Origin: Ascidia mentula
Taxonomy: Eukaryota; Chordata; Ascidiacea; Phlebobranchia; Ascidiidae
Direction: 5' to 3'
Length of the DNA: 64,000 nt
Assembly: GCA_947561715.1 (NCBI GenBank)
Contig: OX387197.1
Location: forward strand, 997,001 to 1,061,000
Shown here: one piece after another, positions 1 through 64,000 of the stretch
Numbering within the stretch: the stretch's first letter is position 1
Layout: every line of letters begins with the position of its first letter
Notes under the pieces: model-generated
Seen by the model: only the letters and a program-made list of their open reading frames with translations
The model's database searches: none
Told to the model about the DNA's origin: nothing
Translations under genes and position numbers: made by a program

Positions 1-1481
1 CGATGCAGATAAAAAATAAAGAATTATTTTGTCAGTGTTATTGAGAGTTTTTAGGGGTTTTGAAAATCCTGCTATTGCTGGTTTGATCATAGACAACTGT
101 TGGTTTGATGTTCAGTTGAAAATATGATTTTGGTCAACATACATTGCTGAAGCCGAAAGAAATTTTTTTACAGATTGTTTTTAAAGAATCAAAAGGAAGT
201 CGAAATATTACTATTATGTTGTAGAAAATTGACTGAATGCAATGAAACAAAACGCAATTTTGCCAAATCATATCATTGCTGTTGTAAACAGGATTGCGTA
301 ACAATGGTCACGAGATTGCGTCACTTTGGTAGGCGGGGAATGCGTCATGATGCGCTACGAAGTCGCTGTAGCGATCAAATATGTTTGACCTTTGGTTACT
401 ACTGAAAGGAGCGACATCTTTTGTGTTCCGTGTTTTGTAATTGTATTTATGTTGCGAGGCTGTTGCTGTGTTTGCTCGAGCGATGATTTCGCCATGGTTG
501 TGTTATTATTTACATGTGATGGTTTGTTCTAGTTATCGCTATATAATAACTCGAGAGTATCGGCACAAAATTATTGAATGGACGATCAGCTGATTTAACC
601 AGCTGTCTCGCCCATTATTATCAGCTGATCGACAGATGGATTGTTAAACTGATCCAGTCAGGTGACTGCTAAGTCATAAAAAATCGTATTCCGATTAAAT
701 AATATTAAGAGATAAGAATGTAGGCTACTTACAGTGAGCATAAAGCAACATTATTGTGTTGTTTGAAAAAGCACCAGCCATTTTGTTTGGTATTACTTTG
801 TACATTATTTTTATTGGTAGATTCCAAAAATTATGATTATTCAGCGAAAAGTTATATACTTACTAATTAATTATTTCACCAATTATAAAATTTAGGTAGT
901 CTAATTGTAATAATGCTACCTAAAAATAAACGTAGGTGGCACAATTATAATATATTATAGTTTTGATCTCCTAATAAGTTACAAACACTTTTTCTAAATC
1001 ACACAATGTAAACATTAACAATGATCAAAAAATAAGTGCCCATCTATAAATAATCTGTCAAAAAGTACAAATTAACCACCAATTTTTATGTAGGTTTGTG
1101 CCTTGCGTACTTTATCAAACTAGGATTATGGCCTAACAGGCCTCTGAGCCCATTTATTTTTGCTTGTTGCATCACCATGCTACTACGTAACTACAAGTGT
1201 TGGTGGTGCACAAACGGACCACTGGATTACAACGACGACACTGATCTTCCCACAACCTGCCTCTGTATCTCCACCCAACCTATGTGCTAATATGGATTTT
1301 AAAGGTTAGCTCGTCACTTATATATAACTGAGATTACTTTGTGGTAATAGTCGCTTGTGGTACCAACAAGGAGTTTAATAGCAGAACTAGTTTTTGTGTG
1401 ATCTCAGATGCCAAAAAATCAAGATTGTTTGTGTGGTAATTGTTACTGTCATGTTTGATGTCACAATAAGAATTTTATAAA
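1..1481. other. Upstream region of the KIAA0232-like gene
   Basis: No convincing coding exon is seen. The stretch is AT-rich with short unrelated open frames. Around 578-640 the 10-base palindrome ATCAGCTGAT recurs in two places, giving a short imperfect inverted repeat. The promoter and any 5' non-coding exon of the + strand gene starting at 1482 probably lie here, but no TATA box or start site can be assigned from sequence alone. Confidence 0.5.
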
Positions 1482-4400
1482 ATGTTTAAAGCAGAAACAG
1501 TGCATCAAGCCAGCATTGCTTCTCTACAACGATGGCTTGCGTCTGAACTTGAACTGCATAAAATTGATGCGGTCATTTACACGCGACACGTTCTCGACAT
1601 ATTTCTTAACTCTCGTCACACCAACGATCTTCACCTTGCAGAAAAAGAGGCAAATATTTTTGCCAAATTGCCCGGCTCCAAAAACAGGTGTGTATAATCT
1701 AATGCACAGTGTGTAAATGTGATAAACTATTCTACTATGCCTTTAGTTGTTTGTGTATGGTTTATTGCCAAATAATACTTCACAAACTTGGGGTTTTACA
1801 TACTGTAGCTGTAGAAAAATAATCTGGGTGAAGGAATGTTTTTCTGTGCCCCAAACGTGACACATGTTTTTTCTTTGTGTTAGGAAACCAAAACAAAAAT
1901 ACAACAAGAGAACCAACTCATTTAATATTGCTGACGAGATATTGCTGAAGAAGGAGATGGCTGCAAAATGCCTGCTCTCGGCTGTCGATAAAAACAATGA
2001 CGATGTAGTAAATGACGCAGCTATCAAAAAACTAATTGAAAATCTTTGCTCCAAGCTAAACGAGCTTAACATGCTGAATGGTAAGTTGCACAAAATGGAT
2101 TTACTACTGGTTTCATGCACTCAGTCAATCTGATTGTGAATGATTCACTGCCATGAAGTTGTTATTACAAAACACTTATAAACATTGAAATTATAAATAT
2201 TGAAAAATTTTAGTAACATTGCTAATGTTTCCAGGATGAAAAGTGGTGTTGAAATTTTAATCAAAGTAATATTAGATCAAACTGGTGAGCACTGTTTATA
2301 ATCGGATGTTGAACAATGTTGCTTTCCACTTTAGTTGACAGTTTGAATTACTTCCTGTCGCGATTAGTTTCCTGTTCTATAACATGAACAACAGTAAACA
2401 TGTACACATTCTCTGACGATAACATATTTTGTTTCACGTTGTTACTCAGTTAATACAGATCTAAATACAATCTGTAAAGAAATGGCTTGATTTTGTGCGT
2501 GAGACCTTTGTTTGTTGCGATAAGCTTGAATGAGTTTATATTTGATGTTTATTTAGTCATCGTTTAAATACCAATATTCAACAAATGCTGAGGTGCAATT
2601 GTACTTGTCTGTCACCATGATACCTCATCCACCCACATGACCAGGGCTGTCACAAGAATTAATGTGAAAAGTATTCATAGCTATGTCGTCGTGCAGTAAT
2701 TATTGTGCAGCATGACGAGTTTATGGGGGTTCACTATGCCCATAACTGTAATGGATTTAACTACCAGTAAATATGCATTAGAGGGCTTATGTTAGGCCAG
2801 TCTTACCCCTTGAAAATTTTAAGCACTTTAATGTCAACTTAATGCTAGGAGTTCTTGGTATTTGTTTTGCTCAAAAACATTTGGGTGTTTTTTGTGCATT
2901 TACAAAACGAACCCTAGTTTAAATGTCCTCAACAACTTTTGATCAAGTCCACATTACAGTAACAAAGATTTAAATATGTTCACGTCCAACGCAGAATCAA
3001 AGTCAAGTTCAAGTTCAGATGAAGAACACACGACCAAGAAGCAACGTTCACTCTCACTCCCAAACAAACAACGTGAAAAATACCAAGATGCCTTTCCCCT
3101 GCTGTTTGCTGCCTCCAATGGTGAAAATATTCAAGCCAACGTAAATTCTGTCTGGGGAACAAAACCATTGTAAGTAACCAAACCCTTTTAGTTGGATTTG
3201 TGACTTCTTGTTTAGATCAGAACATTCGTGTTAATGTGTGGTTGTCAAGTGCACTGTTTTCTGTCAGCTGTTTGCTGTAGAATTATCCTCCCTGTTTTGA
3301 AACAATAGGATTTTTTATGGTTTAAGTCTTCTTTATAATGGCATTAACAATGTTCTTGACTCAATATGTAAATTTCCAAATGTTTGTTTTATTTCGTAGT
3401 GAGGTTTGTAAAGTTTACCATGACGACGATTAAAATAACTGCATAACAATCCAACCTTTCAGAACAATTGATATAAATTGTGTTTCTGTACAACTTACTG
3501 TTGGTGGATACTTTAACTGTTGATTTGTTCCCAGATTCCAGAACGCACAAGACACAGAAAAAAGCAAAGAAACTTCTGAAAAACCCAAAGAAACCAGCAA
3601 ACCCAACCAATCAGCGACCAGATCAAGAACATCAAGACATTATCATCGACACAAACTATCACAGGATGGCTCTGCACGGGCATCAAAACGTGCACACAAC
3701 ACCAGCAAAATATCCACCAGCAAGTTTTCACAAAAGCAAGGTTGGCAAGCCAGACAGCAGATGAATAAGATTAGTAACATGTTCCAAAGCAGAACCACAA
3801 TGCACCAAAAATATGACAAAAGAGGAAAAAATCCCCAAAGCAGTAAAAGAAATGTGAACAAAATGCAGAAAGAATGGGTTTTAGAGACCGGGTCTAGTTC
3901 TGGTTATGCTGGTGTTAAGGATGGTGTGAAAAAACAACCAATCTGTAAGAAGATTTCAGCACCAGCTGTGTTAGAGTCCGCTCAATTTGAACCTCCTCAA
4001 CTTGGTTTCCAAATGTTTGATTTTAATACGCCAGAATGCTGGAAGTTCACAAGACAAGAAAGCAGCGAAAAGTCAGTGGAGGAAGCCCCAAAATTACAGA
4101 GTAAATGGTTTCGGGATCCAGAATCCGGCTTCCTAGAGTTCGATCCTGGAAAAAAATCCCCAAGCACCAAATCTCCGAAAACTTCACTTCAATTGGATGA
4201 GATAGTAAGTGACGAAGACCATGGATCAACATCAGAAAGTTGGCTGTGGTGTCCTTCACCATCACTTTGGGAGGATGATGAATCTTCATCTCCTGGGGTG
4301 GTTGCAAGTCGCCTGGAAACCATGTACCGTCCCAACCATGCTGACTCACCTGAAGCTGGGCAACTCTGGGAGGATTACAAGGCAATTTTCACTGATGTGG

Positions 4401-6591
4401 AGCAGGATCTTCAGAAGTGCCTTGAGGAGAGCGATGATTCAGAGGATTTGGATGATCATCTTCCCCAACAAGTTGAAAGTATTTTAAACTCAATTTGGAC
4501 GGAAGAAAGCAACTTTCCGCTCGAAGTGAATGCAGGCGTTCAAGCAAGTGATGAAAATGGAAATTATCTAAAACCAGACGCAAAGTTTTGTGAAAAGGAA
4601 TCTTGCGTCGACACTTCTTGCCTTTCTTGTTCAGTCCTAAAGACGTCGTTGGAAGGAGAAGGAGTGGATTTTCACGCTCTCGACTCTTCTATCAGCCGAG
4701 ATCTGGCGCTCCTCCACCAACAGATCGATGCAATTTCAGAAAATCTTCACTCGTTTAGCGAGAAGGCTGATGTTGGAATGGATTTGTCGAGGAAGCAAAT
4801 CTGGTTGAGAAATTCCAAGGGTTGTGACTATGGTTGGCCAGCAGAGTTTCTTCGTGGAATGCAACAAAATCAAGTGTTTTCTGACTACGGAAAGTGGTCT
4901 GAATGGGATGACTTTGCTGATGGGGAGTTTGGTAACCATGGTGACAAGACACACTTGATGCACGATTTTTTTGCCGATATGACTTCCACAGTGATTGAGT
5001 CGGCAAACTTGCAGTGGCTCAACTGGAGTTACATCAACCCTATGATGGACATTGATCGTCTCCTCCACTTCCAAACTACATCAGATGATGAGCTCGGTCA
5101 ACATCAGAGTAAAGAAGACGAGGAGGATCCCAGCTTCATTTCAGCGCTCGTCCAAAGTGTCCTTGAGTATGCAACCGATGCTGAAGATCAAAACCCTTTG
5201 ATGCTACGAGTCGATGTTGCAGAACACACAATGCTTGATGTTGACTGCCCTCTTCCTCATCCTGAAGATCAACTTCAGTTGTTTCCTCCAGACTCTCGCA
5301 ACCTCCAGGAGAAGTCCCAAAATTTGGCCGACTGTGTAACGGAGAACGAGGCATGGAAAACTTCTCTTCGCATCGGCAACATGTGGCAAGCGATCGCTGG
5401 AATACGTCCTGTTGATATCGTGTACAGCGAGAAGCACAACCCCACTGGCCCATGTGTGCTTCAGCCATCAGCAATGACTCATTTTAGGTAAGTTTTGTTG
5501 CTTCAAAATCCATCCACAATTAAGTTGATGAACTTTATCCTTACTACCATTCAGTCTCTAAATAACAATATCATTGTTATTTTATGGGCACTTTAAACCT
5601 AGACTACTAACATAACTTTATTTCAAATACTATTTGTATTTTGTGAAACAATACTATAAGTCTTTGTTCAAAATGTCAAAACGTTGTTGTGATAACAATC
5701 AAATATTATTCATACCAGACCCATTCATCAAAGTGACGAGAATGAAAACAACGCAACAGAAAACTCAGCCACATTTGAAACAAACACTTCTTATCATGGT
5801 ATTATCTCCATTAACTTGAACAAGACAAGTAAAAATCATCATTAATTTATTTTGTACGACTTGCTTAGTAGCTGTAGAGGAATCTAGCCCTCGGTTAGGC
5901 ATTGTTGTGTTATCTGCGACAGCAAATTACTTGGTTCGCATATATCATGAAGCAACAAGGCTCAGATTGAAGTCAGCAGATTTATTTGTAAAAAATCGAT
6001 TTCGCTAAATTTATTTTGTTTATATTTAAGTGGACACACTTTTGTCTTAGTGGTCAGAATTTTCCTTCTAATACTTTTCCTGTTTAGATGTTTTCAGTGG
6101 ATCCTACATGGCTGACATCTCGCCTAAAAAGCAGCAGTCGAGCAATCTACACAGTGAAGCTGTTGAGTTCCAACTAAAGAGCATCGAAAAAGGTTAAAAG
6201 TGTTTGTGTTGTACCCTTGTAATTTCCAGTTTTAGTAATTGGCTGTCTGAAAGTTGTGTCAACATTATTGGATGTGCCTGAAATCTTGACTGTTTAAATA
6301 ATATCCATTGCAAGTGTGACAATACTCTTTCAACTTTTCAAACATCTGATGAAAAATGTAAGGAATGTGCTGTAACCACACGTAGAATCTCGTGTTTTCT
6401 TTAAACCAGAAATCGGAAAGTTGTTGTTCGAAAACCCTTCGTGTAACGATGGAATCCAAAAGATCTGTCCCAAAAAACCTGGTCTGGATAAATCTCAACA
6501 AACGGGAATGTTCGAGCACCAGATCCAACTGATGGACAACGACCTTGAGAATGAGCTTGCAGGTCGTCCACCCAAAGCTAATTCGCGCTGA
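1482..6591 (+). CDS. KIAA0232: KIAA0232-like protein, 7 coding exons, 974 aa
   Basis: Exons read as 1482-1687, 1884-2080, 2968-3169, 3535-5487, 5719-5798, 6088-6192 and 6410-6591. All have GT-AG borders and matching phases, and together they give 975 codons including TGA. Recognition rests on the N-terminus: the frame has LQRWLASELELHKIDAVIYT followed by RHVLDIFL, close to human KIAA0232 as I remember it (a short helical block with GIDAMIYTRYVL). Exon 2 has a KK.MAAKCLLSA and LIEELCSKL-type block, and exon 3 has a YQDAFPLLF block with a Trp (VWG) soon after. Exon 4 (651 codons) is acidic, Ser-rich and mostly disordered in look, with a KWFRDPESGF motif matching the family LWYTEPI-type motif. 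It is shorter than the human protein (about 1,400 aa). The molecular function of this family is not established. ATG 1482 is the first in frame and precedes the conserved block. A possible ATTAAA poly(A) signal lies at 6606. Part of exons 4-5 is copied at 14874-16098. Confidence 0.85.
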
Positions 6592-6846
6592 CTGCTCTCT
6601 TATATATTAAATACCAAACACAAAAAAATATTTTCTATTGCTAATGTGAACAGTGCTAATTGTTTTTTAGTTTAGTGCGTTGTTGGCGCTTGCCTGAGAT
6701 TTGCTTGAAAATATGCATGAGTGAGTTTTCTTCAACAAATGCATGTTAATATATCCCAGTTAATAGTTAAATAATATGTTTATTATTTGGATTGAAAAAC
6801 ACCTAAGACATTTTTTGCCAAGAATTCATGCCTTGATTGTTAAGTT

Positions 6847-7080
6847 CAGGGTTTCTCAACTGGTTGGGGTCCATAGGGCCGTTGGACCATTTTTTTGGTA
6901 CTATGTGAACTCCGTGACGAATGTAAAGAAATTTCATTGGTGGCAACCCTTCATAAAATAAACATAATCACAAATTATTGTTTTAAAAAGTCTCGTGTTC
7001 CCACTTGATTGGTCCCTTTGGGGCCCTTGTTTAGTCATTGTGGTGCCCTAGGGGTTCATTGTCCCCAGTTGAGAACCCTG
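6847..7080. mobile_element. Short hAT-type MITE
   Basis: The two ends are inverted repeats: the left begins CAGGGTTTCTCAACTGG and the right, read on the other strand, begins CAGGGTTCTCAACTGGGG. The CAGGG..TCTCAAC start is typical of hAT-superfamily ends. The element is flanked by an imperfect 8-bp target duplication, gttaagtt at 6839-6846 and gttacatt at 7081-7088 (6 of 8 match), and 8 bp is the hAT length. At 234 bp with no open frame it is non-autonomous. The mismatches in the ends and target site suggest it is not very recent. Confidence 0.75.
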
Positions 7081-7088
7081 GTTACATT

Positions 7089-8745
7089 GAATACCACGTT
7101 GTCATCCTAAAACCTGATCAGTCACTCAAATTTGGTTGGCAAGTCATCCACTTCTTCCTCCCAGTATGCGACGTCTAATATTAGCGACATCTGATGTGTG
7201 TTACATTGTACAACTTTTTGCATGTGTATTTTTTTCTTTCATTTAGGAACACATTATTTTTCATGTTTATATTGTTACCCCACCCCAGTGTACATATACA
7301 TATTTATTTACTCCTGTATGTACATGATTAGTTGGTGTATGTGCGTCAAATAGGTGGATCGCCCCCTGCATTATAGTATCCTGTATATATTGTACATAAA
7401 AGTTATTGTCATGTGTTTGTTTGGATATCTTTGGTGGATAAAATCTCCTCTAATTCAACCTGTTGTGGATCTTGAATCTGCTGACTTAATGTTCCCCACC
7501 ATCTCCAAAAAACTCAATATTTGGTTAATTGACGTGCTTTGTACGTTTGTTCATCCTAATTCTGTTGCATGTTGTTGTGGTTTATTGTCATTAGATGGTT
7601 TTTCATATGTTACCCGAAAAGTGAAATTACCCAAACCGTTAAATAACCAATAGTTAATTTTGTGGTTATTTGTTTTTACCGCAACGAATGTGGTGAAATA
7701 TGCTGGTAAAATATCTACAAATGTAAAAACACGGATGTGGATTTTTTGTGTCGTCAGTGGCAACTGATGTTGTTTTGTGTTCAGCTGATTAACTGACGGT
7801 TTAATTGTTTTGGAATTCTGGAATCTGCCCAATTTCTACAAATTGTAAATGTGTTAATTTTGTTGAGGAAATTTAGAACATAAATTTATAAAATACCCAA
7901 CCTTCATGATATATGATTTCTGTGGTTCTGTTTCCCAAGTTTTTTTGCCTTGCTGAGTTTTATTTTTCCCACTCAATATTTCCAGTTACGTTTTGTTCAA
8001 AGTAATTTTAATTGTTTAAAAAAATCTACAACAATTCTTCTGTGAACTTTCGGTGCCTCAGATATTTTGTGGAAAATGTAAAAATAAAACGACGGCAATG
8101 ATATATCAGGTGTGAAGCAGTTTGTGATGTCCTAAATGAGCATACTATCACCCAGCAATATGAAAACAAATGGTGACAAATTGTCTAACCTAGACTTATG
8201 GCTAGTTTCCAACGTCCTAACACCCCGCTCTAGTCCAATTTGTTTGTAAGTGAATGGCTAGATCATAAACCTCCTTCTTGCGATTATTTGACCAAAGCAG
8301 TGCACTTCTTGTCAAATATTTTTCACTGCACTAAATTTACTCAACTAAGAAGTAATGGCATTACAGGTTTAAACTTTTAACTCCGCTTTTGTGATTATCC
8401 TATACAGAAACTAATTTGATATTTGCACAACAAAGAACAGGAATTAGTTTCTATTTTAAAAACTGAAGGATGACTGTATTGTAAATCCAAACAGATGTTA
8501 TATTCTGTAAACTTAAGAAGTATTAATTTTTTTTTAATTTGTAGGATATTTTACAAATGAAACAACATACGACTCGGAAACAGCGGTTGCATAGAATAGC
8601 AGTGCATAAAAAGTAGACGCTAAAATTATTGCTTGTTGCTTTATAATACAACAAATAGAAATTATATGTGACACAAGAAAAGGTAATTAATGAAACGATA
8701 TGAATTTAAAAGCCTATTGTGGTCACAGTTTGAAATAGACACAAT
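7089..8745. other. Intergenic region between the KIAA0232-like gene and Kelch gene A
   Basis: No gene is recognised. The part from about 8140 rightward resembles 16100-17150, the 3' flank of Kelch gene B, at a clearly lower level than the exons. It is therefore shared 3' flank of the duplicated Kelch unit. Both genes converge here (+ strand gene ending at 6591, - strand gene ending at 8746), so the 3' ends and poly(A) sites of both should fall in this stretch. Confidence 0.5.
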
Positions 8746-11700
8746 TTACATGGAAACAACAGTAGCACCATAAACCACTTTTTCAGTTTCAAAACAAAAT
8801 GTCCAAACATCAGAAGTTGAATCGTAAACTTCAACTGATCTTAGGCCTTGATTATTGCTGTCACATCTGAGCAATTTTTTTGAAAAGAAAACATATTTTC
8901 AATCATATAATGGCAACTTCTAATTAATCCTGGTATTTAAACAAAACCGATGTTTTGTTAACAATTCTTTATGGACACCTACTCTAAACATTGTCTTAAT
9001 TCGATGGAAATAGTTCGTGCTTTCACAAGTGAAGTAATTGGATATGGAAAATTATTAATAAATATAATTATGTTAAAACAAAAATTTACCAATAAATGCT
9101 GCTTAAATTATCGCACACACAGAGATAGAAACATTCCTATGGACTAAGCATAAAAAATGCCTAGATTGTCAAACAATGTGATTTACTGGGATAGAAAATT
9201 TTATACAACATTACAAAAAACACAAACCTTACCCCCCTATGACGTAGATCTTGTTTTGTAAAACACAAGCAGAGTGACCACGACGAGCAGTTTTGAGTGA
9301 TGCAACATATTCCCATTTGTCATCTCCAGGTTTGTATCGTTCAACCGTTGACGTGGGTTCGCCATCGTTGTCTACTCCTCCTTACGGAAAAGAAAGGAAA
9401 TTTTCTTACCCAATTACTTCTAAAACAAAATTAGTTTGTTCAATATTCTCATAATATTAATTACCCATAGCATAGATGTATCCATTCACCACAGCACAAG
9501 ACATTTGGCATCTGACTTCATTGAGGGAAGGGATTTCTTTCCATTCATCAGCTTCAGCATCATAACATTCACATGAATCTAAACGTTTCTTGCTTAGACC
9601 TCCAATGCAGTAAAGTTTGTCTGAAATGAAAGTCAGTATGAATGTGATTATTACAATATTTGTCTTAATGGGTTTACCTACTGGTCCTATAAAAAAAAAT
9701 TGTATGTGCAACAGAGCCAGAAAAATCAATGGGAGTTTTTAAAAAAAAACTGTAGAAAACGCAAACATCACAACAGACAAAATAATTCAATGGGGGAGTC
9801 CATCTTGACCTTCCCACAGATACACCCGATGCTTACTTGATATTACTGGTTTTAATTCTTTTTTTACCATAATTATTATCGTATACAAATCATTTGACAT
9901 TATTATTGTTACTCACCATTACAAACAACAGTAGCATGGTATGATCGCTCATGCAACATATTCCTCATCTTCTCCCACTTTTTGTTGGTGATGTCAAGTT
10001 TTTCACAACTTGATCCATTTCCACCAGTTACATAAATAACATCTGTAGATTGATGGAACATTACATAACATTCTGCAGTCCAAACCTTTCACAATATTTA
10101 AATATTTCACTGTATGCTTACACTAACAACAAACTTTTTGTTCCTTGCAGCCTGTTTTGAAAGTTTTGATATCAATCATCAACATAGTAAATACAAAATC
10201 TAAGTTTATTTATGTTTATATGTTAAATTCTGTAAAGCGATCTGTGGACAGTTCAAACAGTGGATGTTTATTGAGGAAAATATATTTCGCCTAAAAAAGG
10301 CATCATCAGTTTCCCCCACAGCCAAATTGAAAAAGCAGAAACAAAAACTTGAAGTACCTAATGCAAATAGCAGTGTAAGTTTATACAAAATTTTAATTTC
10401 TCTGTACCCGGTAGAGCATGCGCAGTAAAAAGTTTGGAATCAGTGAATGTTCACAGTAAGGACAATGTGTCAGTCATTGTTGAAAAATGTAAAAATTTGT
10501 CATATCATACGACATGCTCAAACCAAGTTACTTAAATCAATCTTTACTTCAGTGGCCGTGGTTAACATTTAATTTAAAAGTGGTTTACATTTACTTGTTG
10601 GACTCTTAGACCCACAGACCCATAAAAACCACAAAGATATTTACTTCTGTAGAAACTATCTCAAGAAAGTCAGATGTCATCGATGAGAAATCAAGTTGGG
10701 AGAAAAGATTCACAAACAATTCTTCACGTTTATGCAAAATTTTAATTTATATCTAACAAATATATTTTCTATGAATAAAATAGCAAATATAACATAAAGT
10801 CAGTATACTTCTAACAAACACTAATAGGCAAATCTTATTAAAAATCTGCATGACATGCACACTTGAAATAATAATATCTAGAATTTTAAAGAGGTATGTG
10901 GACATTTCTGGCATTAGATATGAACAACTATTTCAAGCAATGTGAGGAATAGTATATTTGCAATAATATTCAAATTTGTTTGATTCAATGCTGCCACAAA
11001 GGAAACTAGGTTTCCTGCCAAACACCCTAACTTTATATAATTTTTTGTCACATTTCTACAAGCTAATTTTGTTCTCAAATATCTGTAATTCTGATTTTTT
11101 GTTCCCTTGTTTGTTTTGTGTGAGAAGAGTTTTCAACTAACATACAGACCCCCAATTCGGGCACACATACTTAATGTATTTAACTTAACTTTATGCAACA
11201 TAATAGCAATGTGAAATATAATCTAAGTCAAATACCAACATACCTTTGACACATCCTGATCCACACCATTGTCTTTCTTCCAACATATCAGGCATTTTAC
11301 TCCAAGTATTTTCATCTAAATCCAAAACTTGACATTTCTTTCCACCACCATCATCACCATCACCACCTTCACCTCCCATGACATAAACCTTTCTCCCACA
11401 TCTTGTTGATGTCAAACAAGATCGACCGGGGTTTAATTCCTGTTCAACATCAAACAATTCAAACATTTACATACATTTTTTTCTAATAAAATTATACTTA
11501 TTTAATGAATTAAAACACAAAACCAAGTGCACTTACAGCAAGGTGCTTTGATTTCATTGCTTTGATGTTGTACACAAAACAATCTGATTTTGTGTAATAT
11601 CCACCAATTATGAGAAACTCTGTTTAAAAATCAGTGGTTAATGTTGGTGAAATAAATAAATATTCATATTTGTTGGCAAATAACTCACCCACGCACAACA

Positions 11701-13581
11701 ATTTTCTCACTAGTGTTTTAATGAGTTGTTTGGAACACTCCAAATGATTTTGCACCAAACTCTGTGAAGACAGTGCAACAATTAAGACACAAAAATTTAC
11801 AAAAGAAAAATAACAAAAACTACAAGAAACATTATTTAAAATTTGATTCAAAGCAAACACTGAGTGCCTTTAAGCAAGGTCATGCTACCTTCATCCTAGC
11901 AGGGCCAAATACCTTCCAGGTTAGACCACTAGCCACCTTCATATTTTTTATAGAGTTGTTTGATTTTGCTTCAAAAGTTTCATTTTTTTTTTCTGTACCC
12001 GGTAGAGCATGTGCAGTAAAAAGTTTGGAATCAGTGAATGTTCACAGTAAGGACAATGTGTCAGTCATTGTTGATAAATGTAAAAATTTGTCATATCATA
12101 CGACATGCTCAAACCAAGTTACTTAAATCAATCTTTACTTCAGTGGCCGTGGTTAACATTTAATTTAAAAGTGGTTTACATTTACTTGTTGGACTCTTAG
12201 ACCCACAGACCCATAAAAACCACAAAGATATTTACTTCTGTAGAAACTATCTCAAGAAAGTCAGATGTCATCGATGAGAGATCAAGTTGGGAGAAAAGAT
12301 TCACAAACAATTCTTCACGTTGATGAGGATTATAATTAACCCACTTCACAATTCCACTGAAAACAACTTCCTCACAATTCTACAAAAAACAATAATAAGG
12401 TTTACTGGAACAATGACTTTCAATCTTTAATAATATGACAACATATGAAATAAACAATTTTAACAGCAGAGGTGATTAAAAAAATATATCAACCAACTTA
12501 AACAAGGCTGGTTCCTAAATTTTGACAGAATCTGTTCCTCTACATGGCATTGTCATTCTATCAGCGACACTAATTTATGTCGATAGTTAGTCAATAATGT
12601 GAAACTTTTAAATTGAAGTCATCTACGTTTCCAACTTATACAATGACATTTTATTCATGTTGAATTGGCTTATATGTTTTTACCAGAAAAAAAGTAATTG
12701 TCCATCTATAAAATACAAATTAACAAACTATTTCGGGCAATTCTCTGTTCAAAAACAAACCTTTCCCCTCTGCTCTATGATTGCAGACATATCACCAACA
12801 TCTAGTTGCATGAAATCATCATGTTGTACAACTGTTGCAATGTTATCAACAATCATTTGGTTTAGATTCTTTTCCACATCAGCAAGATTGTATCGAGTAG
12901 CATAAGCTCTTAGCTTCAAACAGTTGTCGGTTGTGATATTATTCAAAATGAATTTTCTGCAAAGTGTCTTGAGATCTGAAACGAAAGATAATAATAAAAA
13001 ATAGTAGCATGGCAAAGAAATCTAAATCCACTTCGAATATTTATAAAAAAATCTCCATTTGTGTGTTTCCAAGATAATAAAACATTCAATTTTCTAATGT
13101 TTACATACCTTCAATTTGCATATAATCAGCATCTTCCAACACTTCCAATACATTTTTCTCTGTTATTTCAATATCACCAGTGTAAATATAATCTAATACA
13201 CTTTCCAGTCTTTTAGGTGGAATTTTGTCAAGATTTACCAAGTCAGCATATTTTTCTCTTAACTGTAACAAAAAATTTTCATAAAAAAACATAGAGACTG
13301 TGGGGTTTGGATACAAACCTCTGCACTAAACATTTTTTCAAAATACCCAGACATGGAAGCAACAATTCCATCATTCATTGCAAAGTTTTCTCCTTGGGAA
13401 CAAAGTGTTCGGTTGCAAAATCGCTTGGAACTTTTTCTGTCACTTTAACAGAAATTATTCAGTTAATTTTTCTTAATTAATTTTTGTGGGCATTCTTTAC
13501 ATTAAAAACAACAACTTACAGATTAAGATACTCCAAAATCTTCTGATTATGCACATTTCTTTCTTCTTGTGTTCGCTTCAT
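8746..13581 (-). CDS. Kelch gene A: BTB-BACK-Kelch protein, 12 exons, 533 aa
   Basis: Exons, 5' to 3' on the - strand: 13520-13581, 13319-13442, 13109-13262, 12761-12975, 12236-12379, 11689-11761, 11537-11619, 11244-11439, 9917-10042, 9465-9620, 9233-9380, 8746-8866. Phases fit throughout and no stop interrupts. Exons 1-3 (residues 1-113) form the BTB domain, ending in the typical RLESVLDYIYTGDIEI block. Exons 4-6 form BACK (about 114-258), with LRAYATRYNLADVEK and IVKWVNYNPHQREELF. Exons 7-12 give six Kelch blades, each with GG followed by a Tyr/Leu-Asp strand and a Trp (VMGG..DENTW, VTGG..NKKW, CIGG..ADEW, GDDKW, TSDVW). Such proteins usually recruit substrates to CUL3 ubiquitin ligases; that role is inferred from the family. 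In the BTB core the usual Asp and the His of the AHR motif are Asn (FCNRTLCSQG, FAMNDGIVA). Start ATG 13579-13581 is shared in position with genes B, D and E. Which human KLHL it matches cannot be told by eye. Confidence 0.9.
10379..10748. repeat. Intron-8 copy of part of exon 5 and its flank, with 21-bp direct repeats
   Basis: 10400-10730 is nearly identical to 11992-12321 in the same gene. The source piece is most of exon 5 plus about 240 bp of the following intron, and the copy sits in the intron between exons 8 and 9 in the same orientation. The copy is bordered by direct repeats gtttatacaaaattttaatt (10379) and gtttatgcaaaattttaatt (10728), one mismatch apart and not part of the source. 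This looks like a target-site duplication made when the fragment was inserted. The copied exon piece lacks its acceptor end and is probably not spliced. Confidence 0.8.
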
Positions 13582-14573
13582 TGTCAAAAACAAATTTGAA
13601 GAGACAGACCAGATAACAATTTGTGAAATTGAAACTTAAAAACCTTAACTTAGTAAACATTCACGAAAATTGACAGATCTGTGCTTTACAAATGACATCT
13701 AGTTCTTTTCATAATCTCTATAATGTTTTGAATGCATATTGTTTGTGCAGAGGCGACCTTTTTCTGTCAAAGAGGAACTGAAGAGCCTTATTAGCATATT
13801 GGGAATCCCCTAATTGAAATCTATAGTTTCGTCATAGAAATCGCGCGCAAACATTTCAACATGTACTTTTACCAATCTGCCTCAACACTCAACCTTTTTT
13901 ATTAATTTTCTGACTGCGTGACTAGTAAGTGATGATAGCTACATTGAAATATTTCGAAAGTGCATTCACGAGGCATTTGAGACCATTTTAATGTGTGCAA
14001 ATATCAATATCTTGCTTTAGATGTTATGTGAAAATTACACGAAAATTATCTATATTATTTTGGGGTATAATATTTTTTTAATCTGATGACATGACACAAT
14101 TGGGCCCCCGGTGATTTAGCTGCAGACACACGGGTAAAGGATATGCACATGTGCTCGCTTAACTGCACAATTTGCCCCCAAGCATCACTGATTGTCTTCA
14201 GCAAGTGCTGTTTCTTTGATGTTGGTCACGACCACGTAGCAGTCCCACCACCGCATTTCGTTACTTTCATATAAATTGTTGTTCCACAACCCCTCCTTAC
14301 ATAGTCATGCTAAAATCGTTGTTCAAGTTATTGCCAAAAGAGCAACGATTAAAAAGTACTTCAGATCTGGCAGTTGCGATAAATATATTGCTGATTTTTG
14401 ATAAAAGGAGAAACAACAACACGTGTTTCTGGAGGTTACAAAACTTACTAAACGAAAACAAATAGAGAACAATAAAAACAAGTGAAGCGAGACATATTAA
14501 GTCATTGACTATAAAAATGATAACTTTACATTAAAGGCATGTTCTGATGAAGGTTTAGGAAATCTGCAGCAAG
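13582..14573. other. Intergenic region upstream of Kelch gene A, duplicated upstream of gene B
   Basis: No gene is seen. From about 13640 the sequence matches 22520-23470, upstream of gene B, with only scattered differences and a few small indels. This is a higher identity than the gene bodies show. It should contain the promoter of gene A (ATG 13581, - strand) and the 3' flank of the Kelch remnant at 14574. A shared promoter layout for A and B is likely, but no motif is assigned. Confidence 0.6.
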
Positions 14574-14873
14574 TTATATGGAAACAACAGTTGCCCAAAA
14601 AACTGGTACTTCGGTTTCTAAAGAAAATGTCCAAATACCAGAAGTTGGATCGTAAACTTCAACTGATGTTAGGTCTTGGTTGTTGCTGTTTTCCCTAAAT
14701 ATATTTTGCTGCTTGATTTTCAAAAGGTTTAAGGTCACTATATAACATAATAGAACACATGCTACTGACTTCGTTAAAATTATGCCAAATTTCTTATGGT
14801 TAGTAAATGCTAAACGAATTCTGTACAACGAAAAAGTGTGCATGATAATCAATCTCACCCCCCTATGACGTAG
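14574..14873 (-). pseudogene. 3' end of a C-like Kelch gene (exon 12 and start of exon 11), cut off
   Basis: 14574-14694 is an exon 12 of the array type, ending VVSI-stop, with VEVYDPTSGIWTF inside. It and the following intron match gene C (23472-23764) with few changes. At about 14857 the exon 11 3' end begins (the coding strand reads toward a VIGG end), but after only about 17 bases the sequence jumps at 14873/14874 into a copy of the KIAA0232-like gene. No other exons of this gene remain, so it cannot be expressed as a Kelch protein. Confidence 0.85.
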
Positions 14874-16098
14874 AAACCATGTACCGTCCCAACCAGACTG
14901 ACTCACCTGAAGCTGGGCAACTCTGGGAGGATTACAAGGCAATTTTCACTGATGTGGAGCAGGATCTCCAGAAGTGCCTTGAGGAGAGCGATGACTCAGA
15001 TGAGTTGGACGATTCAAGCAAGTGATGAAAATGGAAATTATCTGAAACCAGACGCAAAGTTTTGTGAAAAGGAATCTTGCGTCGACACTTCTTGCCTTTC
15101 TTGTTCAGTCCTAAAGACGTCGTTGGAAGGAGGAGTAGATTTTCACGCTCTCGACTCTTCTATCAGCCGAGATCTGGCGCTCCTCCACCAACAGATCGAT
15201 GCAATTTCAGAAAATCTCCACTCGTTTAGCGAGAAGGCTGATGTTGGAATGGATTTGTCGAGGAAGCAAATCTGGTTGAGAAATTCCCAGGGTTGTGACT
15301 ATGGTTGGCCAGCAGAGTTTCTTCGTGGAATGCAACAAAATCAAGTGTTTTCTGATTACGGAAAGTGGTCTGAATGGGATGACTTTGCTGATGGGGAGTT
15401 TGGTAACCATGGTGACAAGACACACTTGATGCACGATTTTTTTGCCGATATGACTTCCACAGTGATTGGATCGGCAAACTTGCAGTGGCTCAACTGGAGT
15501 TACATCAACCCTATGATGGACATCAATCGTCTCCTCCACTTCCAAACTACATCAGATGATGAGCTCGGTCAACATCAGAGTAAAGAAGACGAGGAGGATC
15601 CCAGCTTCATTTCAGCGCTCGTCCAAAGTGTCCTTGAGTACGCAACCGATGCGGAAGATCAAAATCCTTTGATGCTGCGAGTCGATGTTGCAGAACACAC
15701 AATGCTTGATGTTGACTGCCCTCTTCCTCATCCTGAAGATCAACTTCAGTTGTTTCCTCCAGACTCTCGCAACCTCCAGGAGAAGTCCCAAAATTTGGCC
15801 GACTGTGTAACGGAGAACGAGGCGTGGAAAACTTCTCTTCGCATCGGCAACATGTGGCAAGCGATCGCTGGAATACGTCCTGTTGATATTTATGGACATT
15901 TTAAACCTAGACTACCCAAACAACTTTATTTCAAATACTTTTTATATTTTGTGAAGCAGTAATATAAGTCTTTGTTCAAAATGTCAAAACGTTGTTGTGA
16001 TAACAATCAAATATTATTCATACCAGACCCATTTATCAAAGTGACGAGAATGAAAACAACGCAACAGAAAACTCAGCCACATTCGAAACAAACACTTA
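14874..16098 (+). pseudogene. Partial copy of the KIAA0232-like gene (exon 4 to exon 5)
   Basis: This copy corresponds to source 4316-5788: most of exon 4, intron 4 and the first part of exon 5. By eye it is about 98% identical where aligned. It has two internal deletions: about 75 bp matching roughly 4463-4537, which shifts the frame, and about 165 bp matching roughly 5417-5582, which removes the exon 4 end and its splice donor. A long open frame (residues QASDENG to RPVDI) survives after the first deletion only because the copy is young. It has no start exon or 3' exons and lies antisense to the Kelch array. It is a fragment, not a working gene. Confidence 0.9.
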
Positions 16099-16737
16099 AG
16101 TAAACACTCACTCAAAATTATGAAATGAATTCTTGCAAGTATCCCAAGCAAGACTAATGGTTAAGTTTCCCAACATCCTAAATACAATGAAATTTACACT
16201 CCACACTGTTCTGCAACTAAACACTGATGTCACACAAATGCAGTATTTGTGAGATGATGTCATAACAGAAATAGTCATAATTGCAGTATTTGAAGATTTT
16301 GAAATTGCTTTGAGAGTGTTGAGCTTTAGTAACCACGAATGTCAATAGATATTGAAAAAATTTTTAGCAAGTTTTGCGAAACATCGTGACGTCATCTTGT
16401 TTCATCGCTGTGCCAAACACTTACAATCCCAGTATATTTCTTCTGACAAACCATATAATCTTGCTTGTATGTGTCAATTGTGTCAGTGAGTAGATTGATC
16501 GTAAACCTCACTCTTGACATTATTTGAGCAAACTTTATCTCAACCTACTGCTTTGTCCGCCTCAACCAGTTGAACAAACTATTCTTGTTTACTAAAACCA
16601 CAATTGTGTTCCCCACCACTGCACTACTTTCACAAATATTAGCAATCAGCATTTCTGGTATAAACAATGAAAACATTTTTACTTCATTAATTGTACTAAC
16701 ACAAGTGAAAACTTCAATGCCAATTTCATTTATTATC

Positions 16738-16878
16738 ATAATAAACCTTGTGTCAAATGCTTCTATTTTTTGAAAACATGTTTCGATTTAATAAGCATCA
16801 GCAGTCACAAACAGAAAAGACACAGTTAATGACTGTCATGTTTTCAAAAATAGAAGTGTTTGACACAAGGTTTATTAT
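16738..16878. repeat. 141-bp hairpin: 43-bp inverted arms with a 56-bp loop
   Basis: The left arm 16738-16780 begins ATAATAAACCTTGTGTCAAA. The right arm 16837-16878 is its reverse complement with only a few differences. Genes A and B share their 3' flank, but the matching area left of gene A (about 8340-8400) has no such hairpin, so it appears to be an insertion in the gene B flank. It could be a small foldback element. No clear target duplication was identified. Confidence 0.7.
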
Positions 16879-17150
16879 AACAGTAAATGAAATTTGCTGG
16901 TATAAATATTTATATCCATCTCATACAGAAACTCATAAACTGTTTGCACAAAAAAAACAGGAAGTATTTCCTATTTTGCTGAAATGAACAATTGCTGTAT
17001 TGTAAACCAACATATGATGTTTTACAAAAATGAAAACAACAACAGGTTAAAAATTGCATGGAATGAAAATGCATAAAATCTGTACAATAAGAGTAATGTA
17101 AGTGACAGAAAAAAATGAATAACAATTAGAATTAAATTCCAAAGCACAAT

Positions 17151-20100
17151 TTATATGGAAACAACAGTTGCATAAAAAACTGGTTTCTCAGTTTCAAAAC
17201 AAAATGTCCAAACATCAAAAGTTGGATCGTAAACTTCAACTGATTTCAGGTTTTTTTCATTGACATCTTTTCTAAACATTGTTTAATATTCAGTGAAAAC
17301 AATTTGTGCTTTCACAATCAAAACATTCGAAAAATAAATTAAGTTAAATCTGTTTGAACATAAATTTACAAATTCATGCACAGATTAACATTTCTATTGA
17401 CTTTATTGCATTAAAATGTCACATAATGTGGTTTACTGAAATTGTTAATTTTATAAATAGCGAAAAAACATAAATAAAATCAATCTTACCCCCCTATAGC
17501 AAATATCTTGTTTTGCAAAACACAAGCAGAGTGACCACGACGAGCAGTTTTGAGTGATGCAACATATTCCCATTTGTTGCCTCCAGGTTTGTATCGTTCA
17601 ACTGTTGACATGGGTTTGTCATTGTTGTCTCTTCCTCCTGTCAATTCAAGGAAAGGACATATTTGCAATGGTAATGTTTATTCACTGACATTAAGTTATT
17701 CAAAATTATCATCACATCAAATTACCTATAGCATAGATGTATCCATCCAACACAACACAAACCACTTCATCTCTGACTTCATTGAGAGAAGGGATTTCTT
17801 TCCATTCATCAACTTCAGCATCGTAACATTCACATGAATCTAAACACATTCCTTCAGTGTCACCCTCCCAACCTCCAATGCAGTAAAGTTTGTCTGAAAT
17901 GAAAGTCAGCACAGATGCGGATATTACAATATTTATGTGTCCAATGGTTTAAACTGCTGGTCCTATATCAACCTTAAAGGGGAAAATATTTTTGAGCACA
18001 TTGTAAAAATACAAAAACACTTGTGCTTGAATCATCCAAACAATATGATACACAGCACTTTATTACCAGGAGAATTTGCCCACCTAATAAACCTCGTCTT
18101 TATACCGTGTGGTTGTAATTGATATATTTCCATAAACCAACTGGTTTTTAAACAAATTACTTCTGGTAAGGTTGCAAAAACTAGAAACGCCCCCATGTTT
18201 ATGCTAAATGTTACATAACGGGCATATTACACAAACAAACATTAAAAGTCGAATGTGAGTTTTTCATGTTGTACATGCACTATAGTTTATTTTTAAAACT
18301 ATTCCTTTTTGTTGATTTGCATATGCTTAGGTATTGCAAACCATGTAAAATATAGACAAAATGCAGTTTTTAAGTGAACGTAAAAGGAAGTCTTTGGTTT
18401 TTCTGGAGGTTTTGACCCACAATTTTTTTTAATTACACCTGTTAAGCTATCAATACAGAAAAAATAATTTCAAAAAATTTTCTGGGCCATTGGACTCCAT
18501 GTATACAACCTACGCATATTTAATCTTATTGCTTGCAATCTGATTTTTTTCCAAAATAATCAAAAAAAAGCAAATTATGTGATATCAGTCTTAGTACTAT
18601 TTTGTTACTCACCATTACAAACAACAGTAGCATGGTATGATCGCTCATGCAACATATTCCTCATCCTCTCCCACTTTTTGTTGGTGATGTCAAGTTTTTC
18701 ACAACTTGAGCCATTGGATCTTCCACCAGTTACATAAATAACATCTGTAGACAGATGGAACATGACAAAATAATTTTAATGCAGTCCCTAAACTTTTCAC
18801 AACATTTGGAGATTTTCTTGGATATTCAATTCCAGTTTAAGCAATTTACCACTTATGGTGATTATAAGGTTTAGATTCAGATACACTTTACTGTGTTATT
18901 TTAAAATAAGTATTTTACATGATCCAGACAAGAAACTCTATGAAACAAATGCCACTGTAAGTGTCAACTGTATTGTGACAATATAAACGAATTGTTCAAC
19001 TACGGTTAAACCAACACAAACCCGAATCAGCAAAAATGATTTAGTTTTGATTCAAATTATTCCGTTTAGTTCTGGTTCAGCTTTTTTCTTAATTATGATT
19101 TACCAGGTTCAGATTCAGTTTCGATTTGACTCCCTGTTGAGATGGCCAACATAACACGAATGTCAATATACTTTATAAATTCTTGTTTACACCATATTAA
19201 TTGTGGCATGCAAATTTGAAATATTTATAGAGAGGGTTGGGAACATTGCTGACTTCAACTAAGAACAAATATTTGGTATAATGTGAGGGATAATAAATTT
19301 AAGTCTGAGAAAATTTGTTTGAATCAATGATTCCACAATTACCAACCAAATTGGATTTTAAGAATTTAAATATAATTTCACATCACAATTTTCACGTCTG
19401 TAAAGTAATTTTCTTTGACAAATCTCTAAATTTTAATTCTATTTCATGTTTTTATAACAGTTGCGTGGCATTTGAAAAAAAATTGCATTTAATAAAGTGA
19501 TCCTACCATTATTAGCATCACATACTCCCTGTTCTAATCTTAATGTATTTTTATGTAACACAATAGTGGTCTGATATACAATGTACAACAGTTGTGATGT
19601 TGTTAGTCAAATACCAACATACCTTTAATATATGCCGATCTACAATTTTTCCTTTCTTCCAACATATCAGGCATTTTACTCCAAGTATTTTCATCCAAAT
19701 CCAAAACTTGACATTTTCTTCCACAACCACCTTCACCTCCCATGACATAAACCTTTCTCCCACATCTTGTTGATGTCAAACAAGATCGACCAGGGTTGAG
19801 TTTCTGTTCAAATTACCACAAGTTTATTTCTACCTTTCCTATATTTCTTCAAAGTTTAAGTCAGCTTAATAATGAGGTTTGGTCACAGCTTACCTCCATG
19901 TGTTTTGATTGTTTTTTCATTACGTCATACATGATACAATCTTCTCTTGAATATTTACCACCAATTACAAGAAACACTTTATAGGACAAAAATAATTATA
20001 GCATCGCAATATAAGTGAAAGTTAATTTGCACCACCTTCACCTCCCATGACATAAACCTTTCTTCCACATCTTGTTGATGTCAAACACCATCGACCGGGA

Positions 20101-22462
20101 TTCAGTTCCTGTTCAATATCAAACAATTGCATTTGAATACATCTTTTTGTAATAGAATTTTATTTATATGAAAATTGGAAGAAAAGAACAAAGCACTTAC
20201 AGCAAGGTTCTTTGATTTCATTGCTTTGACGTCATACACAACACAATCTGAGTCTGAATTAATTCCACCAATCACAAGAAGCTCTGTTTAAAAATCGATG
20301 GGTAATGTTGGATTAAAAAATGAATATATATATTTGTTTGCAAATAACTTGCCAGCAGGCAATAGTTTTCCCATAAGAATGGTAACAAGCTTGTTCAAAC
20401 ACTCCAAGTTTTTTTTCACCAAATTCTGTGAAGGCAATGTAACATGTTACAAAAGCAACATAACAACAATCATAACAAGATTAAACAATTCTAAACAGAC
20501 AAAATATTTCACAAAAGGGGGTTTCCGTTTCCTTGGACCACCCCCTGGATACAGTATTGATTTTGTTTGAGAATAGACTGAGTTCCTACACATTGTGGTT
20601 TAATTTTATTCTCATAAACTTGAGGCAACCACACAGTGAAAGCTTGGAATCAGTGAGTGTTTACTAAGGACATTGTGGCAGTCATCGTGCAAAAAAGACT
20701 TGATTTTGTCAAAACATACGACATAGACTCGATCATGCTGAAACCAACTTACTTAATTCACAATCTGACAAAAATCACAAAAATAAGATCAACTTTTCAC
20801 TTGGATGGCACCCTTCCAATGGCTACTAAATTTTGCCACAGCTCGCAGCTATAGTAAATGCGCTATGGTTCTTTCGAGTAAAACGTGCATTTTCATCAAG
20901 TTACCAATTTTAAAAAGTAAATATCTTGTAGAAACGCAAAACATTTGTTGCAGAAATGTATGTAGCGAACTGAAGACGAACTTAGTAGGTTGATTTAAAT
21001 GGCCTCAAAGTAATTCGCATGTTATTCTTAGGGTGGGAAAACAGTCCCATAAAAATCATGAAGAAATTTACTTCAGTGGAAACTTGTTGAAGAAAGTCAG
21101 ATGTCATCGATGAGAGATCAAGTTGGGAGAAAAGATTCACAAACAATTCTTCACGTTGATGAGGATTAGAATTAACCCACTTCACAATTCCACTGAAAAC
21201 AACTTCCTCACAATTCTACAAAAGACATAAATAACGTTTACTGGAAAAAATGACTTCTAATCTTCAATAATATGACAACAAATGAAATAAACAAATTTAA
21301 CAACAGACGTTATTACAAAAATACATCAACCAACTTATACAAGACTGCTTTCTTAATTTTGCCAGAATCTGTTCCTCTACATGGCATTGTCATTCTATCA
21401 GCGACACTAATTTATATTGATAGTTAGTCAATATCGTGAAACTTGTAAATTGTAGTCAGCTAAGTTTCACATTACCAACTTATACATTTTTATTCATGTT
21501 GAATTGGCTTGAATGTTTTTGCCAGAAAAGATTCAATTGTCCATCTATCAAATAGAAATAAACAAACTATTTCGGACAATTCTCTGCTCAAAAACAAACC
21601 TTTCCCCTATGTTTGATGATTGCAGACATATCAAGAACATCAAGTTGCATGAAATCATCATGTTGTACAACTGTTGCAATGTTATCAACAATCATTTGGT
21701 TTGTTTTCTTTTCCACATCAGCAAGATTGTATCGAGTAGCATAAGCTCTTAGCTTCAAACAGTTGTTGGTTGAGATATTATTCAACATGAATTTTCTACA
21801 AAATGTCTTAAGATCTGAAACGAAGGATATAATGAATAAAAAAACACTAGCATGACGAATAAATCTAAATCACTTTGAATATTTACAAAAAAAATTCAAT
21901 TCGTGTGTCTAGACTTAAAATTCCACTGGTTGTCAAGTTACACAGGATGTGTCAAGCCATCTAATGACATATATGATGTATACATACCTTCAATTTGCAT
22001 ATAATCAGCATCTTCCAACACTTCCAACACATTTTCCTCGGTTATTTTAATACCACCAGTGTAAATATAATCCAATACACTTTCCAGTCTTTTAGGTGGA
22101 ATTTTGTCAAGATTCACCAAGCCAGCATATTTTTCTCTTAACTGTGAAAAAAAGTTTTTATATTTTAAAACAGAGAGTTTGTGTGATTTGGATACAAACC
22201 TCTGCACTGAACATTTTTTCAAAATACCCAGACATGGAAGCAACGATTCCATCATTTATTGCAAAGTTTTCTCCTTGGGAACAAAGTGTTCGGTTGCAAA
22301 ATTGCTTTGATCTTTTTCTGTCACTGTAACATAAATTATTCAGTTAAATTTTCTAAATAAATTTTTGTGGGCATTCTTTACATTAAAAAAAACAACTTAC
22401 AGATTAAGATAGTCCAAAATCTTCTGATTATGCACATTTCTTTCTTCTTGTGTTTGCTGCAT
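17151..22462 (-). CDS. Kelch gene B: BTB-BACK-Kelch protein, 12 exons plus a spare exon 7, 534 aa
   Basis: Exons: 22401-22462, 22200-22323, 21988-22141, 21600-21814, 21072-21215, 20353-20425, 20201-20283 (7a) or 19894-19976 (7b), 19623-19803, 18613-18744, 17726-17893, 17490-17637, 17151-17271. With either form of exon 7 the reading frame stays open for 534 aa. Domains are as in gene A: BTB in exons 1-3, BACK in exons 4-6, six Kelch blades in exons 7-12. The last residues are TVVSI before TAA. The intron after exon 6 starts with GC (gcaagt at 20352-20347) where genes A and C have GT; GC-AG introns are a known minor class. Between 7a and 7b lies a cut-off copy of the start of exon 8. The role as a CUL3-type adaptor is inferred, with the same BTB core changes as gene A. 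Start ATG 22460-22462 matches the paralogs in position. Confidence 0.85.
19804..20108 (-). repeat. Inserted intron/exon block in gene B: partial exon 8, then a second exon 7
   Basis: In the transcription direction: 20108-20034 is the first 75 nt of an exon 8 with a good acceptor but no normal donor. It runs straight into intron sequence that includes a complete 83-nt exon 7b (19976-19894) and then the intron leading to the full exon 8 at 19803. The block 19804-20033 is about 97% identical to gene D 41837-42065, whereas genes D and E differ far more in the same intron. Exons 7a and 7b both start in phase 1 and end in phase 0, so they can replace each other but cannot be joined in tandem without a frameshift. 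Confidence 0.85.
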
Positions 22463-23471
22463 TGCCAAAAAAACCTAAAATTTAATGAGCCAGACCTGAT
22501 CACAATTTGTGAAACTGAAACTTAAAAACCTTAACTGAGTAAACATTCACGAAAATTGACAGATCTGTGCTTTACAAATGACATCTAATTCTTTTCATAA
22601 TCTATATAATGTTTTCAATGCATATTGCTTGTGCAGGGGCGCAAAAAATACTGCTGACCTTTTTCTGTTATCAGGTAATTGTTACTGTTTTCTTTTCCAT
22701 TTTCTGTCCAAGAGGAACTGAAAAGCCTTATTAGCATATTGGGAATCCCCTAATTGAAATCTATAGTATCGCCATAGAAATCGAAACATTTTAACATGTA
22801 CTTTTACCAATCTGCCTCAACACTCAACCTTTTTTATTAATTTTCTGACTGCGTGACCAGTAAGTGATGATGGCTACATTGAAATATTTCGAAAGTGCAT
22901 TCACCAGGCATTTGAGACCATTTTAATGTGTGCAAATATCAATATCTTGCTTTAGATGTTATGTGAAAATTACACGAAAATTAGCTATATTATTTTGGTG
23001 TATAATATTTTTTTAATCTGATGACATGACACAATTCGCCCCCCCGGTGATTTAGCTGCAGACACACGGGTAAAGGACTTGCACATGTGCTCGCTTAACT
23101 GCACAATTTGCCCCCAAGCATCACTGATTGTCTTCAGCAAGTGCTGTTTCTTTGATGTTGGTCACGACCACGTAGCAGTCCCACCACCGCATTTCGTTAC
23201 TTTCACATAAATTGTTGTTCCACAACCCCTCCTTACATGGTCATGCTAAAATCGTTGTTCAGATCTGGCAGTTGCGATAAATATATTGCTGATTTTTGAT
23301 AAACGGAGAAACAACAACACGTGTTTCTGGAGGTTACAAAACTTACTAAACAAAAACAAATAGAGAACAATAAAAACAAGTGAAGCGAGACATAATAAGT
23401 CATTGACTATAAAAATGATAACTTTACATTAAAGGCATGCTCTGGTGAAGGTTTAGGAAATCTGCAGCAAG
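22463..23471. other. Intergenic region between Kelch genes B and C
   Basis: No coding sequence is seen. It matches 13640-14573 closely, with one extra stretch near 22640-22710. It should hold the promoter of gene B (ATG 22462, - strand) and the 3' end of gene C. Confidence 0.55.
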
Positions 23472-26400
23472 TTATATGGAAACAACAGTTGCCCAAAAAA
23501 CTGGTACATCGGTTTCAAAAGAAAATGTCCAAATACCAGAAGTTGGATCGTAAACTTCAACTGATGTTAGGTCTTCGTTGTTGCTGTTTTCCCTAAAAAA
23601 AAGTTGCTGCTTGATTTTCGAAAGGTCTAAGGTCACTATATAACACAATAGAACACATGCCACTGACTTCGTTAAAATTATGCCAAATTTCTTATGGTTA
23701 GTAAATGCTAAACGAAACACAAAAAGTGTGCGTGATAATCAATATTACCCCCCTATGACGTAGATCTTGTTTCCTGCAACACAAGCAGAGTGACCACGAC
23801 GAGCAGTTTTGAGTGATGCAACATATTCCCATTTGTCATCTCCAGGTTTGTATCGTTCAACTGTTGACAAAGGTTTGCCATTGTTGCCTTCACCTCCTGT
23901 CGGATTACACGCAAAACATGAGAAATATGACATCATTCTATGCTATCTGTAATTACCTATAGCATACAAGCCCCCATCCAACACAACACAAGCCACGTAA
24001 CTCCTTGCTTCATTGAGAGAAGGGATTTCTTTCCATTCATCAACTTCAGCATCATAACATTCACATGAATCTAAATGTTTGCCTCTAGTGGCGCCCTCCC
24101 AACCTCCAATGCAGTAAAGCCTGTCTGAAAGTGACAAAGCAAAATAAAATCAACAGGCAGACGTGACCAGTTTATCGACATGAATATAAAACAGGGTTAA
24201 AGTCAACCCCATTAATAGTTGTTACCCTGACTAACTAATCAAGTTTGGAAACATGGTTCAAAAGATAAACACTCGTATTTACCAGATTCATAGAGATATA
24301 CATAAACAAGCTCACCATTACAAACAACAGTAGCATGGTATGATCGCTCATACAACATATTCCTTATCCTCTCCCACTTTTTGTTGGCGATGTCAAGTTT
24401 TTCACAACTTGATCCATTTCCATATCCACCAGTTACATAAATAAAATCTTTAAATACAATTTCACATTGGAGTTATTTTTTAACCAGTTCAATAAAATCA
24501 CAAAATACACAATGTATGGATTTTTACAAAAAGCTCGTTCATAAACAAGATTGAATAGAATCCATTACAATATAAACAAAATAATTATGGACATAAGGAA
24601 GTCAATTATTTACAAGGTTATTTCAAATAAATATCAAGGAGTTTCGTAAAGTAATGTGGGTAATAGTGCATTGCAATAATAATTATTGTAACAATAAAAA
24701 CAAGTCCAAATTTCTTGTAAAATATGTCCATAATATTGATGTTATTTCAAAAAAATGTTTCTATTTAACATAGACGATTTATGGTTTTGCAAACCAATAA
24801 TATTCTTAAGGTACAGCAGTGCAAATACCAACATACCTTTGACACATCCTGATCCACACCATTGTCTTTCTTCCAACATATCAGGCATTTTACTCCAAGT
24901 ATTTTCATCTAAATCCAAAACTTGACACTCTTGGTCCCCACCGTAACCACCCATGACATAAACCTTTCTCTTACATCTTGTTGATGTCAAACAATCTCTA
25001 CCACAATTTAGTTGCTATAGGCAACAAATCCACTTTAATTGAAACTGCCAATTTCTGGTTTAAACAATTAAGTACTTCCAAATATTACAATTATCAATGT
25101 AAATGAATTTTTTTGAGGAAGTTGATGGAGTGGAGTAAAAGTACACTTACAGCAATGTGTTTAGATTTCTTTGTGTTGACGTCATACACAACACAATCTG
25201 TGTTTGAGTAAAATCCTCCAATCACAAGAAACTTTGTTCCTATTTTGCAAAAAGCTTTGGACTTGGATTATTGACATTTGTCTGCAAATGACTCACCGGC
25301 AGAAGATAGTTTACTCACAAGAATGTTAACAAGCTCTTTTGAACACTCCAAGTTATTTTGCACCAAACTCTAGGATTGCAGAAAAATAAATCGATGTCAT
25401 GCATATTGTTATATATGACGCACCAGGTCTATCCATTTAGAAAGTTATTGCATTCCTATAACAGACTAATCACATTCAAAGAGCAAATTAACCTCTTTGG
25501 AAACTTGTTGAAGAAAGTCAGATGTCATCGATGAGAGATCAAGCTGGGAGAAAAGATTCACAAACAATTCTTCACGTTGATGAGGATTATAATTAACCCA
25601 CTTCACAATTCCACTGAAAACAACTCCCTGAGAATTCTGGAAATAAAAGTTTATTCACAGAATCCCAAAACATTTCGTTGCCAGAAGAAGCATTTTCTTG
25701 GCATGGTTTTGTTTGTGATGTGAGAGTGTTGTGACAAACTAGATTACTCCGTAAATTATTAAGATAGAAATTTATTACAGAGTGGTACTCAGGTTAACAT
25801 TCACAAAGCATTTATCCATACAAAACATTCATCTGCAATGCTAGTTCTGTTTACACTGCAAATTGGATGACAAACTGACAACAAAACAAAAATATAAGCA
25901 GTTTTACAAACCTTTCCACTTTGCTCAATGATTGCAGACATATCACCAACATCAAGTTGCATAAAATCATCATGCTGTACAACTGTTGCAATGTTATCAA
26001 CAATCATTTGGTTTGTTTTCTTTTTCACATCAGCAAGATTGTATCAAGTAGCATAAGCTCTTACTTTTAAACAATTGCAAAACGTAATATTTTTGAATAG
26101 AAACTTGCAGCAAAATGTCTTGAGGTCTGAAAAAAGATGAAGTTTGATTGTAACTTTTTAAACCCTTATGAGGTCGTTGAAGATAAAACTGTATCAACCA
26201 CAAGTATTGTCACAAAAAGTCAAACAGTTAACATAATCATTCTTAACACATTAACACCAGTGAAGATTACAACTTGCAATGTTTACATACCTTTCATCTG
26301 TGTATAATCAGCATCTTCCAACACTTCCAATACATTCGTGTCAGTTAAATCAATATCACCAGTGTAAATATAATCCAATATACTTTCCAGTCTTTTAGGT

Positions 26401-26745
26401 GGAATTGTGTCAAGATTCACCAAGTCAGCATATTTTTCTTGTTCCTTAACAAAATCCCATATTGAAAATAATTCAACAGTAATAATTTTTGGGAATTAAA
26501 AACTAACCTGTGCACTAAACATTTTTTCAAAATATTGTGACATGGAAGCAACAATTCCATCATTTATTGGGAATTTTTCTCCTTGGGAACAAAGTGTTCG
26601 GTTGCAAAATTGCTTGGAACCTTTCCTGTCACTTTAATAGAAACCGGTTAAATATTTCTTTTTTGTGTAATTCAACTTACAAGTTAAGGAAGCCCAAAAT
26701 CTTTTGATTATGCAAATTTATTTCTTCTTGAGTTCGATGCACCAT
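23472..26745 (-). pseudogene. Kelch gene C: 12-exon BTB-BACK-Kelch gene, probably inactive
   Basis: All 12 exons are present in order: 26681-26745, 26508-26631, 26291-26444, 25912-26126, 25493-25636, 25297-25369, 25151-25233, 24837-25014, 24316-24447, 23957-24124, 23749-23896, 23472-23592. Lengths and phases match the paralogs, with one extra codon in exon 1 (MVHRTQEE). Two changes argue against function. In exon 4 the conserved YATRYNLADV has TGA in place of the CGA Arg codon (26044-26046), which would end the protein after 141 residues within BACK. The exon 7 acceptor reads AA instead of AG at the usual place (25234-25235), and the nearest AG two bases on breaks the frame. The CGA to TGA change is a CpG-type transition. 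The other blades are still open, so loss looks recent. A sequencing variant or allele is possible. Confidence 0.75.
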
Positions 26746-28778
26746 ATTGTAAGATAACTTTATACTAATTTTATTTTTAATATAACAAAAACTACTAATT
26801 TTATGCTAATTTATGTCTGTGCATTTCAAACAAGTGACACAAATATCGTTCCGGTATGTGTAGAATAATGCACTCAACACTTGTACACTAGTTAAAACTG
26901 CTTAAACATACATTAAACTCAGTTTCATCTTATTTATTCTATTGTTCTAAAGTATCAGTGTTGAAGCAGCAGGCATGTTTCCCTACTTAATTCTTCACAC
27001 ATTTGAAACACAGACGGACCGAGAAGGCTGCAGACGGAGTTGGGCTTTCCTGCAGAACTCGCACAGCCTTTTGGCATCCGGCTCGACGACAGACACTTTT
27101 TTCGTTATAACTTGTTAAATACCCGTTCGCACTTTTCTCTGTCTCAGTACGTTGTTAGGATTCGCTATCATTATTCGCTGTCATTTTAATTTGCCACCCA
27201 ACTAGTTTCGGTCACTTAACTAAGCAACTGGCACGCGGTAGAAGAGCAAGAACACGCAAGCAGACTCAGCTTCAGTTACAGCAGCGTACTGGAACCATTT
27301 GATACGCTGCAGTATCTGGTGCTGTTACATTGTTTGTTGTAAATCTTCCACAAATATCGTTTATCAGCAAAAACAGCTGTTACCCGACAGGTGAAGTGGA
27401 TCACGTGAATAATTAACTCAGTGTAGAATCAAGATTAACCTGCGTGAGTAAGCATGTGTAAACTGTTTCATCTGAATCATTAACCTTTGCAATAGAAAAT
27501 GTGTTGCACTGACGATGCAAACATATGAGGTCCCATCTCTGTTAGGAAATTCCCTAACTATGCAACGAGCTTTGGATGGGCAGTGTTAAGGTTGAATGAG
27601 CACATATGCACGGACCGTTGCTAGGGCGGTTCTTGGGCGGTTTTAGTATGGTTTTCAGGGTTTTCAGTCATGCAACACGTTGGTTGGGGGCGTTGTTGGA
27701 AAAGTACCAAAATATTAAGGAGGTATTGTGCAAATTGAATCACAATAAATTTCCCCATCTGGATTTTGTGTTAGTGCCACCTATCTACAAACTCCGAATT
27801 TTTTTTTTGCGAGACAACTATCTTAACCGCCCCTCTGGGTTATTTTGCCACTCTGTTGGACGTGCAGTTCGCAAAAAAATCCAAAAAATATAGGTGCGTT
27901 TGGTGAAAAGTGAATCACAAAAAGTAAAATCAATTTGCAATTCAGTGCAGTTGCCAACCATCCATTACAGAATACATTTATAGTTAGACGTTTTACAATT
28001 GTTTTCGCAACCTTCAAAACCTATTTGTACCCCAGAAGACAGGAAGCTTTTCCGTAAGATCTCTATGTTAGAACTTTTTCAGCTTTTAAAACAAAGGCTC
28101 AGTTGGGTGGGCATCGAAAACGCATTTGTTATTTGCAGTTAATTTAAACTACATGCACTTCTGTCTGCATCTCAATTTGAACCACTTCTATCATTTAATC
28201 TACTTAAAGCGACCAAACATATTTAAAGGAATGCAGACATGATTTTGAACCAAAACTTCTGGGCAGTATGAACGAGACGCATCGACAAACAAATCTTTTC
28301 GCGATAATTTCTACCTCAATTCATTGGCACTCGATGTGATGCCCGATTAGCGATAACCTGATGTCAAAGCTTTGACAATTTCATTTGCCTATGGTTATGT
28401 ACTGTTTCTAGAATTGTGAAAGGAAAAAATGAGAGCTTCAGATATTAGTGAACACTGTTTCAAACTAAAAGTTCTCAGCAGCGCAACTTGTGAGCGTAGA
28501 AACAGTGTTCACAATTGTCTGCAGCGGTGATTATTACGACTCTTTTGCTCGAAAGATTTTGTACCAATAGACATTGAGTTAAACAAACATACATTAAAAG
28601 TTTTTACAGCGATTCTGATTTTTATCTGCGCTTAAACACGTAATTGACAAAAACAACAACACAATCGCACACATTATGACGTAACAATCCTTCTTTGCGT
28701 TCTCTTTTCTTCCATCTTGGCCATCACATGAACGCTTTCGCTTTTCACCATTGTTATCCATTGTTTACGTCACAACCA
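26746..28778. other. Region between gene C and the membrane-protein gene, with one dispersed repeat
   Basis: No gene is recognised. 27585-27900 is related, at low identity, to 49740-50060 in gene E intron 9: shared stretches include ggttgaatgagc, a tail of cccctc then gggttattttgcc or gggccatttgcc, and blocks around a repeated gttg/ggg motif. This marks an old dispersed repeat family. The 5' flank of gene C (ATG 26745, - strand) lies at the left end and the 3' flank of the membrane-protein gene at the right end. Confidence 0.5.
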
Positions 28779-31700
28779 TCATACTTGACGTTTGTGACGT
28801 GACCTTCTTTCCCTGTCTTTTTTATTTTTAGAACTTTTGTGTCTTCTAGAATTTTCTTCCTGTTTTCGGTTTTTGCTTCTTTTTTGTTTCTCCTCGTTGT
28901 GACGTTCACTTTGTTTGTGACGTCGCAATTTTTCGTCATGACGTTTGTGACGTCTTTCATCCTTTGTTTTGTCATGTTCAGAACGCTTATTTTCTTCGCC
29001 CTTCTTGCGTTCTCCTTTATGACGTCGCTGCTTTTCTGGAGAACTAGAACGTTTTTTGTGGTCTCGTGACTTGGGTCGAAGTTTACTCTGATTTGAGCGA
29101 TTCTTGTGATTTTTGCCGCCATCAAGTGGTCGTTTTTCTAACTTCCCCTCATGAGACACGTGACCTGGTGTGACGACACAATGGTGATGTTGTTGACAAC
29201 GTTTGGAACCATTGTTTTTTTAAATATTACCTGACGATGTAGACTTGCTGGCCCGACACGGTCGAACGACTTCTGACGCAATAATCAACTCGTTTCCTGG
29301 CAACGGGTAGGCGGTATTCTGCGAAACACAACAACTTAAACGCTTTGCAGAAGTTTTCAGTTTGCAGAATAATGACATAAGATTGTCAAACAAGACTCAA
29401 AATATATTCTGGAATCAACAAAGCAGTTATTTTACCGCGTATCCGTTCTTAGTTTCTTGTTCAGGACTTTTCTCTGGGTCATGATCCCGTTTCGCCGTGA
29501 TGCAGCAACATCTAAACGACAGGAAGTTTTCATAACATTTTAGAAAACACTTTTGCTGGATCATTTTTGTCTTTTGTATGGGCCCATACTTGCAATCAAT
29601 GTATGAAAAAAAAAAAAAACACGAATCAACAGCGGGTTGAAATGTTATTCTTCATACTGAATAAACATTGCCCTTCGGTTTTTTTGTAATGAGTAACTAT
29701 CAACGTTTAAAACTCAATAGACTGGCAATCCTTTGTTAATTCACAGGCCAGAATCGCTTTATTAGTTTGCACTTCACTCAAGTCTTTCTTATTAAATTAA
29801 ACTGAAATATTTCCCACCTCCATAGAATAATAACAAACACAAGCAAGGCGACGATTCCGCAACACACACTTATAGCAACCAGCTGTGGGGTGGAAAGTTT
29901 CGCTGCAGCGTCAGAAGAGTCTTTATTATCTAAACAAAGAAACGATCGACCAATTACAATCACCATTTATTACAACCAGAGTGACGTCATAATTACCTTT
30001 ATTAGACTTCTTGCCTTTATTTGTGTTTCCCTTAGCGATTTCTTGCCTGAAAAAAGATACATCAAATTGTCTAAGTGGCTGATCCAGGTTGGCTGCAATG
30101 CCTTGGCTGCGAAGCCTGTGAACCTTATGATCAAATTGTATATTTTTTTCTTTTATCCGAAAATATTTATTTGTGTTACGTATTCAAACACATTACACAA
30201 ACTCTGCTTTAACAAACCGATTAATTATGTCATCATTTTAAGGGGAATTTAGAAAAACAGTTCGTTTCAACCCAAGCAGCAAAACATACCAGTTTAGAAC
30301 TTTTTGAGTTCCGATGTGGGATCGGTCGTAAGCGTTTGGCTTCGTGGTTTTCAATCTGTGAAATCAACATTACATATTAGGCTTGGATAATTTTTGAAAA
30401 AACAGAAACACACAGAAACATTCAGTCCCTTCATCAACGGCAAATAGGCTCACAGACGAAATTGACACTGGAAGGACACTGATTAAAATGTTTGCAAATT
30501 GGTAATTTTAATCAAAGATAAACATTTGTATCCCCCAGCATCTACCTCGGATGGCAAGAAGACAAACAAACCGGAATTCGAATTGCGCGTGTTGTCAGTT
30601 TCAACATATACATATTTGCCAACCTCGCCCTCATATTTGACTAATTTGAACGTAATAAAAACAAACTTAAACATTTGATTATCTCTTGAATGATAACAAT
30701 TAACACATGTTTGAAATCAATGCAATTAGAATTTTAAATTAAAGAATGTTTCTTGTAGTAACGTCACCTGAAGCCTTCCTGCAACTCGGTTCTGCGCACA
30801 GCTCTGTACGCGATCACGAACGGGGATTTCTTATTTTGAACCAAATGCGCGAGCGTCCCGTCGCCCTGAACGTCGATTCGAACTTTCGGACCTAAATTAT
30901 CACACAGTTGTTAAAGTCACATTGGAAGACGTTCAGAATAATGCGTCATACCCATTGTGACGTAGTCGCCTGGAAAGTCGTATTTGCAGAATCTTCCTTG
31001 AGTTCGGCCGTTGTCGATAATCTGTTAAATAATTTCAAACTTGATCCCACTTTACGCTCAAATAGTTGTTTTCGTCAGTGCACCATGCATAGTAACTGAC
31101 CCTAACTATCGTTATGTTACGTCACCACTGGTCAACTGGTGATCAACGCTTTAAAGCTAATCGTCAGGTGATGTCTTGTTGTTATAATTTCGCAATGGCA
31201 CGATGGAATAAATTATCATGTTTCAGGTGTCTTATAAGGGATTTGAACCCACAACCCCCAGGTTACCTCAAGAAATTGTTTGCAATCTCCCTGTTTATTT
31301 CCAAGCTCCAACTTCTGAATTGCAACCTGGATTCTCAATCCGCCCCGTTCCGCTTCAATGCTTACAAGTAAACAACTCTTCGGTTATTTGTGAGAAATTG
31401 AAATTATTATTGTGACTACATTAACACATGTTTAAATTGTGTCGCTGCGTAAACATACGGAATATTAAAATAACGATCTTCACGCATTACGAAAAAACAA
31501 ACCAGGACAGCTATCGTGTGTTTTAAGCTTTATGAAAATCACCTAATATCAAATTGGCGACATCGAATCTTGTAGGCTTTTATTACATTAAAACAACACC
31601 TTCGCACGTGATATATCAAGACTCGCGGTTTCGGGAATGTGACTCCAAAGTCGTTTGAGGCTCAGCCAACCTCGTTAAACCGGTTTCAAGTTCTAAACTG

Positions 31701-33862
31701 TTTTCGTCGCGGTCTTAATACAGTGAGCAGCATGATATTTTTGACATGTTGACAAAACAGTGGCAAATTTTCCGAGGTATTGCCCTTAATTAGGAAGGTG
31801 CCACACAACCAACATCTACCTGGACTGCTAACATGTATGTTTAACAGAATATCACAATGTAACCAGGATAAGAAAAACAAATTTATTTCGTCATGACAAA
31901 TATGTGTTCAGTAATAATTATTTTCCTTAGCTTTTAGAGGAATGTTACAAACAGTTTCAATATCTACTGGAATGTTAGTCAAAGATAAACCATTACTAAG
32001 CCAACAAATTTACCATAAAACACCATATTTATTCCAGAAAACCTACACAAGGCAGTCTCGCCCCACTGCGCAGGCCCTTAGTTCACGATCACTCTATCGT
32101 ATTTTGATCATTAGATTCACTGGCATCGCAGCACAAACAATAAAGGGAGCTTGGATTTTCAGATCTCGCTCCGACTTGCCCGAAAAAAGTAGCAGATTTA
32201 ACTTGGCGGCGGTGCCAGTGAAACAAAAAAAAAAACATTGCGACATAATAGTTGACTAAATTGGACTTTGATTTGTTTTTTGGATAAACGCAGGTCGTAT
32301 AACTTGTCCCACTCACCTCCATGTGCATTGGAACTGGGTTGTGAGAATATCTTTTAATCCTACGGAGTTGATCATCCTCCAGCCTCCGCTAGCCTTGACC
32401 GAATGAACACAGTGGGTCCCTGTGATGAAGAAGTGAAAATTGAACACTTGCCTAATAGTGATGTTGTTACACTAACCAAGGTCAGAATTTATTTTCCAGC
32501 TAAATGTTTAAACCGGGTGTCGACACCAATACTGTCAACAATTAAAATAATATTTTTTTACTTTTTTTGCGCCTAATTTGTGATTTACAAACACGCGTTA
32601 CATAACTCTGATAAAAAAATCCGTAAATTTAAAGTGGATTTCTCGTTGTAAACTTAATTAAACCGGACATTTTTCAGAAAACAATTACAAATCATATGTA
32701 GGCATATACATATACTTTTTTGACGTGATCGGTCAAAATAAAAGAATAAATTGGTCACATTGATATTTTCTGACACAAGTACAGCGAGAGTTTTGCCCGG
32801 GGGAAGTGGTGACATTAGCCAGGTTCTGATTTGCTTCACTGATATAAGTGGCGGCTTTAGTTACCGACGACATGTGAGTATAAGTTGCAAAGTATGCGCA
32901 ATTTTATGGCGCATGCCTTAACCGCAAAACCACAGACTTCACTCGGTGGTTCAACACACGCGATGATGGAAATTGTTTTTGTTTTTTAAGTTTTGCCAAC
33001 AAGGTGTTTCACGACAAGGTCTACATAGTTAATAACATAAATAAACATACAAAAGAAATTCCGGCAAAGATTTTAAATTGATCAACAAAGTGTAAAAAAT
33101 AGGAAATTCTAGTGACATAAGTAAGTTAAGTGATTCCAAAAAAGGAGTTCAAATTTTAAAAAGTTCAAACTATATTTTATATTCCATTCAAATATTCAGA
33201 TGATAAGTTGTAACATCATTGTCTTGGTATCGTCATATCATATTTTTCAACCTGACATTCGCAGGTTTTAAAGGCGAACGTTTAGTTTTAACCTGTTGTT
33301 CTGCAATAATGGTAATCTTTGCCAATTAACAGTTACAAAAAAAAACTGTTTTACATTTGTTTTATTTAATTTCATGTATATCCTGCTGATCAACAAACGT
33401 TTGTCGAAGAACTGAGTATTTGCTTTGTTTCAAGTCAATTGCAAACATAATTACGACCAATGCAATGAGCACAGCACCTTTACACGTGTGCGTGATCACA
33501 GGTGATGGGAGCAGTATTTACACAAAATTGTCACTCAGGCGATATCAATTATATCCACACCTTGTCATCTGGTTTACCGAAACAACCAAATATATCGTAA
33601 CAATAGGTTGCTTGTCACGTCACAAACACTTACATCCGGGAGGTGGTACCGGGGTCTCTCCTTTCCGCAATCGATTCGGGGGCTTGATCCGCTTGGGAAG
33701 GTCAACTAAAGGTCAAAAGTCGTACGTAAAAATATATACAACGACAAAACCATCAAGCCAAAGTTGTATCATACCTCTACCTCCGGCCCGTTTGTGTCGT
33801 GAAAATGCATCCAGTGACGTCACAATCATACACAGACAGACCGTTCCTAGATAAAGTTTCAT
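28779..33862 (-). CDS. CUB-like type I membrane protein with a very basic cytoplasmic tail
   Basis: Tentative exons: 33775-33862, 33634-33705, 32317-32419, 30952-31021, 30768-30891, 30546-30684, 30290-30355, 29997-30030, 29818-29929, 29436-29511, 29231-29318, 28779-29164. The first exon encodes a signal peptide (MKLYLGTVCLCMIVTSLDA). The ectodomain has CUB-like marks: FQCTW, then IIDNGRTQGRFC, GPKVRIDV..DG and VIAYRAV..EGF. Exon 29818-29929 has one transmembrane helix (LVAISVCCGIVALLVFVIIL) followed by Trp-Arg and three Cys just inside, which could be palmitoylated. The last exon is almost all Lys, Arg, Glu, His and Ser (about 128 residues). Phases agree from 31021 to the stop, but exon 32317-32419 ends in phase 2 while 31021 starts in phase 0, so at least one exon between them was not found. 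The family member is not recognised. A secreted-domain receptor or adhesion role is inference only. Confidence 0.6.
30062..30130 (+). mobile_element. SINE fragment (3' part)
   Basis: The sequence gtggctgatccaggttggct and the following gaagcctgtgaaccttat match 38590-38645, the 3' part of the tRNA-headed SINE nested at 38396-38645. Only the tail is present. It lies in the intron just upstream of exon 29997-30030 of the membrane-protein gene. Confidence 0.6.
31221..31265 (-). repeat. tRNA-like B-box relic, probably from a SINE
   Basis: On the - strand the sequence reads gtgggttcaaatcccttata, matching the Pol III B-box consensus GGTTCRANNCC. The rest of a cloverleaf is not visible. A similar relic lies at 39221-39282. 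It is in an intron of the membrane-protein gene. Confidence 0.4.
32116..32222. mobile_element. 107-bp inverted-ended repeat containing SINE-family sequence
   Basis: The ends are inverted repeats: ttcactggcatcgc at 32116-32129 and its complement with one mismatch at 32209-32222. Inside, gggagcttggattttcagat and ctcgctccgacttg match the body of the SINE at 38549-38580. It lies in the intron after exon 32317-32419. It may be a short internally deleted member of the same family. Confidence 0.5.
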
Positions 33863-36121
33863 TTTGATGCACACCTTATCCTATCCATGCCTTTTGGAAA
33901 AAAACAAGCGTAAACGCCAATGACACATAACAAAAGAAAAGTCGTCGACAAACCGAAAATGAAGGATTATTCTCCGAGTGTGACGTCATACTGGATTATG
34001 ACGTATCAACCCGCGGGGTATGGTTGATTCTACTGACAAGCTAGTCTTGTATGTTTGGAGGGGTGCCTGTTTAATTTCCCATATTGTTTAGTAACACAGT
34101 AGAATATACAGGAAGCGACCAATTGAATTAAAAGAGTTGAATGTTCGGGGTTGAAAAATATCTCCCAAGAATTCAATGATTAAAAATATTCACATTGTTG
34201 CTAAGTGTAAACTGATCATTTCTGGCGGGCACACTTTGGATTTATAAAAGTTGCCCATTTTTGAAAAAGTTTGTCGCAATTTTTATTTAAACGGTTTTAC
34301 TTCGTGAAACAGATGACGCAGATATGGTTAAAAATAGTCCAAGTGACATGGAATGACAAAAGTGACGTGATGCAAATGTTGTTCACTATAACATCAACCT
34401 ACACATAAAGCCACGTAAAATATTCGGTGCGATATATGCCATTTTCAAGGTTTCGCAAATTCTTGGACTTAAGGTTTTGATTTTTGAAAGCGAATTGGGC
34501 GGAGCATTCTTGTCTGCATGACTCTCAAACCTTTTGCGGTAGCAGTGATTCCAACGCTTTCGTTACTGATAAATGAAATCGCGGAATGTTACGCGCGGAT
34601 ATAATAATAAAAACTAAACAAATTACGATAAGCTCACTTAAGTTGAGAGAATCTTGCCCATACTTCGACACTGCCTGCTCTCCGCGATATCAAAAGTGTT
34701 GCAGTTATGTGGAAACAAGCGGTTCGGTAGCCGATAGTTTTATTCACTATTCACTAAAACTAACATAATATCTGATAAACTACTACAAAACAAACTTTCG
34801 CCGTCCCCTCTGAAAAATTACAAATACTTTTTGAACACTAAACTGACCAACCAAGCAATTTTTCTGATTAAAAGTAAGAATTTCTAACTGTGGCAAATAA
34901 TCTAAAGTGTTGTCACGGAAAAAACATTTCACTAGCTCTTTGTAAATCTAAACACACCGAAAAGTCAATGCTTTACATCGCTACCTGTGACACCATAAAC
35001 ACAAAGCGCTATATTTCTTATGACGTAACAAATCAAATAATGCGATTACAAGTTGTAATAGAACGTCTCACCGACCTGACCACAGTTTTGATTAACGCGC
35101 AAACTGTATCCGAATAAACTGGTTTAGGAATCAACAGAGAGCGAGCGTCCGTGGTATTAGGTTTGTGTGGGTTTGCTTCTCTCACAGTTGTCCGTCTGCC
35201 TCCTACACTTGCCCTGGGCGATTCAAACTTCTCATTATTGATTTGACGCAAGAAAAAAGTTGCTTTGCGGTCGGACGCCCCGACGTTGAAATGCTTCCAG
35301 CTATTGGCAACTTGTAATTTGGGAAACTTTTAAACATGTTTAATCTCTTAAAAGTTTGTGGTGGGCGAGACTATTCCGAACCACGAGTCACGATTTTATG
35401 AAAAAAACACTGATATCTTTCGATTTTACGACATCTTTCTTCAGTTCAAGTCGAAGTGCAAAAGAGTTCGCCAACTTTTTGAGGTTTTTGATAGCGGATT
35501 GGCGGCGATGTTGAACGAGAGCTTCTTGAAGTTTATTTTTAGGCGTCCGTATTCGCTCCACGAGGTTCCCACACGAACGCCGAGTGACGTAAAAACGTTT
35601 TACAAAGATCCTCTAAACCGATCTATGTGATTTAACGATTAATTTACCGACTGTTACTTTATTTTACCACAACGGAATGATAACAGGTGTCTCGTACATG
35701 GCGTCTCACATTCATATAAAACCTTAAATTAACTTTTTTTTGTATATTTCGCACCTCCACGAGCATTTTGGTGGCGCTGTTATTGCTGTGACGTCAACAA
35801 GAGATCCAAAGTAACTGAAATTGTGTAATTGTTAGATGCAAATATCAAAGTCTACTGCATGTAAATAAGTTACAAGAATTGTTATGCGCGCTTGAATTAT
35901 GACGTCATGAAGTGCATCGAATGTTTCGAGTCGGCGTCTAACCAGTTGTTATGGTAACGCCCAGAGATAAGCTCATCCAGGATGTTTATAATTGCAACGC
36001 GATTTTTTGTTCAATTACGCCAACAAGAACGTACGAGTAACGAATTTCAAATAAATGGTTTTCCTGTGACCATTTTGGTTCATTTACTCCAAAAAAGTTG
36101 ACAATGAATTAAAATTCATTG
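33863..36121. other. Region upstream of the membrane-protein gene
   Basis: No supported gene. The start codon of the - strand gene at 33862 places its promoter in the first part. Open frames at 35033-35251 (-) and 35358-35630 (+) have no recognisable domain, repeat pattern or splice support. The right edge, near 36122, is where the tandem units of the second Kelch array begin. Confidence 0.45.
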
Positions 36122-37600
36122 CATAAAAAAATAAAATGACAAAGGTAATAGCTTTTATACAGCAAAGTGTTAAAAACATCGGCTGTGTTCGTAGCGAAAC
36201 CGCACGATCTGATGACGTGTATCACAGGTGGGGGGAGATATACAACCAGTGTTGAGGGGGGGGGAAGCAGTTTATTGCGAGTCACTTGAAGCGTGCAGAA
36301 CTTACAACACCTGCTCGGTAATCGTGGTGGTGGAAGATTTATAACATTTCTATGAAAAGTTCATGAACACGTTCGAGAACGTTTAACAATGAGATTGATT
36401 TACGAGAAGAAATACGTCACAATCATATTTCGATTCGCGAGTTGGTAGAACGCGACAATGATTTCCCGTGGACTTCTGGTCATCAACTACCAGAAGTCCA
36501 CGGGAACAACGATTTCACAGCATGTAGAGAGTACGTGGCATGCGAATGTTCGAGAAACGACAATTCCGGTCAAAGAAAACGACAGATTCAAACGTATGTT
36601 GAACGAATCGGTGTCATTGTATCAATCAACGTACGCAACATCAAACAACGAATCTTTTTACATAAATACCCGAGAATTTTGACTCAATGATAAAAAACAG
36701 ACTTTGTCTCGTCGGTGTATCTGCACGTGATTAGTACACAGGTAACTGTAACCCCCTGAACACCTAAAAAGCAATTATAATGGGGGAGTTAGCAGCTGAG
36801 TTCGTGACGCAACCATTTTTACCGTTTCACTGTGAACCCCAGGTTTTCTTCTTGGCCGAGAGCTTGACGAATGCCGCCAACCTACGCATAGGGATATAGC
36901 GCCACTCAGTGATAACATGTTGTGCTCAAAGTCGGGAGAGGTCAAAGTTCACAGTTCCACAACTTTTCACGACCGGTCTTGCTCGTGGTTTCGTTCATAA
37001 ATCAGCATCATCCAAAGCCAGAATTAAATTAACCGAAAACAATAAGATTGCAAAGCGACTGAAGGTCAGATGACACAACTTTATTTGTTGTTTTTATATT
37101 AAGTGTTGATTGTCTGGATATGCAGGTTATGTCGCCTATCATACACGCTGCTGTATAAGCAAGTTACTCAACGTCGTGAATTTAAACCTTGTCGTGACAT
37201 AAAAATATTCAACTAACAAACAAAATCAGAATAATCCCCCAAACCGAATCTCGAAACCTTGCTACGACAACTGATTTTATTGCAATTACGCAACTTCCTG
37301 GATTCTTGCTATTAGTACAAAATACATTATTATTTTTTGGTCATATATATTTAAACTACGTTTTAAATCAAAACACAACAAAGTAATTTGCACAAAAAAC
37401 TGTGACGAAATGTTAGCAAAGATATTCAAAGGAATATAAATTTAAACTTAACTGATCGGCTGACTCAAAGAAATCCAACTTCAACATAAAAAGTTAAAAT
37501 CACATAAATCTCATTACAAATGTTTGTTTTCAGCTTACGTAAACAAATACTTACTATTTACCACGTGATTATAGGAAAGAATATGTAAACAATGCAACTC
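36122..37600. repeat. Intergenic part of tandem unit D (first of three copies)
   Basis: This stretch matches 46410-47600 and, in part, 57780-58860. The left edge of similarity, at about 36122, with aataaaatgacaaaggtaat here and aataaaataacaaaggtaat at 46410, marks the start of the tandem units. It contains the repeat blocks associated with the gypsy-like fossils (for example gaagtccacgggaacaacga) and a G-run near 36255. Open frames at 36442-36690 are repeat sequence, also found in the other copies, not a gene. Confidence 0.65.
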
Positions 37601-37684
37601 AATGTTACAACTACAGTGGGGTTATGGAGTCACAAACTGTGTTGAAAATGTGGTATTTTGCGATCCCACTGCACTTCATGGGAG

Positions 37685-40600
37685 TTACAAAGCAACAGCG
37701 GAACCGTAGTAAAATTCTTTCTGAAGATCAAAACACTTTGTCCAAACATCACAAGTTGGGTCGTAAACTTCAACCGATGTCGTTGCTCCTTCACTGTCAC
37801 AACATAAACATTGCTGATATTTATAAACATAATGTTTACAAACACAATGCAAAAGTAAATTCACTACAAATAGTTGTTTTTCACAACAATAATATATCTA
37901 TAACTGACACATAACCTGTAAAACTATGTAAACAGTTTGAGTCTCATAAAAATCGTCGCTTTAAACCAGGGGTGCACAACCTTTTTACTATTGCCGGCCG
38001 CAACACACACACTACTGTGTGCTAACGCCGCCACTGAATACACTGCTTTTTCAACGATATACCCCTGATAATTACGACAAGTTGACGTGAGCAATATAAG
38101 AAAGGAATGGAAATGATTCCATACCTGAAAAATGTGCACTATTTATTATTTACATTTGCCAAATTACGTATATTACAATCTAATGAAATGTCGAATTATT
38201 CAATGACTGTCTTGTTCTTGCACGCTAGGTTCACGTCTCCATCATAAAATTAAAACAATCCACTTCCATTTGGGATTAAACGCCCTTTTCTCTTGTTTTA
38301 ACAACCTTTTACGTTTCAGCGACATGACTAAGCGATTCCACTGTTTAGCTTTTCGACAACCGTACATGCGTACATTACAATTCACCGATATACTACGCAG
38401 AAGTAATGTGAAGGTCGCCTGACAAGTTGTGCGCTTGCGCACCAGTGTACCTTGGCCACAATATACCCCGTGAAGCCACTGAGCTCCTGTAGCTCAGTTG
38501 GTAGAGCGTTGGGCCTGGTTAGCCCAGGGTCGTGAGTTCAAACCTCACCGGGAGCTTGATTTTTCAGATCTCGCTCCGACTTGTCGGGAAAAGTGGCTGA
38601 TCCAGCTTGGCTGCAATGCCTTGGCTGCGAAGCCTGTGAACCTTATCACCGATATACTATTGATGTTTTATGACGTCACCATCCATATTGTTGCGCTTTG
38701 TCTCGGATGCGGTGGCTGCACCAGTTACTACTCGCTACAGCGAACGAATGTGTATGACGCGGAAATGGAAATGGGCCTAATTAAAAGCTTAACTCTTGAG
38801 ACCGCTAGAAAAACAAGTTTCAGAAGCAACGACGGCCGCCAATGCATATATTTTGATATAAATGTGCACGGCCGCAGGTTGTGCACCGCTGCTTTAAACT
38901 AAATATCAAGCCCTGTGGCGTAACCGGATTTCAATCCACTGCTCTTTTCAATCAACATTTCTACAATGGAAACTTACAACTGCGACTGTTGAATCGATAG
39001 AATTTAAAAAATATCAAAAATCAGATATGATATTGCTTACCCCCCTATAGCAAATATCTTGTTTTGCAAAACACAAGCAGAGTGACCACAGCGAGCAGTT
39101 CGGAGTGATGCAACATATTCCCATTTGTTGCCTCCAAGTTTGTAGCGTTCAACTGTTGACATGGGTTGGCCATTGTTGTCTATTCCTCCTTTCGAAAAAG
39201 AAAGGATATATTATTTTATTACCACATTGGGATTTGAACCCAGAATTGGTATTTTTATGCTCTGTTTACCAATAGCGCCACCTGTTGAACAACAAATTAC
39301 GAGATAAATCAAAGAGGAAATTCAACCACAAAAACTTGTATAAGAAACAGAAATGACCAAATATGGGAAAAATTAACAAAAATATTTGGCAAACGGATGT
39401 TTCTGAAAAAATTAAAAACGAATACAATTTCTCAGTCAGGATTCCTTTTAGAAAATGCATTGTTGTTTGAAACCATACTTTAGAGCTCCTATTCCTAGAT
39501 GCTAATACTGACAGCAAAACCATGTGGTACAAAGTTTAACCTGACTTAACAAAGTTTATTATTTCAATTTGAAATCAAATCCTCAATGAGTTAATTTGTA
39601 ATTTTTCCGAATTAAAATATAAATTAGGGGAGAGGCACCAACCAATAAAGCATTTAGTTGCAATAATAATATTTTATGCACATTGACAGAAATAGTGAAG
39701 TTATTACCTATGGCATAGATGTATCCATCCAAAACAACACAAGCCATATGATTCCTTGCTTTATTGAGAGAAGGGATTTCTTTCCATTTATCAACCTCGG
39801 CATCATAACATTCACATGAATCTAAACGTTTGTTGCTCAAAAAACCTCCAATGCAGTAAAGCAAATCTTGAAGAAGAGAAATACTGTTAAATATGTGAGT
39901 ACTGTGGATTGAACTATTTACCCGCAATCTTGGTAGAATGCAAAGAAAATGTACAGTAAATGTACGAGGCACAAAAGTGTTTTTGGAAAACATTGCAACA
40001 ACTACTTCAAATAGCGAGATTGTATGAGAAACATTAAAATATAAATATGAATTAATTTGGTTTTGTATTTCTGGGGCATTTTTAATATATGGGCTAATGC
40101 ATTAAGATAGGGAATTTTATTCCTAGAAGTGGTTATTTTTTTAATGAAAGGTAAATTGTTGCTTTGCAAATAATTAAAAGTTAATACTGATAAAAATTTC
40201 CCTCTATCCTAATGCATCAGCTTCCTCTCGCTAGAGGTTCCGCAACCAGAACTGGCAGTTTAACATGGGCCGGGTGGACGTTTTGTCTGACGCTTGATAA
40301 AACCTTGTACGGGCCATCGTGTGGCCTGCTTGTCAGTGGATATATATGAACAGTGAACATTGCGGCGAACAAATACATAAGGGCTGGGTTTCAATGAGGA
40401 AGGGACAAACGCCCGAAGGTTATTGTGGCGTGATATCGGCTGCGGCAAAATCTGTTGCAAGGAATCCCGTAAAGACCACAAAGACTTAGCGGTGGAATCA
40501 CCTTCAAGAAATTTTCAAGAAAGGCGGTGGAGTCACCTAACAACAAAATTTCAAGGAACTGTTAAAGCAGCGCTGCAAGAACAACCGCTCATTAAGAAAA

Positions 40601-43600
40601 CAAGACTGGTGGTCGCCAAGCAGGGCTAGCATACTTCCCATGAAAACCGACGGTTTCTTGTCACCTAAGGGAGGCATGTTGAGGAGACGGGCTGCGCGTC
40701 CTTGCCGGGAAAGAACTCAATAAATGTAAATTTAAAAACGTTGTTGCTTTTGTGAAGCTTCCATTTTTCAGGTGGTTAATTCCCTCCCACCCCACTCACC
40801 ATTACAAACAACAGTAGCATGGCCACATCTCTTATGCAACATATTCCTCATCCTCTCCCACTTTTTGTTGGCGATGTCAAGTTTTTCACAACTTGATCCA
40901 TTGGACAACCCACCAGTTACATAAATAAAACCTGTAGACAGATGGAACATTGTAATAAATACATCACACGTACTTCAGTGAGCAGTATCTGTAACTTAAT
41001 GATGGAAATGTGTCTGGATATGAACGATGGTGATCTCACATTATTGAACCGCGAGTTATTTGCTACATAATAAATGAACATCTACTTATTTTCGCCATCT
41101 GAAACTTCGTACTATGCTGTGTCGGAATAATAGATGACTTTAAGGTCATACTACACGACAGAAATGGCGTTAACCTAATGTCTCGTGGCCCTAGAAAATG
41201 AGGTTTCACCAATCAGTTCTGCATGTCACACAATGAACGCAGTGATGTCATAATAGAACTTTTGTAACAAAAAAATGTATCAGTGCCAGTGAAAGAAGCA
41301 ATATATTGCACACGGAAAAAAAAAACATTTGCCACCTCTGAAAAAATTTCGTAGGAGTACTTTAAACTTATGGAAATACAATTTTTTATCGGCAATATAG
41401 CATAACAAATTTTTTGACTTGTAAATGCAATGAAAGTTTCAGGCCTTTCCATAGTTATGTTAGTTTGTGGCCAACTCTGCTTGACTTTCACTGGTTGTGC
41501 CACTGCATCATAATATGCTTTCATCAGAGAACACAATAAAAACTGTTGTTTTTACATTCTAAAAGAGGTAACAACAATTTTATGTAATCAGATTAGCTAT
41601 CTGCATTCATATCAGTAAACTTGAGCGTCAAACAAAATGAATGCAAACAATTTTTTACCTTTGACAAATCCTGATCCACAATGCACTCGTTCTTCCAACA
41701 TATCAGGCATTTCACTCCAAGTATTTTCATCTAAATCCAAAACTTGACATTTTTTTTCACCACCTTCACCTCCCATGACATAAACCTTTCTTCCACATCT
41801 TGTTGATGTCAAATCATATCGACCAGGGCTGAGTTTCTGTTCAAATTACCACAAGTTTATTTCTACCTTTCTAATATTTCTGTAAAGTTTAGGTCAGCTT
41901 AATAATGAGGTTTGGTCACAGCTTACCTCCATGTGTTTTGATTGTTTTTTCATTACGTCATACATGATACAATCTTCTCTTGAATATTCACCACCAATTA
42001 CAAGAAACACTTTATAGGACAAAAATAATTATAGCATTGCAATATAAGTGAAAGTTAATTTGCACAACTTACAAGGTAAACATTTCTTTACTATTCTGGT
42101 CAATCCATCAACAAGCATGTTGGCACACACCAAGTTATCTCTTACAAGATTCTGAAAAATACATTTCAACAATTAATTCCACAAATTCAGTCCATGAAAA
42201 CCAACAAATCATTGTAATTTGTGAAAAAAGTCTGAACTCTCGTTGCATTTATGAATACAAGATATCTAAACTCACAGCCTTGGAAACTTGTTCAAGAAAG
42301 TCAGATGTCATCGATGAGAGATCAAGTTGGGAGAAAAGATTCACAAACAATTCTTCACGTTGATGAGGATTATAATTAACCCACTTCACAATTCCACTGA
42401 AAACAAATTCCTCACAATTCTACAAAAGACATAAAGTTTTCAGAAAGACTTTTTTCTAATGCTGTCACAGATTGAATGTTGATAATCTTTGGATTTGAAA
42501 AACTGTGGGTTAATGCGGATTATTTAATACCTGTAATTCATAAACATATCGCAATTCAAAAGTCTACTTTAATTTCAGCTCACCATTTTTCGTTAAATCT
42601 TTGTTTATCGTATTTAACTATTTATATACATTGACTAGTATCATTCTTGCTGCTGCATTTTCAATGGATTTTTAGATTAATTACTAAGAGAAAACTGTAA
42701 CTGAAAGATAAAAGCAATCAAAATGTAACAATACCTTTCCCCTCTGTTTGATGATTGCAGACATATCATCAACATCAAGTTGCATGAAATCATCATGTTG
42801 TACAACTGTTGCAATGTTATCAACAATCATTTTGTTTAGTTTCTTTTCCACATCAGCAAGATTGTATCGAGTAGCATAAGCTCTTAGTTTCACACAACTA
42901 TCAGTTGTAACCATGTGAAGAATGTGGTGACCACAGAACGTCTTCAAATCTGCAGGTTTTGGTAAAGAAATTATTTAGGTGTGTGGCTAAACTTCATTTT
43001 TTCATTGTTTTACATTTTAGAATATCAACATCTTATATTAAATCCATGTAGTAACGAATTTCTTGTAAGAAACATGAAAACCTTTGGTTTTATGAACTTT
43101 TATTATTTCAATTGTCAACCCAAGACAAAAAACATTGTACTATATGTGACAAACTCACAAACACTGTAAGTAAAATAATTTTGTGCATAATTTTGTCCTA
43201 CCATCCATTTGCATGTAATTAGCATCTTCCAACACTTCCAACACATTGTCTTCTGTTAATTCAATATCACCAGTGTAAATATAATCCAATACACTTTCCA
43301 GTCTTTTAGGTGGAATTGTGTCAAGATTTATTTTCTCATCATATTTTTCTTTCATCTGTACAAAAATTCAAGTTAAAAAAAACCCTAAACTAAACACAAG
43401 AAACCAAGTAAATGCAGTGAAATGCTTCTTGTATAATGAACTAGTTGATAATTTTCAAAAATACTTTTAATTTCCATGAATGTGTGACTGAAGGTTATGA
43501 TGAAATGTGTTTGGAAACTTTACCATGTGACAATAATTTATTAACCATCACAGATTCATACGTCTTAAAAATTAAATAATTATAATTTAAAATCAGGATT

Positions 43601-44561
43601 CGAACATTCCTAATTAAAGATGGTTGCAGGCTAGAGTTTTAAATAAAACATGAGTTTAGCGGTTGATGCCTTATTGCGAGAGTTGCGAGTCAAACAAGAG
43701 TGAGGAACACAAAAACAAGACTATATAAGAGTAGCAACCGTGACACAAGAAAAAGGCAATAGCACGCTTCGATGCACAGGCAAACACCGCCACAAGTCAT
43801 AAATAGATTTATCTCAGAAACTAACAAAATAAACCAAAATTAAAGAACAAAATAAGCCACAATGACCAACAAGATGAAGACAGTGCACACTGTCTGTTAC
43901 CCAATCATGCAACACTATAGGATACCAATGATGTTTTTTGGTACCTGGTTATGTGCACAAAATAGATCGGAATTCACAAAAAAGTACCATGAAGTGCTTG
44001 TCTAGTTAATAATGTAGATCGGTCTCAGTCATCAGATGCACTGATAAAACCTTATAGGTTGAAACCTTCTGTGCACTACTGTCTGCAGCCCATTTAAACA
44101 AATAAAACATTTTACCTCAGTGGTTAACATTCCCTTAAAATATCGAGACATGGAAGCAACGATTCCATCATTTATTGGGAAGTTTTCTCCTTGGGAATAA
44201 AGTGTTTTGTTGCAAAATTGCTTGGAACTTTTTCTGTCACTGAAAGGAAGGAAATAGTTAAATTCTGGTGTTTACAGAAACAGAGTCTATGTATTGCACC
44301 CTGGCACTATCTGCTTGTTGTAGTGGCAATAAACTGACTGAATGCATTTTAATTTGTGTAGCACTCACATATGGACATATTGTATGTATTAACCATAACA
44401 CAATGTATTTATTTTTCCTACATATGACAACTGTACATATGGTAATTGTACATTTTTGGGGCTGGTCTTAAAACAAAAGTTTTATACAGATAAACTTACA
44501 GGTTAAGAAAATCCATTATTTTCTGATTGTGTATTTTTATTTCTTCTTCTGTTCGCCGCAT
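37685..44561 (-). CDS. Kelch gene D: BTB-BACK-Kelch protein, 12 exons, 528 aa
   Basis: Exons: 44500-44561, 44116-44239, 43202-43355, 42735-42949, 42276-42419, 42073-42151, 41927-42009, 41659-41836, 40800-40931, 39708-39866, 39041-39188, 37685-37793. Phases match genes A and B and no stop interrupts. BTB is exons 1-3 (start MRRTEEEIKIHNQKIMDFLN), BACK exons 4-6 (LRAYATRYNLADVEKKLNKM), Kelch exons 7-12 (VIGG, VMGG, VTGG, CIGG, FAIGG and a closing VEVYDPTCDVW). Exon 6 is six bases longer than in A-C and the C-terminus is SAVAL instead of TVVS, marking a D/E/F subfamily. The BTB core again lacks the usual Asp and His (FCNKTLYSQG, FPINDGIVA). CUL3-adaptor function is inferred from the architecture. 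Intron 11 carries a hAT element with a nested SINE, and intron 2 a hammerhead-like repeat. Confidence 0.9.
37967..38891. mobile_element. Non-autonomous hAT element with perfect 8-bp target duplication
   Basis: The left end CAGGGGTGCACAACCT is matched in inverse at the right end (aggttgtgcaccgctg). The element is flanked on both sides by ctttaaac (37959-37966 and 38892-38899). The paralogous introns show a single, unfilled site: ctttaaac at 47952-47959 in gene E and ctctaaac at 59202-59209 in gene F. The element therefore inserted in intron 11 of gene D after the units had separated. No transposase frame is seen. A SINE is nested at 38396-38645. Confidence 0.9.
38396..38645 (+). mobile_element. 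tRNA-headed SINE nested in the hAT element
   Basis: The insert is flanked by 14-bp direct repeats tcaccgatatacta (38382-38395 and 38646-38659). Within it, about 38483-38555 folds like a tRNA, with D-arm gctc..gagc, T-arm gtgag..ctcac and a paired acceptor. It has an A box (tagctcagttgg) and a B box (gagttcaaacctc). A family body follows that also occurs at 30062-30130 and 32142-32208. The tRNA region is not at the left edge: about 90 bp precede it. The other copies show this is an interspersed family rather than a single tRNA gene. Confidence 0.75.
39221..39282 (-). repeat. tRNA-like SINE relic in gene D intron 10
   Basis: On the - strand it begins ggtggcgctattggtaaaca and ends with a B-box, gggttcaaatcccaa. 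The spacing fits a degraded tRNA-derived head. Gene F has a partial match at about 59541-59572 (tgtttaccaatggcgccacc), so the relic predates the unit duplication. Confidence 0.45.
40207..40722. repeat. Intron-9 repeat shared by genes D, E and F (copy D)
   Basis: The block from cttcctctcgctagaggttc to gttgaggagacgggctgcgc recurs in intron 9 of gene E (49250-49632 plus 50527-50600) and gene F (60329-60770). It was in the ancestral unit. No frame or family is recognised. GC content is higher than its surroundings, which hints at a decayed mobile element. Confidence 0.65.
44033..44090 (+). ncRNA. Degenerate hammerhead-ribozyme motif, copy in gene D intron 2
   Basis: The order of parts is TGCA, CTGATAA, AACC-ttata-GGTT, GAAAC, a short palindrome GTGCAC, then GTC and TGCAGC. 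This matches stem I, conserved core, stem II, GAAA, stem III, cleavage triplet and the return of stem I of a type I hammerhead. The core departs from CTGANGA at one base and stem III is short, so self-cleavage is doubtful. It sits at the 3' end of a repeat also found at 54345-54580. Confidence 0.5.
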
Positions 44562-46409
44562 GGTGGTAAGACGTTATTTATCAAACTGTGACATTAATTA
44601 AGGAAAGAGTATCAAAATAAAGAATGATAATTTGGGCACTCAAAACAAAACTTTACAGAAAGTTTGGTAAAATTACATAATATGGTTGCTCTGCCAAAAG
44701 TAATGCCTAACGTGGATATAATGTGCGTAATTGCATTGATAAATTCGTGTTGATGAAGTTCGCTTTAATAATTTAACAAACATAAACAATAACAACTACT
44801 ATGATCTCTGGTTTCTATGACTACGGGGAATTCCCTGAGGAAAAACAAAAGTATTGGCATAGAAATCTTAAATGCAATTGTGCAAAAATATTAGTGATAT
44901 TTTAATAAAATGCCACAGGAAAAAAAGAGACAGTTAGATTTTTAAAAACCGTATAAATTACATAAATTATATTAAGATCAAGGTAAAATCTAAGCTTCAT
45001 CAGCAGCATCAACATGCGGTGTAAGTAACAAGAAAAGAAATTAGCAGACCGTCATTTATCAGAACAATGTGGCGACTTACTTTTAGAACCTGTTTCAACA
45101 AAATACTCATGTAAAGTTAATGGGTGTAGGATTGCCAAATTATTGTAAGTGATGAATAAAGAATGAACGTCTCGGTAATAAAGAAAATCACACAGAAGCG
45201 TTCGGCAACTTATCTTTACGTTGGTTCAAAATGTTCTTCGTTTCCTGAGCAACATTCAAAATGAAAAGCTTATCATCAACGTTACGTCATCAACTACCAG
45301 AAGTCCACAGGAACAACGTTAAGAAAAACTTAAGTTAAAGAACGCTAAGCTGAAGTTAAAGAAAGCATAAGCTGAAGCTGAAGCTGAAGAAAAGCGCAGG
45401 GCAGCAGAAGCTGAGGTCGAGGCTGTAGCGATAAACGCAACAATGCTCAGGCAAGGGCACATGAACTGGTAATCAAGCGGCCGGAGCTATGATTTGACAA
45501 ACATGGGTGCAAGTCGACTAGATAATGCAGCGCCTAACTAAGCAAAAGCAAAGACGCCTAACGTCCAGCATTTGTGAACGGTAACGACGAACTGGATAGC
45601 TATACCTTCTGCGTGCGGTTTGCTGCAAACTGTAGGTGGGACAAGGCCGAGTGGCTTCAGCTTTGAGCGCGGTTTTAGCGGGGGGTGTTTTGGATGCATA
45701 TTCTCGTCTCTCCGATACAGAAGCTGTGGACTATGACATGCAGTCTCGTGGAGAAGTTCAACGGTACTTTATAGAAGATGTTGAAACCACGGTGTTGCGA
45801 TCAGCCAAAACTGTGGAACAGGATTATTAACGCGTTGCTTTTTCTATGCCCTGAGGTTCCGCAATCGTCAATATGATTTCCGCCAATTTACTTTACGGGA
45901 GATCGATGTGTCGACTTTTCGACAATTCATGACTGGGGAAAGCAACAATTTTCGACCTATGCTGAACGAATCGGTGTCATTGTATCAACCAACATTACAT
46001 AAATAGTTAAGTATTTGGGCTCATTGATAAATCAGCAGACTTTTTCTGATCGTTGTTTCTGCACTCGATTAGTATCCAGTCCGCTGAAACCCCCTGAACA
46101 CCGAAACAATCACAATGGAACGTTGACCGCCAAGTTCGTGACATTTTACCCGTTTTACTGCGAACCTCCACGCATGCAAGTAAAATATTGCAATGTTCGC
46201 GAAAGTTTTGTTTTATTTGTCGTTACTACCGAAATATTGTCCACTTTTAGGGGAAAAATTTGGGAAAATCTAACATGTCCAATCTATTTTCAACCGGAAT
46301 GCGCGTCGCTTTTGGGGGTTCTTCATAAAGACGTTAATAGAATCCGACTAAACCATTATTTCATCGTACTGTGATGCGTCGTATTTTTCCCACACTCATT
46401 AATTCACTG
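44562..46409. other. Region between gene D and the second tandem unit, with a gypsy-like fossil
   Basis: The 5' flank of gene D (about 44562-45200) resembles the 5' flank of gene E (about 55034-56200), so promoter elements are probably shared. The remainder carries LTR-retrotransposon debris (listed separately) and a stretch at 45930-46400 related to the repeat blocks near 36600-36900. No host coding exon is recognised. Confidence 0.5.
45300..45915 (+). mobile_element. Ty3/gypsy-like LTR retrotransposon fossil, internal fragment
   Basis: The left part resembles the start of a gypsy-type gag (Glu/Ala/Lys-rich coiled-coil sequence, then a WDK.EW block typical of gag). The right part resembles the C-terminal region of integrase. 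The reverse transcriptase region is absent. It matches 56900-57550, which has the same gag-to-integrase build. It is heavily broken, with many breaks, and no LTR pair was identified. Age appears older than the D/E unit split, or similar to it. Confidence 0.65.
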
Positions 46410-47600
46410 CTAATAATAAAATAACAAAGGTAATAGCTTTTATACAGCAAAGTGTTAAAGCATCGGCTGTCTTCGTAGCGAAACCGCACGATCTGATGAC
46501 GTGTATCACAGGTGGGGGGAGATTTACAACCGGTGTTGAGGGGGGGGGGGGAGCAGTTTAATGCGAGTGACTTGAAGCGTGCAGAACTTACAACACCTGC
46601 TCGGTAATCGTGGTGGTGGAAGATTTATAACATTTCTATGAAAAGTTCATGAACACGTTCGAGAACGTTTAACAATGAGATTGATTTACGAGAGGAATAC
46701 GTCACAATCACATTTTGATTCGCGAGTTTGTAGAACGCGACAATGATTTACCTAAGTTTGTTTTCGGAAGTACAATAAACACCACGTGATTGCTCACGGA
46801 GATCGACTTGATTCCATTATGGTAAGTCGTGTAATTTTGTCGTTGCCTCGAGGGAGCTTTTCACAAATCGTACAGTTTTGTTATCATGTAACAAGTGAAA
46901 ATTTTGACCCAACGACGAATCGGCGCAAAACACGACACCGATAAATCCAAAAGAAAAACACTAAAAGGCGTTCGATAACATTTCTTTTACGTTTATTCAT
47001 GCCCTCAGTTATCTCAGCGGTTTTTAAAACGAATTGCTTGACATCAACATGACGTCATCCACCACCAAAAGTCCACGGGAACAACGATTCACAGCATGTA
47101 GAGAATACGTGACATGCGACAATTCTGGTCAAAGAAAACGACAGATTCAAACGTATGTTGAACGAATCGGTGTCATCGTATCAACCAACGTACGCAACAA
47201 CAAACAACGAATCTTATCACATAAATGCCCGAGAATTTTGACTCCATGATAAAAAACAGACTTTGTCTCGTCGGTGTATCTGCACGTGATTAGTACACAG
47301 GCAACTGTAACCCCCTGAAAACCGAGAATGCAATTATAATGGGGGAGTTGGCAGCTAAGTTCGTGACGCAACCATTTTATTCGTTTCACTGTAAACCCCA
47401 CAGGATTTCTTCTTGGTCGAGAGTTTGGCCAATGCCGTCAACCTACGCACAGGGATATAGCGCCACTCAGTGATAAAATGTTGTGCTCAAAGTCGGGAGA
47501 AGCCATGTTAAAAAAAGCTATTCTAAGGAAAATAAATTTAAACTCAAAGAAATCCAAGAATACGAGTAGGAAAGAATTTGTAAACAATACAACTCAATGT
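46410..47600. repeat. Intergenic part of tandem unit E (second copy)
   Basis: It matches 36122-37600 over most of its length, with a G-run near 46540 and the same repeat blocks. Part of the D copy (about 36960-37480) is missing here near 47500. It precedes gene E exon 12 at 47681. Confidence 0.65.
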
Positions 47601-47680
47601 TACAACTACAGTTGTGTTATGGAGTCACAAACTGTGTTGAAAATGTGGTATTTTGTTGATCCCACTGGACTTCATGGGAG

Positions 47681-50600
47681 TCACAAAGCAACAGCGCAAC
47701 CAAAGGAAAAATTCTTCTCAAGATCAATACACTTCGTCCAAACATCACAAGTTGGGTCGTAAACTTCTACCGACGTCATTGACTCTTCACTGTCACAACA
47801 TAAACATTGCTGATATTTACAAACATAATGTTTACAAACTCAATGCAAAAGTAAATTTACTACAAATTGTTTTTCACAACAATAATATATCTATAATGGA
47901 CACATAACCTGCAAAACTATGTAAACAGTTTGAGTCTCATAAAAATCGTTGCTTTAAACTAAATATCATGCCCTTTCATGAGGTAACCGAATTTCAATCC
48001 ACTGTTCTTTTCAATCAACATTTCTACAATGGAAACTCACAACTGCGACTGTTGAAACGATAAAATAAAAAGTTAATGAAAATCAGATAAATTATTGCTT
48101 ACCCCCCTATAGCAAATATCTTGTTGTGCAAAACACAAGCAGAGTGACCGCGACGAGCAGTTTGGAGTGATGCAACATATTTCCATTTGTCATCTCCAGG
48201 TTTGTATCGTTCAACTGTTGACAAGCGTTTGCCATTGGTTCCACCTGTTAAACCACAACTTATGAGATAAATCAACGAGGACAAAACCACAAAAACTAAT
48301 GGGAGGATCAGAAAATATTAAACTAATAAAAATCTATGGCAACGACTGTTGAACAATTGAAAAATAATGCTCTTTTGTAGTATTGGACATTTTTTTAAAA
48401 AGCAGTCCTTAATAGTCTTAGAATTCTTTTTCTGAAGGAATACATTTTTCGTGTACTAACAGCACAAAATGTAACCCAAGTTAACAAAGTTTGTTGAAAT
48501 CAAATTATAATTTGCTGATTTGAAATATATATATTTTGAAATGCAATTCAACCAAAAAAAAATTTATTTGGTTTTTCAATCATTTAAGGAATGCGAAGGA
48601 AAAGAGTCAACCTGTTACCTATGGCATAGATGTATCCATCCAACACAACACAAGCCAAATAATTCCTTGCTGTATTGAGAGAAGGGATTTCTTTCCATTC
48701 ATCAACTTCAGGATTATAACATTCACATGAATCTAAACGTTTGCCACCCCAACCTCCAATGCAGTAAAGCAAATCTTGAAGAAGAGAAATATTGTTAAAT
48801 ATGTAAGTACTGTGGATTCAACTATTTACCCGCAATCTTATTAGAATGCAAAAAAATGTACAGTATATGCACGAGGGTTGTTCACAAAAGCGTTTTCTTG
48901 GAAAACATTCCAACAACTCCCTCAAATAGCGGGGTTATATGAGATACCAAAAAAATTAAGTAATTTATTTGGTTTTGCATTTCTACGGCAACGGTAAGTT
49001 TTGACTATATGGGCTAATGCATTGAGATAGGGCATTTTGTCCTTTAGAAGAGGTTATTTTGTGACTAAATGGAAATTGTGGTTTTGCAAGTAATTTAAAA
49101 TGTTAATACTTAAAAAAAAATTCTCCCAATCGTACAGCATAAAGCCATTGATGCTTGACTGCGGGCGTTGCGCGAAACGCACGTAAAGTAGAAGCGAGCA
49201 AGTGACACGCATTAATAACGTTGCGGAGGTCGTAAGTTGCGCCGTGGCCTTCCTCTCGCTGGAGGTACCACAACCAGAACTGGCAGTTTAACATGGGCCG
49301 GGTGGACGTTTTGTGTGACGCTTGTTAAACCTTGTACGGGCCATCATGTGGCAGGGTCAGTGGAGGTCGGTAAACTTTGCGACGAACAAATACATAAGGG
49401 CTTCGATGACACAGACGCCTGAAGCGACAAAATTCGTTGCAGGGTATCCCGTAAAGCCGACAAAGACCTGGTGGTGGATTCACTTCACTTCATAGGCAAG
49501 AAAATCTCAAGGAACTGTTAAAGCGTGCTACAAGAACAAGTGCTCATAACGAAAACAAGTCTGGTGTTCGCCTGGCAGGGCTAGCATACTTCCCATGAAA
49601 ACGGACGGTTTCTTGTCACCTGAAGGACGCATATTGGTATTTCTATGAAAATTAGTTTTGGTGCTGGTAAATGCCCACCGTGTAGACCTGTGTCACAATG
49701 CAAATTCATGCATCACCAAGCAAAGCAGTGACGCAATTAAGTTAAATTTACGGTTGAATGAGCGCACATGTGCGTGCTGTTGTCATGGCGAATTTTAGGG
49801 TGTTTGGGGCAGTTTTACTGGAGTTTTGGGCTATTCCAATTAGGTAATAACTTGCTGGTGGGTGCTGCTGAAAATTATGTTGAAAATGGTGCAAAAAAAT
49901 CAGGCTGTATTTGTGGAAAAATGAATCGTTTAAGTGTCCAATCATTTGTGATTTTATGAAAGATCCATTTCATATCTAGAAATTTTGATCAAAATTAGTC
50001 TCCGAAAAAATGGTTTAGTCACCCCTCCAGGGCCATTTGCCCGCCTGGTTACTCAGTATTTTGGTTAAAAGAGAAACTGGATTTTGCAGAAAAATGAATC
50101 GTTCAACTACCCACTCATTTGTCAAATTTAGTCAAATTTAGTTGCTGAAAAGGTGTCAAAGCCCTCCCCCAAGGGCTGGGTATACCCCCCTGTTGGTCAT
50201 ATGATCTTCCAGGAGGCCCAAAAAGTCCTTGCTCTGTACAGTCTCATCCAGGAGCATTTCAACTTTGTAGAATTTTAGGTCCCAATGTAAGTCACAAGAC
50301 CCATCAACGGTCATTGGGAAACAAGCGGAACAGTCGCTAGATGCAATACAGCCGAGGGCCTTCAACACAGGACTTCTCCAATCTAATACCTATATAGGTC
50401 CCCAAGCCTCCTGGAAGATCTTGTGACCTACAGGGGGGTATAAACAGCCCTGGGGGTTGCTTTGGAAATTATTCAACAATTTACCAGAGGAAAGATGGGC
50501 CTTGCAGAAAAACACAATAGATCGGTCCTAAAGGAGGCATGTTGAGGAGACGGGCTGCATGTTCTTTGCCGGAAAAGGGCAAATGACTGCAGCAAGCGTT

Positions 50601-53600
50601 GTAGAATGGCTTGGTAATAGCCGTTGCAAAACCAAACACAAAACCAAATTCATGCAGTAAGAAAGCTTTTTTTTCTTATCAACAACTTATAATATTTTCC
50701 TAACCAAATGGAATGCACTGAAATGTATTTCTATGGATATAAGCAGTCTACTTCATAAAGCAATGCCAATCTTGTCATTCAAGAAATGAATAAATCTGTT
50801 ATCGTTTACAGAAAATTCAAATTTTTGTAAAATCTTCCATTCTTCAGTTAGTTAATTCCCATCCCAACCCACTCACCATTACAAACAACAGAGCCATGGT
50901 TCGATCTCCCATGCAACATATTCCTCATCCTCTCCCACTTTCTGTTGGTGATGTCAAGTTTTTCACAACTTGATCCATTGTCCCTCCCACCAGTTACATA
51001 AATAAAACCTGTAGACAGATGGAACATTGTAATAAATACATCACACATACTTTAGTGAGCAGTATCGTTACTGTAGCAAAATAATGGAAATGTGTTTGGA
51101 TATGATGGTGGTGATCTTACATTATTAACTGCGAGATATTCGCTACATAAGTCGGGGATCCAGGCATCTCGGCGCGAAAAACGACAAAATGCAGAAAATG
51201 AATGCAGAACATCAACTTATTTTTGCCATCTGAAACCTAGCCCTATCTGTGTCGAAATAATAGACGACTGTGAAGTTATACTACGACAGAAACGGGGACT
51301 AGGACTGTAAATCACATGAACTTTTACAGGGAACCAAACGAAACAGAACACGTTTCTATGGACACGTTTTTTTATTTTCATTGAGCCGACGAAAAAGACT
51401 ATTTACATTAGAAAGATTGAAACACCAAATTTTAAAAATTATGATTTTTAAAATAGACTGCTCTTCTGGCGTAAAATTAACGGATTGTATTGTTTTGACG
51501 TTTCTTCTGCCATTCAGCGAGACTTGAAAATAACGTCAGTCAGTCAGTAACAGGTGTGACCCATAAAAATAGGCCCTTTGTTTTGCGCCATATAAGATAA
51601 GGTTTCATCAATCAGTTCTGCTTGGGTCAAACTAAATACAGTGATGCAATAATGGAACCTTTGTTAAATCATTGTGTGACATCATAATTCAAGTAATGAT
51701 AGTAAGAAAAACAAAGAAAGCCTTTTGAATATTGAAATCCCGTGTATTTAAAAATTGACAAAACTGCATCATTATGCTTAAATTTTTTCAATCTGGTGAT
51801 CCAAGATATTCGAGGAATGCTGTGCCATACCAGGTTTGTTGGCAATACCAATTCTGTGTGGTTGTGACGAAACTTCAAAGTTTTCAGGTCTATTCGCGTT
51901 TTGTTGGTAAAATATTTATGTTAGTTTGTGGCCAACTCTGCTTAACTTATTTGTGCCACTGCATGTTACCAAGCCTTCTTTACAATACCCACAAAAAACT
52001 GCTGTTTTTAAACTTGCAACAAAACTGAGTTTTTCAAACTTTTTCACATAATCAGTTTAAAAATTAGCATTCAAGACAGCAAATATTTGTCAACATTTGA
52101 CTGTGAACCAAAATGAATGTAAATATCCCTTTTTACCTTTGACAAATGCTGATCCACAATGCACTCGTTCTTCCAACATATCAGGCATTTCACTCCAAGT
52201 ATTTTCATCTAAATCCAAAACTTGACATTTCTTTTCACCACCATCACCTCCCATGACATAAACCTTTCTCCCACATCTTGTTGATGTCAATCTAGATCGA
52301 CCAGGGTTGAGTTTCTGTTCATATTACTACAAGTTTAATTCCACCTTTCTACTTTTTTCTGAATTCAGCTTAATATCGAGGTTTGCAAGTAATTTTTTGG
52401 GCACATTTTAAACATATTTTCCTTAAAACCGAAACAATATTCTATCGCAAAAAACTTTAGGATTAAGTCCTTGTAAAATTGGATAGAACTGATCAGAAAA
52501 CTTTGATAAGTTCTAATTTTATTTTCTTTAGTAATATCCTGCAATTAAAAGCAGACTATAATAGTCACAGTTTACCTGTTTGTGTTTTAATTGTTTTGTG
52601 ATGACATCATAACTGATACAATCTTCTTTTGAATACCGACCCCCGATTACAAGAAGTTCTGAAATTACCATTGTAATACATAAATAAAGTAAATCTTTTA
52701 TCCGTATCACTTACCACTGGAAGGTATTCGATGCCTGACATATTTTTTGTATCCACCAACGAGCATGTTTAAACACACCACATTTTCCCTCACAAGATTC
52801 TGAAACAACATAGAAGCAAAAAAACATTTTTTATTTTTTCCAAAGCTAACGATGCGTATATTTTAAAGCATTAATCAACATAACATATCGCCATAAACTC
52901 ACATCCATTGAAACTTGTTCAAGAAATGCAGATGTCATCGATGAGAGATCAAGTTGGGAGAAAAGATTCACAAACAATTCTTCACGTTGATGAGGATTAT
53001 AATTAACCCACTTCACAATTCCACTGAAAACAAATTCCTCGCAATTCTACAAAAAAACATTATTGAATATCTATAACTAATAAACATAACACAATTTATT
53101 AGTTTACTTTATTTTACATTACATTTTTATTTATCGTATTTACCTGTTTATATACATTGACTGGTATCATTTATGCTGCTTTATTTTCAATGGCTTTAAG
53201 ATTAATTACTAAGCAAAAACTTTCACTGAAAGATTAAAGCAATCAAAAGGCAACAACACCTTTCCCCTCTGTTTGATGATTGCGGAAATATCACCAACAT
53301 CAAGTTGCATGAAATCATCATGTTGTACAACTGTTGCAATGTTATCAACAATCATTTGGTTTAGTTTCTTTTCCACATCAGCAAGATTGTATCGAGTAGC
53401 ATAAGCTCTTAGTTTCACGCAACTATCAGTTGTAACCATGTGAAGAATGTAGCGACCACAGAACGTCTTCAAATCTACAGATTTTATGTAAAGTAATCAT
53501 TTAAGTTATTTTTTCAAACATCAACATCCTACATAAAAACGTATGTGCAAAAAAATGCCATAATAATAATAGAAAGCTGCAGACAGGGCAGACAGGTATG

Positions 53601-55033
53601 TACACACTTATTATGGCTTTTTTTACATATATCATTTGCGTTTAACCCCGAGTTGGTAGCACTATCGGATTTAAGCAGTCGTTAGGCCATAGTGCGGTCC
53701 ATGGTGGTTTGTCTCTCTTGTTTTGGTACCCAATGGATCAACTTTGACCGAAAGGTACCACAAAGTAGGAATCTATGTGCTCCCTAGTATAGAAGCTAGG
53801 ACAGTGCCACATTTAACAGCTGCATTGATGAGACCTTACAGGGTCGAAACAGTGTGTACACCCTGTCTGCAGCTCTCAATTGTATGAAAACCTGGTAGTA
53901 ACAAAAATTGTCAACCTTTGACATAAAAACCTTGTAATTTGAGAAACAAACATACAAACGATAAAAGTAACATATGCTTTGCAACACCTACCATCCATTT
54001 GCATGTAATTAGCATCTTCCAACACTTCTAACACGTTTTCTTCTGTTAATTCAATATCACCAGTGTAAATATAATCCAATACACTTTCCAGTCTTTTAGG
54101 TGGAATTGTGTCAAGATTTATTTTCTCATCATATTTTTCTTTCATCTGTGCAAAAACTAGAATTTAAAATACCTTAAACCAAACACAAGAAACCCAGTAA
54201 ATACAGTGAAATGCTTCAGTATGTTGAAGTTGTGGATAATTATCAAAAAATATGTTTAAATTCAATGAATGTGTGATTAAAGGTTATGATGAAATGTGTA
54301 CAGAAACTTAAAAACAATTTCCAAAATAAAAAAATATATCAGAATAAGCCACAATGACCAATAAACAGTGCACACTGTCTGATACCCAAGCATGCAACAC
54401 TACAGGATACCCAACGATTTTGTTTGGTACCTGGTTATGTGAACAAAATGGATCGACGTTCACAAAAATAGTACCATGAAGTGCTTGTTTAGTTAATAAT
54501 GTAGATCGGTCCCAGTAACCAGATGCACCGATGAAACCTTATAGGTCGAAACCTTCTGTGCACTACTGTCTGCAGCCCATTTAAACAAATACACATTTAC
54601 CTCAGTGGTTAACATTCCCTTAAAATATCGAGACATGGAAGCAACCATTCCATCATTTATTGGGAAGTTTTCTCCTTGGGAATAAAGTGTTTTGTTGCAA
54701 AATTGCTTTGAACTTTTTCTGTCACTGAAAGGAAGGAAATAGTTAAATTCTGGTGTTTACAGAAACAGAATCTATGTGTTGCACCATCCCACTTTCTGCT
54801 TGTTGTAGTGGCAATAAACTGACTGAATGCAGTTTAACTTGTAAAGAACTCACATATAGAGATATTATATGTATCCAACATAACACAATTCATTTATTTT
54901 TTCTACATACAGTAATTGCACATTTTTAGCGCTGGTCTCAACACAAAAAAGTTCTTGACAGATAAACTTACAGGTTAAGAAAATCCATTATCTTTTGGTT
55001 ATGCAAGTTTATTTCTTCTTCTGTTCGCCGCAT
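47681..55033 (-). CDS. Kelch gene E: BTB-BACK-Kelch protein, 12 exons, 527 aa
   Basis: Exons: 54972-55033, 54601-54724, 53992-54145, 53260-53474, 52903-53046, 52715-52799, 52576-52658, 52137-52314, 50877-51008, 48619-48774, 48103-48244, 47681-47789. Phases fit and the frame is open to TGA at 47681-47683. Domains: BTB in exons 1-3 with RLESVLDYIYTGDIEL, BACK in exons 4-6, six Kelch blades in exons 7-12 (VIGGRYSKEDC, VMGGDGG, VTGGRDNG, CIGGWGGKR, a GGTNGKR blade two codons shorter than in D, and VEVYDPTCDVW). It is closest to genes D and F in exon 6 length, exon 7 sequence and the AVAL C-terminus. Intron 9 holds a private 894-bp insertion, and introns 2 and 3 each carry a hammerhead-like repeat. 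A CUL3-adaptor role is inferred, with the array's BTB core changes as a caution. Confidence 0.9.
49250..49632. repeat. Intron-9 repeat shared by genes D, E and F (copy E, left part)
   Basis: This is the same block as 40207-40722 and 60329-60770, here split by an insertion at 49633-50526. The right part resumes at 50527 with cctaaaggaggcatgttgag. Confidence 0.65.
49633..50526. mobile_element. 894-bp insertion in gene E intron 9, family unknown
   Basis: Genes D and F read continuously (cacctaagggaggcatgttg), while gene E is interrupted. It has cctgaaggacgcat at 49619-49632 and cctaaaggaggcat at 50527-50540, a degenerate 14-bp target duplication. The insert contains a stretch related to 27585-27900 and a pair of 57-bp inverted arms at 50163-50219 and 50400-50456. 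No transposase or reverse transcriptase frame is seen. Confidence 0.7.
50163..50456. repeat. Imperfect inverted repeat, 57-bp arms
   Basis: The left arm (50163-50219) contains gatcttccaggaggc and the right arm (50400-50456) contains gcctcctggaagatc. The arms also share the tatacccccctgt / acaggggggtata block. The spacer is about 180 bp without an open frame. It may be a small inverted-ended element within the larger insertion, or a structural part of it. Confidence 0.75.
53573..53876. mobile_element. Repeat with inverted ends and a hammerhead-like 3' end, gene E intron 3
   Basis: The left end reads gctgcagacaggg and the right end ccctgtctgcagc, its exact complement. The right 57 bp form a hammerhead-like fold (53818-53874). 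The middle part, from ggtaccc onward, is related to the repeats in intron 2 of genes D and E. Gene D has no counterpart at the matching place in intron 3, so it may be a later insertion. Confidence 0.6.
53818..53874 (+). ncRNA. Hammerhead-ribozyme motif, best of three copies
   Basis: Stem I is AGCTGCA at 53818-53824 pairing with TGCAGCT at 53868-53874 (7 of 7). Between them are TTGATGA, stem II GACC-ttacag-GGTC, GAAA, stem III CAG..GTG/CAC..CTG, and TC just before the stem I return (cleavage triplet GTC). All strands are in type I hammerhead order. The only core departure is T for C at the first base of CTGATGA, which is expected to impair cleavage. The two other copies carry C at that base. 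Confidence 0.6.
54345..54580 (+). mobile_element. Hammerhead-bearing repeat in gene E intron 2, shared with gene D
   Basis: It is nearly the same as gene D 43857-44092 at the same intron position, so it was present before D and E split. The last part (54520-54578) has CCGATGA, AACC-ttata-GGTC, GAAAC, GTGCAC and GTC-TGCAGC in hammerhead order. One core base departs from CTGANGA. No coding frame. Length and lack of frames suggest a small non-autonomous retroelement. Confidence 0.55.
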
Positions 55034-56480
55034 GGTGGTTAAGAATTATTAAATCAACTCAAGATAGCTTTATCCTGCTGTTTTATCAAACTGTGACATC
55101 AATTAAGGAAAGAGCATCAAAATAAAGAAAGATAATTTGGGCATTCAAAACAAAACTTTACAGAAAGGTTTTGTAACTTTTTATCATATGGTTGCTCTAC
55201 CAAAGTAATGCTTAACGTTAATATAATGTAAAAGAATTAATAAATTTATGTTGATGAAGGTCGCTTTAATGATTAAACAAACATAAACAGTAACAATTAC
55301 CTATTATGAAATATGATTTCTATGATTACGGGAAATTCCCTGACAAAAACAAAAGTATTGCCATAGAAATCCTAATAGCCGGTCTCTTCATTTAAAGAAA
55401 TTATGGAGTGGTTGTTTATAAACCACCCCCACATTTTTTGAATATCTCACCTTGAATAAAGAAATGATGTGCTTTTTTTGAAACATTTATGAAGAACAAC
55501 AATGCGTGTTTTTGTGTTCTTTATTCATGCAAATATTTATTCAGATTCCACGTCCAACGTATAAACTGTGATGAGGAATGGAATTTCTCTGCTTGACAGT
55601 GTCAGTGACGTCATAATTCGTTATTTTGATTGCGCCTGATTTGATATGTTTTTTTCGGTGCTTGTGCGTTTATTGTACAAAATACTAGTGATATTTTGAT
55701 TTATTGCCACAGGAAAGTAAGTGACTGACAGATGGTTGAAACCGTTGGTATCAATTTCATGTGAAACATATTAAGGCCAAGCTATATCAGCAGCATTGAC
55801 ATGCGGTACACGTAACATTAGCAGACCGTGACGATTACATTTCAAAATGTGTTTCTCACATGAAGCGATTAAAACGTTGTTTATCCTTACATTTGCTTTT
55901 TTCTAAATGCATCATTGTTTTATGTAATAATTATTATGACCCAACAATATGTGTTATCAACAGGTGGCGTGCTTAAAAACCTGAAGTTTTGAATACTGGG
56001 GGAAGATGGTCTAAAACATTTGAATAAATCCACGGGTTCCAATAAAGCCCACCGGCAAGATTTTTCTCAACCATCGGAAAGATGTGCCGACTTACTTTTA
56101 AAACCTGTTTCAATAAAATACCTTCGTGAAATTTATGGGTGCAGGATTGCCAAATTATTGTAAGTGATGAATAAAGAATGAACATCTCGGTAATAAAGAA
56201 ATCACACAGAAGCGTTCATCAACTTGTCTTTACGTTGGTTCAAAATGTTTTTTGTTTTCTCAGCGGTTTTTGGTAGGAAATGCTTAACATCAACGTGACG
56301 TCATCAACTACCAGAAGTCCACGGGAACAACGATTTCACAGCATGTAGAGAACACGTGGCATGCGAATGTTCGAGAAACGACAATTCTGAAAACGACAGA
56401 TTCAAACGTATGTTGAACGAATCGGTGTCATCGTATTAACCAACGTACGCAACATCACATAAATAGGTAAGTATTTGGAC
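55034..56480. other. 5' flank of gene E and a block of LTR-associated repeat
   Basis: 55034-56210 resembles the flank of gene D (44562-45200), with an extra stretch near 55380-55990. It should hold the gene E promoter. 56220-56480 is another copy of the repeat block seen at 36440-36650, 47050-47200 and 57830-58010. No host gene is recognised. Confidence 0.5.
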
Positions 56481-56488
56481 TCACGAAT

Positions 56489-57670
56489 TGTTGTGTTTAC
56501 TGCCTATGTTCAACGTAGAGTTTAATTGAAACATAATGAGTATTATTACGTGCAATGTGGTGAACATCAAGATATAAAGTGACACGAAGTAACCTGGAGT
56601 GTGGCGTCAATTTGGGCCTCGTGTGGTTTTGGATTTTGTCGAGCAAGCAATAAACGTCTCATGGTTACCTGTTTTCCAGAAACTATAGTTATTTTGGGAA
56701 AGTAAACTGTGACAATTGGGGGCTCGTCCGGGATATATTAGCTTTTTCAAGGTACTGGAATATATTGGAAGTGAAGCAGTAAAGAGATGGAGAAAATTGC
56801 CGAAATTGCCAAGCAAATGGGACTGTACGGTGCCGAGCTGGCTAAATTCGTGAATGAACAGCAGGCATTCGAAAGGGAAGAACTTTGGTTAAGAAATACT
56901 GAACTTAATTTAAAGGAAGCAGAAGCTGAAGAAAAACGTAGGGCAATTGAAGCTGAGGTCGAGGCTCAGGCAAGGGTCCATGAACAGGAAACGGCTGGAG
57001 CTTGAGCTAGCACACGTGGGTGCAAGTCGACTAGATAATGCAGCGCCTAGCAACAAAGCAAAGACGTCTTAACTTCCAGCATTTGTGGAGGGTAACGAGG
57101 AAGTGGATAGCTACCTTCTGCGTTTCGATCTATTTGCTGCAAACTGTAGGTGGGACAAGACCGAGTGGCTTCAGCTTTGAGCGCGGTTTTAGCGGGGGGT
57201 GCTTTGGATGTACATTCTCGTCTCTCCCTAAACAGATGCTGTGGACTATGACATGCTGAAGCAGACCCTGCACAACCGTCACAATCTGACAGAGGACGGG
57301 AACCGCAATAAGTTTCGGACTAAACCTGAAAAAGGTGGGAGCCTTCGCAATTTGCTGTTGGGTTAATAAACAGTGCATCAGTCTCGTGGAGAAGTTCAAC
57401 GGTACTTTAGAAAGAAGATGTTGAAACGACTGTGTTGGGATCAACCCAAACAGTGGAACAGGAATATTAACGCGTTGCTTTTTGTATACCGTGAGGTTCC
57501 GCAAGCGTCAACTGGATTTTCGACCTTCGAGTTGATTTACGGGAGATCGGTTCGCGGCCCCCGTTGACAATATTAAAAGAAACGTGGACGAACACCGGAA
57601 GTGACGCAGAAGTTGCATCCAGCTATCAATATGTCATCGACCTGCGGCAAAAATTACAGACCACACTTGC
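56489..57670 (+). mobile_element. Ty3/gypsy-like LTR retrotransposon fossil with tRNA-Pro primer site
   Basis: A likely LTR 3' part ends at about 56714 and contains AATAAA at 56649. A primer binding site follows at 56717-56734. Next come gag-like coiled-coil sequence (from 56787) and a gag block with WDK.EW. A part related to the integrase C-terminus ends with a LIYGRS..GP motif near 57560. The reverse transcriptase region is missing, as in the fossil at 45300-45915. It is broken in many places, and no second LTR is recognised downstream. The LTR left edge is approximate. Confidence 0.7.
56717..56734 (+). promoter_or_regulatory. Primer binding site complementary to tRNA-Pro
   Basis: TGGGGGCTCGTCCGGGAT is an exact 18-base complement to the 3' end of vertebrate-type tRNA-Pro, the primer also used by gammaretroviruses and some gypsy elements. 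It lies three bases after the inferred LTR end, with gag-like sequence beginning about 50 bp further on. This fixes the orientation of the fossil. Confidence 0.85.
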
Positions 57671-57699
57671 ATGACATTCGGAAAAATTCATAAACCTTC

Positions 57700-58860
57700 G
57701 AAAAATTGCAGACCACACTCTTTATTACCAGTCTTGGTAATAATAAAAAATCATCCAGAAGCTTTCGTCAACTTGTCTTTACGTTGGTTCAAAATATTCT
57801 TCGTTTTCTCAGCGATTTTTCAAACGAAATGATTAACATTAATATGACGTCATCCACTACCAGAAGTTCACGGGAACAACGATTTTACAGCATGTAGACC
57901 ACGTGGCATGCGAATGTTCGAGAAACGACAATTCTGGTCAAAGAAAACGACAGATTCAAACGTATGATGAACGAATCGGTGACATCGTATCAACCAACGT
58001 AAGCAACATCAAACAACGAATCTTTTCACATAAATACCCGAGAATTTTGACTTAATATGAAAAACAGACTTTGTGCCGTCGGTGTATCTGCACGTGATTA
58101 GTACACAGGCAACTGTAACCCCCTGAACACCGAAAAGGCAATTATAATGGGGGCGTTGGCAGCTAATTTCGTGACGCAACCGATTCACTGTGAACCCCAC
58201 GGGTCTTCTTCTTGGTCGAGAGTTTGGCCAATGCCGCCAACCTACGCACAGGGATATAGCGTCACTCAGTGATAAAATGTTGTGCTCAAAGTCGGAAGAG
58301 GTCAAAGTTCACAGTTCCACAACTTTTCACGACCGGCCATGCTCGTGGTTTCGTTCATACATCAGCATCATCCAAAGCCAGAATTAACCGAAAACAATAA
58401 GTTTGCAAAGCGACTGATGGTCACATGACACAACTATATTTCTTGTTTTTGTATCAAGTGTTGATTGCATGGATATGCAGGTTATGTCGCCTATCATACA
58501 CGCTGCAGTATAAGCAAGTTGCTCAACGACGTGAATTTAAATCTCATTGTGACAAAAAATTCTCAAATAACAACAGATAAAATCAGAATAATCCCCGAAA
58601 CCGAATCTCGAAACCTTGCTATGACAACTGATTTTACTGCAATTACGCAACTTCGTGGATTGTTGTTATTAGTACACAAAATACATTATTACTTTTTGGT
58701 TACACATATTTGAACTACGCTCAAATCAAAACACAACAAAGTAATAAAATGAAAAAATGTCAACAAAGCTATTCTAAGGAAAATAAATTTAAACTTAAGG
58801 AAATCCAAGAATATGAGTAGGAAAGAATATGTAAACAATGCAACTGAATGTTACAACTAC
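57700..58860. repeat. Intergenic part of tandem unit F (third copy)
   Basis: It matches 36400-37600 and 46700-47600. Like the D copy, it keeps the stretch (58330-58740) that the E copy lacks. It precedes gene F exon 12 at 58931. Short frames in it are repeat-derived. Confidence 0.65.
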
Positions 58861-58930
58861 AGTGGCGTTATGGAGTCACAAACTGTGTTGAAAATGTGGT
58901 ATTTTGTGATCCCACTGAACTTCATGGAAG

Positions 58931-61900
58931 TTACAAAGCAACAGCGGCACCGTAGGAAAAATTCTTCTGAAGATCAAAACACTTCGTCCAAACATCACAA
59001 GTTGGGTCGTAAACTTCAACCGATGTCAATGCTCCTTCACTGTCACAACATAAACATTTCTGATATTTATAAACATAATGTTTACAAACTCAATGCAAAA
59101 GTAAATTTACTACAAACAATTTTTCACAACAATAATACATCTATAATGGACACATAACCTGTAAAACTATGTAAACAGTTTGAGTCTCATAAAAATCGTC
59201 GCTCTAAACTAAATATCAAGTCCAGTCATGAGGTAACCGAATTTCAATCCACTGATCTTTTCAACCAACATTTCTACAATGGGAACTTACAACTGCGACT
59301 GCTGGATCGATAAAATTTAAAAAATTATCAAAATTCAGATAAATTGTTGCTTACCCCCCTATAGCAAATATCTTGTTAAGTAAAACACAAGCAGAGTGAC
59401 CGCGACGAGCAGTTTGGAGTGATACAACATATTCCCATTTGTCATCTCCAGGTTTGTATCGTTCAACTGTTGATATGGGTTTGCCATTGTTGTCTAATCC
59501 TCCTTTGGAAACAAAGAAAGGATATTTAACTGTTTTTTTCAATGCTATGTTTACCAATGGCGCCACCTGGTGAACAACAAACTATGAGATAAATCGAGGG
59601 AAATCCAACCACAAAAATAATATGAGACACAGAAATGACCAAATATAAAAACAAATAACAAATACATCTTCTCAGTTAGGTTTCATTTTATAATAAGTAT
59701 AGTATTTCAAACCATGCTTTGGAACTTGTTTTTCTACAAATTTTTCATGTACTGACAACAAAACCATGTGATACAAAGTTTAACCAGACTTAACAAAGTT
59801 TTGAAATAAAATCCTCATTAAGTCAAATTGCAATTTTTCAGAAATAAACATAAATTAGAAAAGGCATATCAACCCATAAAACATTTAGTTGCAATATTAA
59901 TCTTTATAATCACATTAACAGAAATAATTTACACCTGACGAAGCGAGGGAAATCGCGAAAGCTTGTGTACTGTTTACATTACAAAAGTCAGTCTTTTGCA
60001 AAAGAGTGCCAATCAGAGAAAGAAATTAACAGAACAGTAAAGTTATTACCTATGACATAGATGTATCCATCCAAAACAACACAAGCTACATCACATCTTG
60101 CTTCATTGAGAGAAGGGATTTCTTTCCATTCATCAACCTCAGCATCATAACATTCACATGAATCTAAACGTTTGTTCCCATGACCTCCAATGCAGTAAAG
60201 CAAATCTTGAAGAAAAAATACATTGTTAAATCTTTTGAGAACTGTGGATTGAACTTTTGTCCGCAATCTTGGTAGAATGCAAGTGTCGTGCTTTAATAAC
60301 GTTGCAGGGGTCGTAAGTTGCGCCGTGGCCTTCCTCTCGCTGGAGGTACCGCAACCAGAACTGATTGTTTAACATGGGCCGGGTGGACGTTTTGTCTTAC
60401 ACTTGTAAAACCTTGTGTGTGCCATCGTATGGCCTTGTCAGTGGAGGTCGGTAAACATCGCGGCGACCAAATACATAAGGGCTGGGATTCATTGAGGACA
60501 GACGCCCAAAGGTTATTGTGGCGTGACATCGGTTGCGGCTTACAGGGTATCCCGTAAAGACGACAAAGACTTGGTGGTGGCGTCACTTAAATGGGCAAGA
60601 AAATCTCCAGGAACTGTTAAAGCGGTGCTGCAAGAACAAGTGCTCATAAAGAAAATAAGTCTGGTGGGCGCCTAGCAGAGCTAGCATACTTCCCATGAAA
60701 ACCGACGGTTTCACCTAAGGGAGGCATGTTGAGGAGACGGGCTGCGCGTTCTTGTCGGGAAAGGGCAAATAACTGCAGCAAGCGTTACAGAATGGCTTGG
60801 TACTTGCCGTTGCAAAACCAAATAACTTTATATTTGATTTTTAAAGTTGTTTGAAGGCTTACAAATTTATTTTATTAACAACTTCCAATTTTGTCCTTAA
60901 CAAATGGAATGTACTGCAATGTATTTCTACAGATATGAGCAGTCTATAATCCATCAACATAAAGCAAAGTCAAGTTTGTAATTGTTGTTCTTTTTGTGAA
61001 GCTTCCATTCTTTAGTTAGTTAAGTCCCAACTCACCCCACTCACCATTACAAACAACAGAACCATGGTTCTGTCGCGCATGCAACATATTCCTCATCCTC
61101 TCCCACTTTTTGTTGGTGATGTCAAGTTTTTCACAGCTTGATCCATTGAACTTCCCACCAGTTACATAAATAAAATCTGTAGACAGATGGAACATTGTTA
61201 TTTAACTGCTTTGTCGCAACCCTCGTGTCTTGTGGATTAAAATTGTACAAAGTTGTTGTTCATGAAAAAGTAAACCCATTTATCGCAAAGATGATACAGT
61301 AGAACTCGGTTAATCCTGTATAACACCAGCGTTGATTGCGCGAAAAGCATTGTCCGAATTGACTATTTTGTCATAATAATGATGGTTAGTCAATCTATGT
61401 TGCATTGCAAATATAAGTAGATATTATGAATGAAAATGTGACAGAAACCTGACTTCTTCTCCACCAAAATACAGAATAGGCTACAGCTTCATACATACGA
61501 ATTCGGTAAATTACTGGATATACCGAAACAAAATTATTTTCTTTTAATTATAAATTTATTGTGACATCATTTTTACCTGGTTTGTCTTTACCATGGTACA
61601 CAAATACTTTTGGTGTTACCCAAAAAATATGTCTAATATTTCGCGGCCCTAAAAGATAAGGTTTAACCAATCAGTTCTGCTTGCAGCACAATAAGCATAG
61701 TGATGTAATCATGAAACCTTTCTGAAATCATTGTCAGACAACATAACTTAAATAACGATAGTAAGAAAAACAAAGATTGCCAATTGACGATTGGAATCCT
61801 GCGTATGGAAAACTTGACAAAAGTGCATGATTATACTTAAATTTTGGGCAATCTGGTGAGCCAAGTTATTTGCGGACAGCTGTGTTATATCAGGTTTGTT

Positions 61901-63934
61901 GGCAACTCCAATTCTATGTGGTTGGGACTAAAGATAATTAAGCACAGCACGACAAAGCGATTATAGTTGTATTTAGTTTTAGTTGTACCAACTTATCAGT
62001 GCTAGTGGATGGCGCAATATATTACACAAGTAAAAATTAAAAGAATACCACCTTTTTTTCCTAATTTAGTAAGAGTGTTTCAAACGTATGAAAACATAAC
62101 TTTGTTTTATATTTTGACAACAAAGCATGACAAAGTTCCAATGACTTGCAAATGCAATTAAAACAAAACTTACAACAATTTATAGTCAAATATTAGCATT
62201 CAAGTTAGCAAATATTTGTCAGCACTTAGCATCAAACAACATGAATGTAAATAACCCTTTTTTACCTTTGACAAATGCTGATCTACAACATACTCGTTCT
62301 TCCAACATATCAGGCATTTCACTCCAAGTATTTTCATCTAAATCCAAAACCTGACATTTCTTTCCACCACCATAGCTTCCCATGACATAAACCTTTCTCC
62401 CACATCTTGTTGATGTCAAACCATATCGACCAGGGATGAGTTTCTGTTCATATTACTACAAGTTTATTCTACCTTTCCACTATTTTCTGAGTTAATGTCA
62501 GCCTAAAATCGAGGTTTGGAATTTTTGGCACATTTTAATCATATTTTCATTGAAACTGAAACAATATCTGACGAATTAATCTTTTCTCGGCAAAAACATT
62601 CACTTCTTGGCACATTTTAAACATTATTCGCCAAGGTTTAGATCACCAAAATCAAAACTGTTTCTGTCGATAAAAACACCTGGATTAATCTCTTTTGAGA
62701 GAAATTGGATCTAATCGCAGGCCTTAACTTTACATTTTATTCATCTATTCAGTCTATTATGTTGCTATTATATGCAAACTATAATACCAGTAGTGTTTGA
62801 TGATAACTTCTAGTTTTATTTATTTGTGTAATAGATTACAATTAAATGCAGACTATATAAGTCTCAGCCTACTTTTTTGTGTTTAAATTGCTTTGTGATG
62901 ACATCATGACTGACACAATCTTCTTTTGAATTCTGACCACCAATTAGGAAAAATTCTGTGTTGAAAAATAATCATTGTAGTAAATATAAGTAAAAAAATA
63001 AGTAAATATTTAATTAGTAAACAACTTACCACTGGAAGGTATACGATGCTTAAAAATGTTGTTGTATTCATCAACGAGCATGTTGGCACACACCAAGTTT
63101 TTCCTCACAAGATTCTGGAAAATAATTTTAAACACTAAATTTGGCAAATTCAGATTATGTTGAGCAAACAAATCCATACAAATTCTTCAATAGACTAAAC
63201 ATACTGATGTTTTGCAGCATTCATGAATTTAAGATATCACTATAAACTCACATCCTTGGAAACTTGTTGAAGAAATTCAGATTTCATCGATGAAAGATCA
63301 AGTTGGGAGAAAAGATTCACAAACAATTCTTCACGTTGATGAGGATTATAATTAACCCACTTCACAATTCCACTAAAAACAAATTCCTCACAATTCTACA
63401 AAAAACATGGAGTCTTCAAAAACAGTTTTTTTTCTACTACTATGAAAAATTTTGGTTGTTCAAAAATTTTAAAATTTAAACACTGTGAGTTAGTTGGGGA
63501 TTATTTAATATCTGTAATTCATAAACATATCACATTTATTTAAATACTTCAATTTCAGCTCACCATTACATTTGAACATTACATTCTTATTTATTATATT
63601 TAACTGTACATTAACCAAAATCATGACATGCGACTGCATTTTCATTGATTATCAGATTAATTTTTTTCAATAAGAGAAAGCTTTACGATATGATAAAAAG
63701 CAATCAATGGTAACAAAACCTTTCCCCTCTGTTTGATGATTGCAGACATATCTTCAACATCGAGTTCCATGAAATCATCATGTTGTACAACAGTTGCAAT
63801 GTTATCAACAATCATTTGGTTTGTTTTCTTTTCCACATCAGCAAGATTGTATCGAGTAGCATAAGCTCTTAGTTTCACGCAACTATCCGTTGTGACCATG
63901 TGAAGAATGTAGCGACCACAGAACGTCTTCAAAT
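58931..63934 (-). CDS. Kelch gene F: BTB-BACK-Kelch protein, exons 4-12 (5' end outside window)
   Basis: Visible exons: 63720-63934 (exon 4), 63252-63395, 63030-63114, 62873-62955, 62266-62443, 61045-61176, 60050-60205, 59355-59502, 58931-59039. Phases and lengths agree with gene E exon by exon except exon 11, which has the D length. The BACK domain (LRAYATRYNLADVEKKTNQM) and six Kelch blades (LIGGQNSKEDC, VMGSYGG, VTGGKFNG, CIGGHGNKR, GGLDNNGK, VEVYDPTCDVW) are open, and the C-terminus is AAVAL. The second blade has Gly-Ser in place of the usual Gly-Gly. Exons 1-3 with the BTB domain must lie beyond 64000, so it cannot be judged whether the gene is whole. Confidence 0.88.
60329..60770. repeat. 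Intron-9 repeat shared by genes D, E and F (copy F)
   Basis: The same GC-richer block as 40207-40722, starting cttcctctcgctggaggtac and ending near ggagacgggctgcgcgttct, uninterrupted here. Short frames on both strands (about 79-97 codons) are not kept between the copies, so it does not look coding. Confidence 0.6.
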
Positions 63935-64000
63935 CTACAGGTTTTTTGGTAAAGTAATCATTTAGGTGGGTAGCTAAACTTCATTTCTTTATTCTTTTAA

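What the first reader, a model, noticed from the sequence alone, without database searches (positions are those of the whole stretch)
53818..53874. Hammerhead-ribozyme fold in an intronic repeat; three copies in the window
Three related repeats (ends at 44090, 53874, 54578) keep the type I hammerhead order of stem I, CTGATGA-like core, stem II, GAAA, stem III and GTC cleavage site. Each copy has a different single departure in the core, and their majority sequence is the canonical CTGATGA, as expected if a working ribozyme element seeded them. Hammerheads are known in Penelope-like and small non-autonomous retroelements of animals. Here they sit in introns of Kelch genes.
Basis: partly seen in the sequence, partly recalled or inferred. 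Interest (0 to 1): 0.8.

Follow-up and report, generated by a model that had tools for sequence, protein, structure and literature searches.

The report
Hammerhead retrozymes carrying Penelope-type insertion marks
The repeat is a decayed copy of a small RNA element with a self-cutting hammerhead motif that has spread through a sea squirt genome, and the way its copies sit in the DNA points to Penelope-like jumping genes as the machinery that copied it.

Summary
The hammerhead is real. The window is Ascidia mentula chromosome 1 (contig length 27,920,005 equals the published longest scaffold). At 53818-53874 the three stems of a type I hammerhead pair, with one core change (TTGATGA). The copies near 44090 and 54578 are one older, degenerate insertion duplicated with its Kelch gene.

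Genome-wide, 1,489 exact-core pattern matches exist against 0 for the reversed pattern. Those examined fall mainly into two related groups, ~285 and ~293 bp, sometimes tandem (six hammerheads in L092). This fits metazoan retrozymes: a new family of a known kind.

The added result concerns mobilisation. Retrozyme copies and GIY-YIG Penelope-like elements (PLEs) of this genome share head-to-head polarity (10 of 10 and 22 of 22 close opposite-strand neighbours listed) and a longer 3' end on only one of two arms (retrozymes 11 of 15 by threshold, 13 of 15 on reading; PLE families 13 of 17 and 5 of 8). Published work calls that "tail" unique to PLEs. This supports the unproven idea that PLEs move retrozymes.

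Not testable here: self-cleavage, circular RNA, enzyme use. Against: no covariation, and whole-unit folds do not favour helices I and III.

The parts
53541..53879 (+). retrozyme insertion, family B-like, head-to-head: truncated inverted left arm plus longer right arm
   Evidence: interval 53507-53905 (399 bp) against 129 bp in the paralogue 42981-43109, and shared with L007; limits read by eye
53818..53874 (+). type I hammerhead, core TTGATGA (one departure), C17 at 53867
   Evidence: 100 shuffles
53541..53581 (-). left arm 3' tail, long form (41 nt past the cleavage position)
53868..53879 (+). right arm 3' tail, short form (12 nt past the cleavage position)
   Evidence: by eye; the script gave 53 nt from what I take to be a chance repeat
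53529..53540 (.). left copy of a proposed decayed target-site duplication, CTACATAAAAAC
   Evidence: by eye, 8 of 12 letters equal to 53880-53891; no chance test made
53880..53891 (.). right copy of the proposed decayed duplication, TTGTATGAAAAC
   Evidence: by eye
54365..54585 (+). older retrozyme copy (similarity extent; limits not defined), hammerhead remnant 54524-54574, core CCGATGA
43880..44098 (+). duplicate of the same older insertion, hammerhead remnant 44037-44087, core CTGATAA
59924..60024 (+). solo piece of a Penelope-like element (L093 family), ending near that family's short end
   Evidence: 93% over 106 bp to L093; 10-bp repeat ATTAACAGAA at 59914-59923 and 60025-60034
59930..59969 (+). 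minimal PLE-type hammerhead without a real stem III
   Evidence: same descriptor gives 2 hits in 60 shuffled windows
10272..10318 (-). minimal PLE-type hammerhead in an L094-family fragment (10267-10370, 75% identity)

Best explanation
These are dead copies of a retrozyme: a non-coding retroelement of about 285-293 bp with a type I hammerhead at one end of its unit. Most likely a tandem source is transcribed, the hammerhead cuts the RNA into units and a host ligase closes some into circles (inferred from the literature). A reverse transcriptase with GIY-YIG endonuclease from an autonomous Penelope-like element then nicks both target strands about 12 bp apart and starts copying at one of two internal sites just downstream of the hammerhead cleavage point, reading around a circle or along a multimer (inferred). 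The result is units, sometimes in tandem, joined head-to-head with both 3' ends outward, one arm with the short end and the other with an end 23-41 nt later, flanked by a short target duplication. Shown here: hammerhead sequences, tandem units, polarity, the two end classes, duplications at part of the copies, and PLEs of the same genome with the same polarity and tail rule. Inferred: cleavage, circles and the enzyme's action. The window copies are decayed passengers between Kelch exons.
For: 1,489 exact-core matches against 0+0 reversed. Units A (285-286 bp) and B (293 bp), GC 0.47 and 0.46, are 66-70% identical where alignable, yet read the same in core and helices except the outermost helix I pair. 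Six tandem hammerheads in L092 with a 12-bp duplication. Border repeats of 9 nt or more in 23 of 80 intervals against 0.8% of 2,000 mismatched pairs. Polarity 10 of 10 and 22 of 22. One-arm tails: retrozymes 11 of 15, PLE families 13 of 17 and 5 of 8. 150 GIY-YIG matches, many in open frames of 730-953 aa; L093 and L094 frames match RVT_1 and GIY-YIG. Both PLE families carry a minimal hammerhead upstream of their end sites. Tail literature: PMC11167929 (parts 1-2 of 4 read), PMC3846280 (passages).
Against: No covariation clearly above shuffles in 44 copies. No Rfam hammerhead model over its cut-off. In folds of the whole linear unit helix II is almost certain (0.98 or more) but the helix III closing pair has probability only 0.03-0.04 and helix I 0.04-0.54; the isolated B hammerhead folds as expected, the isolated A one does not. 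57 of 80 intervals show no border repeat of 9 nt. Four of 15 elements miss the tail thresholds; on reading L027 is short/short and L061 unclear; a cruder count gave 14 of 19. L015 units are 96.9% alike, no closer than units of other loci, which does not favour a single circle there. No sequence shared by retrozyme and a given PLE beyond chance-length matches. No RNA data.
Confidence: 0.8

Rival explanations
1. Retrozymes moved by a LINE-type reverse transcriptase, not a PLE.
For: The 2020 retrozyme paper leaves LINEs open (PMC7229834, Discussion read). Duplications of this length also occur with LINEs (recalled).
Against: Arms with both 3' ends outward, 10 of 10, and a one-arm tail in most of the elements examined match PLEs of the same genome. 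The tail is called unique to PLEs (PMC11167929).
Confidence: 0.12
2. The units are solo pseudo-LTRs of an unsampled autonomous PLE, not independent retrozymes.
For: PLE pLTRs carry hammerheads and occur alone; the window holds such a solo piece at 59924-60024. Three of the loci around hammerhead-family matches (L009, L023, L060) also hold PLE-like frames; L009 has a GIY-YIG frame about 0.9 kb from a hammerhead on the other strand.
Against: Units repeat directly every 285-295 bp with nothing between (L092, L015). None of 7 GIY-YIG matches on C1 below 11.17 Mb lies within 47 kb of a listed exact-core hammerhead. Only two PLE families were read in full, so one with this pLTR may exist.
Confidence: 0.15
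3. A DNA transposon (MITE) with terminal inverted repeats that happens to include a hammerhead-like sequence.
For: Inverted ends such as CTGCAGACAGGG at 53577 and CCCTGTCTGCAG at 53861, and target duplications.
Against: Arms vary in length, units stand in tandem, one arm usually ends later than the other, and some copies are single-orientation.
Confidence: 0.03
4. Chance hammerhead-like fold in an ordinary repeat.
For: In the window alone 1 of 100 shuffles scores as high; no Rfam hit over threshold; whole-unit folds do not favour helices I and III.
Against: 1,489 exact-core matches against 0.
Confidence: 0.01

Closest known systems
Metazoan non-LTR retrozymes (Cervera and de la Pena 2020, PMC7229834; parts 1-3 of 6 and Discussion read)
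   Same: type I hammerhead, unit within 170-400 nt, GC under 50%, tandem copies, duplications longer than 4 bp, PLEs in the same genome
   Different: head-to-head copies with a one-arm tail are described here and I did not see them in the parts read; no RNA evidence here; helix I has no obvious internal loop for the helix I-II contact (by eye)
Penelope-like elements with minimal hammerheads (Frangieh 2024, PMC11167929; Arkhipova 2013, PMC3846280)
   Same: hammerhead upstream of two 3' end sites, head-to-head arms, one-arm tail; AT-rich duplications by eye
   Different: no reverse transcriptase frame seen in the retrozyme unit, and a 4-bp helix III where the PLE hammerheads read here have almost none
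Newt and axolotl satellite hammerheads (as described in PMC7229834)
   Same: tandem repeats of similar length; often a palindromic helix III loop that could allow dimers
   Different: helix III here is 4 bp, not 1-2 bp

Membership tests
hammerhead ribozyme, type I | conserved core, three helices, helix I open | tested here: met
   exact core and helices in 53 distinct copies of L001-L092 and 1,489 pattern matches; the window copy has one core change
hammerhead ribozyme, type I | score above the Rfam RF00163 cut-off | tested here: not met
   best RF00163 score 19.4 against 34 in 8 loci; 0 in the genome, but the control rang nowhere
hammerhead ribozyme, type I | compensatory changes in helices | tested here: inconclusive
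   91.5% of cells paired; covariation score reached by 31 of 500 shuffles
hammerhead ribozyme, type I | fold favoured within the whole unit | tested here: not met
   helix II yes; helices I and III poorly favoured by the energy model, which knows no tertiary contacts
hammerhead ribozyme, type I | self-cleavage | not testable with these tools
   needs an RNA assay
metazoan retrozyme | unit of 170-400 nt, GC under 50% | tested here: met
   285-293 bp, GC 0.46-0.47
metazoan retrozyme | tandem units with hammerhead | tested here: met
   L092 six, L015 three
metazoan retrozyme | target duplication longer than 4 bp, when present | tested here: met
   23 of 80 intervals with 9 nt or more against 0.8% control
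metazoan retrozyme | expressed as linear and circular RNA | not testable with these tools
   no RNA data held
Penelope-like element | RT plus GIY-YIG frame | tested here: not met
   no open frame over 121 aa in the L092 array; its frames were not scanned against Pfam
Penelope-like element | head-to-head arms with one-arm tail | tested here: met
   11 of 15 by threshold

The most novel reading that the evidence does not exclude
Metazoan retrozymes are parasites of Penelope-like elements: their insertions bear the PLE-type one-arm tail, so a PLE enzyme copies them from two internal start sites placed just after the hammerhead cleavage point, on circular or multimeric RNA.
Probability: 0.7. Interest if true: 0.7.

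Novelty: new member of a known kind. Interest (0 to 1): 0.55.

Why it matters
Which enzyme moves animal retrozymes has been open; PLEs were proposed because both occur in tandem, both carry type I hammerheads and both were found together (PMC7229834). In one genome this work finds a shared, countable mark of the insertion reaction itself. The same count can be run on any assembly that holds both elements. It also adds a tunicate with many intact-looking hammerheads.

Tried and rejected
A PLE flanked by the retrozyme's own hammerheads was sought among same-strand pairs about 5 kb apart; the one fetched (L091) holds serine-protease-like frames (by eye) and none that looks like an RT. Sequence shared between PLE non-coding ends and the loci was sought; matches to hammerhead units were of chance length. 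Covariation was tested and gave no support. A snoRNA reading (RF00054, 20.6 bits against 39, E 0.19) was dropped. The palindromic helix III loop (mean 5.4 against 3.0 in shuffled loops, 20 distinct loops) fits dimeric cleavage, but the loops are related by descent, so this is suggestive only. One search chose anchors that already contained TGCAG, so it cannot show that no copy ends at the cleavage site, whose query was not chosen that way, 28 of the 29 places L002-L030 run 7-13 letters past that point (query position 298). Hammerhead and helix numbering are recalled usage.

Full report
Identity of the sequence. The genome behind the window has 195,842,439 bases in 79 contigs. The contig that holds the window at 997001-1061000 has 27,920,005 bases. 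That is exactly the longest scaffold of the Ascidia mentula assembly kaAscMent1.1, and the nine published chromosome lengths agree with the nine large contigs seen here, a few being slightly shorter (PMC11109543, passages seen). The window is therefore taken to be A. mentula chromosome 1.

The observation. At 53818-53874 the sequence reads stem I AGCTGCA, core TTGATGA, stem II GACCT/GGGTC-type pairing with one extra loop base, GAA, stem III ACAG/CTGT, C17, stem I TGCAGCT. One core position departs (C3 to T). A relaxed descriptor found 27 hits in 100 shuffled windows, one with an equal score, so the window alone is moderate evidence. The other two copies are weaker, each with one core change (CTGATAA and CCGATGA), four base pairs in stem I and almost no stem III. 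They lie in one duplicated block, 43815-44871 against 54301-55375 at 84%, with further relatives at C1:1061870, 1072865 and 1087829. So the three copies are two insertions.

The main window copy is an insertion. Between matching flanks it has 399 bp (53507-53905) where the paralogue has 129 (42981-43109), and L007 shares it. In L007 the hammerhead core is deleted. The nearby Kelch-family frames (BACK, Kelch, BTB) are on the minus strand, so the hammerhead strand is antisense to them.

Genome-wide test. The pattern with exact CTGATGA, stem II letters, GAAA and TGTCTGCA gave 765 + 724 = 1,489 matches, against 0 + 0 for the pattern read backwards; only the first 100 places were listed. In L001-L092, 53 exact-core hammerheads with distinct context had helix I of 7 bp in 41 and helix III of 4 bp in 47. 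Of 44 aligned copies (3 from the window and 41 of the 60 loci found by similarity), 21 have the exact core. Pairing stands at 91.5% of cells, but the covariation score is reached by 31 of 500 shuffles, so the structure rests on conserved sequence matching the known motif, not on compensatory change. Rfam hammerhead models stay below their cut-offs in the 8 loci tested: best RF00163 19.4 against 34, RF00008 34.9 against 48.5, RF03152 29.3 against 56.3. The genome search with RF00163 found nothing, but its controls also rang nowhere.

Two groups. Unit A is 285-286 bp (L092, six hammerheads at spacings 285, 286, 285, 285, 285). Unit B is 293-295 bp (L015, three hammerheads). GC is 0.47 and 0.46, and they are 66-70% identical where alignable. 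As closed circles they fold at -90.0 and -89.3 kcal/mol, z -2.2 and -3.3 against 100 shuffles. Against the reading: in folds of the whole linear unit helix II is near certain, but the helix III closing pair has probability 0.025 (A) and 0.036 (B), and the first two helix I pairs 0.18 and 0.54 (A), 0.04 and 0.06 (B); isolated, B folds as a hammerhead and A into another form. The energy model knows no hammerhead tertiary contacts, and the 2020 paper reports that most metazoan circles let the hammerhead form, so this is a real difference or a limit of the model. In L092 three of five full units are identical and the other two 98.6-99.7% like the rest, as one circular template would give; in L015 the two full units are 96.9% alike, no closer than units at other loci.

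How they insert. Of 108 intervals, 80 were long enough and clear of locus ends; 23 of the 80 have an exact repeat of 9 nt or more at the two borders, against 0.8% for 2,000 pairs of borders from different intervals. Eighteen of the 23 remain after overlapping loci and segmental duplicates are removed, 14 of them 11-14 bp, and at least one (L083) is element sequence. The other 57 show no such repeat. Among the 100 hammerheads listed, all 10 opposite-strand neighbours within 1 kb are (-,+), meaning 3' ends outward, and the 7 same-strand neighbours are 284-286 bp apart. The 150 GIY-YIG matches show the same: 22 of 22 opposite-strand neighbours within 6 kb are (-,+). Binomial chances are 0.002 and 5e-7; duplicated loci are not removed from these counts.

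The tail. [quoted passage not shown] PMC3846280, passages). A first, crude regex count on retrozymes gave one long and one short arm in 14 of 19 elements. In the 15 distinct head-to-head elements with a border repeat of 8 nt or more, 11 have one arm ending 16 nt or less past the hammerhead cleavage position and the other 34 nt or more. Of the four others, the window element (L001) and L012 were mis-measured, in my reading, because the script chose a repeat other than the target duplication; the letters give long/short for both. L027 is short/short and L061 unclear. That makes 13 of 15 on reading. Of four further elements with shorter repeats, two meet the thresholds. In the same genome the L093 PLE family ends 60-65 or 99-105 nt past its own hammerhead position, with 13 of 17 head-to-head groups having one of each at their outer ends; the L094 family ends 65-69 or 140-144, with 5 of 8. 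Only 40 of 330 and 40 of 621 candidates were scored. Some of the 17 look like segmental duplicates (three on C1, two on C52), which I did not remove. The misses include one equal pair (C67:6425556/6429284), groups with nested neighbours, and rows where the alignment stops early or runs the full query.

The partner. L093 and L094 hold open frames of 892 and 953 aa with RVT_1 and GIY-YIG matches, the two L094 ones just below their curated cut-offs, in tandem units of 2,870 and 3,493 bp. Both carry a minimal hammerhead with one extra base before stem II and no real helix III, at L093:520-560 and L094:848-893. The descriptor, fitted after I had seen these two, gives 2 hits in 60 shuffled windows and two in the real window, at 59930-59969 (+) and 10272-10318 (-), each in a stretch similar to one of these PLE families. 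So the order is shared: hammerhead, cleavage point, short end, long end. I found no sequence shared between a retrozyme and these PLEs that would name the partner.

Literature. Animal retrozymes are defined in PMC7229834 (parts 1-3 of 6 and the Discussion read): tandem type I hammerhead repeats, 170-400 nt, low GC, circular RNAs, PLEs a strong candidate for mobilisation. A search for retrozyme, Penelope and head-to-head together found no paper, and Ascidia mentula with retrotransposon none; the library lacks most subscription papers, including two relevant ones. Nine type I hammerhead loci were reported in another tunicate, Didemnum vexillum (PMC8704543, one passage). I therefore claim a new family of a known kind, and a line of evidence on its mobilisation that I did not find in print by these searches, not a new kind.

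Limits. Cleavage, circles, expression and enzyme use are inferred.

Noticed in passing
window 59924-60024: Solo piece of an L093-family Penelope-like element with a minimal hammerhead and a 10-bp target repeat, ending near that family's short end.
   Followed up: yes
window 10267-10370 (-): Stretch 75% like the L094 PLE family with a second minimal hammerhead.
   Followed up: partly
G000 C67:6134028-6147185 and C52:9243186-9260519: Head-to-head tandem arrays of Penelope-like elements with several open frames of 885-953 aa; repeats 100% identical over the 300-701 nt compared.
   Followed up: partly
helix III loops in the fetched loci: 13 of 20 distinct helix III loops hold a palindrome of 6 or more letters (TGGCCA, GTGTACAC, GTGTATACAC, GTGCAC and others), which would allow dimeric hammerheads.
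   Followed up: partly
L009:1677 (+) and L009:2376-3224 (-): A hammerhead-family copy lies under 1 kb from a GIY-YIG frame on the other strand; L023 and L060 also hold PLE-like frames.
   Followed up: partly
L093:633-639, L094:953-959 and 1033-1039: The heptamer GATACGG lies near the end sites of both PLE families; seen by eye, not tested.
   Followed up: no
window 4539-5418 and 15013-15889: An 880-bp, 98% identical duplicated stretch with long open frames that gave no Pfam match.
   Followed up: no
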